From Candidatus Zixiibacteriota bacterium (GTDB lineage: Bacteria > Desulfobacterota > Binatia > UBA9968): a stretch of DNA of 64,000 nt. The stretch covers positions 62,001 through 126,000 of the forward strand of contig DATLYW010000029.1 of NCBI GenBank assembly GCA_035574315.1, read 5' to 3'. How positions within the stretch are numbered: the first letter of the stretch is position 1; the number at the start of each line of letters is the position of its first letter. Of this stretch, positions 1-64,000 are shown piece after piece. A program made the translations under genes and the position numbers. The notes beneath the pieces were generated by a model. That model had not been told where the DNA came from, ran no database searches, and worked only from the letters and a program-made list of their open reading frames with translations.

Positions 1-1803
1 GCGCAGCTGCGACTGACCTGGAGCGACAACTCGACCGACGAAAGCGGATTCTATATCGAGCGGCGACCCGGCAGCGGCAGCACCTACACGCAGATCGCGA
101 GCGTCGGCGCTGACGTCACATCCTACACCGATTCCAACTTACCCAACAGCACCACCTACTGCTACAGAGTTCGCGCCTACAACTCCGCCGGAACTTCCGG
201 TTACTCCAACGAGAGCTGCGCCACCACCGTGGCCGCAACTTTCGTGGTGAGCGTGAGCCGCTCGGGCACGGGCAGCGGCACCGTGACCAGTTCTCCGGCG
301 GGAATCGCCTGCGGTTCGGATTGCTCGGAAGCCTACACGAGCGGCACGACCGTCACGTTGACGCCCGTCGCTTCGGCGGGGTCGGTTTTCGCCGGCTGGA
401 GCGGCGCCGCCGATTGCAGCGACGGCGTGGTCACGGCCAACGCCGACATCGCCTGTACGGCCGTCTTCAATGCCGTCGTCGCTTCTTACACCTTGACCGC
501 AAGTGTCGTTAATCAAGTCACCTCCGCGGGCTCTTCCAGCGGCCGCGTGGTCAGCAGCCCCGCGGGCATCGACTGCGGCGCGGACTGCACCGAGAGCTAC
601 ACGTCCGGCACCGTCGTGGTGCTCACGCCGGTCGCGGGATCGAATTCCAAGTTCACCGGCTGGACCGGCGACGCCGACTGCGCCGACGGATCGGTCACGC
701 TCAACGGGAACAAGAGCTGCACGGCGAATTTCGCGCTGAACACGGTCACGCTCTCCGTCGCCAGGAACGGCAGCGGCACCGTGACCAGCACCCCTGCGGG
801 GATCGATTGCGGCGGCAGCTGCTCCTACGCCTTCGTCTCGGGCAGCGCCGTCACGCTGCGCGCCAGCGCCGCGACGGGCTTCGTCTTCGCCGGCTGGAGC
901 GGAGGGGGTTGCACCGGAACCGCGGACTGCACCATCACGCTGACCGCGAACACTACCGTTACGGCCAACTTCGCGGACGACCGGACCGACAAGATCGGCC
1001 TGTACCGCCCCGCCACTGGCGAATGGTTCCTCGATACCAACGGCAACGGCGTCTGGGACGGGTGCGGCGTGGATACCTGTCTGTCGTCGTTCAACGTCAA
1101 GGGAGCCGTTCCCGTGGTCGGGGACTGGGACGGATCCGGAGTAACTCGAGTCGGATTGTTCTTGACCGATTTATCCGGATTGTCCGACAGCACGACCACC
1201 TCGTCCCTGACCACTGCTTCGTGGTGGCGCCTCGACACCAACGGCAACGGCATCTGGGACGGGTGCGGCGTGGATACCTGCATCAACTCCTTCGGCGGCC
1301 CGACCGACCTTCCCGTGGTCGGAAAGTGGAGCGCGACGCGGCGGGATGCGATCGGGATTTTCCGGCCCTCGCGCGAACGCTGGTACCTGGACCTGAACGG
1401 CAACGGGATCCTGGACGGTTGCACCAGCGATGCCTGCTCGCGGTTCAGCTCCTATGCGGCCGGCGACCTGCCCGTCGCGGGAGACTGGCTCGGCTCGGGC
1501 AAGACCCAGCTCGGCTTTTACCGGCCCGCCACCGGCCAGTGGTTCCTCGATCGCAACGAGAACCGGACCTGGAACGGTTGCGGCAAGGACACCTGCATCT
1601 CGTCCTTCGGCTCGCCGGGCGACATTCCGGTGACCGGTGACTGGAACGGCACCGGCATCGCCAGGATCGGCGTCTTCCGCCCCTCCACCGGCGAATGGCT
1701 TCTGGATCGAAACGGCAACGGGGTATGGGACGGTTGCAGCCTCGATCTCTGCATCTCCGGCTTCGGTTCGTCCGGAGACATCCCGGTGGTCGGCAAATGG
1801 TAG
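1..1803 (+). CDS. Secreted repeat protein: FN3, three InlB-B-like repeats, five NGNG/WDGC repeats (5' end missing)
   Basis: The frame is open from the left edge, so the start and any signal peptide lie outside the window. The first ~75 residues look like a fibronectin type III domain (LTWSDNSTDESGF, then TYCYRVRAYNSAG). Three cysteine-containing repeats follow at about 241-470, 487-732 and 739-975, each with a PAGI.CG..C core and a F.GW.G motif, as in InlB B-type/bacterial repeat domains. From about 989 to the stop there are five ~50-residue units: IG.(F/Y)RP, LD.NGNG.WDGC, D.C, DIPV.GDW. The D.NGNG..D loop resembles a calcium loop, and the units resemble FG-GAP/VCBS-like propeller blades. 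An extracellular or surface adhesion role is inferred. A terminator follows directly. Confidence 0.75.
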   Translation, partial: AQLRLTWSDNSTDESGFYIERRPGSGSTYTQIASVGADVTSYTDSNLPNSTTYCYRVRAYNSAGTSGYSNESCATTVAATFVVSVSRSGTGSGTVTSSPAGIACGSDCSEAYTSGTTVTLTPVASAGSVFAGWSGAADCSDGVVTANADIACTAVFNAVVASYTLTASVVNQVTSAGSSSGRVVSSPAGIDCGADCTESYTSGTVVVLTPVAGSNSKFTGWTGDADCADGSVTLNGNKSCTANFALNTVTLSVARNGSGTVTSTPAGIDCGGSCSYAFVSGSAVTLRASAATGFVFAGWSGGGCTGTADCTITLTANTTVTANFADDRTDKIGLYRPATGEWFLDTNGNGVWDGCGVDTCLSSFNVKGAVPVVGDWDGSGVTRVGLFLTDLSGLSDSTTTSSLTTASWWRLDTNGNGIWDGCGVDTCINSFGGPTDLPVVGKWSATRRDAIGIFRPSRERWYLDLNGNGILDGCTSDACSRFSSYAAGDLPVAGDWLGSGKTQLGFYRPATGQWFLDRNENRTWNGCGKDTCISSFGSPGDIPVTGDWNGTGIARIGVFRPSTGEWLLDRNGNGVWDGCSLDLCISGFGSSGDIPVVGKW

Positions 1804-1827
1804 GCCGAGACCCGTCCCCTGGGCAGG

Positions 1828-1863
1828 AAAAGGCCCGGCTCGCGAGAGTCGGGCCTTTTCGTT
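1828..1863 (+). terminator. Rho-independent terminator
   Basis: A 10-bp perfect stem (AAAAGGCCCG at 1828-1837 with CGGGCCTTTT at 1850-1859) encloses a loop containing the palindrome CTCGCGAG, and the 3' arm ends in TTTTC. It sits 25 bp after the stop of the repeat protein and is the clearest intrinsic terminator in the window. The A/T symmetry would also let it work on the opposite strand. Confidence 0.85.
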
Positions 1864-1978
1864 TTCGCGCCGACGCGGTCGTTGCGCAACGTCCTGAAAC
1901 CCAGTAGATTTCCGCGAATCCGGGATCGATCTTCCGGACCGGGAAACCGCAGGTTCTGTGCGGAGCCCCGCCCGATCG

Positions 1979-2404
1979 ATGAAGCACGTCTGCTCCTACC
2001 GCGTCATTTACGGCGACACCGATCAGATGGGAGTGGTCTATTATGCGAACTACCTCCGCTGGTTCGAGCGCGGCCGTTCCGAGTTTCTGCGCGCGGCGGG
2101 CCTGCCGTACGCGGGCATCGAGGCGAGCGGCTGTCATTTCCCGGTGACCGAGGTCACCTGCCGCTACCACCGATCGGCCCGCTACGATGACCTCGTGCTG
2201 ATCGAGACCGAGCTGGCGGCCGTGGGACGCGCGAGCCTGACCTTCGCCTATCGGATCTCGCGCAAGCAGGACGGGTCCCTGCTGGCGACCGGCTCGACGA
2301 CTCACGCTTGCGTCGATGCGGGGGGTCGCGTCGCGCGGATCCCCAGGCGCCTGGAAGAGCCGCTTCGAGCGGCCATGGAACGGGCCGGCAAGAAAGAGGA
2401 ATGA
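1979..2404 (+). CDS. Acyl-CoA thioesterase, YbgC/4-hydroxybenzoyl-CoA thioesterase family
   Basis: This is a 141-residue single hotdog-fold protein. The N-terminus carries the family signature YGDTDQMGVVYYANYLRWFE, with the Asp that serves as the active-site acid in YbgC/4HBT enzymes. YbgC proteins hydrolyse short acyl-CoA or acyl-ACP thioesters and are often linked to the Tol-Pal envelope system, although no tol gene is adjacent here. The ATG at 1979 is chosen over an upstream GTG at 1958 because MKHVC.YRV matches the usual YbgC N-terminus. The gene ends 8 bp before the convergent queG stop. Confidence 0.85.
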   Translation: MKHVCSYRVIYGDTDQMGVVYYANYLRWFERGRSEFLRAAGLPYAGIEASGCHFPVTEVTCRYHRSARYDDLVLIETELAAVGRASLTFAYRISRKQDGSLLATGSTTHACVDAGGRVARIPRRLEEPLRAAMERAGKKEE

Positions 2405-2412
2405 AGGCGGCT

Positions 2413-3588
2413 TCAGCCGGTCGCGGAGGGGCGCGAATCCCCTGCCACGGCTTCGCCGACCGCCGATTCGATCTCGTCCCTCACCGCCGGGTCGCTTTCC
2501 TGCTCCAGCCGCCCGCGCAAGGCGGCCAGCGCCTCCGCTGTGCCGATCCGCCCCAGGGCCCAGGCGGCGTGCCCTCGGACGAGCGGCTCCTGGTCCGCGA
2601 GCGCGCGGCACAGCGCGGGAACTGCTCCAGGATCTTTCGAGTTGCCGAGCGCCACCGCGACGTTGCGCAGCAGCCCGCGGCGCTTGGCCCGCCTTATCGG
2701 GCTGCCGCGGAAACGCTGGCGAAACTCTTCCTCGGTCAGCGAAAGCAGCGAAACCAGATCGGGCGCATGAAGGCCCGGGCGGGGCTCGTAAGCCCCTTCC
2801 CGCGAGGAACGGGCCTTCACGTTGTACGGACAGACCTCCTGGCAGATGTCGCAGCCGAAGACGTGGTTACCGACCAGCGGCCGGAGGTGCCGGGGCATCC
2901 AGCCTTTGAGCTCGATCGTCAGATAAGAGATGCAGCGGCGCGCGTCGAGCACGTAAGGGCCGACGAAGGCGGCGGTGGGGCAGGCCCGAAGACAGAGGTT
3001 GCAGCGTCCGCACCGGTCGGCAATCGGCCGGTCGTAGGCGAGCGGGAGATCGACGAGCAGCTCGCCCAGGAAAAACCACGAGCCGCGGCGCGGCGAGATC
3101 AGATGCGTGTTCTTGCCGATCCAGCCGATGCCCGCCCTTCCCGCCACGTCACGCTCCAGCACGGGCCCCGAATCGACGAACGCCTTGCCCCGAACGCCGG
3201 GCCGAAGCTCGCCGATCCGGTCCAGCAGCTCCGCCAGGCGCTGCTGCATCAGCTCGTGATAGTCGTCGCCCCAAGCGTAACGCGAGATCCAGCCGGTGCC
3301 CCGCGCCGGAGGATCCGGCCTCGGATGCGGCGTGTAGTAGTTCATGCCGACGGAGATGAGCGACACGGCCCAAGGCGCCACCTTGCGCGGGTCGCGCCGC
3401 AGCTCTTCCGTGCGTTCGAGATAGTCCAGCTCCCCGCCGAGCCCTTTTCTCAGCCACTGAGCGAAGAACTCCTCGTGAGGGGGCGGAACGGCCGGAGAGA
3501 TTCCGACGAGATCGAACCCCAGGCGGTAGGCGGCTTCCTTGACGCGCCGGGAGAGTTCTCGTTCTTGTTCGATTCCGGCGAAAGCCAT
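2413..3588 (-). CDS. queG: Epoxyqueuosine reductase QueG
   Basis: QueG is the cobalamin- and 4Fe-4S-dependent enzyme that reduces epoxyqueuosine to queuosine in tRNA. The 391-residue product has the DUF1730-type N-terminal region with PHPRPDPPARGTGWISRYAWG. A double ferredoxin pair follows (CGRCNLCLRACPTAAF and CDICQEVCPYN). Then comes a C-terminal HEAT-like tail (RNVAVALGNSKDPGAVPAL). The ATG at 3588 is chosen. The frame stays open upstream to 3828, but that part reads as low-complexity Arg-rich sequence lying in an interspersed repeat and overlapping the DUF2203 gene. This is the last gene of the minus-strand housekeeping series. Confidence 0.93.
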   Translation of the reverse strand: MAFAGIEQERELSRRVKEAAYRLGFDLVGISPAVPPPHEEFFAQWLRKGLGGELDYLERTEELRRDPRKVAPWAVSLISVGMNYYTPHPRPDPPARGTGWISRYAWGDDYHELMQQRLAELLDRIGELRPGVRGKAFVDSGPVLERDVAGRAGIGWIGKNTHLISPRRGSWFFLGELLVDLPLAYDRPIADRCGRCNLCLRACPTAAFVGPYVLDARRCISYLTIELKGWMPRHLRPLVGNHVFGCDICQEVCPYNVKARSSREGAYEPRPGLHAPDLVSLLSLTEEEFRQRFRGSPIRRAKRRGLLRNVAVALGNSKDPGAVPALCRALADQEPLVRGHAAWALGRIGTAEALAALRGRLEQESDPAVRDEIESAVGEAVAGDSRPSATG

Positions 3589-3617
3589 CAGCAATCCGCG
3601 GCGCGGCGGACTTCGCT

Positions 3618-3740
3618 CCTGTTCGACACGTTCAAACCGCTCAAGCGCCGGGCTCCGTTCAGGTCGCTTGGCTCCCGTTGAACAGGCCGTCGCTGCAAGG
3701 AGGGGGTCGCGCTTCCGGGTGTTCCGTCTCCGGCCGCCGG
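3618..3740. repeat. Interspersed intergenic repeat, copy A
   Basis: The spacer between queG and the DUF2203 gene contains the family word CTCCGTTCAGGTCG. Positions 3642-3666 match 19 of 25 bases of copy B (38579-38603). Further GTTCAA and GTTGAAC words and a GTGTTCCGTCTCCGG-type G/C tail follow. The copy is more degraded than B and D and shows no clear hairpin of the B/D type. Confidence 0.5.
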
Positions 3741-3760
3741 TCTTCACCGGGTCCCGCGAC

Positions 3761-4210
3761 TCAGTGAAAAGAGGTCTTCCCTCCCGACCCCGCTTCCTCC
3801 GGATCGAGCAGGGGGCGCCGCCCGGCAAACCCGTCCTCGATCCGGTGCCAGTACGCGATGCTCGGCTCGCCGTACTGCCAGCAGAGAAAGACCACGTCGG
3901 TTCCCAGCATGCAGGGAAAATCCAGCAGGCCCTGCTCCACGCCTTTGCACAGGCAGCCGTAACTGTGAATCTCGTCCACGTATCCCTTGACCTGCCCGAT
4001 GATCGCCGCGATCTCCTGGTTTTCGCGCAGGCGGCTCATCAGGTTGGGCGATTCCGGGTCGATGGACTCCTCGCGGATCACCGTTTCGCTCTTCGCCCTC
4101 AAACGCCGGATCGTCTCCAGGATGCGCTCGATGATGGGGCGCAGCGTCGGCAGGAGCGCGTTGGCTTCGTCCACGGTGAAAAGCCTGGGGAAAGGCGACT
4201 GCGAATCCAT
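3761..4210 (-). CDS. DUF2203 family protein
   Basis: The product is 149 residues. It begins with the DUF2203 pattern RLFTVDEANALLPTL, continues as a helical region (RPIIERILETIRRLRAKSE), and ends with the conserved block GCLCKGVEQGLLDFPCMLG.DVVFLCWQYGE, so it matches the family throughout. No biochemical function is established for the family. ATG 4210 is preferred to a TTG at 4222. The gene lies 45 bp downstream of the receiver-LpxC gene in the same direction, so co-transcription is likely. Confidence 0.85.
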   Translation of the reverse strand: MDSQSPFPRLFTVDEANALLPTLRPIIERILETIRRLRAKSETVIREESIDPESPNLMSRLRENQEIAAIIGQVKGYVDEIHSYGCLCKGVEQGLLDFPCMLGTDVVFLCWQYGEPSIAYWHRIEDGFAGRRPLLDPEEAGSGGKTSFH

Positions 4211-4255
4211 GGAAGCGCTCAAAAAACCAGAAACGTTACGCGCGCGCTACGGAGG

Positions 4256-5551
4256 TCAAAGGCCCATCCCAGCCCGGATCTCCCTCAGCAGGCCGATGTT
4301 GTCGGCGTGCCCCGTCATGCACGCCTTGATCCTGCCGCGGATGGGTCGTCCCAACAGATAGAAGTCCCCGAGAATGTCCAGAATCTTGTGGCGGGCCAGC
4401 TCGTCGGCAAAGCGCAGGTCCGTGTTGAGGATCCGGTCGTCGCCGATGAGAATGCAGTTGTTGAGCTTGCCGCCGTTCACCAACCCCATCTGCTGGAGTT
4501 TCTCGATATCCCTGAGAAAGCCGAACGTGCGCGCGGGCGCGATCTCCCGCTTGAACGACTCGGGACCCGCGAAGGTGTAGGTGTGCTCCTGGACGCCCAC
4601 CGGCGCGGGATACCTGAGCGTGTAGGTCACCGACAGAACCTCGGCCGGCTCGATGCTGATCGTCTCTCCGCCTTCCTCGCCCACGCGAAAAGAGCGGTCG
4701 ACGATGATTTCCGGCGCGGGCTCGGGCTGCTCCTCGATGCCCGCTTCTTCGATCAGGTCGCAGAACTCCAGGGCCGATCCGTCCAGGATCGGAACCTCCC
4801 CCTGAACCTTGACCAGCAGGTTGGTGATACGGTAGCTGTGCAACGCCGCCAGGAAGTGCTCGATGGTGGCGATCGCCACCCCCTTGGAACGAAGCGAGGT
4901 GGCGTACCCCGTCGAGGCGACATAGTCGAGGTGTGCCGGTATCGTGACATCGCTGGAAAAGTCCGTGAAGAGAATGCCCGAGTTCGGCGGCAGCGGATGC
5001 AGGATCAGCCCGGTCTTGATGCCGGAATGGAGCCCCTGGCCGGAGATGACGACGTTCTTCCGGAGCGTCCTTTGCCGGGGCGCCGCGGCGCGTTCCGCGG
5101 CCGTCGCCGCTCGCCGCGTCCCTTTCGGCTTCGGGCGAGCCGGAGCCCTGCCTTTCACGGCCGCCCCCGAGGGCAGCTCGCCGAGGGCTCGGCGTACGGT
5201 GAGCAACAGACCGTCGAGCGACAGCGGCTTCTCGATGAAATCGAAGGCTCCGTATTTGGTCGCGGTCACGGCGGTGTGAATGTTGCCGTGTCCCGAGATC
5301 ATCACGACGTTGGTCGCGGGTTCCTTGCTCTTGATCTCCTGGAGCAAGCCGATGCCGTCGATCTGCGGCATCCAGATGTCGAGCAGGACCAGCCCGGGCT
5401 TTTCCCGCCGGATCAGGTCGAGCACGTGGGCCCCGTCCGCGGTATCGACCACGCGATAGCCCTCGTCGCTCAACACTTCCCGCACCGATTCGCGGACATT
5501 GTCCTCGTCGTCGACGACGAGGATCGTTTTCGGTTCCGCCGCTTCGCCCAT
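4256..5551 (-). CDS. lpxC: Receiver domain-LpxC fusion (UDP-3-O-acyl-GlcNAc deacetylase with N-terminal REC)
   Basis: The protein has 431 residues in two parts. Residues ~8-122 form a CheY-like receiver with the acidic pocket D14/D15, phospho-acceptor D58 (LVLLDIWMP), S86 in MISG and K108 in EKP. A 40-residue Ala/Arg/Pro linker follows. Residues ~160-431 are LpxC, the committed Zn deacetylase of lipid A synthesis. All three zinc ligands are present in family motifs: H232 (TIEHFLAAL), and H388 and D392 (RHKILDILGD). The catalytic H415 (TGHADN) is also intact. The start codon is ATG and there is no stop or frame change in the linker. The sensor kinase gene ends 10 bp upstream, so phosphorelay control of deacetylase activity or stability is a reasonable inference. 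Confidence 0.92.
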   Translation of the reverse strand: MGEAAEPKTILVVDDEDNVRESVREVLSDEGYRVVDTADGAHVLDLIRREKPGLVLLDIWMPQIDGIGLLQEIKSKEPATNVVMISGHGNIHTAVTATKYGAFDFIEKPLSLDGLLLTVRRALGELPSGAAVKGRAPARPKPKGTRRAATAAERAAAPRQRTLRKNVVISGQGLHSGIKTGLILHPLPPNSGILFTDFSSDVTIPAHLDYVASTGYATSLRSKGVAIATIEHFLAALHSYRITNLLVKVQGEVPILDGSALEFCDLIEEAGIEEQPEPAPEIIVDRSFRVGEEGGETISIEPAEVLSVTYTLRYPAPVGVQEHTYTFAGPESFKREIAPARTFGFLRDIEKLQQMGLVNGGKLNNCILIGDDRILNTDLRFADELARHKILDILGDFYLLGRPIRGRIKACMTGHADNIGLLREIRAGMGL

Positions 5552-5561
5552 CCTACCTCTC

Positions 5562-7793
5562 CTACGAATGTGCCGCCTTGCGCCCCGCCTCCAGCACGTC
5601 CTCCTGCCCGCGCACCGGGAACTCGACGGTGAAGGTCGTGCCGCGGGGCTCGTTCGGCCGCACCCGGATGTGGGCCCGGTGGTCCTCCACGATCTGGTTC
5701 ACGATAGTCAACCCGAGGCCGGTGCCCTGCTTCTTGGTGGAAAAGTACGGCTCGAAGATCCTCTCCCGGATCTCCGGCGTGAGGCCGCAGCCGTTGTCGG
5801 CCACCTCCAGCGAGACCACGCCGCGCGCCTGGTCGTGCTCGGTGGTGATGCGGATCTCGCCGTCGTCGCCGACCGCGGCCACGGCATTGTCGAGGAGGTT
5901 CAGCAGCAGGCGCTTGATCTGTTCCCGGTCCAGCTCCAGCAGCGGAATCGTCCCGCGGTTGAAATGAAACCGGATGCGGTGGTGAGCCTCCTTGAACAAA
6001 AAGAGCGCTTCCTGGACGGTCTCGTTCAGGTCGTGCCGCGCCAGCCGGGCTGCCGGCAGCCGCGCGAACTGGGAAAACTCGTTGACCAGCCGCTTGAGCT
6101 CGTCCACCTGTTGAATGATCGTCGACGTGCACTTGTCCAGCACCGCTCCGTTGCCTTCGAGAAGCCGGGCGTAGCGCTTCCGCAGCCGCTCGGCGGACAG
6201 CTGGATCGGGGTGAGAGGATTCTTTATCTCGTGGGCGATGCGGCGCGCGACCTCGCGCCAGGCCTCCATGCGCTGGACCTTCTGGATTTGCGTGATGTCC
6301 TCGAGGAAGATCATCACTCCCAGGCTCCGGCTTTCATCGTCTTTCAGCGTGGCGGCGGTCACCATCAGAGTCAAGATCCGGTCCGCCGAGGCCAGCTTGA
6401 TCTCGCGCTCCACGGCCTCCTGGTCCTTCACGCCCTCCACGATCTCTTGAAGAACCCGCAGCGGCTCCTCCCGGAACACCTCTTCGTAGCCTCTGTCCAG
6501 GGCCGCCCCGGCCTGGACCCCGAGCATCCGCTCGGCGCCCCGGTTCCAGGCCGTGATCTTGCCCGAGCGGTCGACCGAGATCACGCCGGCGGTGATGTTG
6601 CTGAGCAGCGTCTCCACGAACCGGCCCCGCCGCTCCAGCTCGGTCTTGACCTGACGGAGGTCCCGGGTCATCTGGTTGAACGAGTCGACGAGAATACCCA
6701 TCTCGTCGTCCCCCGGCGCCTCGATCTGATAGTCCCAGTTCCCCTGCGCCACTTCGTGAGTGCCCTCGGCGACCTTCTGGATCGGCACCGTGATCCCCTT
6801 GGCGAGATACAGCCCGCACCACGTCGCGACAAAGATGATGACGAGCGTGATCAACAGCAGCGTCATGATATAGCTGTTCTTGACAGGGGTCTTCAGAAAG
6901 GCCAGGTGCTTGTACTGCTCGTACGACCGGGAAATCTCCAGAGCCCGCTTGGTGATGCTTTTCGGCACGTAGTAGTCGACCACGACCACTCCGATGATCC
7001 GCCCCTCGCGGTCCGAAAAGGGGACCGCGCCCCGAATCACGTCCCCCTCGCCCAACGCCTGCGTGCGGGTCACCTCCAGACCGCGCAGGGCCCGCCCGAG
7101 AAATTCAGGCTCGGGCTTGATCGTCACGCCCGTGGGCACCTGGTCGTTGAAAGCGACGACCATCTGCCGGTGGTCCCGGGAGAAAAGCTCCACCGTGCCG
7201 AGATTGTATTCGCGCTGCTTGGCCCGCACGAATTCCTTGAGCTCGGATAGCCGTTCCGGCTCGTAAAGCCCCTGTTGGGTGATCTGGCGGCTCAGCTGCC
7301 GCGCGTAGAAAAGCGCGTTGTTCGCGGAGTTCTGATAATAGGTCTGGCCGATCTCCAGCGACCCCTGCAGCGCCCCCTCGACCTGCAGATCGAACCAGCG
7401 CTCGAGCGAGCGCGTGATGAACCCGCCGGCGATCACGAACAAAAGGAGCGTAGGAACGAGCGAAAGGCCGACGAAGGCGAGCACCAGCCGCACGCGCAGG
7501 CGCGAGCCCAGGATGCGCCGCTTGCGCTCGAAAACCAGTTTGACCAGGTTGCGGACGACGAGAAAAACCAGCAGCAGGAGCAGGATGATGTTGATGTTGA
7601 TGAGGAGGAAGAAGACGATGTTGTTGCCGAGGGAGGATTCCGGCGAGGCTTCCGGGATCTGGACCTCGAAAAAGGCGAAGGCCAGCACCATCAGGGTGGT
7701 GACGAGAATCACCAGTCCCTCGCGCTTGCGCCGCTTCGCTTCCTCGAGCTTGAGCGCCTCGGCGACGGGTGCGTCCGGATTGGAAACTTCCAT
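5562..7793 (-). CDS. NtrY-like transmembrane sensor histidine kinase
   Basis: The 743-residue product has the NtrY layout. Two or three N-terminal membrane helices (about 25-45, 57-85, 97-122) lead to a periplasmic region, then another helix near 300-325 and a HAMP segment (VAEGTHEVAQGNWDYQ). A PAS-like domain follows (SVDRSGKITAWNRGAERML). The kinase core has the H-box RRIAHEIKNPLTPIQL, N-box LLNLLDNAVAAV, G1 DNGCGLTPEIR and G2 GTGLGLTIV. NtrY usually partners NtrX, but here the next gene supplies only a receiver domain, fused to LpxC. An envelope-sensing role is inferred from that linkage. Confidence 0.9.
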   Translation of the reverse strand: MEVSNPDAPVAEALKLEEAKRRKREGLVILVTTLMVLAFAFFEVQIPEASPESSLGNNIVFFLLININIILLLLLVFLVVRNLVKLVFERKRRILGSRLRVRLVLAFVGLSLVPTLLLFVIAGGFITRSLERWFDLQVEGALQGSLEIGQTYYQNSANNALFYARQLSRQITQQGLYEPERLSELKEFVRAKQREYNLGTVELFSRDHRQMVVAFNDQVPTGVTIKPEPEFLGRALRGLEVTRTQALGEGDVIRGAVPFSDREGRIIGVVVVDYYVPKSITKRALEISRSYEQYKHLAFLKTPVKNSYIMTLLLITLVIIFVATWCGLYLAKGITVPIQKVAEGTHEVAQGNWDYQIEAPGDDEMGILVDSFNQMTRDLRQVKTELERRGRFVETLLSNITAGVISVDRSGKITAWNRGAERMLGVQAGAALDRGYEEVFREEPLRVLQEIVEGVKDQEAVEREIKLASADRILTLMVTAATLKDDESRSLGVMIFLEDITQIQKVQRMEAWREVARRIAHEIKNPLTPIQLSAERLRKRYARLLEGNGAVLDKCTSTIIQQVDELKRLVNEFSQFARLPAARLARHDLNETVQEALFLFKEAHHRIRFHFNRGTIPLLELDREQIKRLLLNLLDNAVAAVGDDGEIRITTEHDQARGVVSLEVADNGCGLTPEIRERIFEPYFSTKKQGTGLGLTIVNQIVEDHRAHIRVRPNEPRGTTFTVEFPVRGQEDVLEAGRKAAHS

Positions 7794-7827
7794 GGCAGCC
7801 CCTAAAGGGTGGAAAACTCGACGAATT

Positions 7828-8040
7828 CTACCTTCTCAAGAAATAAAGGACAACCGTCAAGACCACGCTGATCAGGATACAGGTGGTGATCGGAAAGTAA
7901 AAGCTGAAGCGCTCGCGCTCGATGTAGATGTCCCCGGGAAGATGACCGAGCCAGGGGATCTTGACTCCGAGCGACAGGATGGCGCCGATGACCACCAGCA
8001 AAACTCCGATCGTGATCAGAAACTTGCCGAAGTCGGCCAT
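7828..8040 (-). CDS. DUF2905 family small membrane protein
   Basis: This 70-residue protein has two membrane helices (about 7-27 and 49-67) flanking the family signature WLGHLPGDIYIERE. Its length and motif fit DUF2905, which is very often found beside ruvB or ruvA in bacteria. Its function is unknown. It lies 34 bp upstream of the sensor kinase and 75 bp downstream of ruvB, all co-directional. Confidence 0.85.
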   Translation of the reverse strand: MADFGKFLITIGVLLVVIGAILSLGVKIPWLGHLPGDIYIERERFSFYFPITTCILISVVLTVVLYFLRR

Positions 8041-8115
8041 AGCAGCTGCCGTCGGTGCCGCCGCTCCGATCGAACGAGAGGCGAGCTTGCCGGCTCGACC
8101 GGAGACCTCCCCGCT

Positions 8116-9147
8116 TCAGAAGAGCGTGGGCTGGTTTTTCGCGGCGGCCTTTGCCTCCTTTCGCTTGCCGAAATGGTCGTAGGCCAGAGACGTCGCCACG
8201 CGGCCGCGCGGGGTTCTCTGCAAAAAGCCCGCCTGGATCAGATAGGGCTCGTAGACGTCCTCGATCGTGTCCTTCTCCTCCCCGATCGCGGCGGCCAGCG
8301 TCTCCACCCCTACCGGCCCGCCCGAGAACTTCTCGATCACGGCCAGCAGGAGCATCTTGTCCATCTTGTCGAGCCCCAGCGGGTCCACCTCCAGAAGGCG
8401 CAGCGCGTCTTCGGTCACCGACTTGCTGATTGTACCATTCGCCCTGACCTGCGCGAAGTCCCTCACCCGGCGCAAAAGCCGGTTGGCGATGCGAGGCGTT
8501 CCCCGCGACCGCCGCGCGATCTCGGCGATTCCGGCTTCCTCGCCGGATACGCCCAGGATCGCGGCGGAGCGTTTGAGAATCTGCGTGAGCGCCTCCGGGG
8601 AATAGAAGTCGAGACGGAGAATCGCTCCGAAGCGGTCCCGCAGGGGCGAGGTCAGCAGACCCGAACGGGTGGTGGCGCCGATCAGCGTGAACCGCTTCAG
8701 CGGCAGCTTCATCGAGCGGGCGGACGGCCCCTGTCCAATCATGATGTCGATCTGGTAATCCTCCATCGCGGGATACAGCAGCTCCTCGACCACATGGTTG
8801 AGGCGGTGGATCTCGTCGATGAACAGAATGTCGCCTTCATCGAGATTGGTGAGCAGGGCGGCCAGGTCTCCCGGGCGCTCGATCACCGGGCCCGAGGTCG
8901 CCTTGATATTGACCCCCATCTCCCGCGATATGATGTAGGCGAGGGAGGTCTTGCCCAGACCCGGCGGGCCGTGGAACAGGAGATGGTCGAGCACGTCGTT
9001 GCGCGCGCGGGCCGCCGCGATCGCCACCTTCAGGTTCTCCTTGACCTGGTCCTGGCCGATATATTCGTCAAAGCCCCGCGGCCGGAGGCTGGCTTCGTAA
9101 TTGAGATCCTCTTCGGTCGGCTTCGGCGAGATCGAACGCGGCTCCAC
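8116..9147 (-). CDS. ruvB: Holliday junction branch migration ATPase RuvB
   Basis: RuvB is the AAA+ motor of the RuvAB complex. The 343-residue product has Walker [12 protein letters not shown], Walker [10 protein letters not shown], sensor 1 GATTRSGLL, arginine-finger region SPLRDRFG and the C-terminal winged-helix end ([17 protein letters not shown]). The N-terminus [12 protein letters not shown] is typical. The reading begins at a GTG. It follows ruvA by 28 bp. Confidence 0.97.
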
Positions 9148-9175
9148 GGCTCCTGTCCCGGCGTAAAGTTTTCGC

Positions 9176-9769
9176 TCAGCGGCTCATGCGCCGCAGCACT
9201 TCCTTGATCACGTCTTCCAGCGTCTGCCTGCCCGAGTCGATCGCTTCCCGCACGTTCTTTTCGACTTCGCTTTTCTTGTAGCCCAGGTTGACCAGCGCCG
9301 ACACCGCGTCCTGCGCCAGCCGCGAGCCCGAAGCGGCCTGCCCCGCCGCGGGCGACTCGGCCAGAAACGTGGCGAAACGATCGCGCAGCTCGACGATCAT
9401 CCGCTCCGCGAGCTTCTTTCCCACCCCGGGAATCGAGAGCAGCCGCAGCTGATCGCCTTCCCTGACCGCCCGCACCAGCTCGTCGGCCGGAATCCCCGAC
9501 AGGATGTTGATCGCGAGCCTCGGCCCGATCCCGGCCACCTCGTTGAGCATCAGAAACACCTGCTTCTCGACCGGCTCCTGGAAGCCGAACAGCTGGAGCG
9601 CGTCCTCCCGCAGGTGCGTGTGGACGTAGAAACGCACGGTCGCGCCCACCTCGGGAAGCCCGTAAAACACGTTGAGCGGGATGAAAATCTGGTAGCCGAC
9701 TCCGCCGACATCGACGATCACCTCGCCGGGAATCTTGTGCGCCAGGGTACCGTTGATTTGCGCGATCAC
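9176..9769 (-). CDS. ruvA: Holliday junction DNA helicase subunit RuvA
   Basis: The 197-residue product contains the RuvA N-terminal OB fold ([11 protein letters not shown]), two helix-hairpin-helix motifs ([12 protein letters not shown] and [15 protein letters not shown]) and the C-terminal domain III that contacts RuvB ([18 protein letters not shown]). The start is a GTG at 9769, where VIAQINGTL aligns with the family's usual first residues. The frame is open further upstream, but that sequence overlaps ruvC and has no RuvA character. A GGAG lies 13 nt before the GTG. Confidence 0.95.
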
Positions 9770-9803
9770 GGCAGTTTCGAAGCTCCGAGCGCTCCTTTCT
9801 ACC

Positions 9804-10382
9804 CTAGAACGGCGAGTTGCGCCGGCGGGAAAACGGCGCCGGGCGGCCCACAGCGGCCGGCAGCCGGCTGTGAAACGCGCTGCGGTTGGCGTGGCAGATG
9901 GCGGCGGCGAGCGCGTCCGAGGCATCCTCCGCCATCGTGCCGCGAAGACCGAGCAGGGAGCAGACCATCATCTGCACCTGCTCTTTCGTCGCGCGGCCGT
10001 ATCCGACCACCGCCGCCTTGATCTCCGCCGCCGCGTATTCGTAGACGGAGGCGCCGTGGTGCGCCGCGGCCAGCAGCGCCACGCCGCGCGCCTGTCCGAG
10101 CTTCAAAGCGCTCTGCGCGTTTCGCGCGAAAAACACCCGCTCGAGACTTACCACGGCGGGTCGATAGGCCTCGAAGACCTCCTGGATTCCGCGATAGATC
10201 CGGCCGAGGCGGGCAGCCGGGCCGACCGCTCCATCGGAGGTGATCACTCCGTGGGCGACGTGAACGGCGGAGCTCCCCGCGGCTTCCACCACGCCCCACC
10301 CGGTAACGATCGAGCCCGGGTCGATGCCGAGGATGACCGTGGCAACGGGGTTGCGGGCGACTCGCCGCGGCGCCAAGTTCAT
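9804..10382 (-). CDS. ruvC: Crossover junction endodeoxyribonuclease RuvC
   Basis: RuvC resolves Holliday junctions. The 192-residue product shows the RNase H-fold acidic residues in their usual settings: ILGIDPGSIVTGWG near the N-terminus, LERVFFARNAQSALKLGQARG with the Glu, and DASDALAAAICHA with the Asp near the end. Its ATG at 10382 overlaps the yebC stop by one base (TGATG), supporting translational coupling and this start. The frame is open much further upstream, but that part runs out of frame through yebC. ruvC, ruvA and ruvB are contiguous here. Confidence 0.95.
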   Translation of the reverse strand: MNLAPRRVARNPVATVILGIDPGSIVTGWGVVEAAGSSAVHVAHGVITSDGAVGPAARLGRIYRGIQEVFEAYRPAVVSLERVFFARNAQSALKLGQARGVALLAAAHHGASVYEYAAAEIKAAVVGYGRATKEQVQMMVCSLLGLRGTMAEDASDALAAAICHANRSAFHSRLPAAVGRPAPFSRRRNSPF

Positions 10383-11128
10383 CAGCTCGCTTTTTCGAGG
10401 TATTCGCTGGGTATGTCGAAATTCGCCGCCACGCTCTGGACGTCGTCGTGGTCTTCGAGCTCTTCGGTGAGCTTGAGAATCGATTCCGCGTGCTTCTCGT
10501 CCACCGTCACCACGTTTTTGGGCACCATCGTGACCTGCGCCGTGACCACCGGGATCTTCGCTCGCTCCAGGCTTTCCTTGACCTTCTCGAAGTCCTCGGG
10601 AGCGGTGACGATCTCGAAGACGCCTTCTTCTTCCTTGACGTCCTCGGCGCCGGCATCGAGGACGACCCCCATCAACTGCTCTTCGTCCACCCGGCCCTTG
10701 TCGACCGTGATGACCCCTTTCTTGTCGAACATCCACGAGACGCAGCCGGTTTCGCCGAGATTGCCCCCGTACTTCGCGAACAGCCGCCGGAGCTCCGAGA
10801 CCGTGCGGTTCTTGTTGTCGGTGAGAACCTGAGCCAGGATCGCCACGCCTCCGGGGCCGTAGCCCTCGTACTGCACTTCCTCGTAGGCGACGCCCTCCAG
10901 CTCCCCGGTGCCCTTCTTGATGGCGCGCTCGATGTTCTCGCTGGGCATGCTGTTGGCCCGCGCCGCCATCACCGCGGTCCTGAGCCTCGGATTTGCGCTG
11001 ATGTCTCCCCCGCCCATCCGCGCCGCAACGGTGATCTCCTTGATCAGCTTGGTGAAAAGCTTGCCTTTCCTTGCGTCCTTGGCAGCCTTCTTGTGCTTGA
11101 TCGTGCTCCACTTGGAATGGCCGGACAT
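10382..11128 (-). CDS. yebC: YebC/PmpR family protein (TACO1-like)
   Basis: The 248-residue product starts [14 protein letters not shown], the invariant YebC N-terminus, and continues with [18 protein letters not shown] and [10 protein letters not shown]-like motifs (here [10 protein letters not shown]). YebC proteins are described both as transcriptional regulators and as translation factors that help ribosomes through proline stretches. The ATG at 11128 has an AAGGAG upstream, and a longer in-frame start at 11149 is not needed. It heads the yebC-ruvC-ruvA-ruvB series, an arrangement common in many phyla. Confidence 0.95.
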
Positions 11129-11248
11129 GACACGTGCTCCTTGCGGCAAGGTTAACCTAGCACAAAGAAAATTCTACGTAAACGGTTGTTCACGCCGACA
11201 CGACCGCCCGCCACGGCGCGCGGACCGGGAGAAATTCACCTGCGCGTC

Positions 11249-11277
11249 TTCCTTCGCGCGCGCGGTTTCAGTATAAT
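11249..11277 (+). promoter_or_regulatory. Candidate sigma-70 promoter for rlpA
   Basis: A perfect TATAAT box at 11272-11277 lies 31 bp upstream of the rlpA ATG. The hexamer 17 bp upstream, TTCCTT at 11249-11254, is only a partial -35 match, so the call rests mainly on the -10 box. It sits in the 180-bp divergent spacer between yebC and rlpA. This is among the few A+T-rich spots in the region. Confidence 0.5.
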
Positions 11278-11308
11278 CGGCCCGCCGACGAGGTCGCCGG
11301 CTCGTTTC

Positions 11309-11989
11309 ATGCCCTCATCCAGTTTCTTTTCCCTTCGCCCCGGACTCGGCGCGGCGACCGTCGTACCGGCTCTTGTGCTCGCCGCCTGCTCCGTTCCTCT
11401 CTCGCGGTCGCGGGCGCCCTCCCTGCCGGAAGCACGCCCGACCCAGTCCGGGATCGCCTCGTGGTACGGACCCGGCTTTCATGGACAGCCCACTGCAAGC
11501 GGGGCGATTTACGATCAAAACGACTTGACCGCAGCCCATCAGACCCTGCCGCTCGGAACCCGCGTCATGGTCACGAACCTGACCAACGGCGCGGCGGTCG
11601 AGGTCACGGTCAACGACCGCGGCCCTTTCGCCAAGGGCAGAATCATCGACCTCTCTTACGCCGCGGCGCGATCCATCGGCATGATCGGCCCGGGAACCGC
11701 CCCGGTCCGGATCGAGGTTATCGACGGCGGTCCCGAGGGCGTCCGGGAGATCCGCCAGAGCCTCGATTACACGCTGCAGCTCGGCTCGTTCTCCCGCAGG
11801 GAAAACGCCGAGCAGCTCCGGGACCGGCTGGCGACTGCCTTCCCCGACGTCGCGGTCGTTCCTCTCCGTCTCAAGGACGCCGTTTACTATCGCGTTCGAA
11901 TGGGCACGTTCCCCGACCGCGCGAGCGCCGAGGAGGAAGCGCGCCGCCTGGCGCAGCTCGGTCTACCCGTCGTGATCATGGAAAAATAG
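11309..11989 (+). CDS. rlpA: RlpA-family septal ring lytic transglycosylase, lipoprotein with SPOR domain
   Basis: RlpA cleaves denuded peptidoglycan strands at the septum. The 226-residue product has a signal peptide ending in a lipobox (LVLAAC), so it should be a lipoprotein. The double-psi beta-barrel follows (GIASWYGPGFHGQPTASG, then TNLTNGAAVEVTVNDRGPF, which carries the catalytic Asp region). A C-terminal SPOR domain (YTLQLGSFSRRENAEQLRDR) follows. The ATG at 11309 gives the signal peptide directly; upstream codons in frame do not. Confidence 0.92.
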   Translation: MPSSSFFSLRPGLGAATVVPALVLAACSVPLSRSRAPSLPEARPTQSGIASWYGPGFHGQPTASGAIYDQNDLTAAHQTLPLGTRVMVTNLTNGAAVEVTVNDRGPFAKGRIIDLSYAAARSIGMIGPGTAPVRIEVIDGGPEGVREIRQSLDYTLQLGSFSRRENAEQLRDRLATAFPDVAVVPLRLKDAVYYRVRMGTFPDRASAEEEARRLAQLGLPVVIMEK

Positions 11990-12015
11990 TGAGAACCGAG
12001 GCCGGCGGAAGAGCG

Positions 12016-13401
12016 ATGCTTCGGCTGGCGGCTCTCCGCCTTTTCGCGTGCTTGTGCTCGATCCTCCCGCTTGCGCTCGGCGGCTGCTCCGCCTCGCGCG
12101 CTCCCGCAGAGCTCGGTCGGGACGAGGCGGCGATCGCGGAGCTGCGCGACCGAATCGTCCGCCTGAGGGGGCTATCGCTGCGCCGGGAGATCGTGGGTCC
12201 CCCGCGGGCGCCGATTCCCGCGCCGCCCGAGCGCGCTTTCGAGCAGGAATACGGCCCGGTGCCGCCGCCCGTGCTCTCTCACGCGTACCGCCGGATCGGG
12301 CTGCTGCCCCGCGGCGGCGACCTCGCCCGGCCGCTGGGCGACTTCGAGCGGCTGCGCAAGATCGCAGCCTACGATCCCGGGGCGGGCGTGCTCCTGCTCT
12401 CCCCGGAAGCGATCCGGCTCGGCCAGGCGGTTGCCGGAGAGGACGTGCGGTCCGCCCTGGCGATTCCTCGCGGGCTCGCCCTTGCGCACGCTCTTCAGGA
12501 GCAGCGGTTTCGCTGGCAGGACCGTCTCCGCGTCATCTTCCTCGAGGACCGCAAGCTCGCCCTTCGAGCGGTAGCCGCCGGCAGCGCCGTGCTGACGGCG
12601 CTGGCTGCCGCCGGCCGCGGCGAGACCGCCGACCGATTGCGGGACGCCGGTTTAATCGCCGCCGAGCTCGAGCGGCTCGGCGCCCGGCTTCCCGATCTGC
12701 TGCGCGCAAAGCTGGTCTTTCCGATTCGCGAGGGTACCCGGTTTGTCTCCTGGGCCTATGCGGCGCGCGGCTGGAGCGGCGTCGACGCGCTGTTCGAGCG
12801 CCCACCGCTGTCCACCGCCCAGGTGCTGCACCCCGAGCGGTATTTCATCCGGCGGCAGGATCCGCTGCGCCTGGTTCCTTCGGGCCTCGCCAGACGGATG
12901 GGGCAAAGCGCTGCGGTCGACCAGACGATCGGCGAAGCGCTGCTCCGCGTGCCGCTCCGAAGCGCGCTCCCGGCTGCCGAGGCTCTCGAAATCGCGTCGC
13001 GCTGGAGAGGTGATACCCTCCGAGTTTACGGGCACGGCCCCGAGGCCGTCACCGCCTGGTTCACGGCGTGGTCGGATGCAGAGGCCGCTCGGGCCTTCGA
13101 GCGGGCCTACCGGCGATCCCTGGAGGAGTCGCGCGGGCTGTGGTTTACGGGAGACGCCGACACCCAGCGCGCCGCGGCCGGCGGCGGGCGCTCGGCGATC
13201 CTTCGCCGCAAGGGTGCAATCGTCCTCCTGCTCGACGGCGCGCCGGAGCGCGAAGCGGACGAGTTGAGCGCCGATGCCCTGCGCGACCTGGAAATCCTCC
13301 AGGAGCCGTTCCCGCCGGAGTTCGACCTCGCACGGCCGGCGCTCAGCCGTTCTCCAGAAGCCGGTAGCGCGCCCCGTCCCGGCCGACGCGGCCTTCGCTG
13401 A
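12016..13401 (+). CDS. Hypothetical lipoprotein, unrecognised family
   Basis: The 461-residue product begins with a clear lipoprotein signal (LPLALGGC at about residues 19-26). The rest has no motif that I can assign. It is Arg/Ala/Leu-rich and mostly helical, with a moderately conserved-looking segment YFIRRQDPLRLVPSGLARRMG and several Trp residues in its C-terminal half (RWRGDTLRVYGHGPEAV, WFTAWSDAEAARAFE). It lies 26 bp after rlpA in the same direction, so an envelope function in the same transcript is plausible. Its last 59 bp overlap tail-to-tail with the MBL gene, so the true 3' end deserves care. Confidence 0.65.
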   Translation: MLRLAALRLFACLCSILPLALGGCSASRAPAELGRDEAAIAELRDRIVRLRGLSLRREIVGPPRAPIPAPPERAFEQEYGPVPPPVLSHAYRRIGLLPRGGDLARPLGDFERLRKIAAYDPGAGVLLLSPEAIRLGQAVAGEDVRSALAIPRGLALAHALQEQRFRWQDRLRVIFLEDRKLALRAVAAGSAVLTALAAAGRGETADRLRDAGLIAAELERLGARLPDLLRAKLVFPIREGTRFVSWAYAARGWSGVDALFERPPLSTAQVLHPERYFIRRQDPLRLVPSGLARRMGQSAAVDQTIGEALLRVPLRSALPAAEALEIASRWRGDTLRVYGHGPEAVTAWFTAWSDAEAARAFERAYRRSLEESRGLWFTGDADTQRAAAGGGRSAILRRKGAIVLLLDGAPEREADELSADALRDLEILQEPFPPEFDLARPALSRSPEAGSAPRPGRRGLR

Positions 13402-14209
13402 TCAGCTTGATCAGGTGAGCCTGGACGGAAAACTCGGCCACGTTTTTGAGCGGCCCGGAAACCTCGACGTAGATCTCCTCCGTGATGGCGCCGATCGTGT
13501 CGTGCCCCGCTCGCAGCGCCTCGATCACCTGCCGCTCGCGCATCATCCGGTGGTCGATGTACTCCCGGATCTTGGCCTCCGGCTTGCCGATCAGCGGCCC
13601 GTGTCCCGGCAGGATCAGGCTGATGGGAATCTCCAGCAGCCGCTCGAGCGAGCGCAGATAGTCCGCCATGTCGCCGTCGGGCGGCCGGATCACGCTGGTG
13701 CCGTAGCCCAGGATGTGATCGCCGCTGAAGAGCACCCGCTCGGAAGTCTCGTAGAAGCAACAGTGACCCGATTCGTGTCCGGGCGTATGCACGACTCTCA
13801 GCTCGCCGCCGCCGAACGCGATGCGATCGCCGTCGTTGTACTGAAAATCTTCCCCTCCCAGATACCCCGCTCGGGAACGATGGATGCCGAGCTTCGCTCC
13901 GGTCCGCTTTCGCAACGCGAGAGCGCCGCCGCAGTGGTCGCTGTGGATGTGCGTGAGCAGGATCTTTTCGATGCGCTTCGCCCCCATCGCTTCGGCCTGC
14001 TCGATGATGCCGTCGAGGTTGGAGTCCGCCGGGAGCGCGACGTCGATCACGATGACCTCGCCGCGGCCGAGGACGTACTGATTCGTCCCCTGCAGCGTCA
14101 TGTAGCCGGGGTTGTTGGCGGTGAAATGGCGGACGTAATCGGGGGAACCCACGGGTAAACCCTCAGCCGCGAGCTGCGGCGGCTTTCCGCCGCCGGGCTT
14201 TCTCGCCAC
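13343..14209 (-). CDS. MBL-fold metallo-hydrolase (LACTB2/glyoxalase II-like)
   Basis: The 288-residue product carries the complete metallo-beta-lactamase motif THIHSDHCGG. Downstream metal-site pieces are HTPGHESGH, FSGDHILGYG and PGHGPLIG. The C-terminal helical region (REYIDHRMMRERQVIEAL) is of the kind seen in LACTB2-like hydrolases, which act on thioesters or RNA; the substrate cannot be read from sequence. It is the last gene before the convergent lipoprotein gene and starts 13 bp after the aconitase stop, so it is probably co-transcribed with it. Confidence 0.88.
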   Translation of the reverse strand: MARKPGGGKPPQLAAEGLPVGSPDYVRHFTANNPGYMTLQGTNQYVLGRGEVIVIDVALPADSNLDGIIEQAEAMGAKRIEKILLTHIHSDHCGGALALRKRTGAKLGIHRSRAGYLGGEDFQYNDGDRIAFGGGELRVVHTPGHESGHCCFYETSERVLFSGDHILGYGTSVIRPPDGDMADYLRSLERLLEIPISLILPGHGPLIGKPEAKIREYIDHRMMRERQVIEALRAGHDTIGAITEEIYVEVSGPLKNVAEFSVQAHLIKLISEGRVGRDGARYRLLENG

Positions 14210-14222
14210 GGCGCCGCGCGGA

Positions 14223-16916
<2,694 letters not shown>

Positions 16917-17417
16917 GGCCGTCTCCCTTGATGATTTTCGGTGCCCTTTCTTTGTAGCGGGGGTACCCCGATAAAGCAAGCTGAAGCGTCGGCGCAGACG
17001 CCTCCGCGAAGAGGCCTTCGGGCGCTCCGGCGCGCCCTGCGGCCGTACGGCCGCGGCGCGGACGAAGAGCGTCATGCCGCGGGCGTCGGCGACCTCCACC
17101 TCGGCGCCGCGCGCGATCGGCCGCTCGGCGCATGCCCGCCACAGCTCGCCCCGGACGCGAACGTAGCCCTCGGGCGCGAGATCGGTCGCGACGGTCCCCT
17201 TCGCGCCGACGAGAGCTTTCGAGCCGTGGTCGCGGGCGGCCTCGTAGGCGACCTTCAACCGCGGATAGAGCAGCAGGTCCTTCAAGAACCAGATGAGAAA
17301 TCCGGCGCCGGCCAGCTCGCGCGACAAGATCTCCCAATGCCACAACGCCGTCGCGACACCCGCAGCGGCGATCCACCCGGGCAATTGAAACACCAGGTAC
17401 TTGAGCCAGGTCGGCAC
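16917..17417 (-). CDS. NfeD-like membrane/OB-fold segment, in frame with acnA and without its own stop
   Basis: This 167-codon stretch starts at ATG 17417. Two membrane helices (about 11-28 and 36-52) precede an NfeD-type OB domain ([26 protein letters not shown], then [19 protein letters not shown]). NfeD proteins are normally stand-alone partners of SPFH/stomatin proteins, and none is next door. After the OB domain a 45-residue Arg-rich tail leads straight into the aconitase Met. Either this is a small gene that has lost its stop, or read-through yields a membrane-anchored aconitase, or a sequencing error hides a stop. Domain identity is fairly sure; the gene boundary is not. Confidence 0.6.
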
Positions 17418-17686
17418 GGCGCGGGCGGAAGGACGCGAACGTCACCGTTCGCGAAGGAGCTCGAAAATCACCCGAAAAAAGCTCCCGGCTTCTGGCTTCT
17501 CTACGGGACTTTCCTCGAACCGGAAACCGGAAACGATCGTTACCGTCTTTTCCGGCCGCTCGATCGCTTCTCCCCCATCGCGAGGGAAACGCCGTCACGA
17601 ATGCGCGTCACCGGCGGGCCGGCTCCCTGCGGCTCATTCCCGAACCGTTGTCGGCCACTACGAGCGCCCGGCCGTTTCGAGCCGGC
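17418..17686. other. Spacer with degenerate GGAAACCGGAAAC-type repeat words
   Basis: This 269-bp stretch holds no gene that I can support. It contains CCGGAAACCGGAAAC near 17519-17533, the same word family found in the spacers near 30735, 38745, 54822, 56650 and 61095. No promoter or hairpin stands out. Confidence 0.4.
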
Positions 17687-18949
17687 TCAATCGAGCCGCT
17701 CGAGCGCGGCGGCCAGATCGCGGATAAGGTCGTCCGCGTCCTCGATCCCGACGGAGTAACGGATGAGGTTGTCCTTGATTCCGACCATCAGGCGCTCTTC
17801 GGTGGTGAGCTCGTAGAAGCTCATCAGGGCGGGTTGCTCGATCAGGCTCTCGACGCCTCCCAGGGAAGGGGCGATCTGCGGGATGCGGCATGCGTCGACC
17901 ACCCGGGAGGTCGCCTCGAGGTCGCCGGCGACCTCGAAAGAGACCACGCCGCCGAAGCCGCGCATCTGCCGCCGCGCGACCTCATGGTGCGGGTGCGAGC
18001 GCAGGCCCGCGTAGTGCACCGCGGTCACTTTCGGATGGCCCGCGAGGAACTCCGCGAGGGCCTGGGCGTTGGCGTTCTGCCGCGCCATGCGCAGCGCGAA
18101 CGTCTTGAGCCCCCGGACCAGCAGGTACGCGGCGAGCGGATCCAGGATCGCACCGGTGACCGCCTGGAGCGAGCGGATCCCGTCCACCAGATCCGCCGCC
18201 CCGAGCACCGCGCCTGCGAGCAGGTCGTTGTGGCCGCCGAGATATTTGGTGGCCGAGTGGAGCACGATGTCGATCCCGAACTCCAGCGGGCGCTGATTGA
18301 AGGGGGTGGCGAACGTGGCGTCGATCAGGGTCTTCACCCTGTGCCTGCGCCCGATCTCGGCGAAGCGCTCGAGGTCGACGATGCGATTGTAGGGGTTGGT
18401 CGGCGACTCGCTGATGAGCACCCGCGTGGTCGGGCGGATGGCCTCCTCCATCGCCTGATAGTCGCCGGCGGGCACCACGGAGACCTCGATCCCGTAGCGG
18501 TGCAGGACCTGGGTGAGGAATTGCCGCGTGCGGCGGTACGAGTCGTCGGTGACCACGACGTGCGAACCGTGGGAGAGGACGCCGTACAGGGTCGTGGTGA
18601 CCGCCGCCATGCCGCTGGAAAAGAGCAGGCAGTCCTCCGCTCCTTCCAGGGCGGCGAGCTTCTGCTCGGCGACGCGCTGCGTCGGGTTCCCGTAGCGGCC
18701 GTATTCCTCCCGCTCGATCCGGCGCTGGAAATGGTCGTGCAGCTCGCGCGTATCGGCGAACGTGTAGGTCGCCGTCTGCACGATCGGCGTCGCCAGCGAG
18801 TTTCCGAGCTTCGGGCGAGGCTCCCCCCCATGGACCGCGATGGTGCTGAAGCCGAGCTTGCGCAGGTCGGGAAGGGAGCCCGTTCGGGCGCAGCTCCCGC
18901 GGGCCGTGTCCCCGGACGAGGTCCTGTTCTTGTCGTTCGGCGATCCCAT
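17687..18949 (-). CDS. metB: Cystathionine gamma-synthase / Cys-Met PLP family enzyme
   Basis: The 420-residue type I-fold PLP enzyme uses O-acylhomoserine or cystathionine-type substrates. Family motifs include the N-terminal LATPIVQTATYTF, EYGRYGNPTQ, the PLP stacking region FSSGMAAVTTTL and the lysine loop SATKYLGGHNDLLAGAV. The ATG at 18949 overlaps the thrC stop by one base (TGATG), implying coupled translation. Pairing with threonine synthase puts both branches from homoserine, to threonine and to methionine, in one transcript. The exact reaction (gamma-synthase, gamma-lyase or sulfhydrylase) is not certain. Confidence 0.85.
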   Translation of the reverse strand: MGSPNDKNRTSSGDTARGSCARTGSLPDLRKLGFSTIAVHGGEPRPKLGNSLATPIVQTATYTFADTRELHDHFQRRIEREEYGRYGNPTQRVAEQKLAALEGAEDCLLFSSGMAAVTTTLYGVLSHGSHVVVTDDSYRRTRQFLTQVLHRYGIEVSVVPAGDYQAMEEAIRPTTRVLISESPTNPYNRIVDLERFAEIGRRHRVKTLIDATFATPFNQRPLEFGIDIVLHSATKYLGGHNDLLAGAVLGAADLVDGIRSLQAVTGAILDPLAAYLLVRGLKTFALRMARQNANAQALAEFLAGHPKVTAVHYAGLRSHPHHEVARRQMRGFGGVVSFEVAGDLEATSRVVDACRIPQIAPSLGGVESLIEQPALMSFYELTTEERLMVGIKDNLIRYSVGIEDADDLIRDLAAALERLD

Positions 18950-20295
18950 CAGCCTTCCAGGAGCCGCACGCGCTCCACGTAGCGCGAGATGGCGTCGCCG
19001 ATCTTCTTCGGGTCGGCGCTCACCTCGACCGGGCGGTTGTGCTGCGTCGGATGGATTCCCGGCAGCGTGCCCATGTGATAGGCGATCTTCTGCTCGGTGA
19101 ACTTGAGGCCGTGCGCGGTCGAGATCACCACCACCCGCTCGTGCCCGTGGATGACCTTGCGCTCGACCAGCTTGCGCAGCGCCGCCAGAGCCACTCCCGT
19201 ATGCGGGCAGTTGAACATGCCGGTGCGGTCGGCGCGCGCCGTTTCCTCGGCGAGCTCCTGCTCCGAGGCTTGCTCCACGACCCCGTTGAACCGCTTGAGA
19301 ATCGCGATCGCCTTGCGAACGCTCACGGGGTTGCCGATCTGGATCGCGCTCGCCAGCGTCTTGCGCGCGGTGATGGGCTCGAAGGTCTCGAAGTTCTTCA
19401 GGAACGACAGATAAAAAGGATTGGCGTTCTCCGCCTGAGCCACCCCGATCCGCGGCAGCTTCGAGATCAGCCCCAGGTCGTGCATCATGAGAAAGCCCTT
19501 GCCCACCGCGCTCACGTTGCCGAGGTTGCCGCCCGGCAGGATCACCCAGTCCGGGACCTCCCAATCGAACTGCTGCACGATCTCGATGGCGATCGTCTTC
19601 TGCCCCTCGATGCGCAGGCTGTTCATCGAGTTGGCGAGATAGATGTGCTTTTGCTTGGTGACCTCCTGGACCGCGGCCATGCAGCCGTCGAAATCGGTGT
19701 CGAGCGACAGCACCAGGGCGCCGTTGGCGAGCGGCTGCACGAGCTGCGCGGGCGACACCCGGTCGCGCGGGAGGAAAACCACCGTCGGGATGCCCGCCGC
19801 GGCCCCGTACGCCGCCAGCGCGGCCGAGGTATCGCCGGTCGACGCGCAGGCCACCGCGTCGATCGGCTCGCCGTTGGCGATCATCTGCTTGACCACCGAG
19901 ACGAGGACCGTCATGCCGAGGTCCTTGAACGATCCGGTATGGGAGTTGCCGCACTGCTTGACCCAGAGGTCCTCGAGGTGGAGCTGCCTGCCGTAGCGGT
20001 TCGCCCAGTAGAGGTTCGTGTTTCCCTCGAACGTCGAGACGACGTTCTCGTTGTCGATGAAGGGAACCACCCACTCCTTCTTCGCCCACACGCCCGAGCC
20101 GTAGGGATACTCGTTCTGCCGCAGCCTGTCGTCGAAAAGCTTCATCCAGGCCGACGCCGCCCGGGTCTTCAGCGCCTCCATGTCGTGGCGCACCTCGAGG
20201 AGGTCGCCGCACGACGGGCAGCGGTAGATGACTTCGAGCAGGTTGTACTGCCCCGGGCAGCCCCTGATGCACTGAAACCACGCGTTATAGCTCAT
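18949..20295 (-). CDS. thrC: Threonine synthase
   Basis: The 448-residue fold type II PLP enzyme converts O-phosphohomoserine to threonine. An N-terminal zinc-ribbon-like region (CIRGCPGQY, then [10 protein letters not shown]) precedes the catalytic core with the PLP lysine in [31 protein letters not shown] and the glycine loop [15 protein letters not shown]. Length and motifs are typical of bacterial class I/archaeal-like ThrC. It is upstream of and overlaps metB. A second, shorter threonine-synthase-like gene lies at 59840. Confidence 0.92.
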
Positions 20296-20434
20296 TGCAC
20301 AACACTTTCTCCGGCCGATAGAGAAAGAGCCTCGAGGGTTGCGATCCCCGGCGAAGCGAGAGGGTCCAGCGCCGTCCAGGCCGGCGATCTACGACGGCCC
20401 GCTTCGACTTACCGGTCACCCAGACATGGCTGCC

Positions 20435-20464
20435 ATAATACCACCCGGTTTGCAAATTTTTCCA
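20435..20464 (-). promoter_or_regulatory. Candidate promoter for thrC-metB
   Basis: On the minus strand TGGAAA (20464-20459) and TATTAT (20440-20435) are separated by 18 bp. The -10 matches consensus at 5 of 6 positions and the -35 at 4 of 6. It would leave a leader of about 130 nt before the thrC ATG at 20295. I see no known riboswitch or leader-peptide attenuator in that leader. Confidence 0.35.
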
Positions 20465-20546
20465 CTCCTTCCCGCGGGGCGCCGCTCGACATCCGGGCCG
20501 GCTTGCAGTAAGGAAGGGCTGAATCTCGATCCGCCGGAGGAAAGCC

Positions 20547-21488
20547 ATGGCCACGCTGATCACGGGACTGGGACTGGTCGGAGCTTCCTACGCGAAGCTC
20601 GCCCGCCAGCGCGGGGAGGAAATCGTTTTTTACGACGTCGCGCCGCGCCGCGATTTTCTGGCCCTGAAGCTGGGCTCGGCCGACGCCGTGCCGGTCGTCC
20701 AGCGGGACGTCCGCGATCTCCCGGCGCTTATCGAAGCCATCCAGCGCTACAAGGTCGACAAGGTGATCCACACCGCCGGCCTGATCGGCGGAAAGGTCGC
20801 CCAGCCGATCTATACCGGGATGCAGATCAACGTCATGGGGACGATCAATGTCGCCGAGGCCGTGCGCCTTACGGGTGTGAAGCGCCTCGTGCAGATCAGC
20901 ACGTTCGGCGTCTACGACCGCCGCGGCGGCGAGCCGGCACCGATCGACGAGACTTTTCACCGCGGGCCGGGAGAGGCCTACGGCAATTCGAAGGTGGCCA
21001 AGGAGCTGATGGTCGAAGCCTACCAGCGCCTCTACGGCTTCGAGTTGATCGTTCTGCGGCTGGCGAACGTCTACGGCGTCGGCCACTTCGCCGGCGGCTC
21101 CGGCGGCGGCGAGATGATTCAAAACATGCTGCGGACGGGAATCAAGGGCGGGACGGCGAGGATTCCGCAGGAGCAGGCGCGCGACTTCGAATACATCTAC
21201 GAGAAGGACCTTGGCCGCGCGCTCGACAGGGCGGCTACGGTGCCGCTGCCGCGGCCGGTCACGCTGAACATCGGCACGGGAGTCGTGGTTCCGTTTCGCG
21301 ACCTTGCGGCGCTCGCGGAAAGGCTCCTTCCGGGTCTTCGGGTCGAGCTCCTTCTTGGGACGCCGCCGCGTTCGGCCAGGCAGCCCATGTCGATCGCGAG
21401 AGCGAAAGAGATCCTCGGCTGGGAGCCCGAGTACGACATCGAGCGCGGCTTTCGCGACTACATCGAAGAGCTGAAGGCCCTGGCTTAG
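20547..21488 (+). CDS. NAD-dependent epimerase/dehydratase, extended SDR
   Basis: The 313-residue product has the dinucleotide-binding start TLITGLGLVGASYAK (GxxGxxG), the VIHTAGLIGG strand, and the catalytic tyrosine and lysine in AYGNSKVAK (YxxxK) preceded by ISTFGVYD. The C-terminal NIGTGVVVPFRDLA and GWEPEYDIERGFRDYIEEL are typical of UDP-sugar epimerase relatives. The substrate is not determinable. The start is supported by GGAGG 8 bp upstream. No sugar genes are adjacent. Confidence 0.85.
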   Translation: MATLITGLGLVGASYAKLARQRGEEIVFYDVAPRRDFLALKLGSADAVPVVQRDVRDLPALIEAIQRYKVDKVIHTAGLIGGKVAQPIYTGMQINVMGTINVAEAVRLTGVKRLVQISTFGVYDRRGGEPAPIDETFHRGPGEAYGNSKVAKELMVEAYQRLYGFELIVLRLANVYGVGHFAGGSGGGEMIQNMLRTGIKGGTARIPQEQARDFEYIYEKDLGRALDRAATVPLPRPVTLNIGTGVVVPFRDLAALAERLLPGLRVELLLGTPPRSARQPMSIARAKEILGWEPEYDIERGFRDYIEELKALA

Positions 21489-21509
21489 GTCGGCACCAAG
21501 CGTGCAGGG

Positions 21510-21576
21510 GGCGTCCAGCGTCCAAGGTCCGGCGTCTCGCGTTCGCGCCGCGCGGAGCGCGGTAACGGCTTGAACG
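21510..21576 (-). repeat. Interspersed intergenic repeat, copy D (inverted relative to copy B)
   Basis: Read on the minus strand, these 67 bp align without gaps to copy B at 38593-38659 with 53 identical positions. The hairpin CCGCGC-TCC-GCGCGG keeps all six stem pairs of copy B while its three loop bases all differ. It lies in the 209-bp spacer between the epimerase and comEC. The remainder of that spacer (to about 21660) contains further GTTCCCGG and GAACTCAGAACC-like family words and no gene. Confidence 0.8.
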
Positions 21577-21697
21577 TTTTGAAAGATCGCCCCATGGACG
21601 GTTCCCGGTTTTTGCCCTTCCCGGTCTTGGGTCGTCCTCCGTGGACCTCGAACTCAGAACCCTCCACGAAAGCGACGCCAGAAAGCCGGAAGCGAAA

Positions 21698-24181
21698 TCA
21701 CAGAATCAGCGTGCCGCGCTTACCGCTCCTGTAGGCGCGGTAGCGAAGCTCCTTGCCCGCCGTCTCCACGATGACGGCGCCGTCCTCGTCCGTTCTCAGA
21801 ACCTTCGCTCCCACGCGCCGGTAACGTTCCAGCACCTCCTCCCGCGGCAAGCCCTGCGCGTTCCGCGCGCCCACGGAGATCACCGCGATCCTCGGACGCA
21901 CCGCCGCCACGAACGCCTCGCTGCTGGCGGCGGCGCTGCCGTGGCGCGGCACCTTGAGCACCGCGCTCTCGAGCGGTCGGCCTCTGGACACCAGGACCGC
22001 TTCGTCGCGCTGCTGCAGGTCCCCGGCGAAGAGCAGCCGGGCTCTCCCGAACTCCAGCCGGACGGAGACCGACGCGTCGCCCCCTCCCGGAGGCGGGCTG
22101 TAAACGACGCAGACACTCACCCGGTCGATCTCGCGGCACGGCCGGCCTTCGCTCAGAGCGACCCGCCGCACCCCCCGCCTTTCGAGCGCCTCTTCGAGAT
22201 CGTCGAAGCGCGAGGTCCGCCCTCTGGACTGCCCCGACCAGAATTCCTCGGGGTTGAATTCCTCCACGACCGCCCGCATGCCGCCGTAGTGGTCGATCCG
22301 CGGATGGCTGACGAGCAGGTAATCGACTTTGAGAATCTTCCGCGCGCGCAGAAACGGGGCGACGATCGCTTCTCCGGTGTCGAAATCGCCGAACGCGCGT
22401 CCTCCGGCGTCGACCACCAGCACCCGCGACCCGGGAAATTCCACGACGGCGGCATCCCCCTGCCCGACGTTCAGGTAGGTCACGCGCAGCTCGTTTCGGT
22501 GCCAGCGCTCGCGCCACCAGTAGGCTGCGTCGGCGGCGAGCGCCGCGGCCGCCAGGGCCGCGAATACCACGGCGCGCCGGTTCTTCCCCAGGGCCAGAAG
22601 GGCCAGGATCAGCGCGTAAAGACCGCAAACCTCCGCCGCATTGGGCGAAGGCACCGCCAGGGTCGCCCCGGGGAGGCCGGCGAAGAAGTTCACCAGCCGC
22701 AGCGTCGCCGCGAGAAGGGTCTCCGCGACACCGACCAGCGGCGCCGCCAGCGCCGGAAAGGTCAGGAAGAGAAACCCGATCGACAACCCGAGCGGAACGA
22801 CGACGAGCCCGACCAGCGGCACGACGATCGGGTTGGCGACAAAACCGGCGATCGAAAGGTGGCCGAAATAGTGCGCGACGAGCGGCCCGGTGCCGAGCGT
22901 CGCCAGCAGCGGTACGGCCAGGCGCATTCCCGCGGCGCGCAGCTTCGCGCGCAGCCAGGGCCGCTCCTGCGGCAGCAGCTCCTCCTTCCTTTCCGCCGTC
23001 CGACGCTTCTCCAGCCGCCGCATTCCCCAGACGATGAACAGCAGCGCGAGGAAGGAAAGCTGGAAGGAGATATCGGCGATGACCCCCGGCCAGATCAGGC
23101 CGCTGAGCAGGGCGGCCAGCGCCAGGCTTGCGAAGACCTCTTCCTCCCGGTCCAGCAGCACCGCCACCTCGTAGACCGCGATCATGAATGCGGAGCGGAC
23201 CGTCGGGACCATCGCGCCCGCCAGGGCGGTGTAAAAAACCACGCCCAGAAGCGAGAGGGAGCTCGCGACCTTGAGGAGATTCCAGCGCAACAGCAGCGTC
23301 GTGCTGGCCGCGCACGCGAGGCGCGCGAGAAAGAAAACCACCAGACCCAGCATCGCCACGTGCAGGCCGGAGATCGACAGGACGTGATTGACCCCCGCGG
23401 CCGTAAAGTCGCTTCGCATGCCGCGCGAAATGCCGCCCATGTCCCCGATGACCAGGGCTTTCAGGAGCGCCCCGTTCTCGGGGCTGAAGCGGCGGTCCAC
23501 CTGGCGGCGGATCTCCCGCCGCAGCTCTTCCACGAAGCCTCGAACCGGCGGCGGCTCGCGCGCGAGGAGCTCGACCGCGGCGTCGTCCTCCAGAAAACCG
23601 ATGAGGTAGATTTCCCGCCGCGCCAGATAGGTCGCGTAGTCGAATCCGCCCGGATTGCCGCTGTCGCGCGGGAAGGACGGCCGGAGCCGCAGCCGGATGC
23701 GGTCGCCCAGGCGCCACTCGCGCCGCGCATGGCGGACGCTCACGAGCACGTCGCCGGTTGTTTCTTCGGCGCCGGTCGGATGCCAGAGACGCTCGCTGCG
23801 GAAAAGCCAGCGCTGGCGGTTCGGCAATTTCTCCGGTTCGCGCGCCAGCCACCCTTCGAGATAGAGCTGGGTTTTCTCGTCGGCAAGACGGCGCAGGTGG
23901 TGCGCGGGGAGCTCGGGATCGAGCAGCCGCCGGTGCCGGAGATAGCCGATGGAGAAGGCCAGCCCTCCCGCGACCAGCAAGGCGGCCGCCCGCCGGGCGC
24001 GCCGGGAAACGAAGAGCGCCAGCGGCACCGCGGCCGGGACCAGGACGAGGCCGCCGGCGACCGTCCAGTAGCAGGCGGCCGCCTGGCCCAGCAGCAAGCC
24101 GGCGGTCGCGGCGGCGAGCCAGGCGGAAGGATGATCGATCGCCTCCAGGAGTTTCCGCGTCCCGCTGCCCCCGGCTGCCAT
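21698..24181 (-). CDS. comEC: ComEC/Rec2 family DNA uptake protein
   Basis: ComEC forms the inner-membrane channel for single-stranded DNA in natural competence. The 827-residue product has the N-terminal DUF4131-like region with two helices. The ComEC competence domain follows (GVNHVLSISGLHVAMLG, then VPTVRSAFMIAVYEVAVLL and ADISFQLSFLALLFIVW), with many helices to about residue 530. A C-terminal metallo-beta-lactamase-like domain follows (NVGQGDAAVVEFPG, VSHPRIDHYGGM). The MBL motif reads HPRIDH, so the second His of HxHxDH is Ile. comEA and pil genes are absent nearby. Confidence 0.9.
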   Translation of the reverse strand: MAAGGSGTRKLLEAIDHPSAWLAAATAGLLLGQAAACYWTVAGGLVLVPAAVPLALFVSRRARRAAALLVAGGLAFSIGYLRHRRLLDPELPAHHLRRLADEKTQLYLEGWLAREPEKLPNRQRWLFRSERLWHPTGAEETTGDVLVSVRHARREWRLGDRIRLRLRPSFPRDSGNPGGFDYATYLARREIYLIGFLEDDAAVELLAREPPPVRGFVEELRREIRRQVDRRFSPENGALLKALVIGDMGGISRGMRSDFTAAGVNHVLSISGLHVAMLGLVVFFLARLACAASTTLLLRWNLLKVASSLSLLGVVFYTALAGAMVPTVRSAFMIAVYEVAVLLDREEEVFASLALAALLSGLIWPGVIADISFQLSFLALLFIVWGMRRLEKRRTAERKEELLPQERPWLRAKLRAAGMRLAVPLLATLGTGPLVAHYFGHLSIAGFVANPIVVPLVGLVVVPLGLSIGFLFLTFPALAAPLVGVAETLLAATLRLVNFFAGLPGATLAVPSPNAAEVCGLYALILALLALGKNRRAVVFAALAAAALAADAAYWWRERWHRNELRVTYLNVGQGDAAVVEFPGSRVLVVDAGGRAFGDFDTGEAIVAPFLRARKILKVDYLLVSHPRIDHYGGMRAVVEEFNPEEFWSGQSRGRTSRFDDLEEALERRGVRRVALSEGRPCREIDRVSVCVVYSPPPGGGDASVSVRLEFGRARLLFAGDLQQRDEAVLVSRGRPLESAVLKVPRHGSAAASSEAFVAAVRPRIAVISVGARNAQGLPREEVLERYRRVGAKVLRTDEDGAVIVETAGKELRYRAYRSGKRGTLIL

Positions 24182-24189
24182 GGCGCGGC

Positions 24190-26034
24190 TCAGGAGGGTT
24201 GCTGGAGAACCTCGAGAATCCGCTGCGCCAGCTGCTCGTTGATCGACGGGATCCGGAGCAGATCGTCGACCGAGGCGCTCTGGATCCGCTTGATGCTGCC
24301 GAAGGCGCGCAGAAGCGCGCGCTTCCGCGCGCCCCCGATTCCGGGAACGCGGTCGAGCGCCGAGACGAGCGTCTGGCGCGAGCGCAGCTTCTGGTGATAC
24401 GTGATCGCGAAGCGGTGCGCCTCGTCGCGCACCCGCTGGAGCAGGAACAGGGCGTTGGAGTTGCGCTTGAGGATCACGGGATTGCTCTGCCCGGGAAGAA
24501 ACACGCGCTCCTCCAGCTTTTCGATCGCGGCGCTGCGCGCGTCCGGCCGCACGCGCATCTTCGCCAGCCCGACCGCGTCGACGTCCTTCACGCCGACCTC
24601 CGCCATCGCCGCCAGAGCCATCGCCAGCTGCCCTTTGCCGCCGTCCACCACCACCAGGTCGGGCAGCTCGCCCGCCTCCTTGCCGCGCTCGAAGCGCCGC
24701 TTGAGCACTTCCAGCATCATCCCGAAATCGTCTCCACCCGACGACGGGTCGATCGTGCGGATGCGGTAATGGCGGTAGTGCTCCTTGGCCGGCTCCCCGT
24801 CGATGAAGGTCACCATCGAGCCCACCGCGTGAGCGCCGTGAATCGTGGAAATGTCAAAGCATTCGATACGTTGCGGATAATGCTTCAAGCGCAGCTTCGC
24901 CTGGAGCTCGAGCAGCATCTTCTCTCTCGCCTTCTCCCGGTCGTGCCGCTCGGCGAAGCTCTGCTGCGCGTTCTGGATCGCCATCTCCACAAGCTTTCGC
25001 CGGTCCCCTTTTTGCGGCACCGAGATCGAGACCTTCCGGCCCTTGCGCTCCCCGAGATATTCCTCGCGTGCTTCCGCGTCGTCGACACCGACCGGCAGGA
25101 GGATCTCGTCCGGTATGAAGCGCTGCCCCTGGTAGAACTGCGTGAGGAGCGCTCCCATGATATCTTCGTCCGGGAAGTCGAGGTCCTCGAGAGAATAAGC
25201 CTGGTTGCCGGTGAGCTTCCCCTGGCGCACGAACAGCACCTGAACCTCGATGAAGCCGCCCTCGCGGTACAGCCCGAAGACGTCCTGGTCCGCCCCCCAG
25301 TGGGCGACCATCCGCTGCTTCTCCAGCGTCTTCTCGACCGCCTGGATCTGATCGCGAATCCTGGCCGCAGCCTCGAACTCGAGCGCCTCGGCCTTCTCTT
25401 CCATTTTCTTTTTCAGCTCGGCCAGCAGCTCGTGCTGCCGCCCTTCGATGAACAGGATCGCCTGCCGCACCTGCTCCCGGTAGGCCTCCGGATCCACCGG
25501 CAGAACGCACGGGGCCATGCAGCGCTTGATCTGGTACTGGAGGCACGGCCGCGTGCGGTTCTTGAAGTTGTGATCCGTGCAGTTGCGCAGGAGAAAATGC
25601 TTCTCGATGACGTCCACCGTCTCCCTCGCGGCGACGGCGGACGAGAACGGACCGAAATAGCGGTTGCCGTCCTTGACGATCTTGCGCGTCGTGAAAATCC
25701 GCGGCCACGGGTGCTGCGTCGTGACCTTGATGCTGAGATAGCTCTTGTCGTCCTTGAGGCGGATGTTGTAGCGCGGCTTGTACTGCTTGATGAGGTTGTT
25801 CTCGAGGATGAGCGCTTCCTTGTCGTTCGCCGTGACCAGAGTCTCGACGTCCCGGATGCGCCGGACCAGGAAGCGGATCTGCGAGCGCTCGTCGCCGCTG
25901 CCGAAGTAGGTGCGGACGCGGGCGCGCAGGTCCTTGGCCTTGCCGACGTAGATCACTTTCCCCGCCTGGTCGCGCATCAGGTAGACGCCCGGCCGCGACG
26001 GCAGACTGGCTATTTTGGCCGCGATATCACGCAT
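24190..26034 (-). CDS. uvrC: Excinuclease ABC subunit C
   Basis: UvrC makes both incisions in nucleotide excision repair. The 614-residue product has the N-terminal GIY-YIG domain (SRPGVYLMRDQAGKVIYVGK), the cysteine-containing LQYQIKRCMAPCV segment, a UVR motif (LEFEAAARIRDQI), the RNase H-like 3' nuclease with ECFDISTIHG and VVDGGKGQL, and a terminal helix-hairpin-helix (LDRVPGIGGARKRALLRAFGS). It ends 9 bp upstream of comEC in the same direction. uvrB is nearby at 26609 but separated by a divergent small gene. Confidence 0.97.
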   Translation of the reverse strand: MRDIAAKIASLPSRPGVYLMRDQAGKVIYVGKAKDLRARVRTYFGSGDERSQIRFLVRRIRDVETLVTANDKEALILENNLIKQYKPRYNIRLKDDKSYLSIKVTTQHPWPRIFTTRKIVKDGNRYFGPFSSAVAARETVDVIEKHFLLRNCTDHNFKNRTRPCLQYQIKRCMAPCVLPVDPEAYREQVRQAILFIEGRQHELLAELKKKMEEKAEALEFEAAARIRDQIQAVEKTLEKQRMVAHWGADQDVFGLYREGGFIEVQVLFVRQGKLTGNQAYSLEDLDFPDEDIMGALLTQFYQGQRFIPDEILLPVGVDDAEAREEYLGERKGRKVSISVPQKGDRRKLVEMAIQNAQQSFAERHDREKAREKMLLELQAKLRLKHYPQRIECFDISTIHGAHAVGSMVTFIDGEPAKEHYRHYRIRTIDPSSGGDDFGMMLEVLKRRFERGKEAGELPDLVVVDGGKGQLAMALAAMAEVGVKDVDAVGLAKMRVRPDARSAAIEKLEERVFLPGQSNPVILKRNSNALFLLQRVRDEAHRFAITYHQKLRSRQTLVSALDRVPGIGGARKRALLRAFGSIKRIQSASVDDLLRIPSINEQLAQRILEVLQQPS

Positions 26035-26241
26035 GAGAACGACCCTTCAGTCTGGCCCGGGAAGCCTCCCCGCCCGGGGCCCGGCCGTACATCTTTGCTC
26101 TCCCGCGCACACTTTTCGCCGGGTCATGCCTGCCTTGCACGAAATTTCGTCGCGAAATTCAAGAGGGAGACTTCCTGCTCCTGGCATGCTTTTTGATCGC
26201 ATAGACGAAAGCGGCTTCCAGCCCGTACCCCGGAGCACGGC
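26035..26241. other. Divergent spacer uvrC / small membrane protein
   Basis: This 207-bp intergenic region presumably carries the promoters for uvrC (minus) and the small membrane protein (plus). A modestly A+T-rich patch (GCTTTTTGATCGCATAGAC, near 26189-26207) is the best candidate for the plus-strand gene, but no hexamer pair is convincing. No hairpin or repeat of the interspersed family was recognised. Confidence 0.3.
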
Positions 26242-26625
26242 ATGTTCAGTATCGATAATTTACTGGAACTGGGTGTCTTCAACCAGCTGATCCCGATCTG
26301 GCAGGTGTTTTTTTTCATCGCGAGCCTGCTCCCGTTCCTGCTCTGGAACCGGGTGAAGATCTGTCTCCTGATCACCTACCTCTTTACCTATTACCTCGGG
26401 TTCATGGTGCAATGGGGCGACTATATCGCCACCACCGGCTCCATGCAGCCCTTCGTTCTCTACTCGCTGAGCGGTCTGGCGATCGCGGTCTTCTTCGTCG
26501 CCACGATCTTCACGGAAGAGCCCGAAAAGACCCGAGTCCGATGGATCCGCTTCGGGCGGGCCGACCGCTCCGAGCCGACGGCCGACCCCGTGGAAAACGC
26601 GGTCGACGTCACCGAAAGCCGCTGA
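26242..26625 (+). CDS. Small conserved-looking membrane protein, unknown function
   Basis: The 127-residue product has three predicted membrane helices (about 17-35, 40-56 and 70-88), with several Tyr/Trp residues near the bilayer edges ([16 protein letters not shown]). It ends in a polar cytoplasmic-type tail rich in charged residues. I do not recognise a named family. It runs convergently into uvrB and overlaps the last 17 bp of that gene. The codon-position G+C bias and membrane pattern make it a credible gene. Confidence 0.65.
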
Positions 26626-28675
26626 GCGGCGCCTCTGCCTGTTCCGCCTCGCCCGTCAACGGCGCGCTGCGCACCGACAGCTCCAGCTTTTCCAGCTCCC
26701 GGATCCGATCGCGCAGCTCCGCGGCTTTCTCGAACTCGAGAGCGCGCGCCGCCTGCTGCATCGCCTTTCTGAGCTGCTTGAGCTGCCCGGCGATCTCTCC
26801 GGGCGTATAGGGCGCAACCGGCTCGGCAGCGACAGGAACCTCGACGTAGTCCGCCTCGTAGATCTTGACCAGCGGCGAGCCCAGCGACTTGATGACGGTT
26901 TGCGGGGTGATGCCGTGCTTCCGGTTGAAAGCGGCCTGCACGCGCCGGCGGCGGTTGGTCTCGTCGATCGCGCGCTTCATCGATTCGGTCACTGTGTCGG
27001 CATACAGGATCACGGTTCCATTGACGTTGCGCGCGGCGCGGCCGATCGTCTGGATCAGCGACCGGTCGGAACGCAGGAAGCCTTCCTTGTCCGCGTCCAG
27101 CACCGCCACGAGGGAAACCTCCGGCAGGTCCAGCCCTTCCCTCAGGAGGTTGATCCCCACGAGGACGTCGAACTGCCCCAGGCGCAGCTGCCGGATGATC
27201 TCCACCCGCTCGATCGTCTCGATGTCCGAATGGAGATAGCGGACGCGGACGTTCAGCTCCTGATAGTAGTCGGTCAGGTCCTCCGCCATCCGCTTCGTGA
27301 GCGTGGTGACCAGGACCCGCTCGTTGCGCTCCACCCGCTTGCGGATCTCGTCGAGCAGGTCGTCCACCTGCGAGCGCGCCGGGCGGACCACCACCTCGGG
27401 GTCGGTCAGTCCGGTGGGCCGGATCAGCTGCTCGACCACGGCTCCGCCGCTCTTTTCCAGCTCGTACGGTCCGGGCGTCGCCGAAACGTAGATGGCCTGG
27501 TTCACGCAGGCTTCGAACTCCTCGAAATTCAGCGGCCGGTTGTCGAGCGCCGAAGGAAGGCGAAAGCCGTACTCCACCAGCGTTTCCTTGCGCGACCGGT
27601 CGCCCCGGTACATGCCGCCGATCTGCGGCACGGTGACGTGGCTTTCGTCGATGAACAGCAGAAAGTCGGGAGGGAAATAGTTCAGCAGCGTCGGCGGCGG
27701 CTCGCCGGGCCGGCGCCCGGTGAGATGGCGCGAGTAGTTCTCGATGCCGGGGCAGAAACCCATCTCCTCGAGCAGCTCGAGGTCGTAGAGCGTGCGCTGC
27801 TCCAGCCGCTGCGCTTCCAGCAGCTTGCCTTCGCCGCGGAGCTCCGCCAGCCGCTCGCGCAGCTCCGCGCGGATTCCGGCGATCGCCTCCTTCATCCGCT
27901 CGGCGGTGGTGACGTAGTGGCTCGCCGGATAGATCGCCGCCTTGTCGACGCGTCGCTGGACCCTGCCGCGGATCGGATCGATCTCGTAGATCGCCTCGAT
28001 CATGTCGTCGAAAAATTCGATGCGCAGCGCCGAGACGTCCTCGTAGGCCGGGAAGATCTCGACCACGTCGCCGCGCGCCCGGAAGGTTCCCCGGTGAAAG
28101 TCGGCGTCGTTCCGCTGGTACTGGATGTCGACGAGCTTTCGCAGAACGGCGTCCCGCTCGATCCGGTTGCCCTCCTCCAGGTAGACCATCAGGTCGAAGT
28201 AGGCCTCCGGCGAGCCCAGGCCGTAGATGCAGGAGACGCTCGCCACGATGACGGTGTCCCGGCGCTCGAGCAGCGCTTTGGTGGCGGAATGGCGCAGCTT
28301 GTCGATCTCGTCGTTGATCGACGCGTCCTTCTCGATGTAGGTGTCGGTCGACGGGACGTACGCTTCCGGCTGGTAGTAATCGTAGTAGCTGACGAAGTAC
28401 CGGACCGCGTTCTCGGGGAACAGCTCGCGGAACTCGTTGTAGAGCTGCGCCGCCAGGGTTTTGTTCGGCGCCAGCACGAGGGTGGGCCGGTTCGCCGCGG
28501 CGATCACGTTCGCCATCGTGAACGTCTTTCCGGACCCCGTCACGCCGAGCAGCACCTGGTGCCGCTTCCCGCGCCGGAGCCCTTCGACCAGCTTTGCGAT
28601 GGCGGCGGGCTGATCGCCTTGAGGCTTGAACTGCGAGACAAGCCGAAAGGGCCGCGCCTCCATATTCCGGGACAT
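26609..28675 (-). CDS. uvrB: Excinuclease ABC subunit B
   Basis: UvrB is the damage-verifying helicase-like subunit of nucleotide excision repair. The 688-residue product has Walker [14 protein letters not shown], the beta-hairpin region [25 protein letters not shown]-type box [11 protein letters not shown], helicase motif [14 protein letters not shown] and the C-terminal UVR motif that binds UvrC ([19 protein letters not shown]). ATG 28675 is used; a TTG one codon upstream is possible. Confidence 0.97.
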
Positions 28676-28704
28676 CAAATAAAATTACCATCGCTTGGCG
28701 GCGG

Positions 28705-28910
28705 TTAAAAGAAGGACCGGAGACCGGGCCCGGAGACCGGAAAACGGTCGTTCAGGCCGTCCAACGGCTGCGCTCCGTTCAGGCCGTGCTGCGGTTTGCG
28801 GCACGAGCCGCGAGGCGGCACGAAAAGTGCCCGGAAACCCGGAGCTGGAAACCGAATGCGCGGAGCGCGGCGAGAAAACGCTGGACGTCGGGTCCGGGCG
28901 CAGGATGCGT
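28705..28910. repeat. Interspersed intergenic repeat, copy C
   Basis: Positions 28758-28786 match 24 of 29 bases of copy B (38575-38603), including the exact core GCTCCGTTCA. A different inverted repeat (GCGGC-ACGA-GCCGC) follows, and GGAGACCGG/GGAAACCCGG words lie on both sides. It occupies the spacer between uvrB and the DUF1232 gene. Confidence 0.6.
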
Positions 28911-28944
28911 TGCGTTGCTCCGACCGGCGTGGGAGGATCTGGCG

Positions 28945-29325
28945 ATGCGATTCCTCGAGAGGCTCCGGACCGCGGCGCGCGGGCTTCGGCGCGAGACCAC
29001 GGCGCTCTATTTCGTCGCGCGGGATCCCCGCGTGCCGTGGCACGCCCGGATTTTCATCCTTTGTGTCGTCGGTTACGCGCTGAGCCCGCTCGACCTGATT
29101 CCCGACACGATCCCGATTCTGGGCTACCTGGACGACCTGATCCTGGTGCCCCTGGGAGTCTACGTTGCCCTGAAGATGGTGCCCGAGGCGGTGCTTCGGG
29201 AATGCCGCGAACGGGCGCTCGCGGGGCCGGCACCCGCTCCCAGCCGGCTGGCCGCCGCCGTCGTCGTGTTGCTCTGGATTGCCGCCGCGGCCGCGGTGGT
29301 GGGCTACTTCCTGTCGCTCCCCTGA
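28945..29325 (+). CDS. YkvA/DUF1232 family membrane protein
   Basis: The 126-residue product contains the DUF1232 hallmark YALSPLDLIPDTIPILGYLDD, preceded by an amphipathic helix (ARIFILCVVG) and followed by LGVYVALKMVP and a C-terminal membrane helix (AAAVVVLLWIAAAAAVVGYF). The function of the family is unknown. The ATG at 28945 has GGGAGG 9 bp upstream. The frame is open upstream to 28786, but that part lies in the interspersed repeat and has no family similarity. Confidence 0.85.
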   Translation: MRFLERLRTAARGLRRETTALYFVARDPRVPWHARIFILCVVGYALSPLDLIPDTIPILGYLDDLILVPLGVYVALKMVPEAVLRECRERALAGPAPAPSRLAAAVVVLLWIAAAAAVVGYFLSLP

Positions 29326-29344
29326 CCCCGCCCGAGCCGGGCCG

Positions 29345-29596
29345 TCATTTCACCGCCCACTTCTCGGCGCGAACGGTCACCAGCCTTCCCGGCTGGTTGA
29401 GCATGATCCTGGCGGCCGCCGCGGAAATCGGTTTTCCGAAAAGGCAGTAGCGCCGCCCCCCTTCCTCCTGCCCGTTCGCCCAGGCCGCGAACTCGTCCGG
29501 GGACGGCATGTGGCCCAGGTCGGCCGCGCAGCGGCGAACGATGAAGCCGAGCATCATCTTGGTAGCGCTTTTCTTGTTCGAAGGCCATCCAAACAC
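29345..29596 (-). CDS. Small hypothetical protein (83 aa)
   Basis: The frame encodes a balanced, soluble-looking protein with LGHMPSPDEFAAWAN and GRRYCLFGKPISAAAARIMLN, ending EKWAVK. I recognise no family. It fills the 302-bp gap between the DUF1232 gene (plus) and the cupin gene (minus) and points the same way as the cupin gene, starting 31 bp after it ends. Amino-acid composition is less Arg-skewed than in the other frames across this gap, which argues that it is real. Confidence 0.5.
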   Translation of the reverse strand: MFGWPSNKKSATKMMLGFIVRRCAADLGHMPSPDEFAAWANGQEEGGRRYCLFGKPISAAAARIMLNQPGRLVTVRAEKWAVK

Positions 29597-29627
29597 GGCG
29601 TGACACCCGGCGCCTGCGCATCCGCTC

Positions 29628-30563
29628 CTAATCGATCATGTGCGTCGTCGCCCGCAGGTGCTTGTCGACCGTAGTATAGCCCTTCCACTGGTCGACGAGC
29701 CAGTAGCGGATGCCGAACTCGAAGCGCAGCTCCTTCATCTCGCGGTCGTAGGGATTGAAATGCTGGTGGTGCATCATTCCCGGGGGGACGTGAACCGCAT
29801 CGCCCTGGTTCCAGTCGTAGCGCTTGCCGCCGATCTCCGAGTAGCCGTCGCCTTCGAGGGCGTAGAGGTACGCTTCGGGGTGGGCGTGGCTGTGGCTCTT
29901 CGTGTGCGGGAGGTCGACGAAGATCGAGCTGATCGCGACGCCGGTGGCTTTGAACCCGTTCTGCTTCCCGCTGCGGCCCATGAGGAAATAGGTGGCGCCG
30001 TGCTTGGACTCGTCCGATTTCTCCTGCTGGTGCTGGTGCATCGAAATCCGCCGGCCGTCCTCGGGCCAGTACTGGGACTCCTCCGGGGGAAACTGGGCCA
30101 GGAGCTTCGGATCGTTCTCGCCGCACGGCTCGAGCTGCTCCATCTTTCCCATGTAGACGCTGGCTTCCAGGTGCCAGGCCAGGCCCGAGAGATAGCCGAC
30201 GGGGGTCTTTCCGGTGTTGAACAGCTGGTGCACGGAGCGGTAGGGAACGTGGAAGATGGTCCCGGGAAAGAAATCGTAGCGCTTCCCGTCGAGGATCATG
30301 AATCCTTCCCCGCTCTCGATGTAAATCGCCTCTTCGCCGTGCAGGTGCTTGCCGGTGTGCCAGCCTGCGGGGATCTCGGCCCGCATGAGGCAGCTCCCCC
30401 CGGTGGGAAAGCCCGTCTCCGGGGCGATCATGAGCGCTGCCCGGTAGTCCTGCACGGTCCGCACCCACTTCAGATCCTTCGCCCGGGCGACCCGCGGCGC
30501 CTCGTTCACGGTTGCTTCTATTTTCTTCGATCGCTCGAGCCACTCGCTGTAGAAATCGGCCAT
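29628..30563 (-). CDS. Two-domain cupin protein (bicupin), possible ring-cleaving dioxygenase relative
   Basis: The 311-residue product has two cupin barrels. The first (about 75-145) has GWHTGKHLHGEEAIYIESGEG with a plausible metal-binding HxH...E set. The second (about 215-290) has SHSHAHPEAYLYALEGDGYSEIGG and GDAVHVPPGMMHHQHFN, also with histidines placed to bind metal. Gentisate 1,2-dioxygenase-like proteins share this architecture, but substrate identity cannot be read. ATG 30563 (MADFYSEW) follows GGAGGGA, so it is preferred to an upstream start at 30611. Confidence 0.8.
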   Translation of the reverse strand: MADFYSEWLERSKKIEATVNEAPRVARAKDLKWVRTVQDYRAALMIAPETGFPTGGSCLMRAEIPAGWHTGKHLHGEEAIYIESGEGFMILDGKRYDFFPGTIFHVPYRSVHQLFNTGKTPVGYLSGLAWHLEASVYMGKMEQLEPCGENDPKLLAQFPPEESQYWPEDGRRISMHQHQQEKSDESKHGATYFLMGRSGKQNGFKATGVAISSIFVDLPHTKSHSHAHPEAYLYALEGDGYSEIGGKRYDWNQGDAVHVPPGMMHHQHFNPYDREMKELRFEFGIRYWLVDQWKGYTTVDKHLRATTHMID

Positions 30564-30587
30564 CGTTCCTCCCTCCGCTTCGCGGCA

Positions 30588-30645
30588 GTTCAAGGGTTTA
30601 CGGCAGTTCAAGGGTTCAAGAGTTCAAGAGTTCAAGGGTTCAAGG
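30588..30645. repeat. Tandem GTTCAAGR octamer repeat
   Basis: Five direct copies of an 8-bp unit GTTCAAG(A/G) run from 30606 to 30645 with no spacing, and a sixth isolated copy lies at 30588-30595. The same GTTCAAG word occurs inside repeat copies B and D (CGTTCAAGCCG). Confidence 0.85.
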
Positions 30646-30770
30646 AAAGAAGTCGCCGTGCTCCCGACCTCGCATCGAAATTTCCCGTCCCCGATTTGCA
30701 AGACTCCATGCTGCTCACCGGTGACCGGCGGAAAAACCGGAAACCGGAACTCTTACCTTGGTAACGAACA
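30646..30770. repeat. Interspersed intergenic repeat, copy E
   Basis: It shares the module CGATTTGCAAGACT (30692-30705) with copy B (CGATTTGCAAAACT, 38692-38705; 13 of 14 bases). It is followed, as in B, by GGAAACCGGAAC near 30738-30749. The hairpin module seen in B and D is missing. Confidence 0.55.
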
Positions 30771-31030
30771 GGGCCGCTGTTTGTCAAATCCGCGGCTTCC
30801 CCCCTCTCCAAGTGCCCGGCGGGCTGCACAATCCTCGATCAGCCGCTGACCATGAAATCATCACGCCGCGCGGCCGCGGCGGCGGAGGGGCCGAAAAGCC
30901 GGTGAAACAGCGAGACGGAACGCTGGCATCGAAATCGCTTTGCGCGCCGGGAGCGATCTCGGCCGGCCGCGCGCCCGGCGGACCGGATTCGCTTTCGCCC
31001 GGGGTTTTATGCTAATAACCAATCGAACGT

Positions 31031-32149
31031 ATGGCGATCCTTAAGGTCCAAGGGCTGGTCAAGACGTACCGGGACGTCCGGGCCCTGGACAACGTCAGCT
31101 TCGAGTTCGAGTCGGGGATTCTTTCCTTTCTCGGGCCCTCAGGTTGCGGGAAAACCACGCTGCTGCGGTCGATCGCGGGCCTGGAGGTCCCGGAAGCCGG
31201 CTCGATCTCGATCGCCGGCAAGGTTCAGACGTCGATCGAGCAAGGCATCCTGGTTCCGCCCTACTCGCGCGCGATCGGCTTTGTCTTCCAGAACTATGCC
31301 CTCTGGCCCCACATGACCGTCTATCGCAACGTCACCTTCGGACTCAAGCTGCGCAAGCTTCCCGAGGAGGAGATCCGGCGGCGCGCGCTTTCGGCCCTCG
31401 AGCTGGTCGGGCTCAAGGGAAAGGAGGAGCGTTATCCATCGCAGCTGAGCGGCGGCCAGCAGCAGCGGGTCGCGCTCGCCCGCAGCCTGGCGCTCGAGCC
31501 CCGCCTGATCCTGCTCGACGAGCCCCTGAGCAACCTGGACGCGAAGCTGCGCGAAGAGATGCGCGGGGAGCTGCGCAAGCTGATCAAGAAGGTCGGGATC
31601 AGCGCCCTCTACGTCACCCACGACCAGGAAGAGGCCTTCACCATCTCGGACGCGGTGATCGTCATGGAATCCGGCAGAATCCTGCAGTACGCCGCCCCCG
31701 ACGAAATCTACAACCACCCCGCCCATCCCTTCGTGGCGTCGTTCATCGGTCACTCGGCGCTCCTCGACGGCAGGGTGGTCCGGGTGGAAGGCGAACGCTG
31801 GTTTGTCAACGTGCCGGACTTCGACAAGGTCCTGGTGTGCTCGGGGACCGGCAGCGTGCCGGCTGGCGCCGCGTGCAAGGTGGTGATCCGCACCAGCGAG
31901 ATCCGCCTGAGCAACGAGCGGTTCCCGGACGGGACCGACAATGTCCTCGAGGGACAGATGCTCAGCCGCCAGTTCCGCGGCGGCCTGACCGACCATTTCA
32001 TCCAGGTGGGGCGGCGCGAACTGGTGGTGACCTCGCACCGCCACTGTCCGATGGTGCGGCTCAACGGCCAGTCCGGAAAGACCTACCTCTCCATCGATCG
32101 CTCCGCGATCAGCGTCATCACGGAGCCGGCGGGCCCGGCCGATGGATAG
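31031..32149 (+). CDS. ABC transporter ATP-binding protein, Fe(III)/2-aminoethylphosphonate-type importer
   Basis: The 372-residue ATPase has Walker A GPSGCGKTTLLRSIAG, Q-loop FVFQNYALWPHMTV, signature LSGGQQQRVALARSLAL, Walker B LILLDEPLSNLD and H-loop YVTHDQEEAF. A C-terminal TOBE-like domain (about 270-365) is of the FbpC/PotA type. Its stop overlaps the permease start by 8 bp. With the permease and binding protein it forms a complete importer; the ligand is probably a small anion or ferric complex, but is not determinable here. Confidence 0.9.
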   Translation: MAILKVQGLVKTYRDVRALDNVSFEFESGILSFLGPSGCGKTTLLRSIAGLEVPEAGSISIAGKVQTSIEQGILVPPYSRAIGFVFQNYALWPHMTVYRNVTFGLKLRKLPEEEIRRRALSALELVGLKGKEERYPSQLSGGQQQRVALARSLALEPRLILLDEPLSNLDAKLREEMRGELRKLIKKVGISALYVTHDQEEAFTISDAVIVMESGRILQYAAPDEIYNHPAHPFVASFIGHSALLDGRVVRVEGERWFVNVPDFDKVLVCSGTGSVPAGAACKVVIRTSEIRLSNERFPDGTDNVLEGQMLSRQFRGGLTDHFIQVGRRELVVTSHRHCPMVRLNGQSGKTYLSIDRSAISVITEPAGPADG

Positions 32150-33875
32150 CGCGACTCTGGCCGGACACCGGGCGAGCAGCGGCTGGAGCTCGCTGAAGAT
32201 CGCCTACCGGCAGGGCACCGTGATTCCGCTGCTCGCCAGCGTCGTGGCGGGCGGTGCGATCGTCACGCCGATCGTCATCGTGCTCCTGCGCAGCCTGACC
32301 ACCGGCAGGCTGGGAGCGGCGACCGGGTTCACCTTCGAGAACTACCTGCGCGTCTTCGCCGACCGCGACATTCTCGCGATGCTCAACAACTCGATCCTCT
32401 ACGCGGCGGGATCCGCCGGCCTCGGCACCGGCCTCGGCGCCCTCCTTGCATGGATCGTCGCGCGCACGAACACTCCCGGCAAGGCCCTGGTGGAGCTGAT
32501 GCCCCTCTATCCGATTCTGATGCCGCCGATCATGAAGAACATCGCGTGGATCCTCCTGCTCGCGCCCAAGTCGGGAATCCTCAACAACATGCTCCAGCAG
32601 GTTTTCGGCATCCAGGAGCAGGTCTTCAACGCGTTCAGCATGGCCGGCATGATCTGGGTTTTCGGCCTCGCCTGCGTGCCGCTGGGATACCTCTTCCTCC
32701 TGCCGGTCTTCCTCTCGTTCGACCCCTCGCTGGAGGAAAGCGCCTACATCGCCGGGAGCAAGCCGGTTCACACCATGCTCCACATCACGTTTCCGCTCGC
32801 GGTCCCGGCCTTCCTCTCGGCTTTCATCCTGAACTTCCTGCGCGGCCTGCGCTCTTTCGAGACGCCGGTGCTCCAGGGAACGCCCGCGGGCATCAAGGTT
32901 TTCGTCAGCCGCGTGTACGACTCCATGGCGCTCGAGTTCAACACGGGACTGGCGACCTCGTACAGCACCGTGCTGGTGGTGCTGTCGGTCCTTACGCTGT
33001 TGTTCTACGTTCGCGCCACCCGCTTTTCCGAGCGTTACGCCACGATCACCGGCAAAGGCTACCGGGTCAAGGTCATCGACATCGGTCCCTGGAAGTACGT
33101 GACGTTTCTCGCCGTGTTCCTCTACTTCATGGCGGGAATCGCGATTCCGTTCGCCGTCCTGATCATCGTATCGCTGATTCCCTACTTCGACTACGAGACC
33201 TTCATGAGCTTTCCCACCAGGATGGTGCTCACGAACTACTACACGGTCATGCGGCATCCGAGCTTCGTCACCGGCCTTTACAATTCCCTGGTGCTCTCGG
33301 TCACCATCGCCGTGGTCACCGTCCTGGCCGGCATCGTCATGGCGTTCACGATCTACCGGACGCGGGCGTACGGCACGAAGGTCTTCGAGTTCATCGGCAC
33401 GCTTCCCCTGGCCTTCCCTCCGCTGGTCCTCTCCGTCGGGCTGGTGATCATCTTCCTCGGAACGCCGCTTTACAACAGCCTCTGGGCGCTGGGGCTGGGA
33501 CTGTTCGTGGCCTATTTTCCGTACGCGTTCCGCAACGCGTCCGGCTCGATCGTGAACATCCACAAGGAGCTGGACGAGGCCGCCTGGGTGCACGGCGCCA
33601 AATGGCGCCACGTCTTCTTCAGCATCACGCTGCCGATCCTGAAGCCTTCGGTGGGCGGGGCGCTCTTTTACATTTTCGTCGAGGCGATCCGCAACGTCGA
33701 CGTCGCGGTCCTGCTCACCTCGCCGGGCAACGAGTACGGTCCGGTGACCCTTTTCGAGTACTTTCGCGTCGGGCAGTGGGCCGAGGCGGCCGCCGGAGGC
33801 GTGATCTACCTGATCATCCTGATCGTCGCGGTCTCTTTCGCCAAGTTCGCGTTCAAAATGAAGTTCAGCCTGTGA
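32142..33875 (+). CDS. ABC transporter permease with two fused MetI-type domains
   Basis: The 577-residue protein contains two transmembrane permease units, each with an EAA loop: DPSLEESAYIAGSKPVHTML in the first half and KELDEAAWVHGAKWRHVFF in the second. About twelve helices are visible. This duplicated layout is normal for FbpB-type permeases and removes the need for a second permease gene. It overlaps the ATPase gene by 8 bp and is followed 40 bp later by the binding protein. Confidence 0.9.
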   Translation: MDSATLAGHRASSGWSSLKIAYRQGTVIPLLASVVAGGAIVTPIVIVLLRSLTTGRLGAATGFTFENYLRVFADRDILAMLNNSILYAAGSAGLGTGLGALLAWIVARTNTPGKALVELMPLYPILMPPIMKNIAWILLLAPKSGILNNMLQQVFGIQEQVFNAFSMAGMIWVFGLACVPLGYLFLLPVFLSFDPSLEESAYIAGSKPVHTMLHITFPLAVPAFLSAFILNFLRGLRSFETPVLQGTPAGIKVFVSRVYDSMALEFNTGLATSYSTVLVVLSVLTLLFYVRATRFSERYATITGKGYRVKVIDIGPWKYVTFLAVFLYFMAGIAIPFAVLIIVSLIPYFDYETFMSFPTRMVLTNYYTVMRHPSFVTGLYNSLVLSVTIAVVTVLAGIVMAFTIYRTRAYGTKVFEFIGTLPLAFPPLVLSVGLVIIFLGTPLYNSLWALGLGLFVAYFPYAFRNASGSIVNIHKELDEAAWVHGAKWRHVFFSITLPILKPSVGGALFYIFVEAIRNVDVAVLLTSPGNEYGPVTLFEYFRVGQWAEAAAGGVIYLIILIVAVSFAKFAFKMKFSL

Positions 33876-33915
33876 CCCGCCGTCCAATAGAAGAGATTCT
33901 CAAAAGGAGGACCCT

Positions 33916-35046
33916 ATGTTCAGGAAAACAGCATCGGTTCTGCCCGCGGTTCTGATTTGGTCGCTTGCGCCGGCGCCGTCCGGGCTCGCGGCGGAAAAGG
34001 CGCCCGGCAAAGCACCGCCCAAGGCGCGGCGCGTGGAGCAGCAGGTCGGGAGCGCGGCCGCCACCGCCAAGGCGGCGAAGGCCTTCGAGCAGGTCAGCAA
34101 AGAGCTCTATCCGAAGGCGAAGCAGGAAGGCGCCCTGATCGTCTATTCCGTGTGGGACGTCGAGCACATTCGCGCCGTCACCGACGCTTTCGCCAGGCGC
34201 TATCCCGGCATCAAGCCCACCTACTGGCAGGCGCGCAATCCGGAAATCGTCACCCGGGTCCTCACCGAGTTCCAGGGGGGCCAGCCGAGTGTCGACGTCG
34301 TCCTCTCGGACAACGCGCCGCCGGTGCTGCGCGCGGCGGGCGCCATGGCGGAGTACGAGACCGTACAGAAGGACGTGCTCTACCTCCACGACCCGACGCT
34401 CCCCACCGTGAGCCTGCAGGTCCAGGCGCTCGCCTACAACACCAAGAAGCTCAAGTCGGCCGATCTGCCCAAGAGCTGGGAGGACGTGGCCAACCCCAAG
34501 TACAAGGGCATGGTTGCGCTCGACGATCCGATGCGCGCCGGCCCCCTGAGCTCGATGCTCGCCGCCCTCAACGGCCAGTGGAAGGATCAGGCGCGCTTCC
34601 AGAAATTCGTCCGCGGCTTGAAGGCCCTCGGCGTCCCGGTGCACAAGAGCACGAGCGCCATGTTCCGCCTGACGGTCTCGGGCGAGTACGCGATTTGCAT
34701 GCCGGCGCTGTTGCACGACGTCATCCACGACATGGAAAAGGGGACGCCCATCGACTACGTTCGAAGCGTGCCCCCCGTGGTTTTTCCGCGCCAGGCGGGA
34801 ATCTATGTCAAGGCGCCCCACCCCAACGCGGCCAAGCTGTTCGCCGAGTGGCTGATTTCCGAGGAAGGCCAGAAGACCATCGATTCGGTGGGCCGCGAAA
34901 CGGCGCGCAACGACTTCAAGTCGAAGACCTCGATCGAGACCGCTTTCCCGAAAGGGACCAAGCCGCTTCCGGTCACGGACCGTTCCTTCCTGGAAGACCC
35001 GAAGAAATGGCTCGACACCCACGTCAAGCCGATCTGGGAAGGATAG
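33916..35046 (+). CDS. Periplasmic substrate-binding protein of the ABC importer (FbpA/AfuA-like)
   Basis: The 376-residue product has a Sec signal peptide (cleavage near SGLAAEK). It then shows a family 1/13-type solute-binding fold: EGALIVYSVWDVEHIRAVTDAFARRYPGIK, VDVVLSDNAPPVL, LAYNTKKLKSADLPKSWEDV and AAKLFAEWLISEEGQKTI. Good ribosome site AAAAGGAGG precedes the ATG. It is the third gene of the importer operon and a hairpin follows at 35066. Confidence 0.9.
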   Translation: MFRKTASVLPAVLIWSLAPAPSGLAAEKAPGKAPPKARRVEQQVGSAAATAKAAKAFEQVSKELYPKAKQEGALIVYSVWDVEHIRAVTDAFARRYPGIKPTYWQARNPEIVTRVLTEFQGGQPSVDVVLSDNAPPVLRAAGAMAEYETVQKDVLYLHDPTLPTVSLQVQALAYNTKKLKSADLPKSWEDVANPKYKGMVALDDPMRAGPLSSMLAALNGQWKDQARFQKFVRGLKALGVPVHKSTSAMFRLTVSGEYAICMPALLHDVIHDMEKGTPIDYVRSVPPVVFPRQAGIYVKAPHPNAAKLFAEWLISEEGQKTIDSVGRETARNDFKSKTSIETAFPKGTKPLPVTDRSFLEDPKKWLDTHVKPIWEG

Positions 35047-35065
35047 CTCGAGTTTTTCTTCTGGA

Positions 35066-35098
35066 AACGGCGGGGAGCATCGGGGGCTCTCCGCCGTT
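35066..35098 (+). terminator. Hairpin after the importer operon (possible terminator)
   Basis: AACGGCGGGGAGC (35066-35078) pairs with GCTCTCCGCCGTT (35086-35098) with one G-U pair and a 7-base loop. There is no U-tract 3' of it on either strand, so intrinsic termination would be weak. Transcript 3'-end protection is an alternative. It starts 20 bp after the binding-protein stop. Confidence 0.45.
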
Positions 35099-35196
35099 CA
35101 AGCTGCAGACCCGGAACCCCGACCGGTTCCCGGTCAGGCGCCAATTCATCGCCTGGGCGGCGGATCGGGCCGCCTCGGGAACAGGGGCAAGCGTTT

Positions 35197-35484
35197 CTAC
35201 GCCCTGGGCCAGTTCTCCCTGCCGCACCTTCGGGTGCACCTTTTCCAGGCCGGCCACAGAGAGCAGCTCTTCACGCGCCGTAGCGGCCGCCACCAGGCGC
35301 CGGTCAACGCCGCGAGCGAAGCGTAAACCTCGGCTTCGGCCAGGTTGCCCGTGTCGGGACACTTGACGATCCTGGCGCCGCGAAAGCGCCAGTAACGTTC
35401 CCGTATACGGGGGAAAAGGATCCAGCACGCCCCACCGCCGGCAACGGCCGCCAGCGCGAGGAAAAAGGGCAGAGAAATCGTCAT
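35197..35484 (-). CDS. Small membrane-anchored Cys-rich protein
   Basis: The 95-residue frame starts with a membrane helix (ISLPFFLALAAVAGGGACWILF). A cytosolic segment GARIVKCPDTGNLAEAEV follows, then CSLWPAWKRCTRRC. The pattern CP.TG...-CS.WP.....C...C recalls short proteins with one helix and a Cys-rich, possibly metal-binding tail seen in many proteobacteria; this is from memory and not checked. ATG 35484 has GGGAG 11 bp upstream; ATG 35493 is also possible. The last residues (RENWPRA) are off-pattern, so a 3' frameshift cannot be excluded. Confidence 0.55.
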   Translation of the reverse strand: MTISLPFFLALAAVAGGGACWILFPRIRERYWRFRGARIVKCPDTGNLAEAEVYASLAALTGAWWRPLRRVKSCSLWPAWKRCTRRCGRENWPRA

Positions 35485-35702
35485 GCTACCCATCTCCCTC
35501 GGGGTCCCGGCGCAAACGCCGTGCCAGGAGAAAAGGCGGCGCTTCCAAGCCCTTCTGACCGGAAAAGAGCGATACCGACTGGCGGCGGTGCGAAAGGACG
35601 CCAAGCGATTCGCAATTTTGAGTACGCAGGTTACCATCCCGCCGATAAACCTGTCGGCCGCGGAGGGCTGCCGTCGCGTCCCCCCTCAATCACAAACCCG
35701 GC

Positions 35703-36731
35703 TCATTCAGACACTTTTGCGCGAAAACCCGCGACGGCGGCCTTCCAGCCGGGATCGTTTTCCCCCGGCACGAACGGAAAATAGTAGCTCACGCGATCCA
35801 GCAGCCCGTCGTACCTGCGCCGGACCATCGCCGGAAGCTCTGCCCAGCTGCCCCGAAGCGCGAAGGTCTCCAGCATCTCGTCGGTGATCAATCCGCCCAT
35901 TTCCTTCCAGTCGCCGCGCGCAGCCATTCGCCGAAGCCGGTCGGCGGTCTCGCCCCAGCCGTGCAGGGCGAGAACCGGCCGATAGACGGGCGTGCTGGCG
36001 TAAAAGGCGATCTGCCTTCGCACCTCGGCCTCGTGGCGCGATGCCTCCGCGGGGTCGTCGTCGGGAATGACGAAGATGCTGCTGCAAATCTCGATCGAGC
36101 TCCGCTCCCGCCCGCTCCGGGCGAGGCCGGTGCGGATGTTGGGGAGCACCGCTTCCCGCAGGTAGCGCGCCGAGCTGAGCGGGTGAGCGTGAAACCCGTC
36201 GCACAGCTCACCCGCGAGCTCGCACATCCGCCGGTTCACGCCGGCGAGGTAGATCGGAATGCGCGCGTAGTCGTGCGGCGGCGGGCTGAAAAACGGCGTC
36301 ATCAGATCGAGCTTGAAGAACTCTCCGCGGTAATCGAGCCGCGTGCGGTTCCGCCAGCAGTCCCAGATCGCCCGCAGGGCGCCGATCACGTCGCGCATCT
36401 TGTCGACGGGCCGCTCCCATTTGACGCCGAAGCGCCGCTCGTTGTGCCCTTTGACCTGGGTCCCGAGCCCCAGGATGAAGCGCCCCCGGGAGAAGCGCGC
36501 GAGATCCCAGGCGACGTAGGCGAGCACCGTCGGGCTGCGCGAGAAGGCTACCGCGATGCTCGTGCCGAGCGTGAGCCGCCGGCTGTGCTCCGCCGCCAGC
36601 ACCAGCGGCAGGAAGGCGTCGTGCGCGGTCTCGAACGTCCACAGGCCGTCGAAGCCGAGCGCCTCGGCGGCCCTCGCTATCGCCGGCATAGCGCTCAGGT
36701 CGTGAACCAGCAGGCCCGTATCGAACTTCAT
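35703..36731 (-). CDS. LLM class flavin-dependent oxidoreductase
   Basis: The 342-residue TIM-barrel protein has luciferase-like motifs: GFDGLWTFETAHDAFLPLVLAA, LTLGTSIAVAFSRSP and RFSRGRFILGLGTQVKGHNERRFG. The last is characteristic of F420/FMN-dependent LLM enzymes and of the TIGR03617-like subgroup in particular. The reaction is unknown; many relatives are F420-linked, which would require the host to make F420 (not visible here). It starts 4 bp before the ABC-2 permease stop, so the two may be co-transcribed. Confidence 0.85.
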   Translation of the reverse strand: MKFDTGLLVHDLSAMPAIARAAEALGFDGLWTFETAHDAFLPLVLAAEHSRRLTLGTSIAVAFSRSPTVLAYVAWDLARFSRGRFILGLGTQVKGHNERRFGVKWERPVDKMRDVIGALRAIWDCWRNRTRLDYRGEFFKLDLMTPFFSPPPHDYARIPIYLAGVNRRMCELAGELCDGFHAHPLSSARYLREAVLPNIRTGLARSGRERSSIEICSSIFVIPDDDPAEASRHEAEVRRQIAFYASTPVYRPVLALHGWGETADRLRRMAARGDWKEMGGLITDEMLETFALRGSWAELPAMVRRRYDGLLDRVSYYFPFVPGENDPGWKAAVAGFRAKVSE

Positions 36732-36735
36732 CGGA

Positions 36736-37503
36736 TCAATTGGTGAGCCGCGCCCGCGTCCAGCGCCTCGCCCACGCGAGCAGCGCCGCCGAAAGCGCCG
36801 CGCAGTAGGCGAGGTCCCACCACAGAATCGCCGGAGCTTCGCCCTGGAAGGCGAGCCGGGCCAGGCGCACCGGATGCAGGAGCGGCAAAGCTTCGGCGAC
36901 CCACAGCCAGGCTCCGCTCAACCGCTCGTTCAGCGGAAAGAAGACGTCGGAAAAGAGAAACAGCGGCGTCAGGAACAGCGTGAAATAGAAGCTGAAGAAG
37001 TCGATGTTGGGAATGCGCAGCGAAAAAACGATCCCGATCGCCGAGAACAACAGCCCCGTCAGAGGAATGACCGGAATCGCCCAGAGCGATCTCGGCAGCG
37101 GCGCCAGGCCGAAGAACAGCAGGACGAGATAGAAGCAGCCGCCGTAGATGCAGGCCCGGGTGACGGCCCACAGCACTTCGCCCGCGAGCACGTCGTCCGG
37201 CTCGATGGGAGCGGTCAGCATCGCGTCGTACGCCTTCTCGAACGTGAGCCGGACATAAATGTTGTAGGTGACCTCGAAGCTGGCTCCGTTCATGGCGGCG
37301 ACGCAGACCAGACCGGGTGCGAGAAACGCGACGTAGGACGTGCCCCCCATCTCGGAGACGTAGGCTCCGAGCCCGACGCCGATCGAAAACAGATAGAACA
37401 CCGGCTCGAAGAAATTGGGCAGGATGTTCCAGGTCCACGTGCGGCGGTACATCGCCGCGTTGCGGCGCCACACCGCCAGCGCGTACGGCAACGACACGCT
37501 CAC
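36736..37503 (-). CDS. ABC-2 type exporter permease, NodJ-like
   Basis: The 255-residue membrane protein has six helices and the ABC-2 signature region FSDVFFPLNERLSGAWLWVAEALPLLHPVRLAR, as in NodJ/DrrB permeases. Its ATG overlaps the ATPase stop by 4 bp (ATGA), so the two form a translationally coupled exporter. Substrate unknown: relatives export Nod factors, polyketides and glycolipids. Confidence 0.88.
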   Translation of the reverse strand: MSVSLPYALAVWRRNAAMYRRTWTWNILPNFFEPVFYLFSIGVGLGAYVSEMGGTSYVAFLAPGLVCVAAMNGASFEVTYNIYVRLTFEKAYDAMLTAPIEPDDVLAGEVLWAVTRACIYGGCFYLVLLFFGLAPLPRSLWAIPVIPLTGLLFSAIGIVFSLRIPNIDFFSFYFTLFLTPLFLFSDVFFPLNERLSGAWLWVAEALPLLHPVRLARLAFQGEAPAILWWDLAYCAALSAALLAWARRWTRARLTN

Positions 37504-38453
37504 GCGCCCCCCTCCAGGCTGGTGCCCGTGAGCGCCAGAAAGACGTCCTCGAGATTCGTCGGCCGGACGATGACCGGCCGCCGGTCGCCCCGATCGTAGC
37601 GGCGGATGCGCTCGATCAGAAGAGCGGCGTCCTCAACGTAGAGCATGAGCCGGTTCCCGGCTCTCAGCCGCCGCGCGGAGCCCTCCAGCCCGTCGAGCAG
37701 GACCGACTCCTCCGCCCGGCTGCACTCGAACTCTACGGCTTCGGGAGCGAGGCGGCTCGCGATCAGATCGGCCGGCGCTCCCTCGCCGATCACTCTGCCT
37801 CCGGCGATGATGGCGACCGAATCGCACAGCCGCTGGGCCTCGTCCATGTAGTGCGTGGTCAGGAGCACGGTCGTGCCCGCGGCCCGAAGCTCGCGGATCC
37901 GCGACCACAGGGCGAGGCGGACCGCCGGATCCAGCCCGGTCGTCGGCTCGTCGAGAATCAGGAGCTCCGGGCGGTTCATGAGGGACATCGCGATCGCGAG
38001 CCGGCGCTGGAACCCGCCCGAGAGATGGCGCACGGGAGTGTCGGCATGCGATCCCAGCTCCAGAAACTCGATCAGCTCTTCGGCCCGCCGGGACAGCTCC
38101 GGCTCCGCGAGCAGGTGGTAGCGTCCGAACACGCGCAGGTTCTCTCGAGGCGAGAGCGCTTCGAGCAACACGTTTTGTTGCAGCGTCACGCCCAGGCGGC
38201 GGCGCACGCGGCGCGGCTCGCGGCCGATGTCCATGCCGAAGACGCGGATCGTGCCGCGCGTCGCGCGCGTCACGCCGTAGATCATCCGCAACGTGGTCGT
38301 TTTCCCCGCGCCGTTCGGCCCCAACAGGCCGAAACACGTTCGCGCGGGCACCTCCAGGCTGAGATTGTCGACGGCCACTCGCGCGCCGAAGCTCTTGCAG
38401 ACGCCGGCCGCCACGACGACAGGCGCCCGTGCTTCACTCCGGGCTTCGTTCAA
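37500..38453 (-). CDS. ABC exporter ATP-binding protein, NodI/DrrA-like
   Basis: The 317-residue ATPase has Walker A GLLGPNGAGKTTTLRMIYG, Q-loop VTLQQNVLLEALSPRENLRVFG, signature HLSGGFQRRLAIAMSLMN, Walker B LLILDEPTTGLDPAVR and H-loop LLTTHYMDEAQRLCD. A C-terminal DUF4162-like tail follows. The start is a TTG at 38453, placed 7 bp after a GGAGG. No ATG is available before the ATPase core, and the frame upstream (to 38774) lies in an interspersed repeat. Confidence 0.88.
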   Translation of the reverse strand: MNEARSEARAPVVVAAGVCKSFGARVAVDNLSLEVPARTCFGLLGPNGAGKTTTLRMIYGVTRATRGTIRVFGMDIGREPRRVRRRLGVTLQQNVLLEALSPRENLRVFGRYHLLAEPELSRRAEELIEFLELGSHADTPVRHLSGGFQRRLAIAMSLMNRPELLILDEPTTGLDPAVRLALWSRIRELRAAGTTVLLTTHYMDEAQRLCDSVAIIAGGRVIGEGAPADLIASRLAPEAVEFECSRAEESVLLDGLEGSARRLRAGNRLMLYVEDAALLIERIRRYDRGDRRPVIVRPTNLEDVFLALTGTSLEGGA

Positions 38454-38895
38454 AATGCAACCTCCGTTTCGCGCGTGCTCGCCGTCGGCGAAACCCGCCG
38501 CCGCATTGCGAGCGAGGCCGCGCGTAGCCGGGCATCGTATCGCGGCCAAAAAGTCGCTTCGCTCCCGCTCGAACCGTTCAATCGCTTCGCTCCGTTCAAG
38601 CCGTTGCCGCGCAGAGCGCGGCAGAAACGGAAGTCTCCGGACCTCGGACCCGGGACGCCGAGCGGCCAGATGCGCGAGATCTTGCAATCCGCGATTTGCA
38701 AAACTTTTGAACGCCCGCCGCTTCCCGCCGGCTGCCACGGAAATCCGCGGAAACCGGAACCCGGGAACTATCATATGAATTTGACGTATCGCAGCCGGCG
38801 CTGCAAGGAGGACTTCGTTTGACGCCGTTTCACCCGATGGTACACAATACGCGCGTTTGCAAGCGGGCGATGACTCGCGCGCTGGAGGGCAAGGA
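38454..38895. other. 442-bp spacer dominated by repeat copy B
   Basis: The divergent spacer between the NodI-like gene (minus) and pal (plus) holds repeat copy B (about 38560-38775) and no gene that I can support. The remaining bases on the pal side include TACACAATAC (38841-38850), a possible A+T-rich promoter element, but no good -35 partner is seen. Confidence 0.45.
38560..38775 (+). repeat. Interspersed intergenic repeat, copy B (most complete)
   Basis: The copy has several modules in order. A double CGTTCAA segment (38575-38603) is shared with copies A and C. The hairpin GCCGCGC-AGA-GCGCGGC lies at 38605-38622. The GGACCTCGGACCCGGGACGCC segment completes the 67 bp aligned to copy D. Then come CGATTTGCAAAACT (shared with E) and finally GGAAACCGGAACCCGGGAAC. 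No coding potential and no terminal direct repeats are seen. Confidence 0.8.
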
Positions 38896-39468
38896 ATGAG
38901 CGGACGATTACGCCACTGGATCGGCGCAGGATCGCTGTTCGCACTGATCGGGTGCGGCGGAGGTGTGGTATCCGGCCCCAGAATCCCCTGGCCCGCCTGG
39001 ACGACGGAAAATCCAAGCGTGACGCGGGCGCGAGGCGCGCCGGCAGAGACCGCCGCCGGGGGCGGTCCGTCGAGCCTCGACGCCCTGCAGCGCGGCGCGC
39101 CGCCGTCGACGCCGCCGTCGAGCCCGCTGCAGGAGATCTACTTCGATTTCGACAGCGCCGCGTTGCGGGCCGACGCGGTGGAAACGCTCCAAAACAACGC
39201 GCGATGGCTGAAGGACAACCCCGCGGCGCGCGTCGAGGTCGAAGGCCATTGCGACGACCGCGGCACCAACGAATACAACATCGCCCTCGGGGCCCGGCGC
39301 GCGCGCTCGGCGCGAGATTATCTCGCGCGCCTCGGGGTTGCCGGCGAGCGCATGACGACCATCAGCTTCGGCGAGGAGGTGCCGGTCTGCGTCGAAAAGA
39401 CCGAAGACTGCCGCCAGCGGAACCGGCGCGTTCGCTTCATCCTGGTTCCGGCGCGCCCCGGGTCATGA
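38896..39468 (+). CDS. pal: Pal-like OmpA-domain lipoprotein
   Basis: The 190-residue product has a signal peptide with lipobox LIGC, a ~60-residue Pro/Ala/Ser-rich linker and a C-terminal OmpA/Pal peptidoglycan-binding domain. The domain contains IYFDFDSAALRADAVETLQ, VEGHCDDRGTNEYNIALGARRA and NRRVRFIL. The GHCDDRGTNEYN stretch is typical of Pal. A GGAGG and AAGGA precede ATG 38896. tolB and ybgF are not adjacent, so the gene is detached from the usual tol-pal cluster. Confidence 0.9.
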   Translation: MSGRLRHWIGAGSLFALIGCGGGVVSGPRIPWPAWTTENPSVTRARGAPAETAAGGGPSSLDALQRGAPPSTPPSSPLQEIYFDFDSAALRADAVETLQNNARWLKDNPAARVEVEGHCDDRGTNEYNIALGARRARSARDYLARLGVAGERMTTISFGEEVPVCVEKTEDCRQRNRRVRFILVPARPGS

Positions 39469-39606
39469 CCCCGCGAGCGTGCCCCCTGGTGTGCGGCGCG
39501 CGGCTATCGGGAGGAGGACGACGATCGGACTTCGGAAGCGGCGGCGTGTAAACCTCCCCGGCCCGGGAGCGTCCAAGAAATTGCATACCGTTTCCGAGGA
39601 GGGGTT

Positions 39607-40119
39607 ATGGGCAATTTCGGCAGATTTCTTTCCGCCGCCGCGGCAGGATTGATTGTTCTCTCGCTTTCGCATGCGGGCTCGGCGGCTCCGGCCGGCGAGG
39701 AAGGGCCCGGGAAGGGATGGGGCGAAGCCGGGCGGCGCAAGCAGGCGCTGCTCGCCGCCAGAGCCCCGTGGGTCACCATCGCCCTCGAACACCGCAACGA
39801 GCTCGACCTGACCGGCGACCAGGTGGCGGAGCTCGAAAAGATACGGAGCCAGCACCGGGCGCAGACCGCTCCGCTCGTCAGGCAGCTGCGAGAAGTCGAG
39901 GAGCAGATCGCCGTGCTCCTGCAGGAGAGCCCCGTCAATCTGATCCAGACGAAGCTCAAGATCGCCGAGGCGGAAAAGCTTCGCTCCGAGCTGCGCTATC
40001 TGCGGATCGAAGCGCTGGAGAACGGACGGTCGGTTCTGACCCCCGAGCAGAGAGAACGGCTCGAGAAGCTCTTCGCCTCCGGCCGCGGATTTCGCAGGCC
40101 GCATACGCGACGCTCCTAG
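39607..40119 (+). CDS. Spy/CpxP-like periplasmic protein
   Basis: The 170-residue product has a Sec signal peptide (cleavage near GSAAPAG). An all-helical region with two LTxxQ-type motifs follows (LDLTGDQVAELEKIR and LTPEQRERLEKL), as in Spy, CpxP and CnrX/ZraP-type metal-sensing or chaperone proteins. A strong GAGGAGGGG ribosome site precedes the ATG. It is followed by a terminator, so it is probably transcribed alone or with pal. Confidence 0.78.
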   Translation: MGNFGRFLSAAAAGLIVLSLSHAGSAAPAGEEGPGKGWGEAGRRKQALLAARAPWVTIALEHRNELDLTGDQVAELEKIRSQHRAQTAPLVRQLREVEEQIAVLLQESPVNLIQTKLKIAEAEKLRSELRYLRIEALENGRSVLTPEQRERLEKLFASGRGFRRPHTRRS

Positions 40120-40137
40120 CGCTCCCGTCCCGCTGCG

Positions 40138-40175
40138 GGGAGAGCCGGCCCGGTCCCGGCTCTTCCCGTGTTTCT
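40138..40175 (+). terminator. Rho-independent terminator after the Spy-like gene
   Basis: GGGAGAGCCGG (40138-40148) pairs with CCGGCTCTTCCC (40156-40167), with one bulged base and a 7-base loop, and is followed by GTGTTTCTT. It lies 18 bp after the stop codon. Confidence 0.6.
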
Positions 40176-40180
40176 TACCC

Positions 40181-41032
40181 GTGGCGCTCCCGGCTTCCTT
40201 GACTTCCAGGGCCGCTCTCGCCTACCCTTTTCGTGTTCAGCACGTGGCCGATTTCAAAGAAAGCCTCTCCGCCCGCCGGGCTCCGGCCGATGACCCGGCC
40301 AACACGGTCGCTCGAATTCTTCAGCCGCCGCCGGTCGCGGGGCTGTTCTACGAGATCCGGGGCTTCGTGGAGCTGCCGCGTCTTCTCATGTGGTTTCCCT
40401 GTCTGGCGCGGCAACCTCGGGGCAGCGGCCAGCCGGTGATCGTTCTGCCGGGTTACGGCGCCGGAAACCTTTCCACTGCCGCTCTCCAGACCTACCTCCG
40501 TTATCTCGGCTACCACGTCCGCGGCATCGGCGGCGGCACCAATAGCGGCGACGCCGCAACCCAGATGCGCCGCGTGCTCCGCCGCGTCATGACGCTCGCC
40601 CGCCGGACGACCAGGAAGGTCCAGCTCGTCGGGTGGAGCTTCGGCGGCTACCTCGCGCGCGAAGCGGCGCGCGAGCGGCCCGACCTCGTGGATCAGGTGA
40701 TCACCCTCGGAACTCCGGTGGTCGGCGGCCCGAAATACACCGTGGTGGCACGCTCGATGCGCCGCCGGGGAATCGACGTCGACGCGATCGCGCTGGAGAT
40801 CGAGGCGCGCAACCGGACCTCGCTCCTGACCCCGGTGACCGCGATCTACTCGCGGGCGGACCGCGTGGTCGCATGGGAGGCCTGCCTCGATCCCGCAGGC
40901 GCCAACGTGGACCACATCGAGGTCTCCACCACCCACCTCGGGCTCGGCTTTTGCCCGGAAGTCTACGAGATCATCGCCCAGCGGCTCGCCCGCGGCGGCA
41001 CGCCTCTCTCCCGTCCGCCCGCCGGCCGCTGA
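40181..41032 (+). CDS. Alpha/beta hydrolase (PGAP1/lipase-like)
   Basis: The 283-residue product has the nucleophile elbow GWSFGG, an oxyanion-type strand VIVLPGYGAG, and THLGLG near the C-terminus, which could supply the catalytic His. The pattern of early GYGAGNLSTAALQTYLRYLGY and later ITLGTPVVGGP resembles esterase/lipase proteins of the PGAP1-like clan. The substrate is unknown. The GTG at 40181 lies only 6 bp after the preceding terminator. A GTG at 40244 (VADFKESL) is an alternative start that would leave room for a promoter. Confidence 0.75.
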   Translation: MALPASLTSRAALAYPFRVQHVADFKESLSARRAPADDPANTVARILQPPPVAGLFYEIRGFVELPRLLMWFPCLARQPRGSGQPVIVLPGYGAGNLSTAALQTYLRYLGYHVRGIGGGTNSGDAATQMRRVLRRVMTLARRTTRKVQLVGWSFGGYLAREAARERPDLVDQVITLGTPVVGGPKYTVVARSMRRRGIDVDAIALEIEARNRTSLLTPVTAIYSRADRVVAWEACLDPAGANVDHIEVSTTHLGLGFCPEVYEIIAQRLARGGTPLSRPPAGR

Positions 41033-41156
41033 TCTCCCGCCTCTCCGCGCCGCCGGCCTCGCCGCCGCGCTGTTGGTTTGCGCGGAGAAATGAGCTATGC
41101 GGTAAAGGTCCGGCGAAGACCGCCGGGAGCGAAAGGAAAGGAGCGAGAACCGAGTC

Positions 41157-42155
41157 ATGGCTGCGGTCGATTTCATCGTCGACGTCCATCACCACTACAT
41201 GCCCCCGGAGGTCTTCGACCGCCTGGCGGCGCAGGCCGGCGGGCCGCGGATCGTCACCAGAGAAATCAGCCTGACACTGAGCCCGTCGCGCAAGAACCTC
41301 GACGCCCACCTCGCCGTGATGGACGAAGCCGGCGTCGGCGTCTCGATCCTCACCGATCAGGTGCAGGTGCTCGGGCCGGACGTCGCGCGGGCGCTGAACG
41401 ACGGCATCGCCGAGGTCGAGCGCAAATATCCCGGCCGGTTCCGCGGCGCGATCCACCTGCCCGTGCACGAGCCCGAGGCCGCCAGGCGCGAGCTCGAGCG
41501 TGGGATCGGCGAGCTCGGGCTCCGCGCGGTCGCGCTGCTCGCCTGCCACCTCGACATTCAGCTCGACAATCCGGTGATGGACCCGCTCTACGAGATCATC
41601 CAGAGGAACGGGCTGCCGATCGTCATCCATCCGCAATCGAGGCCGACCGGCTCCGAAACCACTTACAATCTCGACCGCTGCGTGTTCCGTCCGCTGGAAA
41701 CGACGCAGGCGATCGTGCGCGTGCTGGCGAGCGTGCTGCCGCGCTTCCCGGAGCTGAAGTTCGTCATGCCGCATCTCGGCGGCGCGGCTTCGTCGTTGAA
41801 GGGGAGGATGATGGCGTTCTTCGAGCCGCCGGACGCCCCGGTGCCGGCCGGGCTGAAGGGCTACCTCAAGACCCGCTCGGAGCAAAACCGGCTCGGGCTC
41901 GCGGAGCGGTTCGAGGCGCTGTTCCGCCGCCTCTACTTCGACACCGCGGGCACCGGCGCCTGGCATCCCGCGCTCGCGGCCGCGTTCAACATGACGACCG
42001 CGGACCGCATCATGTTCGGCAGCGATTACCCGCTGGAGTGCAAGAGCGCCGCGAACCTGACCGAGTCGCTCGACATGATCCGCCAGGCTCCCTGTTCCTC
42101 CGAAGAGCGGAGCGCGATGCTCGGGAAGACGGCGGCGGAGCTCTTCGGGTTGTAA
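41157..42155 (+). CDS. Amidohydrolase family protein, ACMSD-like
   Basis: The 332-residue TIM-barrel metalloenzyme has the N-terminal metal motif DVHHHYMPP and the C-terminal FGSDYPLE of the amidohydrolase_2 family (aminocarboxymuconate-semialdehyde decarboxylase and relatives such as 2-hydroxy-aromatic decarboxylases). A barrel His is likely in KFVMPHLGGAA. A decarboxylase or hydrolase role on a small aromatic or dicarboxylic compound is inferred. The ribosome site AAAGGAG is 13 bp upstream. Confidence 0.85.
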   Translation: MAAVDFIVDVHHHYMPPEVFDRLAAQAGGPRIVTREISLTLSPSRKNLDAHLAVMDEAGVGVSILTDQVQVLGPDVARALNDGIAEVERKYPGRFRGAIHLPVHEPEAARRELERGIGELGLRAVALLACHLDIQLDNPVMDPLYEIIQRNGLPIVIHPQSRPTGSETTYNLDRCVFRPLETTQAIVRVLASVLPRFPELKFVMPHLGGAASSLKGRMMAFFEPPDAPVPAGLKGYLKTRSEQNRLGLAERFEALFRRLYFDTAGTGAWHPALAAAFNMTTADRIMFGSDYPLECKSAANLTESLDMIRQAPCSSEERSAMLGKTAAELFGL

Positions 42156-42168
42156 TGGGGGAGGCCCG

Positions 42169-42744
42169 TCAGGCCGGCAGCCGGGATCTCTCGAAGGCTT
42201 CCAGGCAACGGTCGAGGAGCGTTTCCGGATCGCGCTCGAAGATCAGAGCGCCGGGCACGGGCTTTTTGCAGAAGGCGACGATCTCCCGGATGTGGTCGGC
42301 GACGCCCCCGCTGCCTTCCAGAACGCCGATGACCTTCCCTTCGTCGCAGGCGATCGTGAACTCGTTGAGGGTTCCGGTCGCGCCACCGACGACGATCACG
42401 ACGTCCGCCGAGCGCACGGTGATCACGTTGCGGCCCTTCAAGCCGAAACCGGTGTAGACGATCACATCCGCCCCGTCGTCGGGCAGGCGGTAGCGGCTGA
42501 CGTGCTCCTCGGGGTTCGCGGCCGGCGAGACCCCCACGGCCAGCCCTCCCCGCTCGCGGCAGGCCCGCGCCGCACGCGCCGGCAGCCCCGTGGTGGCCCC
42601 CGTGATCAGCACGCAGCCGCGCGCGGCGACCGCCTCGCCGAGCCGGGCGGCGCTCCGTTCGGCCGCAGTAATGTGGGCACCGTCCGGAGCGTCGCTCAGG
42701 GACGCTCCCAGCACCCCCACGACCCGTTTGCGCGTCCGCTCCAT
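42169..42744 (-). CDS. LOG-like/TIGR00725 Rossmann-fold protein
   Basis: The 191-residue product starts VVGVLGAS and contains LITGATTGLPARAARAC and IVVGGATGTLNEFTIACDEGKVIGV. These match TIGR00725/LOG-family proteins related to cytokinin riboside phosphoribohydrolases and DprA-like nucleotide-binding folds. The canonical LOG motif PGGxGTxxE is modified here to VGGATGTLNEF. Function is unassigned. It lies between the amidohydrolase (convergent) and the CaiB gene (same strand). Confidence 0.78.
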   Translation of the reverse strand: MERTRKRVVGVLGASLSDAPDGAHITAAERSAARLGEAVAARGCVLITGATTGLPARAARACRERGGLAVGVSPAANPEEHVSRYRLPDDGADVIVYTGFGLKGRNVITVRSADVVIVVGGATGTLNEFTIACDEGKVIGVLEGSGGVADHIREIVAFCKKPVPGALIFERDPETLLDRCLEAFERSRLPA

Positions 42745-42786
42745 GTGCTCGACCCGCTCGCTGCCGCGCGACCGCGCGGGCCCGTC

Positions 42787-43986
42787 TCAGATCGTCCGGT
42801 CACGCCTCAGCCGCCCGATCGCCTCGCTGTCGTAGCCGATCTCGCGCAGGATCGCTTCGGTGTCTTCGCCCAGCGCCGGAACGCGGTCATAGCGGCATTC
42901 GCTCCCGGACATCTTCAGCGCGTTGGCGATGACCGGCACCTTCCCCACCGGCGACTCCACCTCGCGGATCAACCGGCGCGCCGCAACCTGCGGATGCGCC
43001 AGCACCGAAGCGATGCCGCGGACCTCGCCGTGAGGCAGGCCGGCCTTCTTGAGCCGCGCCAGCCAGTGGCGGTGGTCGCGGCCGAGAAAGATCCGCTCGA
43101 TCGTCTCTTCCAGCTCGGCGCGATTCCTGCGCCGGGCTTCGACCGTCTTGAAGCGCGAGTCCTCGAGCAGATCGGGCCGCTCGATCACCTCCCGGCAGAA
43201 GATTTCCCAGTCGGCGGCGCTCGCGACCGCCAGGTTCACGTATTCCCCGTCGGCCGCGAGATAGGGACCATAGGGCGTCACGTAATGGTGGCGCATCCCG
43301 ATGCGCTGAGGCTCCTCGCCCGCGTGCCAGTAGTGATGCGGAAAGTAGCCGAGCCAGGAAACGATCGAGTCGAACATCGAGACGTCGATGTACTGGCCCT
43401 GGCCGCTCTTCTCGCGCTGGTAGAGCGCCAACAGGATGCCGATCGCGGCGTACATCCCCGAAGCGATGTCGGCGATCGCGATCCCCGCCCGCGCCGGACG
43501 GTCCGGGTAGCCGGTGGTCGCGATGATGCCGGCCTCTCCCTGGATCAACAGATCGTAGGCCTTGACGTCGCGGTACGGCCCGTCCTGCCCGTACCCGGAG
43601 AGCGAGCAGTAGATCAGGCGCGGGTTGAGGCCGCTCAAGCTCTCGTAGCCCAGCCCGAGCCGGGCGGCGACTCCCGGCGCGTAGTTCTCGAAGAAGACGT
43701 CCGACCGCCGCGCGAGCCGATGCAGGATCTCCCGCCCGCCTTCCTGCTTGACGTCGACGGTCAGGCTGCGCTTGTTGCGGTTGAGCCAGACGTATCCGGA
43801 CGACAAGCCGCGCACCACCGAGTCCCAGCTCCGGATGACGTCGCCGGTGCCCGGCCGCTCGACCTTGATCACTTCCGCGCCCATGTCCGCGAGCAGGCAG
43901 GTCGCGAACGGCCCCGAGAGCACCTGCTCGAAGGAGAGGATCCTCACGCCGTCGAGAGCGCGGGAAGGCTTTTCGCTGTTCGTCAT
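42787..43986 (-). CDS. CaiB/BaiF (class III) CoA-transferase
   Basis: The 399-residue product has class III CoA-transferase features: LDGVRILSFEQVLSGPFATCLLADMGAEVIKVE at the start, and LNRNKRSLTVDVK. The active-site Asp region is FENYAPGVAARLGLGYESL. A catalytic Asp of the FRC type falls near AYDLLIQGEAG. The gene starts 17 bp after the MaoC gene, so the two are co-transcribed. With a CitE-like lyase nearby it could activate a C5 dicarboxylate such as itaconate or mesaconate. Confidence 0.88.
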   Translation of the reverse strand: MTNSEKPSRALDGVRILSFEQVLSGPFATCLLADMGAEVIKVERPGTGDVIRSWDSVVRGLSSGYVWLNRNKRSLTVDVKQEGGREILHRLARRSDVFFENYAPGVAARLGLGYESLSGLNPRLIYCSLSGYGQDGPYRDVKAYDLLIQGEAGIIATTGYPDRPARAGIAIADIASGMYAAIGILLALYQREKSGQGQYIDVSMFDSIVSWLGYFPHHYWHAGEEPQRIGMRHHYVTPYGPYLAADGEYVNLAVASAADWEIFCREVIERPDLLEDSRFKTVEARRRNRAELEETIERIFLGRDHRHWLARLKKAGLPHGEVRGIASVLAHPQVAARRLIREVESPVGKVPVIANALKMSGSECRYDRVPALGEDTEAILREIGYDSEAIGRLRRDRTI

Positions 43987-44003
43987 TCCCTTCCCGAGCC
44001 CGG

Positions 44004-44510
44004 CTATTTGCTTTCCTTGACCGCCGGGAACAGGTCCTTTTTCGGCGCGTGCGCCTTTTTCCACACCATCACGCTGCGCGTGTACTCGATGACGACGCTG
44101 CCGTCCTGCTTGACTCCCCGGGTTCGCACCTTGACGATGCCCCACTGCGGCTTCGACCTCGACTCCCGCTTTTCCAGGACCTCGGACTCCGAATAGAGCG
44201 TGTCGCCGGCGAAGACCGGATTCGGCAGCTTGATCTCGTCCCAGCCGAGCGCGAAGCCGTTCTCGCTCACGTCGGCGACTCCCATCCCGGCGACGATGGC
44301 GAGCGTCAGCGCGCTGTTGATCAGACACTTGCCGAACTCGGTGCGCTTGCCGTACTCGTTGTTGAAATGGATCTGGTTGGTGTTGTTCGTCAGCAGCGTG
44401 AACCAGATGTTGTCCGCCTCGGTGACCGTGCGCCCGAGGCGGCAGCGGTAGACGTCGCCCACCTCGAAATCCTCGAAATAACGCCCTTCCCATCCGGGTT
44501 TGACCGCCAT
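44004..44510 (-). CDS. MaoC-family enoyl-CoA hydratase
   Basis: The 168-residue single hotdog protein carries the hydratase-2/MaoC motif TLLTNNTNQIHFNNEYGKRTEFG with the catalytic Asp/His region in relaxed form (N.N.IHF). It also has GWDEIKLPNPVFAGDTL. Close relatives of this length are commonly encoded with CaiB, CitE-like and acyl-CoA dehydrogenase genes and hydrate mesaconyl- or itaconyl-type CoA esters; that role here is inference. AGGAG precedes the ATG. The acyl-CoA dehydrogenase gene diverges from it across 69 bp. Confidence 0.85.
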   Translation of the reverse strand: MAVKPGWEGRYFEDFEVGDVYRCRLGRTVTEADNIWFTLLTNNTNQIHFNNEYGKRTEFGKCLINSALTLAIVAGMGVADVSENGFALGWDEIKLPNPVFAGDTLYSESEVLEKRESRSKPQWGIVKVRTRGVKQDGSVVIEYTRSVMVWKKAHAPKKDLFPAVKESK

Positions 44511-44579
44511 GATCGCGCTCCTCTTTCTGCGCCGCCGAGTTTACGCTATTAGTGAGACCGTTAATTATAGGAGGAGCCG
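44511..44579. promoter_or_regulatory. Divergent promoter region maoC / acyl-CoA dehydrogenase
   Basis: The 69-bp spacer separates the two divergently transcribed genes of the CoA-ester module. The stretch TTTACGCTATTAGTGAGACCGTTAATTATAGG (written in pieces, 44540-44571) is A+T-rich for this genome and includes TTAATTATA just before the GGAGGAG ribosome site. Shared control of both arms is likely but no operator palindrome is evident. Confidence 0.4.
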
Positions 44580-45740
44580 ATGGATTTCAACCTGACCGCG
44601 GAGCAGCTCCAGCTGCGCGAAGAGATCCGCCGCGTTTGCAAGGAATTTCCGGACTCCTACTGGCGCGCGATCGACGCGAAGAAAGAATACCCGGAAGCCT
44701 TCGTGCGCAAGCTTTCCGAGCTCGGCTGGCTCGCGGCGCTGATTCCCGAGGAGTACGGCGGCAGCGGGCTCGGCATCACCGAGGCGAGCATCATCCTCGA
44801 GGAGATCAACCGCTCGGGCGGCGTCGCCACCCCGTGCCACGCGCAGATGTACACCATGGGCACGCTGCTGCGCCACGGCAGCGAGGAGCAGAAAAGGCGC
44901 TATCTCCCCCGGATCGCGACCGGCGAGCTCCGGCTGCAGGCGTTCGCCGTGACCGAGCCCAACTCCGGCTCGGAAACCACCCGCCTGCAGACCACGGCCA
45001 CCCGCCGCGGCGACCGGTACGTCATCCACGGGCAGAAGATCTTCATCTCCCGCGTGCTCCAGTCCGACCTCATGCTGCTGCTCGCGCGCACCACGCCCTA
45101 CGAGGAGCTGGAGGACAAGACCAGGGGCCTGTCCGTCTTCATCGTCGATCTGCGGGAAGCGAAGGGCAGGCTCGAGGTGAGGCCGCTCGATCTCATGATC
45201 AACCATCACACCAACGCGTTGTTCTTCGACGGCGTCGAGGTTCCGGCGGAAAACCTCGTCGGCGAGGAGGGAATGGGGTTTCGCTACATCATCGACGGCT
45301 GGAACGCCGAACGCATCCTGGTCGCCGCCGAGGCGATCGGCGACGGCCGCTGGTTCATCGAGCGCGCCGCGAAATACGCTTCGGAGCGCGTCGTCTTCGG
45401 CCGGCCCATCGGCGCGAATCAGGGCGTGCAATTCCCGATCGCCCGGGCCTTCGCCGCCATCGAGGCCGCGGATCTGGTGCGCTACCAGGCGGCGACCAAG
45501 TTCGACCGCAACGAACGCTGCGGCGCCGAGGCCAACATGGCCAAGCTGCTCGCCTCCGAAGCGGCGTGGGAGGCGGCGAATGTCTGCCTCACGACCCACG
45601 GCGGCTACGGCTTCGCCGTCGACTACGATGTCGAGCGCAAGTTCCGCGAGACCCGGCTGCTCACGGTCGCGCCGGTGAGCAACAACCTGGTGCTCGCCTA
45701 TCTCGGCCAGCACGTGCTCGGAATGCCGAAATCCTACTGA
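44580..45740 (+). CDS. Acyl-CoA dehydrogenase
   Basis: The 386-residue flavoprotein has the family signature AVTEPNSGSETTRLQT, the FAD-contact region HGQKIFISRV, the C-terminal R.VFGRPIGANQGVQF and THGGYGFAVDYDVERKFRETRL. Length and order are typical of ACAD proteins. The substrate is not clear; in the MaoC/CaiB/CitE setting a short branched dicarboxylyl-CoA is plausible. The GGAGG ribosome site is excellent. Confidence 0.9.
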   Translation: MDFNLTAEQLQLREEIRRVCKEFPDSYWRAIDAKKEYPEAFVRKLSELGWLAALIPEEYGGSGLGITEASIILEEINRSGGVATPCHAQMYTMGTLLRHGSEEQKRRYLPRIATGELRLQAFAVTEPNSGSETTRLQTTATRRGDRYVIHGQKIFISRVLQSDLMLLLARTTPYEELEDKTRGLSVFIVDLREAKGRLEVRPLDLMINHHTNALFFDGVEVPAENLVGEEGMGFRYIIDGWNAERILVAAEAIGDGRWFIERAAKYASERVVFGRPIGANQGVQFPIARAFAAIEAADLVRYQAATKFDRNERCGAEANMAKLLASEAAWEAANVCLTTHGGYGFAVDYDVERKFRETRLLTVAPVSNNLVLAYLGQHVLGMPKSY

Positions 45741-45753
45741 CGCGCCGGCCCGG

Positions 45754-46947
45754 TCACGAGGGCTCGGCGGCCGGCGCCGCGCGCCGCAGCCGCCGGACCG
45801 CCCCCATCAGGAACAGGAAGAGCAGCGTCGCGCCGGCGGAGCCCGCGACGAAAACGCCGCCGATGCCGGCGGCGTGGGCGATCAGGCCGCCGACCGCCGG
45901 CCCGAGAATGTTCCCCAGATCGCCCGCGGCATTGTAAACCCCCGAGGCCACGCCGCGCCGCACCCGGTTCTCGTCGACGTCCTGGACCAGCCCGACGGCG
46001 TTGGCCACGATCACGATCGCGCGCATCAGCCCCGAGCTCACGTAGGCGGTCATGATCGCGCCGAAGCCGGTGAAAAGCGGGATCGTCATCAGGATCGCGG
46101 ACTGCAGCGGGATCCCGGCGTAGGAGAGGCCCCGGTGGCCGACCCTGTTCACGACGTGGCCGCTGATCGGCCGCGTGATCGCGTTGCACCCGGCGTACGC
46201 GGCGCGGATCGCGCCGATCTGCGTCAGGCTCATCCCGACGCTCAGGCCGTAAAGCGAGATGAACACGCCCCCCATCTGGTGCAGCAGGTTGAGGATCAGC
46301 GCGACGGCCGCCACCGTGGCCAGCTCGGGCTCGAGCAGCGCCCTCCAGGAGCCGCGGACGCCCGCCCCGGCCGCCTTCGCCCCGCCTCTCTTCGCCGGGC
46401 CTTCGGGGACGTGCAGCCGCCACAGCAGAACGCACGGGACGAGCGACAGGAACGCCGCGGCCTGGAAGGTCGAGTCGTAGCCGAAACGGTCGGCGAACCA
46501 CCCGCCGAAGAAGTTTCCGGTCGAATAGCCCACCGCGAGCGTGCCGACGTAGTAGCCCATGGCGTGGTTGCGGTTCTCCTCCGGCGGCAGCGATTCGACG
46601 TAGAAAGCCATGTAGGAAGTCGTCAGCGCGCCGTAAGCGAAGCCGTTCAACGCCTGCACGATCGCGAACGTCAGCGCGTCCGAGGCCAGGCTGTAGGCGA
46701 AGTTGGTCGCGCCCATGGTCAGCACCGAGGCGACGATCAGCAGCCGGGCGCGGCCGCGCTCGTAGATCATGCCGATCGGCAGGCGCGAGGCCAGCGCGAA
46801 GATCGGCCCGAGCGAAACCAGCGTGCCGATCCCGGCGACGGGAACGCGCAGCTCGTCGAGAAACGGCGGGATGATCGTGGTCGCGGAGTTGGATTGAACG
46901 GTGACGGCGATCAGCGGCAGGAGCAGCTTGAACGTTCGGGCTTTCAT
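45754..46947 (-). CDS. MFS transporter
   Basis: The 397-residue protein has twelve hydrophobic segments and the MFS loop motif RLPIGMIYERGRARLL between helices 2 and 3, followed by a second similar loop ISGHVVNRVGHRGL. It is a carrier of unknown ligand, placed between the acyl-CoA dehydrogenase and the CitE-like lyase, which suggests that it takes up the substrate of that pathway. Start 46947 (MKARTFKLLLPLIA) gives a normal N-terminus; an in-frame ATG at 47022 would add 25 polar residues. Confidence 0.85.
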   Translation of the reverse strand: MKARTFKLLLPLIAVTVQSNSATTIIPPFLDELRVPVAGIGTLVSLGPIFALASRLPIGMIYERGRARLLIVASVLTMGATNFAYSLASDALTFAIVQALNGFAYGALTTSYMAFYVESLPPEENRNHAMGYYVGTLAVGYSTGNFFGGWFADRFGYDSTFQAAAFLSLVPCVLLWRLHVPEGPAKRGGAKAAGAGVRGSWRALLEPELATVAAVALILNLLHQMGGVFISLYGLSVGMSLTQIGAIRAAYAGCNAITRPISGHVVNRVGHRGLSYAGIPLQSAILMTIPLFTGFGAIMTAYVSSGLMRAIVIVANAVGLVQDVDENRVRRGVASGVYNAAGDLGNILGPAVGGLIAHAAGIGGVFVAGSAGATLLFLFLMGAVRRLRRAAPAAEPS

Positions 46948-47141
46948 GTTGGAACGCAGGGAGTCGAAAGATATCTTTCCCTTATCGTACGAAATCGCCG
47001 GCGGCGCAACCTCCGCGACCATCGGCCGCGAATAGACATTTGACCGGCCTTGTTGTAAGGAAGCGCAGAGAGATCGGCGGCGCGGACCGGAGGCGAGCCC
47101 CGGCCGCCTCCCTGCCGCCGCGCAAGGTGTCGGAGAAACGA

Positions 47142-48029
47142 ATGGACCTCAAGCGCTCCTGGATGTTCGTGCCGGGCCACCGGCAGAAGATGATCGACAA
47201 GGCGCTCGGCCTCAACGCCGACGCCGTCATGCTCGACCTCGAGGACGGCGTCGCGCCGGGCGAGAAGGACGCGGCGCGCGCCAACATCGCCGCGTCGCTG
47301 CCGCGGGAAAAGGCCCCGGGCTCTCCGGCGCGCTTCGTGCGCATCAACGCCATCGGCCACGAGCGCATGCACGACGATCTCGAAGCGGTGGTCCGCCCCG
47401 GTCTCGACGGCCTCGTCTGCCCCAAGGTCGAGACGCCGGAGGAGGTGCGCCGGGTCGCAGAGATCCTCGACGAGCGCGAGCCGAAGCTCGGGATGGCCCC
47501 CGGCGGCGTGCGGCTCCTGATCGCCGTCGAAAGCCCGCGCGGCCTGCTCAACGCGCCGGCCATCGCCGCCAGCTCGCCGCGGGTCACCGGCCTGATGTTC
47601 GGCGCCGAGGATTTCGGCCGCGAGATCGGCCTGCCGGCGGCGCGCGAAGGCGAGGCCCGCGACATGCTCTACGCGCGCTCCGCGCTCGTGGTCGCCGCGG
47701 CGTCGGCCCACGTCCAGGCGGTCGACGGCGTCTGGGTCGACCTCAAGGACTCCGAGGGCCTGCTCGCCTTCGCCCGCCAGTCGCGGCGCCTGGGCTTTTC
47801 CGGCATGTCGCTGATTCACCCCTCGCAGATCGATCCGATCAACGCCGTCTTCAGCCCGACGCCGGACGAAATCGACTACTGCCGCAGGATCCTGCAGGCC
47901 TTCGAAGAGGCGACCGCTCGCGGCGACGGCTCGATCGCGTTCGGCGGCCAGCTGATCGACCGCCCGATCGTCGAACGGGCGCGCCGGACGCTGGAGATGG
48001 CGAAGACGCTCGGCCTCTGCTCCTCGTAA
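47142..48029 (+). CDS. CitE-like HpcH/HpaI aldolase (malyl/citramalyl-CoA lyase family)
   Basis: The 295-residue TIM-barrel product has the CitE/MCL motifs SWMFVPGHRQKMIDKAL, ADAVMLDLEDGVAPGEKDAAR, LLIAVESPRGLLNAP with the metal-binding Glu, LMFGAEDFGREIG with the metal Asp, and GFSGMSLIHPSQIDPIN. Family members split malyl-, citramalyl- or methylmalyl-CoA into a keto acid and acyl-CoA. GGAG lies 6 bp before the ATG. The neighbouring CaiB and MaoC genes make a citramalyl-CoA lyase-type role plausible. Confidence 0.87.
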   Translation: MDLKRSWMFVPGHRQKMIDKALGLNADAVMLDLEDGVAPGEKDAARANIAASLPREKAPGSPARFVRINAIGHERMHDDLEAVVRPGLDGLVCPKVETPEEVRRVAEILDEREPKLGMAPGGVRLLIAVESPRGLLNAPAIAASSPRVTGLMFGAEDFGREIGLPAAREGEARDMLYARSALVVAAASAHVQAVDGVWVDLKDSEGLLAFARQSRRLGFSGMSLIHPSQIDPINAVFSPTPDEIDYCRRILQAFEEATARGDGSIAFGGQLIDRPIVERARRTLEMAKTLGLCSS

Positions 48030-48051
48030 CGCAAGCCGTGGAGGTGGCGCC

Positions 48052-48984
48052 ATGAAAGGGACGGTTCGGCTTCTTTTGCCCCTGGTCTGGCTGGCGGCGG
48101 CCGGCGCCTCGGCGCCGGTCCGGATGACGCCGGTGAAAGTGACCGACGGCGTCTACATGTTCGAGCACTCCCGCGGGTCGGGAAACTCGACCGTGGTGAT
48201 CACGGACGACGGCGTGCTCGTGCTCGACTTTCACATCGACAACGCCGACCAGACGCTGGCGGGCATCCGCAAATTGACGGACAAGAAGGTGCGGTACCTG
48301 ATCTCTTCCCACAGCGCCGGCGACCATTCTTCGGGCGCCTGGCATTTCCGCGAGGACCGGCCGATCTACATCGCGACCAGGAACCAGGCCAGAGACCTCT
48401 TCATGCAGGAAGGCAGGGAGTTCGAGCAGCGCAAGAGCTCGAACGATCCGCGGTACGCCGCCTACCGCAAGGGAGAGCTGGTGCGGCCCGACATCGCCTT
48501 CGACGGCAGCATGACGCTCTACTTCGGAGGGCTCACCTTCCAGATCACGGCCGAAGGCCGGGGCCACAGCACCGGCGATCTCACCGTCTACATCCCGCAG
48601 AAGCGCGTGATGCTGATGGGCGACCTCCTCGACACGGAAATCCATCCCGGTCAAGGCGAGTCGGGAGAGATCTTTTACTCGAACGTCCAGGGCTGGATCG
48701 ACATTCTCGACCGGATCATGGCCCGCAACCTGCCGGTGGACACGTACGTTCCCGGCCACGGGCCGGTGCACGTCGGCCGCGGCGTCCGGGACCTCGAGGA
48801 GCAAAAGCGCTATTTCATCGTGATGCGCGACGAGGTCGCCAGGATGGTGCGGGCGGGAAAGACGCTGGAGCAGATCGAAAAGGAATTCAAGGTGCCGCAG
48901 GAATTCGCCCATTACAAGAGGCCGGAGCGGCTGCGCAGCTTCCTGAAGCTGTTCTATCACCAGCTGCTCGAGCAGGGCTATTGA
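48052..48984 (+). CDS. Exported MBL-fold hydrolase with a modified metal motif
   Basis: The 310-residue product has a short signal peptide (LLLPLVWLAAAGASA), so it is probably periplasmic. The MBL core shows SSHSAGDHSSG where HxHxDH is expected: the second His is Ala. Other ligands appear in GRGHSTGDLTV, LMGDLLDTEIHPG and PGHGPVHVG. The C-terminal ~70 residues are helical. It starts 22 bp after the lyase gene with a GGAGG ribosome site and is likely co-transcribed. Function unknown. Confidence 0.8.
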   Translation: MKGTVRLLLPLVWLAAAGASAPVRMTPVKVTDGVYMFEHSRGSGNSTVVITDDGVLVLDFHIDNADQTLAGIRKLTDKKVRYLISSHSAGDHSSGAWHFREDRPIYIATRNQARDLFMQEGREFEQRKSSNDPRYAAYRKGELVRPDIAFDGSMTLYFGGLTFQITAEGRGHSTGDLTVYIPQKRVMLMGDLLDTEIHPGQGESGEIFYSNVQGWIDILDRIMARNLPVDTYVPGHGPVHVGRGVRDLEEQKRYFIVMRDEVARMVRAGKTLEQIEKEFKVPQEFAHYKRPERLRSFLKLFYHQLLEQGY

Positions 48985-49032
48985 ACCCGCGGGAGCGCGG
49001 ACCCTGCGGTGCATCGCAAGGAGGAGCTTCGA

Positions 49033-50196
49033 ATGGGATCGACCGAGGAGTTCACCGCCAGGTGGACATCGACCGAAAGAAGACCGAGACCCGGACAGAG
49101 CGGTCGCAACAACGTCGGGCCGCGATCTCCGCGTGCCGGTGAGCTCGTCAACGGCTTTTGCGCCTTGATTCTGGCGGTGACCTGCTCCAGCGCGGCCTGG
49201 GCGCAGGGCGGGCGGCCCGCGAAAGCCGCCGACCTCGCCGCCTACGACCGGCCGGACCGGGAGCAGGTGCTCTATGCCGGAGCCAGGAACGAGGGCAAGG
49301 TCACGTGGTACACCTCCCTGGCGGGCGGATCCTACAAGGAGCTGGCGGCGACGTTCGAGAAAAAGTACCCCGGGGTCAAGGTGGAGGCCTACCGGGCCAC
49401 GAGCCAGGAGCTGACCGCAAGGGTCGTGACCGAAAGCCAGGCCCGCCGCTTCATCGTCGATACGATCGAGTCCACGATTCCCCTGCTGCGTTTCATGCTC
49501 GACAACAGGCTCTTGCTGCCCTATTTCTCGCCGCCGCTTTCCAGGTATCCCGACTTCAGCAAACAGCCCGCCGCCAGGAAAGGTCTGGTCTACTGGGCCA
49601 TCGACCGCGAATCGCACATCGTTCTCTCCTACAACAAGAAATCGATTCCCGCCGACGCCGTCCCCAAAAACTACGAGGGGCTCCTGAACCCGCGCCTCAA
49701 GGACAAGATCGGCCTCGCGGGCTCGGACACCGGGACGCGGACCATCGGCGCGATGCTCAAGTTCAAGGGCGAAGAGTTCCTGCAGAGGCTCAAGGCGCAA
49801 AACCCGGCGATCCACAACGTCTCCGGGCGCGCGCTCCTGGACATGGTGATCTCGGGCGAGGTGGGGCTGTCGCCGACGACGTTCCGCAACCACGCGGAAG
49901 TCTCCATCGCCGAAGGGGCGCCGATCGCCTGGGTGCCGATGGATGTCGTGCCGACGAACTCGGGCTCGACGGCCGTCGCCGCCCAGCCGCCTCATCCGCA
50001 CGCCGCCCTGCTCTTCGCCGACTTCATCCTCGGGGCCGACGGCCAGAAGGTGCTCGCCAAATACCAGTACGGCAATCCCACGCAGGACTACGGCTTCAAG
50101 CGCTGGTACCCGGACCAGGAAGGCAGGACCACGGAGGAGTACGAGAAGCTCGACGCCCGCTGGGAGAAGCTGCTGAGAGAGCTCGGGCGAAAGTAG
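49033..50196 (+). CDS. Substrate-binding protein, ABC importer type, with extended N-terminus
   Basis: The 387-residue product has a binding-protein fold: EGKVTWYTSLAGGSYKELAATFEKKYPGVK, SYNKKSIPADAVPKNYEGLLNP, AALLFADFILGADGQKVLAKY. A polar ~37-residue leader precedes the hydrophobic stretch GFCALILAVTCSSAAWAQ, so the signal peptide is unusually long, or the start lies later than ATG 49033. That start has AAGGAGGAG 6 bp upstream. No permease or ATPase gene is adjacent; the 31031-33875 importer is the nearest candidate partner. Confidence 0.82.
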   Translation: MGSTEEFTARWTSTERRPRPGQSGRNNVGPRSPRAGELVNGFCALILAVTCSSAAWAQGGRPAKAADLAAYDRPDREQVLYAGARNEGKVTWYTSLAGGSYKELAATFEKKYPGVKVEAYRATSQELTARVVTESQARRFIVDTIESTIPLLRFMLDNRLLLPYFSPPLSRYPDFSKQPAARKGLVYWAIDRESHIVLSYNKKSIPADAVPKNYEGLLNPRLKDKIGLAGSDTGTRTIGAMLKFKGEEFLQRLKAQNPAIHNVSGRALLDMVISGEVGLSPTTFRNHAEVSIAEGAPIAWVPMDVVPTNSGSTAVAAQPPHPHAALLFADFILGADGQKVLAKYQYGNPTQDYGFKRWYPDQEGRTTEEYEKLDARWEKLLRELGRK

Positions 50197-50263
50197 CGCC
50201 GGAGAGCCCGGACGGCCGAAGCCGGCCGCGTCCGAACGCTCCGGTGCGGACAGGAGACTTGCC

Positions 50264-51733
50264 ATGCGGACAGGCTCGTATATCGACGGCAAGTGGTTTC
50301 ATCCGAAAAGCGAGCGCCTGATTCGAAACGTCAACCCGGCCGACCCGGACGACGTGATCGCCGAGTTCCCGGCCGCCACCGCCGAGGACGTCGAGCGCGC
50401 CGTCGCGGCCGCTCAGGCCGCCTGGAGACCATGGAAGAAGACTCCGGGGCCGGAGCGCGGCCGCGTGCTCTGGCGCGCCGCGGACATCGCCCGCCGGCGC
50501 GCCGACGAGATCGCGCGCGTGCTCACCCGCGAGGAAGGAAAGATTCTGAAGGAAGCCAGGGGCGAGGTGCTGAAGGGGATCTCGCTCCTCGAGTTCTACG
50601 CGGGCGAGGGCTTCCGGATGCACGGCAAGACCCTTCCCTCGGAAGCCCGCGACTGCTTCACCTACACGATTCGCCGGCCGCTCGGCGCCGTCGGGCTGAT
50701 CTCTCCCTGGAATTTCCCGTGGGCGATCCCCGTCTGGAAGTCCGCGCCCGCGCTGGTCGCGGGAAACACGGTGGTTTTCAAGCCCGCGGAGCTGACGCCC
50801 GCCACCGCGGCGCTCCTGACGGAGATCTACGAGGAAGCCGGCGTGCCGCCGGGCGTGTTCAACATGGTCGTCGGCTCCGGCTCGGTGGTCGGCGAAGCGA
50901 TGGTCGGCTCGCCGGCCCTGCGCGCGATCTCGTTCACCGGCTCCAACGAGGTGGGAGCCGCCCTCTACGCCAAGGCGGCGCGCCGGGGAGCCAAAGTGAC
51001 CTGCGAAATGGGCGGCAAGAACGCGGTGATCGTCATGCCGGACGCCGATCTCGACAAGGCGGCCGCCGCGATCCACGGCGGGGCTTTCGGCTCGACCGGA
51101 CAGCGCTGCACGGCGACCTCGCGCGTCATCGCCGCGCCGGAGATCAAGCAACGGCTGGTCGAGCGCCTCGCCGAGGGCGCTCGCGCGATCAAGATCGGGC
51201 CCGGGCTGGACGAGAACGTCGACATGGGGCCGGCCGTCGACGCGAAGCAGTACCGGACCGATCTCGACTACATCGAGATCGGCCGGCGCGAGGGAGCCCG
51301 GCTCGTCCTCGGCGGCAAGAGGCCGGAGCACCTGCCGAAGGGCTACTTCGTCGAGCCGACGATCTTCGACGACGTCGCGCCGGCGATGCGCATCTTCAAG
51401 GAGGAGATCTTCGGCCCCGTGCTCTGCGTTACCGCCGCCCGGAACCTCGAAGAAGCCCTGGCCTGCGCCAACGCGGTCGACTACGGCCTCACCGCCTCGA
51501 TCTTCACCGAGAACGTCGATACGATCATGAACTTCGTCGAGGAGGTCGAGACCGGAATGGTCCACGTGAACGAGCCGACCATCGGCGGCGAGGCGCAGCT
51601 GCCGTTCGGCGGCACCAAGGCGACGGGAGTAGGCGAGCGTGAGATGGCGGAAGAAGGGCTGAACTTCTTCACCGAGCTGAAAACCGTCTTCATCAACTAC
51701 TCGGGCAAGGCCGAGCGGCTGATGATCCGGTAA
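50264..51733 (+). CDS. Aldehyde dehydrogenase (NAD(P)-dependent)
   Basis: The 489-residue enzyme has the classical ALDH set: [44 protein letters not shown], the catalytic Glu in [11 protein letters not shown] and the catalytic Cys in [12 protein letters not shown]. It also has [20 protein letters not shown] near the end. Semialdehyde dehydrogenases of the alpha-ketoglutaric/succinic type are close in pattern, but the substrate is not fixed. AGGAG precedes the ATG. Confidence 0.9.
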
Positions 51734-51739
51734 GGAACG

Positions 51740-52129
51740 TCACCGCTTCTCCTTCTCCACCGGGGCGGCCCCGACCCAGTGGCCGACGTCGACGACGATG
51801 CCCTCGGGCCCCACGAACTTGTCCTCGTAGTAAGCCGTACCGAGGTTGACGGTTCCGGCCTTCCTCGCGCCGGCCGCCTCCATCATCGAGGCCGTCTCCC
51901 CGTCGTCCTCCGGAGTGAATCCGATGTGATCGATCCCGGCCCGCCTCGTTTCCCCATCCCGCAGGCCGGCGTCGAGCGGCAGGACCGTGATGTTGACCGT
52001 GCCGTCGGACAGATCGACGGCGTTGTTCGCCCGCTTCTGGCAGAGGGTCATCCCGAGAGCCTCGACGAAGAACTTCGCCATGCCGTCGACGTCGGCGGCG
52101 CGATAAGCGATGTGCCTTATTTTCGCCAT
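51740..52129 (-). CDS. VOC-family (glyoxalase/dioxygenase fold) protein
   Basis: The 129-residue product has two beta-alpha-beta-beta-beta units: IRHIAYRAADVDGMAKFFVEALGM with the first metal His, and GIDHIGFTPEDD, then EGIVVDVGHWVG. The conserved His/Glu metal positions are visible (H5, H74 region). Size fits lactoylglutathione lyase-like or metal-dependent isomerase proteins. ATG 52129 (MAKIRHIAY) has GGAGA upstream and starts 40 bp after the flavin reductase stop, so the two probably share a transcript. Confidence 0.82.
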   Translation of the reverse strand: MAKIRHIAYRAADVDGMAKFFVEALGMTLCQKRANNAVDLSDGTVNITVLPLDAGLRDGETRRAGIDHIGFTPEDDGETASMMEAAGARKAGTVNLGTAYYEDKFVGPEGIVVDVGHWVGAAPVEKEKR

Positions 52130-52169
52130 CTCTTTCTCCTTCGGCCGCAACGAGGCCCGGCCGGATCGA

Positions 52170-52673
52170 TCAGCCGCCGTAGAAGACCTTGTCGCCGAGA
52201 TCTTTGAGCGTCAGCGTAAGATCGTCCGGGCGGCCCGCGGGCAGCGCCTGCACGCCCGCATCCTGCACCTCGCCGACGAAGATCGAGTGGTCGCCCCGCT
52301 CCACCGTCTCGACGAGCCGGCACTCGACGAAGGCCGGCGCGCTTTCGAGAATCGGAGCCCCCAGCACCCCTTTCCGGAACGGCTCTCCGCCGATCCGGTT
52401 CCCCTCGCGTTCGAGCGGCTTGAAAAAGGTGAACGCCTGGCTCTTTTGATCCTTGCCCAGGACGTTCAGCGCAAAGATCCCGGTTTCCTTGATGATGGCG
52501 TGCGCCCCGGAGTCCGCCTTGACTCCGACCACCACCAGCGGCGGTTGAAACGCCGTCTGCGTCACCCAGTTGACCGTCGAGGCCGCCACCCTTCCGTCGG
52601 GGCTTTCCGCCGTGAGGACGTACAGCCCGTACGGGATCATTCTCAGCGCCGTTTTTTTGGCTTCCGCATCCAT
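52170..52673 (-). CDS. Flavin reductase family protein
   Basis: The 167-residue product resembles the small component of two-component monooxygenases (HpaC-like): LRMIPYGLYVLTAES, VAASTVNWVTQTAFQPPLVVV, GIFALNVLGKDQKSQAF and GDHSIFVGEVQDA. The FMN/FAD-binding fold pattern matches throughout. Its monooxygenase partner is not obvious in the window; the LLM protein at 35703 is distant. It is transcribed with the VOC gene. Confidence 0.85.
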   Translation of the reverse strand: MDAEAKKTALRMIPYGLYVLTAESPDGRVAASTVNWVTQTAFQPPLVVVGVKADSGAHAIIKETGIFALNVLGKDQKSQAFTFFKPLEREGNRIGGEPFRKGVLGAPILESAPAFVECRLVETVERGDHSIFVGEVQDAGVQALPAGRPDDLTLTLKDLGDKVFYGG

Positions 52674-52730
52674 TGCTCGTCCTTTCTATTCGCCCCGGCG
52701 GCCGTTTCCGCCGCGGGCGACGCGCCGATT

Positions 52731-53327
52731 CTATGAGACCGGACGGGATTGTGCAAGCGCCGGAAGGCGAAACGCCAGGATCGCATAGCGCCTCGGTCCG
52801 ACCTCGAACCCGCCGACCTCCGCCATCCCCAGACCGGCGCGGTGAGCGGCGAGCGAATGGGGATTGTCGCGCGCGACGAAGGCGACGCCGACGTCGAAAC
52901 GACCGGCGAGGTCTCGCTTCTGCGCCTCGTAGAGAGCGCGTAAAACCCCCGAGCCCCGGTGCTCCCTGGCGACGCAAACCGGGCCGTAGACGTAAGTGCG
53001 ATAATCGCGCAGCAACTTTCCCTCCAGCTCGGCCCGATCGTAGCACTCGAACATGCGCGCCAGCACGGGCGAGCCGTGATCGAATTCGTTGCGAAACGCG
53101 CAGACGTAGCCGGCGAGACCCCCGGGAGCCACGGCCACGACGATTCCCAGATCGGCCGCCATCGCCGCGATTTGCTCTTCCGTGAACTCGGCCGAGAGAA
53201 ACCCCTGGGCGCGCTCTTCCGGCGGGAGGTTCTCGACGTAGTTCGCCGACTGCAGCCGCAGGATCGCCGGAAAGTCGGCCGGCTCCGCGCGCCGCAGGAT
53301 CAGGTCGGGCAGGTTCCCGGACGTCAT
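52731..53327 (-). CDS. GNAT acetyltransferase
   Basis: The 198-residue product has the N-acetyltransferase pattern: ILRRAEPADFPAILRLQ at the start, and PVCVAREHRGSGVLRALYEAQK, with the acetyl-CoA-binding R-x-x-G-x-G/A-like loop. A C-terminal strand VGVAFVARDNPHSLAAHRAGLGM follows. Substrate unknown. The ATG at 53327 overlaps the upstream membrane-protein stop by 4 bp (ATGA), so the pair is translationally coupled. Confidence 0.82.
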   Translation of the reverse strand: MTSGNLPDLILRRAEPADFPAILRLQSANYVENLPPEERAQGFLSAEFTEEQIAAMAADLGIVVAVAPGGLAGYVCAFRNEFDHGSPVLARMFECYDRAELEGKLLRDYRTYVYGPVCVAREHRGSGVLRALYEAQKRDLAGRFDVGVAFVARDNPHSLAAHRAGLGMAEVGGFEVGPRRYAILAFRLPALAQSRPVS

Positions 53328-53839
53328 GCGCCGCCCCCTGTGCCCTCCCCCGGGGGATAGAAACTTTTCAGTCCTTCCGCGGCATAGCCGCCCAGGGCGC
53401 CGGCGGGAATTGCGGCGAGATAGGCGAGGGTCGAGTACCACTGGGGAAGATCCGATTGATCGAAGCCCGCGAGCTGCATCAGAGCGCCGACCAGGATGGA
53501 TCCGACGCCCACCAGGGCGCCGTGCTTGATTTCGAGCTGGCCCGCCCTGCGCGCGGCATAGTAGCCGCCGATCGCCGTGCCGAGCGCGCCGATCACCAGC
53601 GAGGCGATCAGACCTTCCTGGGTGGCCCAGAATTCCGCGGCCGCCTCTTCGGAAAATCCGCCCTTCTCGGCGGCCTTCTCGGCCACGACGTAGAAAAGGT
53701 AAGCCCCGGCAAGCACGTAGGTCGCCACGATGTCGACGACGATCCCCGCGATGATCGGAACGATCTTGACGCCGGAGAAAAAACCGGCGGGCTCGATGGA
53801 CGGCGGCAGAGCTGCCGGAGAACGCTGGTCGTTTTGCAT
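53324..53839 (-). CDS. Membrane protein of unknown function (four helices)
   Basis: The 171-residue protein has four hydrophobic segments (about 27-50, 76-96, 103-124 and 135-155). Small Gly-rich patches occur in them (IGALGTAIGGYYAARRAG, IPAGALGGYAAEGL), suggesting a compact glycine-rich helical bundle. I do not recognise a named family. It heads a two-gene unit with the GNAT gene. The upstream spacer to the HAD gene has no other gene. Confidence 0.7.
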   Translation of the reverse strand: MQNDQRSPAALPPSIEPAGFFSGVKIVPIIAGIVVDIVATYVLAGAYLFYVVAEKAAEKGGFSEEAAAEFWATQEGLIASLVIGALGTAIGGYYAARRAGQLEIKHGALVGVGSILVGALMQLAGFDQSDLPQWYSTLAYLAAIPAGALGGYAAEGLKSFYPPGEGTGGGA

Positions 53840-54094
53840 GGTGCCGCGAGGCTCGAAGGCCTCTCCTCCTCGCTCAGGGGTCGTTGTCCGTCGCCGGAGA
53901 AAAAGCGGGCGCGTTTCGCGGCGAAGCCCGCGCCCGGCGCTCCTTAACCATTGGTCTTTTTCGCCGCGCCGTCAAGCCGCCGGTACGCACAGCCCCGCGT
54001 TTGCCCGCCGCCGGGCGTTGGACTAATATCCATTCGTCGTCCCGAGGCGGCAAGGCACGCCTGTCGCCGAAACCGTCGGGGCGCCCGAGAGCCG

Positions 54095-54811
54095 ATGGCA
54101 GACCCAGGCGAAATCAAAGTCCTCGCGTTCGACGTGTTCGGAACCGTGGTCGACTGGCGCTCCAGCATCATCGCGGAGGGCGAGCGGCTCGGGAAAAGCC
54201 GGGGCCTGTCCGTCGACTGGGCCGCGTTCGCCGACGCCTGGCGGGCGGCCTACCACCCCTCGCTCAAGCGCGTCGCCGACGGCGAGCTGCCGTGGACCAG
54301 ACTCGACGATCTGCACCGCTCTTCCCTGCGCGCTCTCATCGAACGGTTCGGCATCGAAGGGCTCGCCGACGACGAGGTCGAGCATCTCAACCGCGTCTGG
54401 CACCGGCTGAAACCATGGCCGGACGCCGTACCGGGCCTGGTGCGGCTGAAGAGCCGGTTCATCGTCACGACGCTCTCCAACGGCAACATTTCACTGCTCA
54501 CGGAAATGGCCAAGCTGGCCGGCCTGCCGTGGGACTGCATCCTGTCGGCCGAGATCGTCCGCCGCTACAAGCCCCACCCGGAGGTCTATCTGATGGTGCC
54601 GCGCCTGTTCGACCTCGCCCCCGGACAGGTGATGCTGGTCGCCGCCCACGAGCACGATCTGCAAGGGGCGCAAGGACAGGGGCTGAGGACCGCTTTCGTC
54701 CACCGGCCGCTGGAGCACGGCCCGGACCGGCCTTCCTCTCTTCCCCCTCCGGGTCGCTACGACTACGTTGCCCGCGACTTCCTCGACTTGGCGGGACAGC
54801 TGGGGGTTTGA
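54095..54811 (+). CDS. HAD-superfamily haloacid dehalogenase type II-like
   Basis: The 238-residue product has HAD motif I FDVFGTVVDWR (nucleophilic Asp), motif II TTLSNGNISLL, the motif III lysine in IVRRYKPHPEVYL, and a motif IV-like LVAAHEHDLQGAQGQGL where a VGDxxxD would be usual. It fits L-2-haloacid dehalogenase (HAD type II) relatives by length and spacing. The enzyme could hydrolyse a halo- or phospho-compound; which one is unknown. ATG 54095 gives the normal start. Confidence 0.85.
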   Translation: MADPGEIKVLAFDVFGTVVDWRSSIIAEGERLGKSRGLSVDWAAFADAWRAAYHPSLKRVADGELPWTRLDDLHRSSLRALIERFGIEGLADDEVEHLNRVWHRLKPWPDAVPGLVRLKSRFIVTTLSNGNISLLTEMAKLAGLPWDCILSAEIVRRYKPHPEVYLMVPRLFDLAPGQVMLVAAHEHDLQGAQGQGLRTAFVHRPLEHGPDRPSSLPPPGRYDYVARDFLDLAGQLGV

Positions 54812-54850
54812 CGGTTTCCGGCTTCTGTTTCTTTCACCGGGAGCCGGAAA

Positions 54851-56632
54851 CTATCTCATCTGGCAAACCACATCGACCAGCGCCGGCCTTCCTTCCTTCA
54901 CCACCTTCACAGCCTCGCGCAATGTCTTGGTCAGATCCCTGGGCTCCGTGATCGGGCCGGCGCCCCAGCACCCGTAGGTTCTCGCCATCGCGCCGAAGTC
55001 GACTTCGGGGTCCTCGATGCGGATTCCGACGGTCTTGTTCTCGACCGGCCGGTTGCGTGCGATCGCGATCCGTTCCTGGTGTTCCTCGTCGTTGAAATAG
55101 GACCGGTTGCTGCAGACGACGACCAGCAACGGGATCTTGTGATGGACCGCGGTCCAAAGCCCGCTCACGGTGAAGAGCAGATCGCCGTCGGGCTGAATGT
55201 CGACGCAAAATTTCCCGGACCCCTTGCAGGCCAGCGCCGCGCCGAGCGACGCCGGCAGGCCGTAGCCCAGCCCGCCGCCCTTGTATTTGCCCAGAATCTG
55301 GTTGAAGTTCGTAGCCGGAAGGTACAGATTTTCCTTGCCCTGGGAGCTGCCGTTGGTCAGGACCCAATCCTCGCCCTTGAGCGCTTCGCTCAGCTCGGCG
55401 TAGAGGCGGGTCATGGCGATCGGCCTTTCGTCCCACTTGGCGGATTTCTCCTTTTCGAGCGCCTCCCGCTTCTCGGCGTAGAGTTTCCCCCACTCCGCGC
55501 GCCGCCGGTCGATCTCCCCCTGCAACTTTCCGAGCCGTTCCTTTTCGGCCCTCAGCCTTCGCACCAGCTCGGGAAGGAAAACCGAGGTGTCGGCCAGGAT
55601 CATCAGGTCCGCTTCGCGCAGCTTGTTGAAGTCCGCGGACCAGGCGCGCACGAGGAGATCGTCGAGCGCGACGTTGATGATCTTGGCTCCGGGCGCGAGC
55701 AGAGGCGACGGCCTGCGGTTTCCCTTTTCCTGAACCCGCTTGGTGATCGCCCCTTCCAGGTCCGGAACGTCGAGCGCGAGGAGCAGGTCCGCCTGCGGAA
55801 TCACCTTTTCGTGCTGCCCGGTGAGGTTCAGCGGGTTGTGGACGGGAAAATTGAACCGTCCGAACTGATCGAGCACAGGAGCGGCGAGCAGCTCCGCCAG
55901 CTCGCCCAGCGCCCTGAATCCCGCTTCCCGCCTCCCGACCCAGTCCGCAACGATCACCGGCCGCCTCGCCTCGAGGAGCATCCGCACCGTCTTTTCGAAG
56001 CCTTCCTCGGGCGCTTGGAGCGGCAGCGGCGCCGGGTAGCGGTCGAGGGAGGGGAAGGTGATCTCGCCGTCGAGCCGCTTTTCCTGCACGTCTCCGTCGT
56101 AGCACAGATAGACCGGCCCCTGGGGATCGGTGGTCGCGAGCCTGTAGGCGCGAATGAAGGAATCGGGAATGGCTTCGACGCTCGCCGGCTGATCGTCCCA
56201 TTTGACGAAGTCGCGGACGAGGTTCCCCTGAACCAGTGCCGTATGGACCCAGTCGATCCAGGGACGGCGGTTGGCGGTATCCATGGGCCCGGTGCCCCCC
56301 AAGACGATCACGGGCAGGCGATCGCACCAGGCGTTGTAGATGGCCATCGCCGCATGCTGCAGCCCGACGACGTTGTGTACGGCGGCGGCCATCGGCCTGC
56401 CCTTGGCGCGGGCATAGCCGTGCGCCAGGGCGACCGCGATCTCCTCGTGCGTGCACAGGATGATCTCCGGCGCGTGGTTGCCGCCGTAGTTGACGAGGGA
56501 ATCGTGCAAGCCGCGGAAAGTCGCGCCCGGGTTCAGCGCCACGTACTCGAACTCGAACGCCTTCAACAGGTCCACGATCACGTCGGAGCCCCATTCCGCG
56601 CGGGGCTTTTCGATTTTCTGCGCTCTGGCCAT
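54851..56632 (-). CDS. Thiamine diphosphate-dependent enzyme, acetolactate synthase/benzoylformate decarboxylase-like
   Basis: The 593-residue product has the three-domain ThDP layout. The activating Glu is in CTHEEIAVALAHGYARAKG. The central Rossmann region has PVLDQFGRFNFP. The ThDP/Mg site is GYGLPASLGAALACKGSGKF..DIQPDGDLLFTVSG, then CSNRSYFND. An unusual charged, coiled-coil-like insert at about residues 360-410 (KERLGKLQGEIDRRRAEW) separates the domains. AAAGGAG precedes the ATG. Decarboxylase, ligase or synthase activity cannot be distinguished. Confidence 0.87.
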   Translation of the reverse strand: MARAQKIEKPRAEWGSDVIVDLLKAFEFEYVALNPGATFRGLHDSLVNYGGNHAPEIILCTHEEIAVALAHGYARAKGRPMAAAVHNVVGLQHAAMAIYNAWCDRLPVIVLGGTGPMDTANRRPWIDWVHTALVQGNLVRDFVKWDDQPASVEAIPDSFIRAYRLATTDPQGPVYLCYDGDVQEKRLDGEITFPSLDRYPAPLPLQAPEEGFEKTVRMLLEARRPVIVADWVGRREAGFRALGELAELLAAPVLDQFGRFNFPVHNPLNLTGQHEKVIPQADLLLALDVPDLEGAITKRVQEKGNRRPSPLLAPGAKIINVALDDLLVRAWSADFNKLREADLMILADTSVFLPELVRRLRAEKERLGKLQGEIDRRRAEWGKLYAEKREALEKEKSAKWDERPIAMTRLYAELSEALKGEDWVLTNGSSQGKENLYLPATNFNQILGKYKGGGLGYGLPASLGAALACKGSGKFCVDIQPDGDLLFTVSGLWTAVHHKIPLLVVVCSNRSYFNDEEHQERIAIARNRPVENKTVGIRIEDPEVDFGAMARTYGCWGAGPITEPRDLTKTLREAVKVVKEGRPALVDVVCQMR

Positions 56633-56639
56633 CGTCAGC

Positions 56640-56715
56640 TCCTTTTTATTTTCCGGTTTCCGGTTTTCCTGCCTTCCCGTTGAACTCTGGATAATGCGCC
56701 GGCACTTTTCGTTTC
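56640..56715. repeat. Degenerate CCGGTTTCCGG / GTTGAAC spacer words
   Basis: TTTCCGGTTTCCGGTTTTCC followed by CCGTTGAACTCTGG lies between the ThDP enzyme and the GST. These are the same word families as in repeat copies B and E and in the spacers at 17519 and 61080. No hairpin module is present. Confidence 0.4.
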
Positions 56716-56719
56716 CGCT

Positions 56720-57337
56720 TCACAGCTTCGGGACTTCCATTCCCCGCTGAACCGCCGGGCGCGCGCCGACGGCGTCGAACCATCGCTTCACGTTGGGAAA
56801 ATCCTCGAGCTTCACCTGGTGGATCGGATGGCGCGACACCCACGGGTAGGTCGCGATGTCGGCGATCGAGTACTCGTCGCCGAGAAACTCGTTCGCGGCC
56901 AGATGTCGATCCAGCACCCCGTAGAGCCGGAGGGCCTCCCTGTGAAACCGCTCGATGGCCGCGGGCACCTTCTCCGCTGCGCGAAAGAAGTAGTTCGCCT
57001 GGCCGAAGATCGGACCGACGCCTCCCATCTGGAACATCAGCCACTGGACCACTCGATAGCGGCGGCGCATATCGGTCGGCCACAGCTTCCCCGATTTCTC
57101 CGCGAGATACATCAGAATGGCTCCCGATTCGAACAGCGTCATCGGTCGGCCCCCCGGCCCGTCGCTGTCAACGATCGCCGGAATCTTGTTGTTCGGATTG
57201 ATCGCGAGATACTCGGGCCTGAGCTGCTCTCCCTGCGCGAGGTTGACGGGATGCACCTCGTAAGGCATGCCGATCTCCTCGAGCATGATCGAAACCTTCT
57301 TCCCGTTGGGCGTGCCCCATGTGTAAAGGTGAATCAT
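56720..57337 (-). CDS. Glutathione S-transferase (YfcG/Ure2-like)
   Basis: The 205-residue product has the thioredoxin-like N-domain with the catalytic-side motif YTWGTPNGKKVSIMLEEIGMPY, the glutathione-site NNKIPAIVD and ESGAILMYLAEK, and an all-helical C-domain ending RGMEVPKL. This pattern is that of nu-class/YfcG-type GSTs with disulfide-bond reductase activity. Its ATG follows the MFS stop with one intervening base (TGAGATG), so the genes are coupled. Confidence 0.9.
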   Translation of the reverse strand: MIHLYTWGTPNGKKVSIMLEEIGMPYEVHPVNLAQGEQLRPEYLAINPNNKIPAIVDSDGPGGRPMTLFESGAILMYLAEKSGKLWPTDMRRRYRVVQWLMFQMGGVGPIFGQANYFFRAAEKVPAAIERFHREALRLYGVLDRHLAANEFLGDEYSIADIATYPWVSRHPIHQVKLEDFPNVKRWFDAVGARPAVQRGMEVPKL

Positions 57338-57338
57338 C

Positions 57339-58598
57339 TCAGGTCCTTTCCCCGGAGGTCTGCGCTTCCACCACGCGCGCGCTCGCCCAAACGATAAACA
57401 CGGAAACGATCAAACATGCAAGGGATACCCAGAACGCCACGGCGTAGCTGCGCGTGAGGTCGAAGAGAAAGCCTCCGAGCCAGGCGCCGGCCGCGCCGCC
57501 GAGCCCGATGCTGAACGTGAAATAGCCGAAGATCGCCCCGAAGTGCCTGCCGTGAAAGATATCGGCCGAGATCGCCGACAGCACGAGGGCGCGCGATCCC
57601 TGGCCCAGCCCGTAGCAGACCGCGTAGGCATAGAGCAGCCACGGGGCCGAGGCGTCGTGCATCGCCAGCAATGCGGCGATTCCCGCCGCCGAGACGATCT
57701 GCACCCACGTAAAGACCATCTGGCGGTTCAAGACGTCGGCGAGATAGCCGAAGAGGATTCTCCCCCCGATGCTGATGACGCCCATCAACCCGAAGATCGA
57801 CGCGGCGAAGACCTTCGGGAAGCCGACGTCGACGGCGTGGGCGATTTGATGCGTGACGACGATCTGGTTGCCCATGCTGGCCAGCGTCCGCGCGATGAAC
57901 AGGAGCCAGAAAGCGGAGTTCGTGAGCGCCCTCTTGACCGTCCACTCGTCTTCGCGCTCGCTCTTGGGCTCCGCTTCCGCCCCCGCCGCCCGCTCCGGGG
58001 CGGGATTCGAGCCGCGCGGCAGGAAAAACGGCACCGGCGGAATCACGATCAGCGCCGTAACCGCCGCGAGCCCGAGATAGGCCGCCGACCAGCCCCAGCG
58101 GTCGACCATCAGTTGCGCCAGCGGCACCAGCAGCACGATGCCGACGCCGCCGCCCGCCCAGGCGATCCCGAGAGCGGTGCCCCGCCGCTGCGGAAACTCG
58201 CGCGCGATGACGGCCGCGTGCGGCACCATGCCGATCAGGGCGATGCCCGCCGCGCTCACGATGCCGATCCAGAAATAGAACTCCGCGAGCGTCGAAACCG
58301 TCGAGGCGAGCGCAAGGCCCGCGGCCAGGAGCGCGCCGCCCGCGACCAGAGTCCTGCGCCCGCCGAAGCGGTCGATGAGACCGCCCGCCCACGGGAGGCA
58401 GACGCCTTCGAAGACGATCGCGAGCGAGATCGCGCCGGCGGTCGCGGCGCGCGACCAGCCGAAGGCGTCCAGCATCGCGACGAAGAACACGCCGAACGTG
58501 CCGTGAAGGCCACGACCGACGCCGATGTGCAGGAAGGCCAGCGCGACCAGCCCGTATCTGCGAAGAAGCTCCGTCCGGGTTGTGCTCTGCCGGGACAT
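57339..58598 (-). CDS. MFS transporter (oxalate/formate or monocarboxylate-like)
   Basis: The 419-residue carrier has twelve helices and the typical loop motif GLIDRFGGRRTLVAGG after helix 2, with a central charged loop EPKSEREDEWTVKR. The layout resembles monocarboxylate/oxalate:formate-type MFS proteins. Its ligand is unknown. It forms a two-gene unit with the GST, and the divergent TAXI-like gene starts 223 bp away. Confidence 0.85.
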   Translation of the reverse strand: MSRQSTTRTELLRRYGLVALAFLHIGVGRGLHGTFGVFFVAMLDAFGWSRAATAGAISLAIVFEGVCLPWAGGLIDRFGGRRTLVAGGALLAAGLALASTVSTLAEFYFWIGIVSAAGIALIGMVPHAAVIAREFPQRRGTALGIAWAGGGVGIVLLVPLAQLMVDRWGWSAAYLGLAAVTALIVIPPVPFFLPRGSNPAPERAAGAEAEPKSEREDEWTVKRALTNSAFWLLFIARTLASMGNQIVVTHQIAHAVDVGFPKVFAASIFGLMGVISIGGRILFGYLADVLNRQMVFTWVQIVSAAGIAALLAMHDASAPWLLYAYAVCYGLGQGSRALVLSAISADIFHGRHFGAIFGYFTFSIGLGGAAGAWLGGFLFDLTRSYAVAFWVSLACLIVSVFIVWASARVVEAQTSGERT

Positions 58599-58725
58599 GG
58601 CCGGATGCAGGATGGTTCTTTCCCTGCTTTTCCTCCCTTCACTCTCACCAACGCTTTTCTATCAGGCGCACGCAAAACTCAAGCGCCGCCGGAGCGGCAC
58701 GGCGCCGCGTTTTTTCCCCTCCCTA

Positions 58726-58755
58726 TTGACAGCGCCGCCGGCAGCCCCGTAAGGT
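58726..58755 (+). promoter_or_regulatory. Candidate sigma-70 promoter for the TAXI-like gene
   Basis: A perfect TTGACA (58726-58731) is followed 18 bp later by TAAGGT (58750-58755), a weak -10. The start codon lies 66 bp further at 58822, and an A+T stretch precedes the -35. It is the clearest -35 box in the right half of the window. Confidence 0.5.
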
Positions 58756-58821
58756 AGCGGAACCGAACGACCGGAACGGCCCGGACGGCCGACCGGCGGG
58801 CGGCGACTCCGGAGGTCGATC

Positions 58822-59784
58822 ATGGAACCGCTTCCTAAAGGCGCGAACTTTCAACGGGCTTTGATGCTCTGGGAAATCGGCCTGCACATCGCCGGCAACC
58901 CGCTCACCCCTTACTACGGCCCGCGCGATATGTGCATTTGCGTCGGCAGCGGCTCGCACGAAAGCTTCAAGCCGTGGCTGCGGATGTCCACCGGCTCCCC
59001 CATCCTGGCGCACGCCGTCTGTCGCGGCGAGCTGGAGGCGGCCATGATCAATCCCTCCGGCCTCCTCACTCAGGCCTATCGCGGCACGGGCCTGTTTCCC
59101 GAGCCGCTGCCCGTGCGCATTCTCGCCGTCTACCCTTCGCTCGACCACTTCGTTTTCGCGATTCATCCGCGGACCGGCCTCCGCTCGCTCGCCGAGATCA
59201 AGGAGAAGAGGTACCCGCTGCGGCTCTCGATCCGCGAGGACGCCACCCACTCGACACGCGTGCTCCTCGATCAGACGCTCGCGGCGTACGACATGACGCT
59301 CCAGGACATCGAGTCCTGGGGCGGAAGCCTGCAGCTGAACGGCGGGCCCGGCGACGCGCGGCGGATGAAGGCTCTGGGCGAGGGGACGATCGACGCGATC
59401 TTCGACGAAGGGCTGGTGCTCTGGCTGGACGAGGCGCTCGCGTGCGGCATGCAGCCGGTGACGCTCGACGACTTCGCCTTCAGGCGTCTGCTCGACCTCG
59501 GCTGGCGCAAGTACACGATCAGGCCGGGCCGCTACAAGAACCTCACGCAGGAGCACACCTGCATCGATTACAGCGGCTGGCCGCTCTACACGCGCGCGGC
59601 GCTGCCCGACGACGACGCCTACAAGATCTGCGACGCGATCATGGCGCGCAAGGACCAGATCTACTGGGAAAGCAGCTACGCCGGGATCGACCAGCTCGGG
59701 CGGGATACCGACGCCACTCCCCGTGACGTTCCGCTCCATCCCGGCGCCGAGCGCTGGTACCGCGAGCACGGCGTCGCGGTGTGA
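58822..59784 (+). CDS. TAXI/NMT1-like ligand-binding protein without a signal peptide
   Basis: The 320-residue product resembles periplasmic TAXI/NMT1 binding proteins (VCRGELEAAMINPSGLL, VYPSLDHFVFAIHPRTGLRSLAEI, LSIREDATHSTRVLLDQTL, GEGTIDAIFDEGL). The N-terminus (MEPLPKGANFQRALMLWEIGLHI) has no signal peptide or lipobox. It ends with a C-terminal VPLHPGAERWYREHG. The protein could be cytosolic, acting as a ligand sensor or enzyme subunit. No TRAP permease is adjacent. GGAGG precedes the ATG. Confidence 0.72.
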   Translation: MEPLPKGANFQRALMLWEIGLHIAGNPLTPYYGPRDMCICVGSGSHESFKPWLRMSTGSPILAHAVCRGELEAAMINPSGLLTQAYRGTGLFPEPLPVRILAVYPSLDHFVFAIHPRTGLRSLAEIKEKRYPLRLSIREDATHSTRVLLDQTLAAYDMTLQDIESWGGSLQLNGGPGDARRMKALGEGTIDAIFDEGLVLWLDEALACGMQPVTLDDFAFRRLLDLGWRKYTIRPGRYKNLTQEHTCIDYSGWPLYTRAALPDDDAYKICDAIMARKDQIYWESSYAGIDQLGRDTDATPRDVPLHPGAERWYREHGVAV

Positions 59785-59839
59785 CGGCGTCGCGCCGGGA
59801 CGCTACGTTTCGGCGGAGCCGGGCCGCCCGGCGGCAGCC

Positions 59840-61078
59840 TCATCCGCTTTCCCTCTCGAGCCGCTCGCGGAGCGCCGCAAGCGACGGGCGGATCGGCCGC
59901 AACTCCTCCTCCGGCAGAGCGACCGCTTCGGGCTGCTTGAGCCCGTGGCCGGTGATGTTGCAGACCACGACTTCATCGCTTCGGATCACCCCCTGCTCGC
60001 GCAGCCTTCTGGCGGCCGCCACGGAAGTCGCCGCGGCGGGCTCGGCGAAAACGCCGGCCAGCCGCCCGGCGAGCTGCTGCGCCTCCAGGATTTCCGGATC
60101 CGCCAGCGCGATCGCCGTCCCGTTCGACTCGCGGATCGCCGCGAGCGCGCGCCAGCCGAGCGAGACCGGGTTGCCGACCTGGATGCTTTCGGCGACCGTC
60201 GGCCGCGCCGCCACCGGCTCGACGTCCGCCAGGCCGCGCTCGAAGGCCGCGACGATCGGGGCCGCCGCCGCGCTCTGTGCCGCGACGAGCCGCGGAGCGC
60301 GCGCGATCCAGCCCAGAGACAGGTACTCGTTGAATCCCTTCCAGGCGGCGTAAAGGCCCGTCCCTCCCGCCGTCGGATGGATCAGCCAGTCGGGAACCTC
60401 GCCGTCGAGCTGATCGACGAGCTCGTAGGCGTAGGATTTCTTGCCTTCGTCCCGGTACGGATTGGACGACAGGCAATCGTACCAGCCGAACTCGCGCAGG
60501 GCGGCCCTGTAAAGCCCGGCCACCTCCATGTCGAAGTCTCCGTCGACCACGATCACCGTCGCGCCGTACGCCCGCGCCTGGACGATCTTCGCGGGCGCCG
60601 TCCCCGCCGGCACCATCACCACGCTCTTCATCCCGGCGGCGGCCGCGTACGCCGCGACCGACGCGGCGGCGTTGCCGGTCGACATCACCGCGGCGGTCGC
60701 GAAGCCGAGCTCTTTCCCGCGCGAGATGCCGACGCTGTTGCTCCGGTCCTTGAGCGACCCCGTGGGGAGCACCGTGTCGTTCTTCAGGTAAAGACGCTCG
60801 AGGCCGATCCGCTCCCCCAGACGGCGCGCGTGGAGCAGCGGCGTCATTCCCTCCCCCAGCGACACGACCGACTCCCGCCGCTCGACGGGAAAGAAATCGA
60901 ACCAGCGCCAGATCGTGCGCTCCAAGCTTTGCCGAAAAGCGCTCGTCCCCGAAGCCGCCAGATGGCCGATCTCGAGCCGCACCTCGAGCACCGTGTTGCA
61001 CGCAGGGCAACGAAAGGCCGCCGGCGCCGAGGGCTCGCTGCCGCATCTGGGACAACGCAGGCCGCTGACTCTTCCCAT
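59840..61078 (-). CDS. Threonine synthase-like PLP enzyme
   Basis: The 412-residue fold type II PLP protein has an N-terminal zinc ribbon (LRCPRCGSEP, RCPACNTVLE) and the PLP lysine in VLPTGSLKDRSNSVGIS. It also has VMSTGNAAASVAAYAAAAGMKSVVMVP and the glycine loop HPTAGGTGLYAAWKGF. It resembles threonine synthase but is a different branch from thrC at 18949. It could make threonine or another beta/gamma-substituted amino acid. It is the first of a minus-strand run below the FAD/Fe-S oxidase. Confidence 0.85.
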   Translation of the reverse strand: MGRVSGLRCPRCGSEPSAPAAFRCPACNTVLEVRLEIGHLAASGTSAFRQSLERTIWRWFDFFPVERRESVVSLGEGMTPLLHARRLGERIGLERLYLKNDTVLPTGSLKDRSNSVGISRGKELGFATAAVMSTGNAAASVAAYAAAAGMKSVVMVPAGTAPAKIVQARAYGATVIVVDGDFDMEVAGLYRAALREFGWYDCLSSNPYRDEGKKSYAYELVDQLDGEVPDWLIHPTAGGTGLYAAWKGFNEYLSLGWIARAPRLVAAQSAAAAPIVAAFERGLADVEPVAARPTVAESIQVGNPVSLGWRALAAIRESNGTAIALADPEILEAQQLAGRLAGVFAEPAAATSVAAARRLREQGVIRSDEVVVCNITGHGLKQPEAVALPEEELRPIRPSLAALRERLERESG

Positions 61079-61079
61079 G

Positions 61080-61170
61080 CTACCTACGGTTTCAGCTTTC
61101 CGGTTCCCCGGTCCTGCTCCACGTTGAACCCGGAACCTTCGAACTTTTGAACGATCTGAACGATTGCGGG
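61080..61170. repeat. Degenerate spacer repeat words, GAACCTTCGAAC type
   Basis: TTTCCGGTTCCCCGG, GTTGAACCCGGAACC and TTCGAACTTTTGAACG occur in succession (61095-61156). TTTTGAACG is also in copy B (38706-38714) and, as TTTTGAA, in copy D. It fills the gap between the PLP enzyme and the unknown gene at 61176. Confidence 0.4.
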
Positions 61171-61175
61171 GCCGC

Positions 61176-61670
61176 TCATGTTCTTTTCTCCAGCTCGCGC
61201 AGCGTCTTTTCCAGCTCGCCCTCCAGATCGGACACGTCGAAGCCGGCCGCCCGCGCCCCGTCGAGCGTCGCGATGCAGATCATCATCATGTCCAGGCATT
61301 CGCGCGGCGGCGGCTCGTCGCGGTGGTCGCGCAGGTAATGCTCGATGCGGCCCTTCAAGGTGAAAAAATCCTTCAGGCAAACCGCCGGCGGCAGCGCCTG
61401 CAAAGGCCCGGTGTTGGCGGTGGACGGCGGAAACGCAATCCCGCCGGGATCGGCCAGAGCGATCTGGCGGCCGCCCTCGAACAGCAGGACGAGATACGCG
61501 TCGCCGGTTTCGGGGTGAATTTTCTCCTCGAAGGCCTTCAGCTCGCTCCACCGAAGCGCGATACTCTTCCCGGAGGCGACGTCGAGCAGCACCGAGGCGT
61601 CGTCGTCGTAGAGCACCGCGTGGCGGTGCCTTTCCGCCCACGCCCGTACCTTTTCCCTTGCCTGATCCAC
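61176..61670 (-). CDS. Hypothetical protein, unrecognised
   Basis: The 164-residue product is soluble and acidic, with no signal peptide. It contains YDDDASVLLDVASGKSIAL near the start, AYLVLLFEGGRQIALADPGG in the middle and a helical end ECLDMMMICIATLDG followed by DLEGELEKTLRELEKR. The start is read from a GTG at 61670 because no ATG is suitable. It lies 60 bp downstream of the FAD/Fe-S oxidase in the same direction, so it may be a small accessory to it. Function unknown. Confidence 0.6.
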   Translation of the reverse strand: MDQAREKVRAWAERHRHAVLYDDDASVLLDVASGKSIALRWSELKAFEEKIHPETGDAYLVLLFEGGRQIALADPGGIAFPPSTANTGPLQALPPAVCLKDFFTLKGRIEHYLRDHRDEPPPRECLDMMMICIATLDGARAAGFDVSDLEGELEKTLRELEKRT

Positions 61671-61730
61671 CGCAGCGCTGCCGTTTCCGGCTCCCGGTCT
61701 GCTGACCTCCGAGCCGCGGCCAACCGCCCG

Positions 61731-64000
61731 TCAACGTCCCGCCGGCCTCTCGTCCGCGAGCGCTTCCCAGAGGAGCTCTGCCGGGTGCCTCGCCTTCCGC
61801 CCGGTCAGATGGTCGATTTGCTGGCGGCAGGAAATGCCCGGCGCGACGATCTCGACCTCGGGAGGCGCCGCCTCGACCGCCGGGGCGAGGCGGCGCCTCC
61901 CGATCGCGATCGAGAGATCGTAGTGCTCTTTCTCGAACCCGAACGACCCCGCCATGCCGCAGCAGCCGGAGTCCACCTCGCTGACCTCGTAACCGGCCCA
62001 GCGCAGCGCCGCCACCGTCGCCCCCGTGCCGGCGAGCGCCCGCTGGTGGCAGTGGCCGTGAAGCAACGCCTTGCGGCCGCCGCCGGCGAACCGAAGCGAC
62101 AGCCGGCCCGCGTCGCGCTCGCGCACGACGAACTCCTCCAGCAGAAAGCTGTTGTCGGCGACCCGCCGGGCCTCGGGCGTTCGCACGAGCTCCGGGTACT
62201 CGTCCCTGAGGGTCAGCAGGCACGAGGGCTCCAGCCCCACGATCGCCGCGCCGCTCCCCGCGAACTCCGCCAGGCGGTCCACGTTCCAGATCGCGTGGTC
62301 GCGCGCGGCGCGCAGCATCCCTTTGGAGATCATCGGCCGGCCGCAGCACCGCTTCTCCACGCGCACCAGCCGGTAGCCGGCCCGCTCCAGAAAGCGCGCC
62401 GCCGCGATCGCGACGTCGGGCGTGTTGAAGTTGTTGAAGGTGTCATGGAAGAGCACGACCTCGCCCTTCGAGCCGTCTCCTTCCGGCGCGTGAGCGCCGA
62501 ACCAGTCCTCGAAGCTCTCGCGCGCGAACTCCGGCAGCGGCCGGCGGCGGTCGATGCCCGCCCATTTCTCCAGCAGCCAGCGGTTCCAGCGCGAGCGCGC
62601 GATCCAGTTCGACACCGGCGCGAACCGGGAGCCGATGCGGTTGATCCGCTCGACGGCCCCGAACACGCGGTTGCGCAGCGGCAGGCCGTTGGCGCGGTGA
62701 TAATGGTCCAGGAACTCGTACTTGAGCTTCGCCATGTCGACGTTGGACGGGCACTCGGCCTTGCACGCCTTGCACTCCAGGCAGAGATCGAGCACCTGGT
62801 GGAGCCGCTCGCCGGTAAAATCCTCCTTCGGCACCTTGCCCGACAGCACCGATCGCAGCGCGTTGGCCCGCCCGCGCGTCGAATGCTCCTCGTCCAGCGT
62901 CGCCATGTACGAGGGGCACATGGTCCCTTCCAGCTTCTTCCGGCACTCGCCCATGCCGCTGCACATCTCGACCGCGCGGGCGAATCCCCCCTGACCGCTG
63001 AAATCGAGCGTCGTGTCCGGCTCCCACGTGCGGTACTCGGGGCTGATCCTGAGCGATTCCGTCATCGCCGGCGCGTCGACAATCTTCCCCGGATTCATCA
63101 GGTTGTCGGGATCGAAAGCCCGTTTGACCTCGCGGAAGGCCTGGTACAGGGTGGGGCCGAACAGCTTCTCGTTGAAGTGGCTGCGCGCCAGGCCGTCGCC
63201 GTGCTCGCCCGACAGCGCGCCGTCGAACTCGAGCACGAGATCGAGGACGGCGTTGGCGATCGACACCATCTTGCGCACGCCCTCGGGACGCTTGAGATCG
63301 ATCAGCGGCCGGATGTGCATGCAACCGACCGAGCAGTGGCCGTAGTACCCGGCGACCGCGTCGTGATCCTCGATGATCTTGCGGAACCTCCGGATGAACT
63401 CCGGAAGCCTGGCCGGCTCCACCGCGGTATCCTCGACGAAGGCGATCGGCTTCTTGTCTCCCTTGATGCCGAGCAGGAGCCCGAGCCCGGCCTTTCTCAC
63501 CCCCCAGATCGCCTTGACCTCTTCCGGCTTGAACGCCAGGGTGGCGGCGTAGCCGATCCGCTCCCGGCGCCGCAGCTCCTCCAGTCGCTCCACCTGCTCC
63601 CTCACCTCGCGCTCGCTCTCTCCGGCGTACTCGACCATCAGCAGCGAGTCGGGATCGCCCTGCACGAACCAGAGCTTTCTCGATTGCTCGATGTTCCCGC
63701 GCGCGAGACTCAGCACCATCCGGTCCGTCGACTCCATGGCGTAGGGCCGGGTCTGCAGGATCGCCTGCGAACATTCCAGCGCCTCCTGGTCGCTGTGGAA
63801 GTGAATGACGGCCATCGCCGTCCATTTGGGCTTCGGCACGAGCCGCATCTTCGCCTCGACCACCGTGCCGAGCGTTCCCTCGGACCCGACCACGATGCGC
63901 GAGAGGTTGAACGGCTGCGGCTTGACGAATTCATCGAGGTTGTAACCCGAGACGCGCCGCATGATCCTGGGGTAGCGCGCCACGATCTCCTGCCTGTGCT
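61731..64000 (-). CDS. FAD-linked oxidase/4Fe-4S/CCG fusion, D-lactate or glycolate dehydrogenase-like (5' end missing)
   Basis: The frame is open through the right edge, so the N-terminal FAD-binding part is incomplete. Visible parts are the FAD_binding_4-type end (YNLDEFVKPQPFNLSRIVVGSEGTLG), the FAD-oxidase C-domain (AGYYGHCSVGCMHIRPLID, LSGEHGDGLARSHFN), a ferredoxin-like pair (MCSGMGECRKKLEG and CLECKACKAECPSN) and two CCG domains (KRCCGRPMISKG, SGCCGMAGSFG). The architecture matches the large GlcD/GlcF-type or DLD fusion proteins that oxidise 2-hydroxyacids and pass electrons to quinones or iron-sulfur partners. Confidence 0.9.
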   Translation of the reverse strand, partial: HRQEIVARYPRIMRRVSGYNLDEFVKPQPFNLSRIVVGSEGTLGTVVEAKMRLVPKPKWTAMAVIHFHSDQEALECSQAILQTRPYAMESTDRMVLSLARGNIEQSRKLWFVQGDPDSLLMVEYAGESEREVREQVERLEELRRRERIGYAATLAFKPEEVKAIWGVRKAGLGLLLGIKGDKKPIAFVEDTAVEPARLPEFIRRFRKIIEDHDAVAGYYGHCSVGCMHIRPLIDLKRPEGVRKMVSIANAVLDLVLEFDGALSGEHGDGLARSHFNEKLFGPTLYQAFREVKRAFDPDNLMNPGKIVDAPAMTESLRISPEYRTWEPDTTLDFSGQGGFARAVEMCSGMGECRKKLEGTMCPSYMATLDEEHSTRGRANALRSVLSGKVPKEDFTGERLHQVLDLCLECKACKAECPSNVDMAKLKYEFLDHYHRANGLPLRNRVFGAVERINRIGSRFAPVSNWIARSRWNRWLLEKWAGIDRRRPLPEFARESFEDWFGAHAPEGDGSKGEVVLFHDTFNNFNTPDVAIAAARFLERAGYRLVRVEKRCCGRPMISKGMLRAARDHAIWNVDRLAEFAGSGAAIVGLEPSCLLTLRDEYPELVRTPEARRVADNSFLLEEFVVRERDAGRLSLRFAGGGRKALLHGHCHQRALAGTGATVAALRWAGYEVSEVDSGCCGMAGSFGFEKEHYDLSIAIGRRRLAPAVEAAPPEVEIVAPGISCRQQIDHLTGRKARHPAELLWEALADERPAGR

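Follow-up and report, generated by a model that had tools for sequence, protein, structure and literature searches.

The window analysed here is a stretch of 64,000 nucleotides of DNA from a Candidatus Zixiibacteriota bacterium (GCA_035574315.1, DATLYW010000029.1:62001-126000), and positions are counted from its first letter. Its minus strand carries a gene for an NtrY-family histidine kinase followed by a gene in which a receiver domain is fused to the deacetylase LpxC. The features are as follows.

5562..7793, minus strand: NtrY-family histidine kinase, 743 aa, H521 in the motif HEIKN; domains PF19312 (NtrY_N), HAMP, PAS, HisKA and HATPase_c
5552..5561, minus strand: 10-nt gap, with a Shine-Dalgarno-like sequence overlapping the kinase stop codon
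4256..5551, minus strand: receiver-LpxC fusion gene, 431 aa, stop included; sole lpxC of the genome
5195..5524, minus strand: NtrX-type receiver domain, residues 10-119; PF00072 (Response_reg), E=1.8e-30
5378..5380, minus strand: codon of D58, the predicted phospho-acceptor, invariant in 123/123 complete receivers
5078..5179, minus strand: low-complexity linker, about residues 125-158, delimited by pLDDT, variable length and relaxed dN/dS
4259..5077, minus strand: LpxC deacetylase domain, residues 159-431; TIGR00325, 254.5 bits (cut-off 187.25)
3761..4222, minus strand: downstream DUF2203 gene (PF09969), for which no role in the mechanism is claimed

The fusion gene and its neighbours

The original prediction, made from this DNA alone, described a single 431-codon frame joining a complete receiver, a low-complexity linker and an LpxC with all of its zinc ligands and the catalytic histidine, and each of these elements was recovered. 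The open reading frame (4256-5551, minus strand) is uninterrupted, and neither a frameshift nor a stop codon, which the prediction had named as evidence against itself, occurs in the linker (about residues 125-158) in this genome's frame. The receiver has the acidic pair (D14 and D15), the phospho-acceptor aspartate (D58), the Thr/Ser position (S86) and the lysine (K108) of its family, and these residues, like E231/H232, H388, D392 and H415 of LpxC, are invariant in an alignment of 17 sequences of diverse homologues. The LpxC domain is full-length, exceeds the curated cut-off and retains both its zinc ligands and its catalytic residues, and Pfam places it at residues 160-425 (PF03331, E=4.5e-83). 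Since the fusion protein is the sole LpxC in the 4.26-Mb assembly, it is probably active as a deacetylase. The top-scoring response-regulator model on the receiver part is the NCBIfam model for NtrX (NF051870). The protein is not classed as NtrX, as it has the NtrX-type receiver and lacks, by Pfam, both the AAA+ and the Fis-type helix-turn-helix (HTH) domain. A sequencing or assembly artefact was rejected because every member of the family with a complete locus is fused (65–76% identity), as are proteins in many further families; one fused protein lies on an assembled chromosome and another is found in a named Desulfopila strain.

The kinase stop codon, overlapped by a GGAG-like sequence, lies 10 nt from the ATG of the fusion gene, as predicted. 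The kinase scores 43 bits with PF19312 (cut-off 23.2), has the domain content of NtrY, and is the only protein with an NtrY_N domain in the assembly. Upstream of its gene are DUF2905, ruvB, ruvA, ruvC and yebC (7828-8040 and 8116-11149), and the order yebC-ruvCAB-ntrY-REC-lpxC recurs in another family of the class (locus L091, 1-5995). Open frames of 1007-1423 aa in two genomes (G080 and G116) had suggested that kinase, receiver and LpxC can form one chain, which was ruled out when the kinase was found to lie in a different frame that ends 21 nt before the receiver. A large ORF elsewhere in the window (229-1803) contains Gly/Thr-rich repeats and repeats of the type FLDTNGNGVWDGC and probably encodes a surface or secreted protein.

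Predicted structure and selection on the receiver

The AlphaFold model of the fusion protein has a mean pLDDT of 90 and a pTM of 0.84, with pLDDT below 50 only at linker residues 129-138. Its structural matches include Aquifex and Pseudomonas LpxC for the enzyme part (Z about 40) and Brucella NtrX, 4d6x, for the receiver (Z of 22, 51% identity); LpxC fills most rows of that list and receivers form a minority. By sequence, the closest solved receivers are 4d6x and then the nitrogen assimilation regulator 5m7n. Both alignment and model indicate that the protein terminates right behind the last LpxC helix and has no C-terminal tail.

Across the fusions, D14, D15 and D58 are kept in 123/123 complete receivers, K108 in 124/124 and S or T at position 86 in all, and no degenerate receiver was found among the 124 proteins apart from one truncated sequence. 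Median pairwise dN/dS is lowest in the receiver (0.046), a little higher in LpxC (0.068) and far higher in the linker (0.43), which ranges from 24 to 65 aa among homologues and is relaxed in dN/dS. Hence, by this measure, purifying selection on the receiver is as strong as that on LpxC. The conservation of the receiver and its low dN/dS argue strongly against reading the domain as a relic.

Distribution and graded architectures of receiver-LpxC fusions

A search for the receiver-LpxC architecture across genomes, proposed in the original prediction as a check, returned 124 distinct proteins among the fetched loci, comprising 101 REC-LpxC proteins and 23 with an additional AAA+ domain. About 25 families of the window's phylum contain them, and named records extend the fusion to Nitrospinota, Thermodesulfovibrionia (Nitrospirota), Acidobacteriota, Desulfomonile and Desulfopila, those from Nitrospinota, Nitrospirota and Acidobacteriota being derived from metagenome-assembled genomes (MAGs). 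With 124 fusions in many families, a local one-off event is ruled out. The fused protein is the sole LpxC in 8 of 11 named genomes. In a tree of LpxC domains all fused sequences form one clade, apart from stand-alone LpxC (SH-aLRT 100), in which the one entry annotated as unfused comes from a locus cut by a contig end. A receiver and a catalytic domain have thus been kept in one chain across lineages.

There are two main architectures, REC-LpxC and REC-AAA(-HTH)-LpxC, the latter being NtrX fused to LpxC, and by family the forms are graded: REC-AAA-HTH-LpxC in some, REC-AAA-LpxC without the HTH in others and REC-LpxC in most. The GAFTGA motif forms the AAA+ loop that contacts sigma54. It is missing from the AAA+ domain in 23/23 of the AAA-containing fusions, and the remaining 101 of the 124 lack both the AAA+ and the DNA-binding domain. 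Loss of GAFTGA was rejected as a mark of fusion in itself, as eight unfused NtrX proteins showed the exact motif in four cases, GSFTGA in one and degenerate forms in three. Since four of the eight lack the exact motif, sigma54 contact has decayed outside the fused lineages as well. The unfused NtrX proteins encoded in lpxC-ntrY-ntrX clusters of delta-type lineages (loci L137, L144 and L164) have a degenerate motif, and sigma54 activation may already have been lost in them.

Individual loci show further variation. One genome (G416, family f76) has two different receiver-LpxC genes (L075 and L076). In another (G128, locus L060, 5983-8148) an apparent frameshift separates the first 91 aa of a REC-AAA-HTH-LpxC gene, the beginning of the receiver, from the remainder; the gene is intact in a related locus (L061). 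A second, stand-alone LpxC on a 3.1-kb contig of genome G012 (L027) falls together with a Nitrospirota MAG and probably stems from contamination of the assembly.

Loss of free NtrX and retention of NtrY

The original prediction noted no NtrX-like effector beside the kinase and proposed a search for ntrX elsewhere in the genome, an intact copy being an outcome that would speak for another partner of the kinase. None is present genome-wide: with a profile built from eight NtrX proteins, whose left-out members score 631-732 bits, no protein of the window's genome exceeds 498 bits, compared with 631-762 bits for true NtrX. Among unfused genomes of the phylum 28/30 encode exactly one NtrX (655-762 bits), whereas only 2/52 fused genomes (G308 and G426) encode one, at 631-642 bits when left out, both proteins belonging to the profile's training set. 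In the other 50 fused genomes no score exceeds 547 bits, which is what generic NtrC-family regulators reach. The difference gives a Fisher p of 2.6e-17, a naive value that ignores phylogeny and serves as a guide only, since related genomes are not independent. In a tree of receivers the fused domains group with NtrX receivers, apart from the NtrC-family receivers of the window's genome (SH-aLRT 97), and as judged from these sequences the fused receiver is of NtrX ancestry. NtrX is often encoded beside lpxC in unfused relatives, which include Desulfonema, Desulfobacteraceae and Rokubacteria with clustered lpxC, DUF4390, ntrY and ntrX genes. DUF4390 corresponds to the PlrP family, suggested by genetic evidence to be a third component of some NtrYX systems (PMC13001219).

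The question raised in the original prediction of whether the neighbour of the fusion is always an NtrY-like kinase is answered in the negative. Flanking sequence was sufficient to judge adjacency for 120 fused proteins, and NtrY is encoded just upstream in only 54 of them, leaving 66 without an adjacent kinase gene. Genomes that lack the adjacent gene usually encode one NtrY at another site. A protein with NtrY_N was found in 25 of 31 fused genomes tested with PF19312 (some of these being the adjacent cases) and not in the other six, a result to be read with the limited sensitivity of the model, which also misses 8 of 30 unfused genomes. Twenty distant NtrY loci were read, and 18 have no NtrX gene alongside; the two exceptions, each with a normal NtrY-NtrX pair, are in the two fused genomes that keep NtrX. 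In two genomes (G071, locus L242, and G275, locus L246) the old lpxC-(DUF4390)-ntrY cluster persists without ntrX and the fused LpxC is encoded elsewhere. A regulator-less NtrY, combined with an NtrX receiver that is now on LpxC, is the pattern that direct control of LpxC by the kinase would predict.

Proposed mechanism and alternatives

We propose, as a fairly probable reading of these comparisons, that the NtrX receiver was moved onto LpxC and that phosphorylation by NtrY directly sets LpxC output. NtrY would most likely phosphorylate D58 of the fused receiver through H521, as suggested by gene adjacency and the orphan pattern, and as a HEIKN-type kinase would probably remove the phosphate too. 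The phosphorylation state of the receiver would then set LpxC output directly on the enzyme, with a predicted effect on deacetylation, most plausibly by altering receiver self-association or the packing of receiver and LpxC across the flexible linker, and such a change would affect access to the catalytic site or its activity. A rigid allosteric path across the linker is unlikely because the linker is disordered, variable and fast-evolving, and dimerisation, occlusion or recruitment is favoured. Through these steps a transcriptional link between NtrYX and lpxC would have been turned into direct control that bypasses transcription. By analogy, inhibition of LpxC upon phosphorylation is the slight favourite, since NtrYX lowers lpxC expression in alphaproteobacteria (PMC7240162, PMC12444477).

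The original prediction offered two readings, a kinase that controls LpxC directly and a passive relic of adjacent ntrX and lpxC genes. The comparative evidence favours control, given the invariant pocket, the purifying selection, the loss of NtrX in 50/52 fused compared with 2/30 unfused genomes, and the orphan NtrY. Fusion by rearrangement is easily imagined where lpxC, ntrY and ntrX are clustered, as in unfused relatives, but an unused receiver would decay, whereas this one has a dN/dS of 0.046 and a pocket that is invariant across families and phyla, and a relic with no regulatory function is extremely unlikely. The points that weigh against direct control are the 66 fusions without an adjacent kinase, the six of 31 genomes in which NtrY_N was not seen and the NtrY-NtrX pair kept in two genomes. 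A receiver that serves constitutively for structure or dimerisation, whatever its phosphorylation, is very improbable: receivers often dimerise and AlphaFold is confident for both domains, but such a module would need neither an invariant D14, D15, D58, S/T86 and K108 nor the loss of NtrX with NtrY retained. We regard as improbable a receiver that acts back on the kinase, as a phosphate sink or by sequestration, or that still regulates genes, with LpxC as a passive carrier. The AAA+ and HTH domains kept in some fusions would fit such a role, but GAFTGA is lost from every AAA-containing fusion, 101 of 124 lack any AAA+ or DNA-binding domain, and NtrY stands without NtrX alongside at 18 of 20 distant loci.

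Receivers of the RssB and CpdR types act on protein turnover or location. The main rival to direct catalytic control is that the receiver, once phosphorylated by NtrY, acts on LpxC turnover or localisation and not on catalysis, taking over the role that FtsH-LapB has in E. coli. Regulation in E. coli bears on the amount of LpxC (PMC12444477), the window's LpxC ends after its last helix with no C-terminal tail, a flexible linker suits recruitment and no LapB-type protein scores above the family cut-off in this genome, the last being a weak negative. However, no link to an adaptor or protease was found, and the LapB model is centred on E. coli, with only one control genome passing its cut-off; we consider control of turnover or location doubtful. 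Direct phospho-control of the enzyme is retained as the preferred reading, and there is a reasonable likelihood that one fusion event welded NtrX to LpxC and that stepwise shedding of GAFTGA, the HTH and the AAA+ domain led to a dedicated system, a direct phospho-switch with the commitment step of lipid A as its sole output.

Relation to known systems

The system resembles NtrY-NtrX in its NtrY_N/HAMP/PAS/HisKA kinase and in its receiver, for which profile, tree and solved structures all place NtrX closest; it differs in that the regulator has an enzyme at its C-terminal end and neither an AAA+ nor an HTH domain. An influence of NtrYX on lpxC and LPS is already known from Rhodobacter, where lpxC transcript and LPS go up when NtrYX is lost, and from Caulobacter, where it represses lpxC (PMC7240162, PMC12444477). 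This known link runs through transcription and seems to be indirect in R. sphaeroides (PMC7240162). Known regulation of LpxC, by FtsH-LapB-YejM or, in Pseudomonas, by direct binding of MurA, which activates the enzyme (PMC12444477), shares with the fusion the enzyme, its catalytic residues and control of the commitment step after translation, the last being predicted here. Its points of difference are a covalent phospho-receiver, the missing C-terminal tail and the lack, in this genome, of a LapB above the cut-off of the E. coli-centred model. For the response regulator DVU2934 of Desulfovibrio vulgaris, lpxC is the one mapped target, and the operon of the orthologous regulator in S. fumaroxidans has lpxC immediately upstream (PMC3333781), but DVU2934 is a stand-alone transcription factor that works at the lpxC promoter and not a fusion. 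Together with the NtrYX and MurA cases, it is a precedent that fits the proposed control of LpxC.

The LpxC-FabZ fusion (NF009667) also joins LpxC to another domain in one chain, but its partner is a C-terminal enzyme of lipid synthesis, whereas the partner here is an N-terminal signalling domain, and the window protein scores only 210 with that model (cut-off 465). In proteins of the CheB, PleD and RpfG types a receiver precedes a catalytic domain and phosphorylation sets the output of the enzyme. The window protein has the same domain order, and by analogy phospho-control would be expected, but the outputs of those proteins serve signalling, whereas LpxC belongs to biosynthesis and its reaction commits flux to lipid A. 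No description of a receiver-LpxC protein was found in open-licence full text. Two surveys of signalling proteins there leave LpxC out, and a 2025 review of LpxC and lipid A regulation contains neither a receiver nor a response regulator nor a fusion; the architecture could appear in censuses published in subscription journals. Within the open-licence literature, what is new is the lipid A commitment enzyme as the output of a response regulator, enzyme outputs as such being already known.

LpxC commits the cell to making lipid A and is an antibiotic target, and to our knowledge its regulation is largely unknown outside a few proteobacteria. On the proposed reading, the graded fusions form a clear record of a transcription factor becoming a direct regulator of an enzyme. 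Nature appears to have made a kinase-controlled LpxC, and the fusion is a testable case of an envelope signal setting LPS synthesis and might open a way to control LpxC allosterically.

Follow-up and report, generated by a model that had tools for sequence, protein, structure and literature searches.

REP-like repeats are common, and their origin and purpose are disputed. The related REPINs and MITEs are short, non-coding, inverted and dispersed, and relatives hold empty sites where a copy is missing. The REP and BIME sequences of the GTAG and CGTC super-families are described as intergenic and palindromic, often in pairs of opposite orientation and in many copies per genome (PMC3733652; PMC12306157). 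According to the first of these accounts, REPs occupy spacers of unidirectional or convergent genes, adjoining the upstream gene at its 3' end (PMC3733652), and according to the second, which cites Liang et al. 2015, REPs less than 16 nt from a stop codon lower translation (PMC12306157).

The elements analysed here, which are built from tandem nonamers of the form GTTCMA-NNN, share with REPs and BIMEs their intergenic and palindromic nature, the frequent opposite-oriented pairing and the high copy number, and also a position soon after the upstream stop codon and the avoidance of divergent spacers. However, their arms are tandem arrays of nonamers, whereas a REP is a single 20-40 bp palindrome, and, unlike with REPs mobilised by a RAYT, no repeat-flanked Y1 transposase was found in the source genome. 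The REP tags GTAG and CGTC were each seen in 4 of 59 cases within 8 nt outside either end, with backgrounds of 3.4% and 11.2%, respectively, and neither tag stands clearly above its background. The elements also resemble the Xanthomonas GGGAATC and Nostoc GGGGA(T/C)T heptamers, described as short-period tandem repeats with a preference for four units, near stop codons and with few divergent cases (PMC4692102), yet differ from them in having a period of 9, a fixed hexamer followed by three free bases, a composition that is not G-rich, and inverted arms. With the TAACTGA repeats of Beggiatoaceae, Cyanobacteria and Bacteroidetes they have in common intergenic short tandem units in dozens of sets, but the published description gives those repeats a period of 7, a place just upstream of start codons and no inverted pairs (PMC4679880).

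All the features named above for REPINs and MITEs are found in the nonamer elements as well, although for these no linked transposase was found in the source genome and no target-site duplication was visible at the one clean empty site, and their arms are microsatellite-like. No account of GTTCMA nonamer elements was found in the open-licence literature, and neither the window nor 12 element loci gave a match in Rfam at the gathering score. The best reading is that the architecture (i.e., inverted arrays of nonamers in two unit types) is new and the REP-like position already known. On present evidence, the elements would work like REPs without being filed as REPs.

The window, i.e., the whole 64-kb stretch of DNA that was analysed (G000:C29:62001-126000), comes from a source genome of 4.26 Mb in 53 contigs. 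An earlier note on it had described a repeat family with a conserved hairpin, on the basis of copy B (38593-38659) and copy D (21510-21576, opposite strand). These copies are indeed identical at 53 of 67 positions (79%) without gaps, and the stem CCGCGC/GCGCGG is unbroken in both, with the loop AGA in copy B (38607-38621) and TCC in copy D. The selection on the stem that had been read from this comparison is not borne out: one pair is changed on both sides, and the covariation score, counted over 12 hand-chosen copies of which one is poorly aligned, was equalled in 353 of 500 shuffles. Pieces of the repeat had also been reported near 17519, 56650 and 61095. At the former two sites there are different short-period words, namely the heptamers CGGAAAC / CGGTTTC, and at the latter only two isolated TTGAAC units (61124 and 61147); none of the three is a copy of the 67-mer. 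The features of the window are presented in Table 1. Copy B is flanked by divergent genes, for an ABC transporter on the minus strand and an OmpA-domain protein on the plus strand; copy D, past the stop codon of the epimerase gene, faces a ComEC-like gene. Besides the two matches listed in the table, the profile described below matches the window at 21516-21583 and 38569-38653, which makes four matches.

Table 1. Coordinates of repeat features in the window.
Feature	Position	Strand	Remark
Leading phrase GTCGCTTCGCTCC of copy B	38553..38565	+	Same phrase ahead of many copies
Nonamer array of copy B, GTTCAATCG-CTTCGCTCC-GTTCAAGCC, middle unit diverged	38576..38602	+	Core of the genome-wide profile
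GC hairpin of copy B, CCGCGC-AGA-GCGCGG	38607..38621	+	Variable part; covariation support absent
Single opposite-strand TTGAAC unit, possible remnant of a second arm	38707..38712	-	
Copy D, in a convergent spacer, ~21 nt past the stop of epimerase gene 20547-21488	21510..21576	-	
Profile match between genes 2413-3588 (-) and 3761-4210 (-)	3630..3732	+	
Profile match between genes 26609-28663 (-) and 28945-29325 (+)	28750..28802	+	
Six-unit GTTCAA array with a spacing of mostly 8 bp, close beside gene 29628-30563 (-)	30588..30643	+	

A search for further copies returned many more, both in the source genome and in its relatives. BLAST with window positions 38560-38775 found 40 places in the genome at E<=0.001, and a profile grown from copy B yielded 63 matches at E<1e-3 in 777 kb from six contigs, against 0 in the reversed sample. 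This sample favoured contigs with earlier matches (C29, C28, C25, C33 and C47), and the one earlier match of C12 lies outside the 100 kb taken from that contig. Matches are present in 47 of the 255 spacers of at least 100 bp in the sample. The claim that the repeats always lie between genes holds for 58 of the 63 matches, which are outside predicted genes, but not for the remaining 5; genes were predicted with a home-made caller here and throughout the placement counts. Nearly all of the 11-mers most enriched in the sample come from these match-bearing spacers, which show a strong periodicity of 7, 8 and 9 bp and their multiples, far exceeding that of shuffled sequence. Arrays in the source genome are mostly single-armed and decayed, followed by GC fillers and heptamer words, and inverted (i.e., two-armed) elements are rare in it.

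What is conserved across the family is the nonamer GTTCMA-NNN and not the GC hairpin, which is one among many GC-rich fillers 3' of the array. Hence, while the repeat is interspersed, intergenic and REP-like, with the potential to form a hairpin, as the earlier note had proposed, the 67-mer with its GC stem is a local variant of a 9-bp GTTCMA-NNN array. GTTCAA has a density of 3.0 per kb in intergenic sequence against 0.37 per kb in coding sequence, and neighbouring units are spaced 8, 9 or 18 bp. The GTTCAA-type unit reads GTTCAA-R-H-C, with a purine (A or G) opening the slot in 229 of 233 tandem units. Tandem arrays are also formed by a second type of unit, GTTCCA. The sequence GTTCAARYC equals the tRNA T-loop motif; a T-loop origin was rejected because GTTCCA units break the motif at the purine position. 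LexA direct repeats, which have a spacing of 11, were likewise rejected, given the 9-bp period does not fit.

The arrays are carried by a family of uncultured soil and groundwater bacteria, with dozens of elements per genome. Within the class, the only group searched with this pattern, three tandem GTTCAA-NNN units (GTTCAANNNGTTCAANNNGTTCAA) are present in 24 of the 25 family genomes, G016 being the exception, and in 0 of the 123 genomes from outside the family, of which 10 belong to the same order. A control pattern read backward had no match in the family and a single match across all 148 genomes. Tandem arrays of GTTCCA were found in 11 of the 25 family genomes and in 0 of the 123 others. 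The preferred unit varies by genome, with GTTCAA/GTTCCA matches of 121/3 in G521, 12/44 in G020 and 57/54 in G520. As far as tested, the element is confined to one bacterial family, and the nonamer array is thus a sequence marker for it.

The exact phrase was found in 59 stretches of GTDB r220 contigs, in 13 record sets, and in 1 of the 395 genomes of a phylum sample, namely the source genome itself. The matching GTDB records are titled 'Deltaproteobacteria bacterium' or 'Candidatus Binatia bacterium', bar one titled Syntrophobacter sp. SbD2 (L123, CAMDBU010000142.1). This title looks wrong: by placement and by its flanking proteins, which match the loci of G015 and G008 with up to 84% and 95% identity, respectively, the record belongs to the same family. 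A wide taxonomic spread was rejected accordingly, the one oddly titled record falling within the family.

In relatives, the intact form consists of a forward nonamer arm, a variable middle and a reverse arm, with modally four nonamers per arm. Loci L116-L174 were chosen via the phrase TTCAANCGCTNCGCTCCGTTCAA and loci L198-L267 via GTTCAA arrays, and loci L311-L330, many of which bear arrays on both strands, were hand-picked from a list of GTTCCA places. Among 134 distinct elements with at least 3 GTTCAA units, 51 are forward-then-reverse, 60 run in a single direction, 9 have the reverse order and 14 are mixed; exactly four units is the commonest number in the forward arm of the 51 (31 elements). 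When the unit was loosened to GTTC[AC]A and further loci were added, 59 inverted elements were obtained, 45 of type A (GTTCAA) and 14 of type C (GTTCCA). Element length ranges from 65 to 234 bp, with a median of 106 for GTTCAA and 92 for GTTCCA.

The two arms agree in type in all but one of the 59 inverted elements (44 A/A, 14 C/C and 1 discordant). Of the 14 C/C elements, 9 were selected for C arrays on both strands, and the other 5, not so selected, are all concordant. Compensation between arms was not seen, since single-base variants within one arm are unmatched in the opposite arm. Nor are the slots of left and right arms more alike than those of shuffled partners (0.654 against 0.629, sd 0.015). 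Precise pairing is therefore not under visible selection: arm types agree and variants are unmatched, which means the whole element is of one type and individual pairs are not compensated. The elements fold far better than dinucleotide shuffles, with a mean z of -5.7 over 44 elements of type A and -7.0 over 14 of type C; one further element, which was long or contained N, is excluded. A GC-rich hairpin filler (CTCCCCCGCG..CGCGGGGGAG) recurs between the arms in several genomes (L117, L133, L150, L159, L160, L161 and L162), as though the middle had received, or been exchanged for, a second repeat.

Both neighbouring genes were called for 46 inverted elements. The pair is tandem in 39 cases, convergent in 6 and divergent in 1; of the other inverted elements, 9 are at the edge of a locus and 4 scored as intragenic. 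For comparison, all spacers of 20 bp or more called in a smaller set of loci comprise 240 tandem, 32 convergent and 41 divergent ones. In tandem pairs, the median distance from the stop codon to the element is 8.5 nt (A type) and 12 nt (C type), the element starting at most 15 nt past the stop in 21 of 28 GTTCAA cases and 9 of 11 GTTCCA cases, and the median distance from the element's end to the next start is 25.5 nt and 20 nt, respectively. Were elements placed at random with 20 nt reserved for the ribosome site, 19.8 of 33 would fall no more than 15 nt past the stop; the actual number is 23 (P 0.033). Without this reserve, the expected value is 13.5 of 33. The closeness to the stop codon is hence partly due to the element filling a short operon gap.

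At a given spacer, the array persists across species and genera with its middle exchanged (L122/L144, L145/L150, L096/L105/L123 and L104/L125), as is also the case across three species of genus g9. At such orthologous array-bearing sites, neighbouring proteins are mostly 75-94% identical across species and genera. One G521 element is missing in G015, where the spacer is ~45 bp. At a second G521 site, G520 has a GTTCCA-type element, G020 a short array-less spacer and G008 unrelated sequence, and at a third there is a GTTCCA-type element in G520 and none in G008 and G020. Between same-genome copies at unrelated places (L127/L139, L163/L168 and L165/L166), the alignment stops at the outer units or a few bases past them. 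Together, the empty sites and the element-only alignments indicate the element disperses, by transposition or by copying between sites. The MITE-like character proposed earlier is thus backed by discrete ends, by dispersed copies with unrelated flanks and by empty sites, but no target-site duplication is visible at the one clean empty site, where the flanks are ~80-84% identical. A phage or plasmid origin was rejected, as searches gave no match.

The reading to which we incline, with about even confidence, is that of a dispersed, non-coding, palindromic, REP-like intercistronic mRNA hairpin. An intact element of about four GTTCMA-R-H-C nonamers, a variable middle and about four nonamers in reverse would be co-transcribed with the preceding gene and form a long imperfect hairpin soon after the stop codon. 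This hairpin probably acts at the RNA level, as REPs do, by shielding the 3' end of the upstream cistron or by slowing ribosomes at the stop, and would thereby set the expression ratio of operon neighbours. The element would spread without encoding a protein, and most copies in the source genome would have lost one arm and become embedded in heptamer-rich mosaics. Its restriction to the family in the sets searched, the spacing and intergenic excess of the units, the placement, the folding excess, the agreement of arm types, the dispersal and the places published for REPs speak for this reading. Against it stand the rarity of inverted elements in the source genome, the pairing that is not visibly selected, the share of the closeness to stop codons that random placement with a ribosome-site reserve already predicts, and copy B itself, which lies between divergent genes, where a role at an mRNA 3' end does not fit. 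Strong hairpins 3' of genes might also suggest intrinsic transcription terminators, which we regard as very improbable, given a T-tract 3' of the hairpin is absent (3 of 39 cases have TTTT in the next 12 nt, the background being 3.4%) and most elements lie inside same-direction gene pairs.

The case for neutral DNA, either mobile or made by slippage, is stronger, though we still find it somewhat unlikely. Here, a MITE- or REP-like parasite without host function would be tolerated where harmless, in operon gaps past the stop with the ribosome site spared. Empty sites and dispersed copies agree with it, as do the replaced middles at orthologous sites, the single-arm decay in the source genome and the short-period words of 7-9 bp, which fit slippage; however, the element is present in 24 of 25 genomes, arrays persist at orthologous sites and the hexamer stays fixed next to slots that drift, which suggests constraint or ongoing copying. 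That fixed hexamer, with three varying slot bases and a spacing of 8 or 9, would suit an operator in which GTTCMA every nine bases is bound in tandem by a nucleoid or regulatory protein of the family, the hairpin being a by-product. Such an operator would also agree with the frequent single-arm arrays (60 of 134 elements) and with slots that show no covariation from one arm to the other, and A- and C-type arrays could mirror factors of differing specificity. Nevertheless, operators are not expected to avoid divergent (i.e., promoter) spacers (1 of 46) or to hug stop codons, and we deem this explanation unlikely.

Returning to the mRNA hairpin, a bolder and distinctly improbable version of a regulatory role is a family-specific code, in which a dedicated factor, with A-reading and C-reading versions, would recognise the arrays in RNA or DNA form. 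One or both inverted 4+4 sets per genome, at the stop codons of operon genes, would then constitute a new genome-wide layer of intercistronic control. Whatever the function, these elements have a REP-like position at stop codons but another architecture, belong to a lineage distant from the enterics and show no visible link to a RAYT. They allow the question of which trait defines such elements (position, hairpin or transposase) to be tested independently.

The earlier note had seen no transposase. Three Y1_Tnp fragments do exist in the source genome, all cut off by contig ends (L191, L192 and L193, on contigs C44, C5 and C7), but no GTTCAA array adjoins the part of them that is present, and a RAYT linkage in the source genome was rejected for this reason. 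Words of the form ACCTGACCCCA adjoin the truncated Y1_Tnp genes, and together they are probably a separate repeated IS200/RAYT-like element.

The density of profile matches is very uneven, with none in C12:1-100000 and C33:1-70000 and many on C28 and C29, which may reflect a regional bias along the chromosome. Spacers of the source genome also carry the heptamers GTTCGAR, GGTCYYC, CGGAAAC and CGCAATC, as well as CGCAAAGACGCAAAG phrases, in recurring order and adjoining nonamers. Such mosaics are found at L034 (C29:58000-59500), at L035 and in the window at 17519-17534 and 56650-56666, and several of these words look like words known from other phyla.
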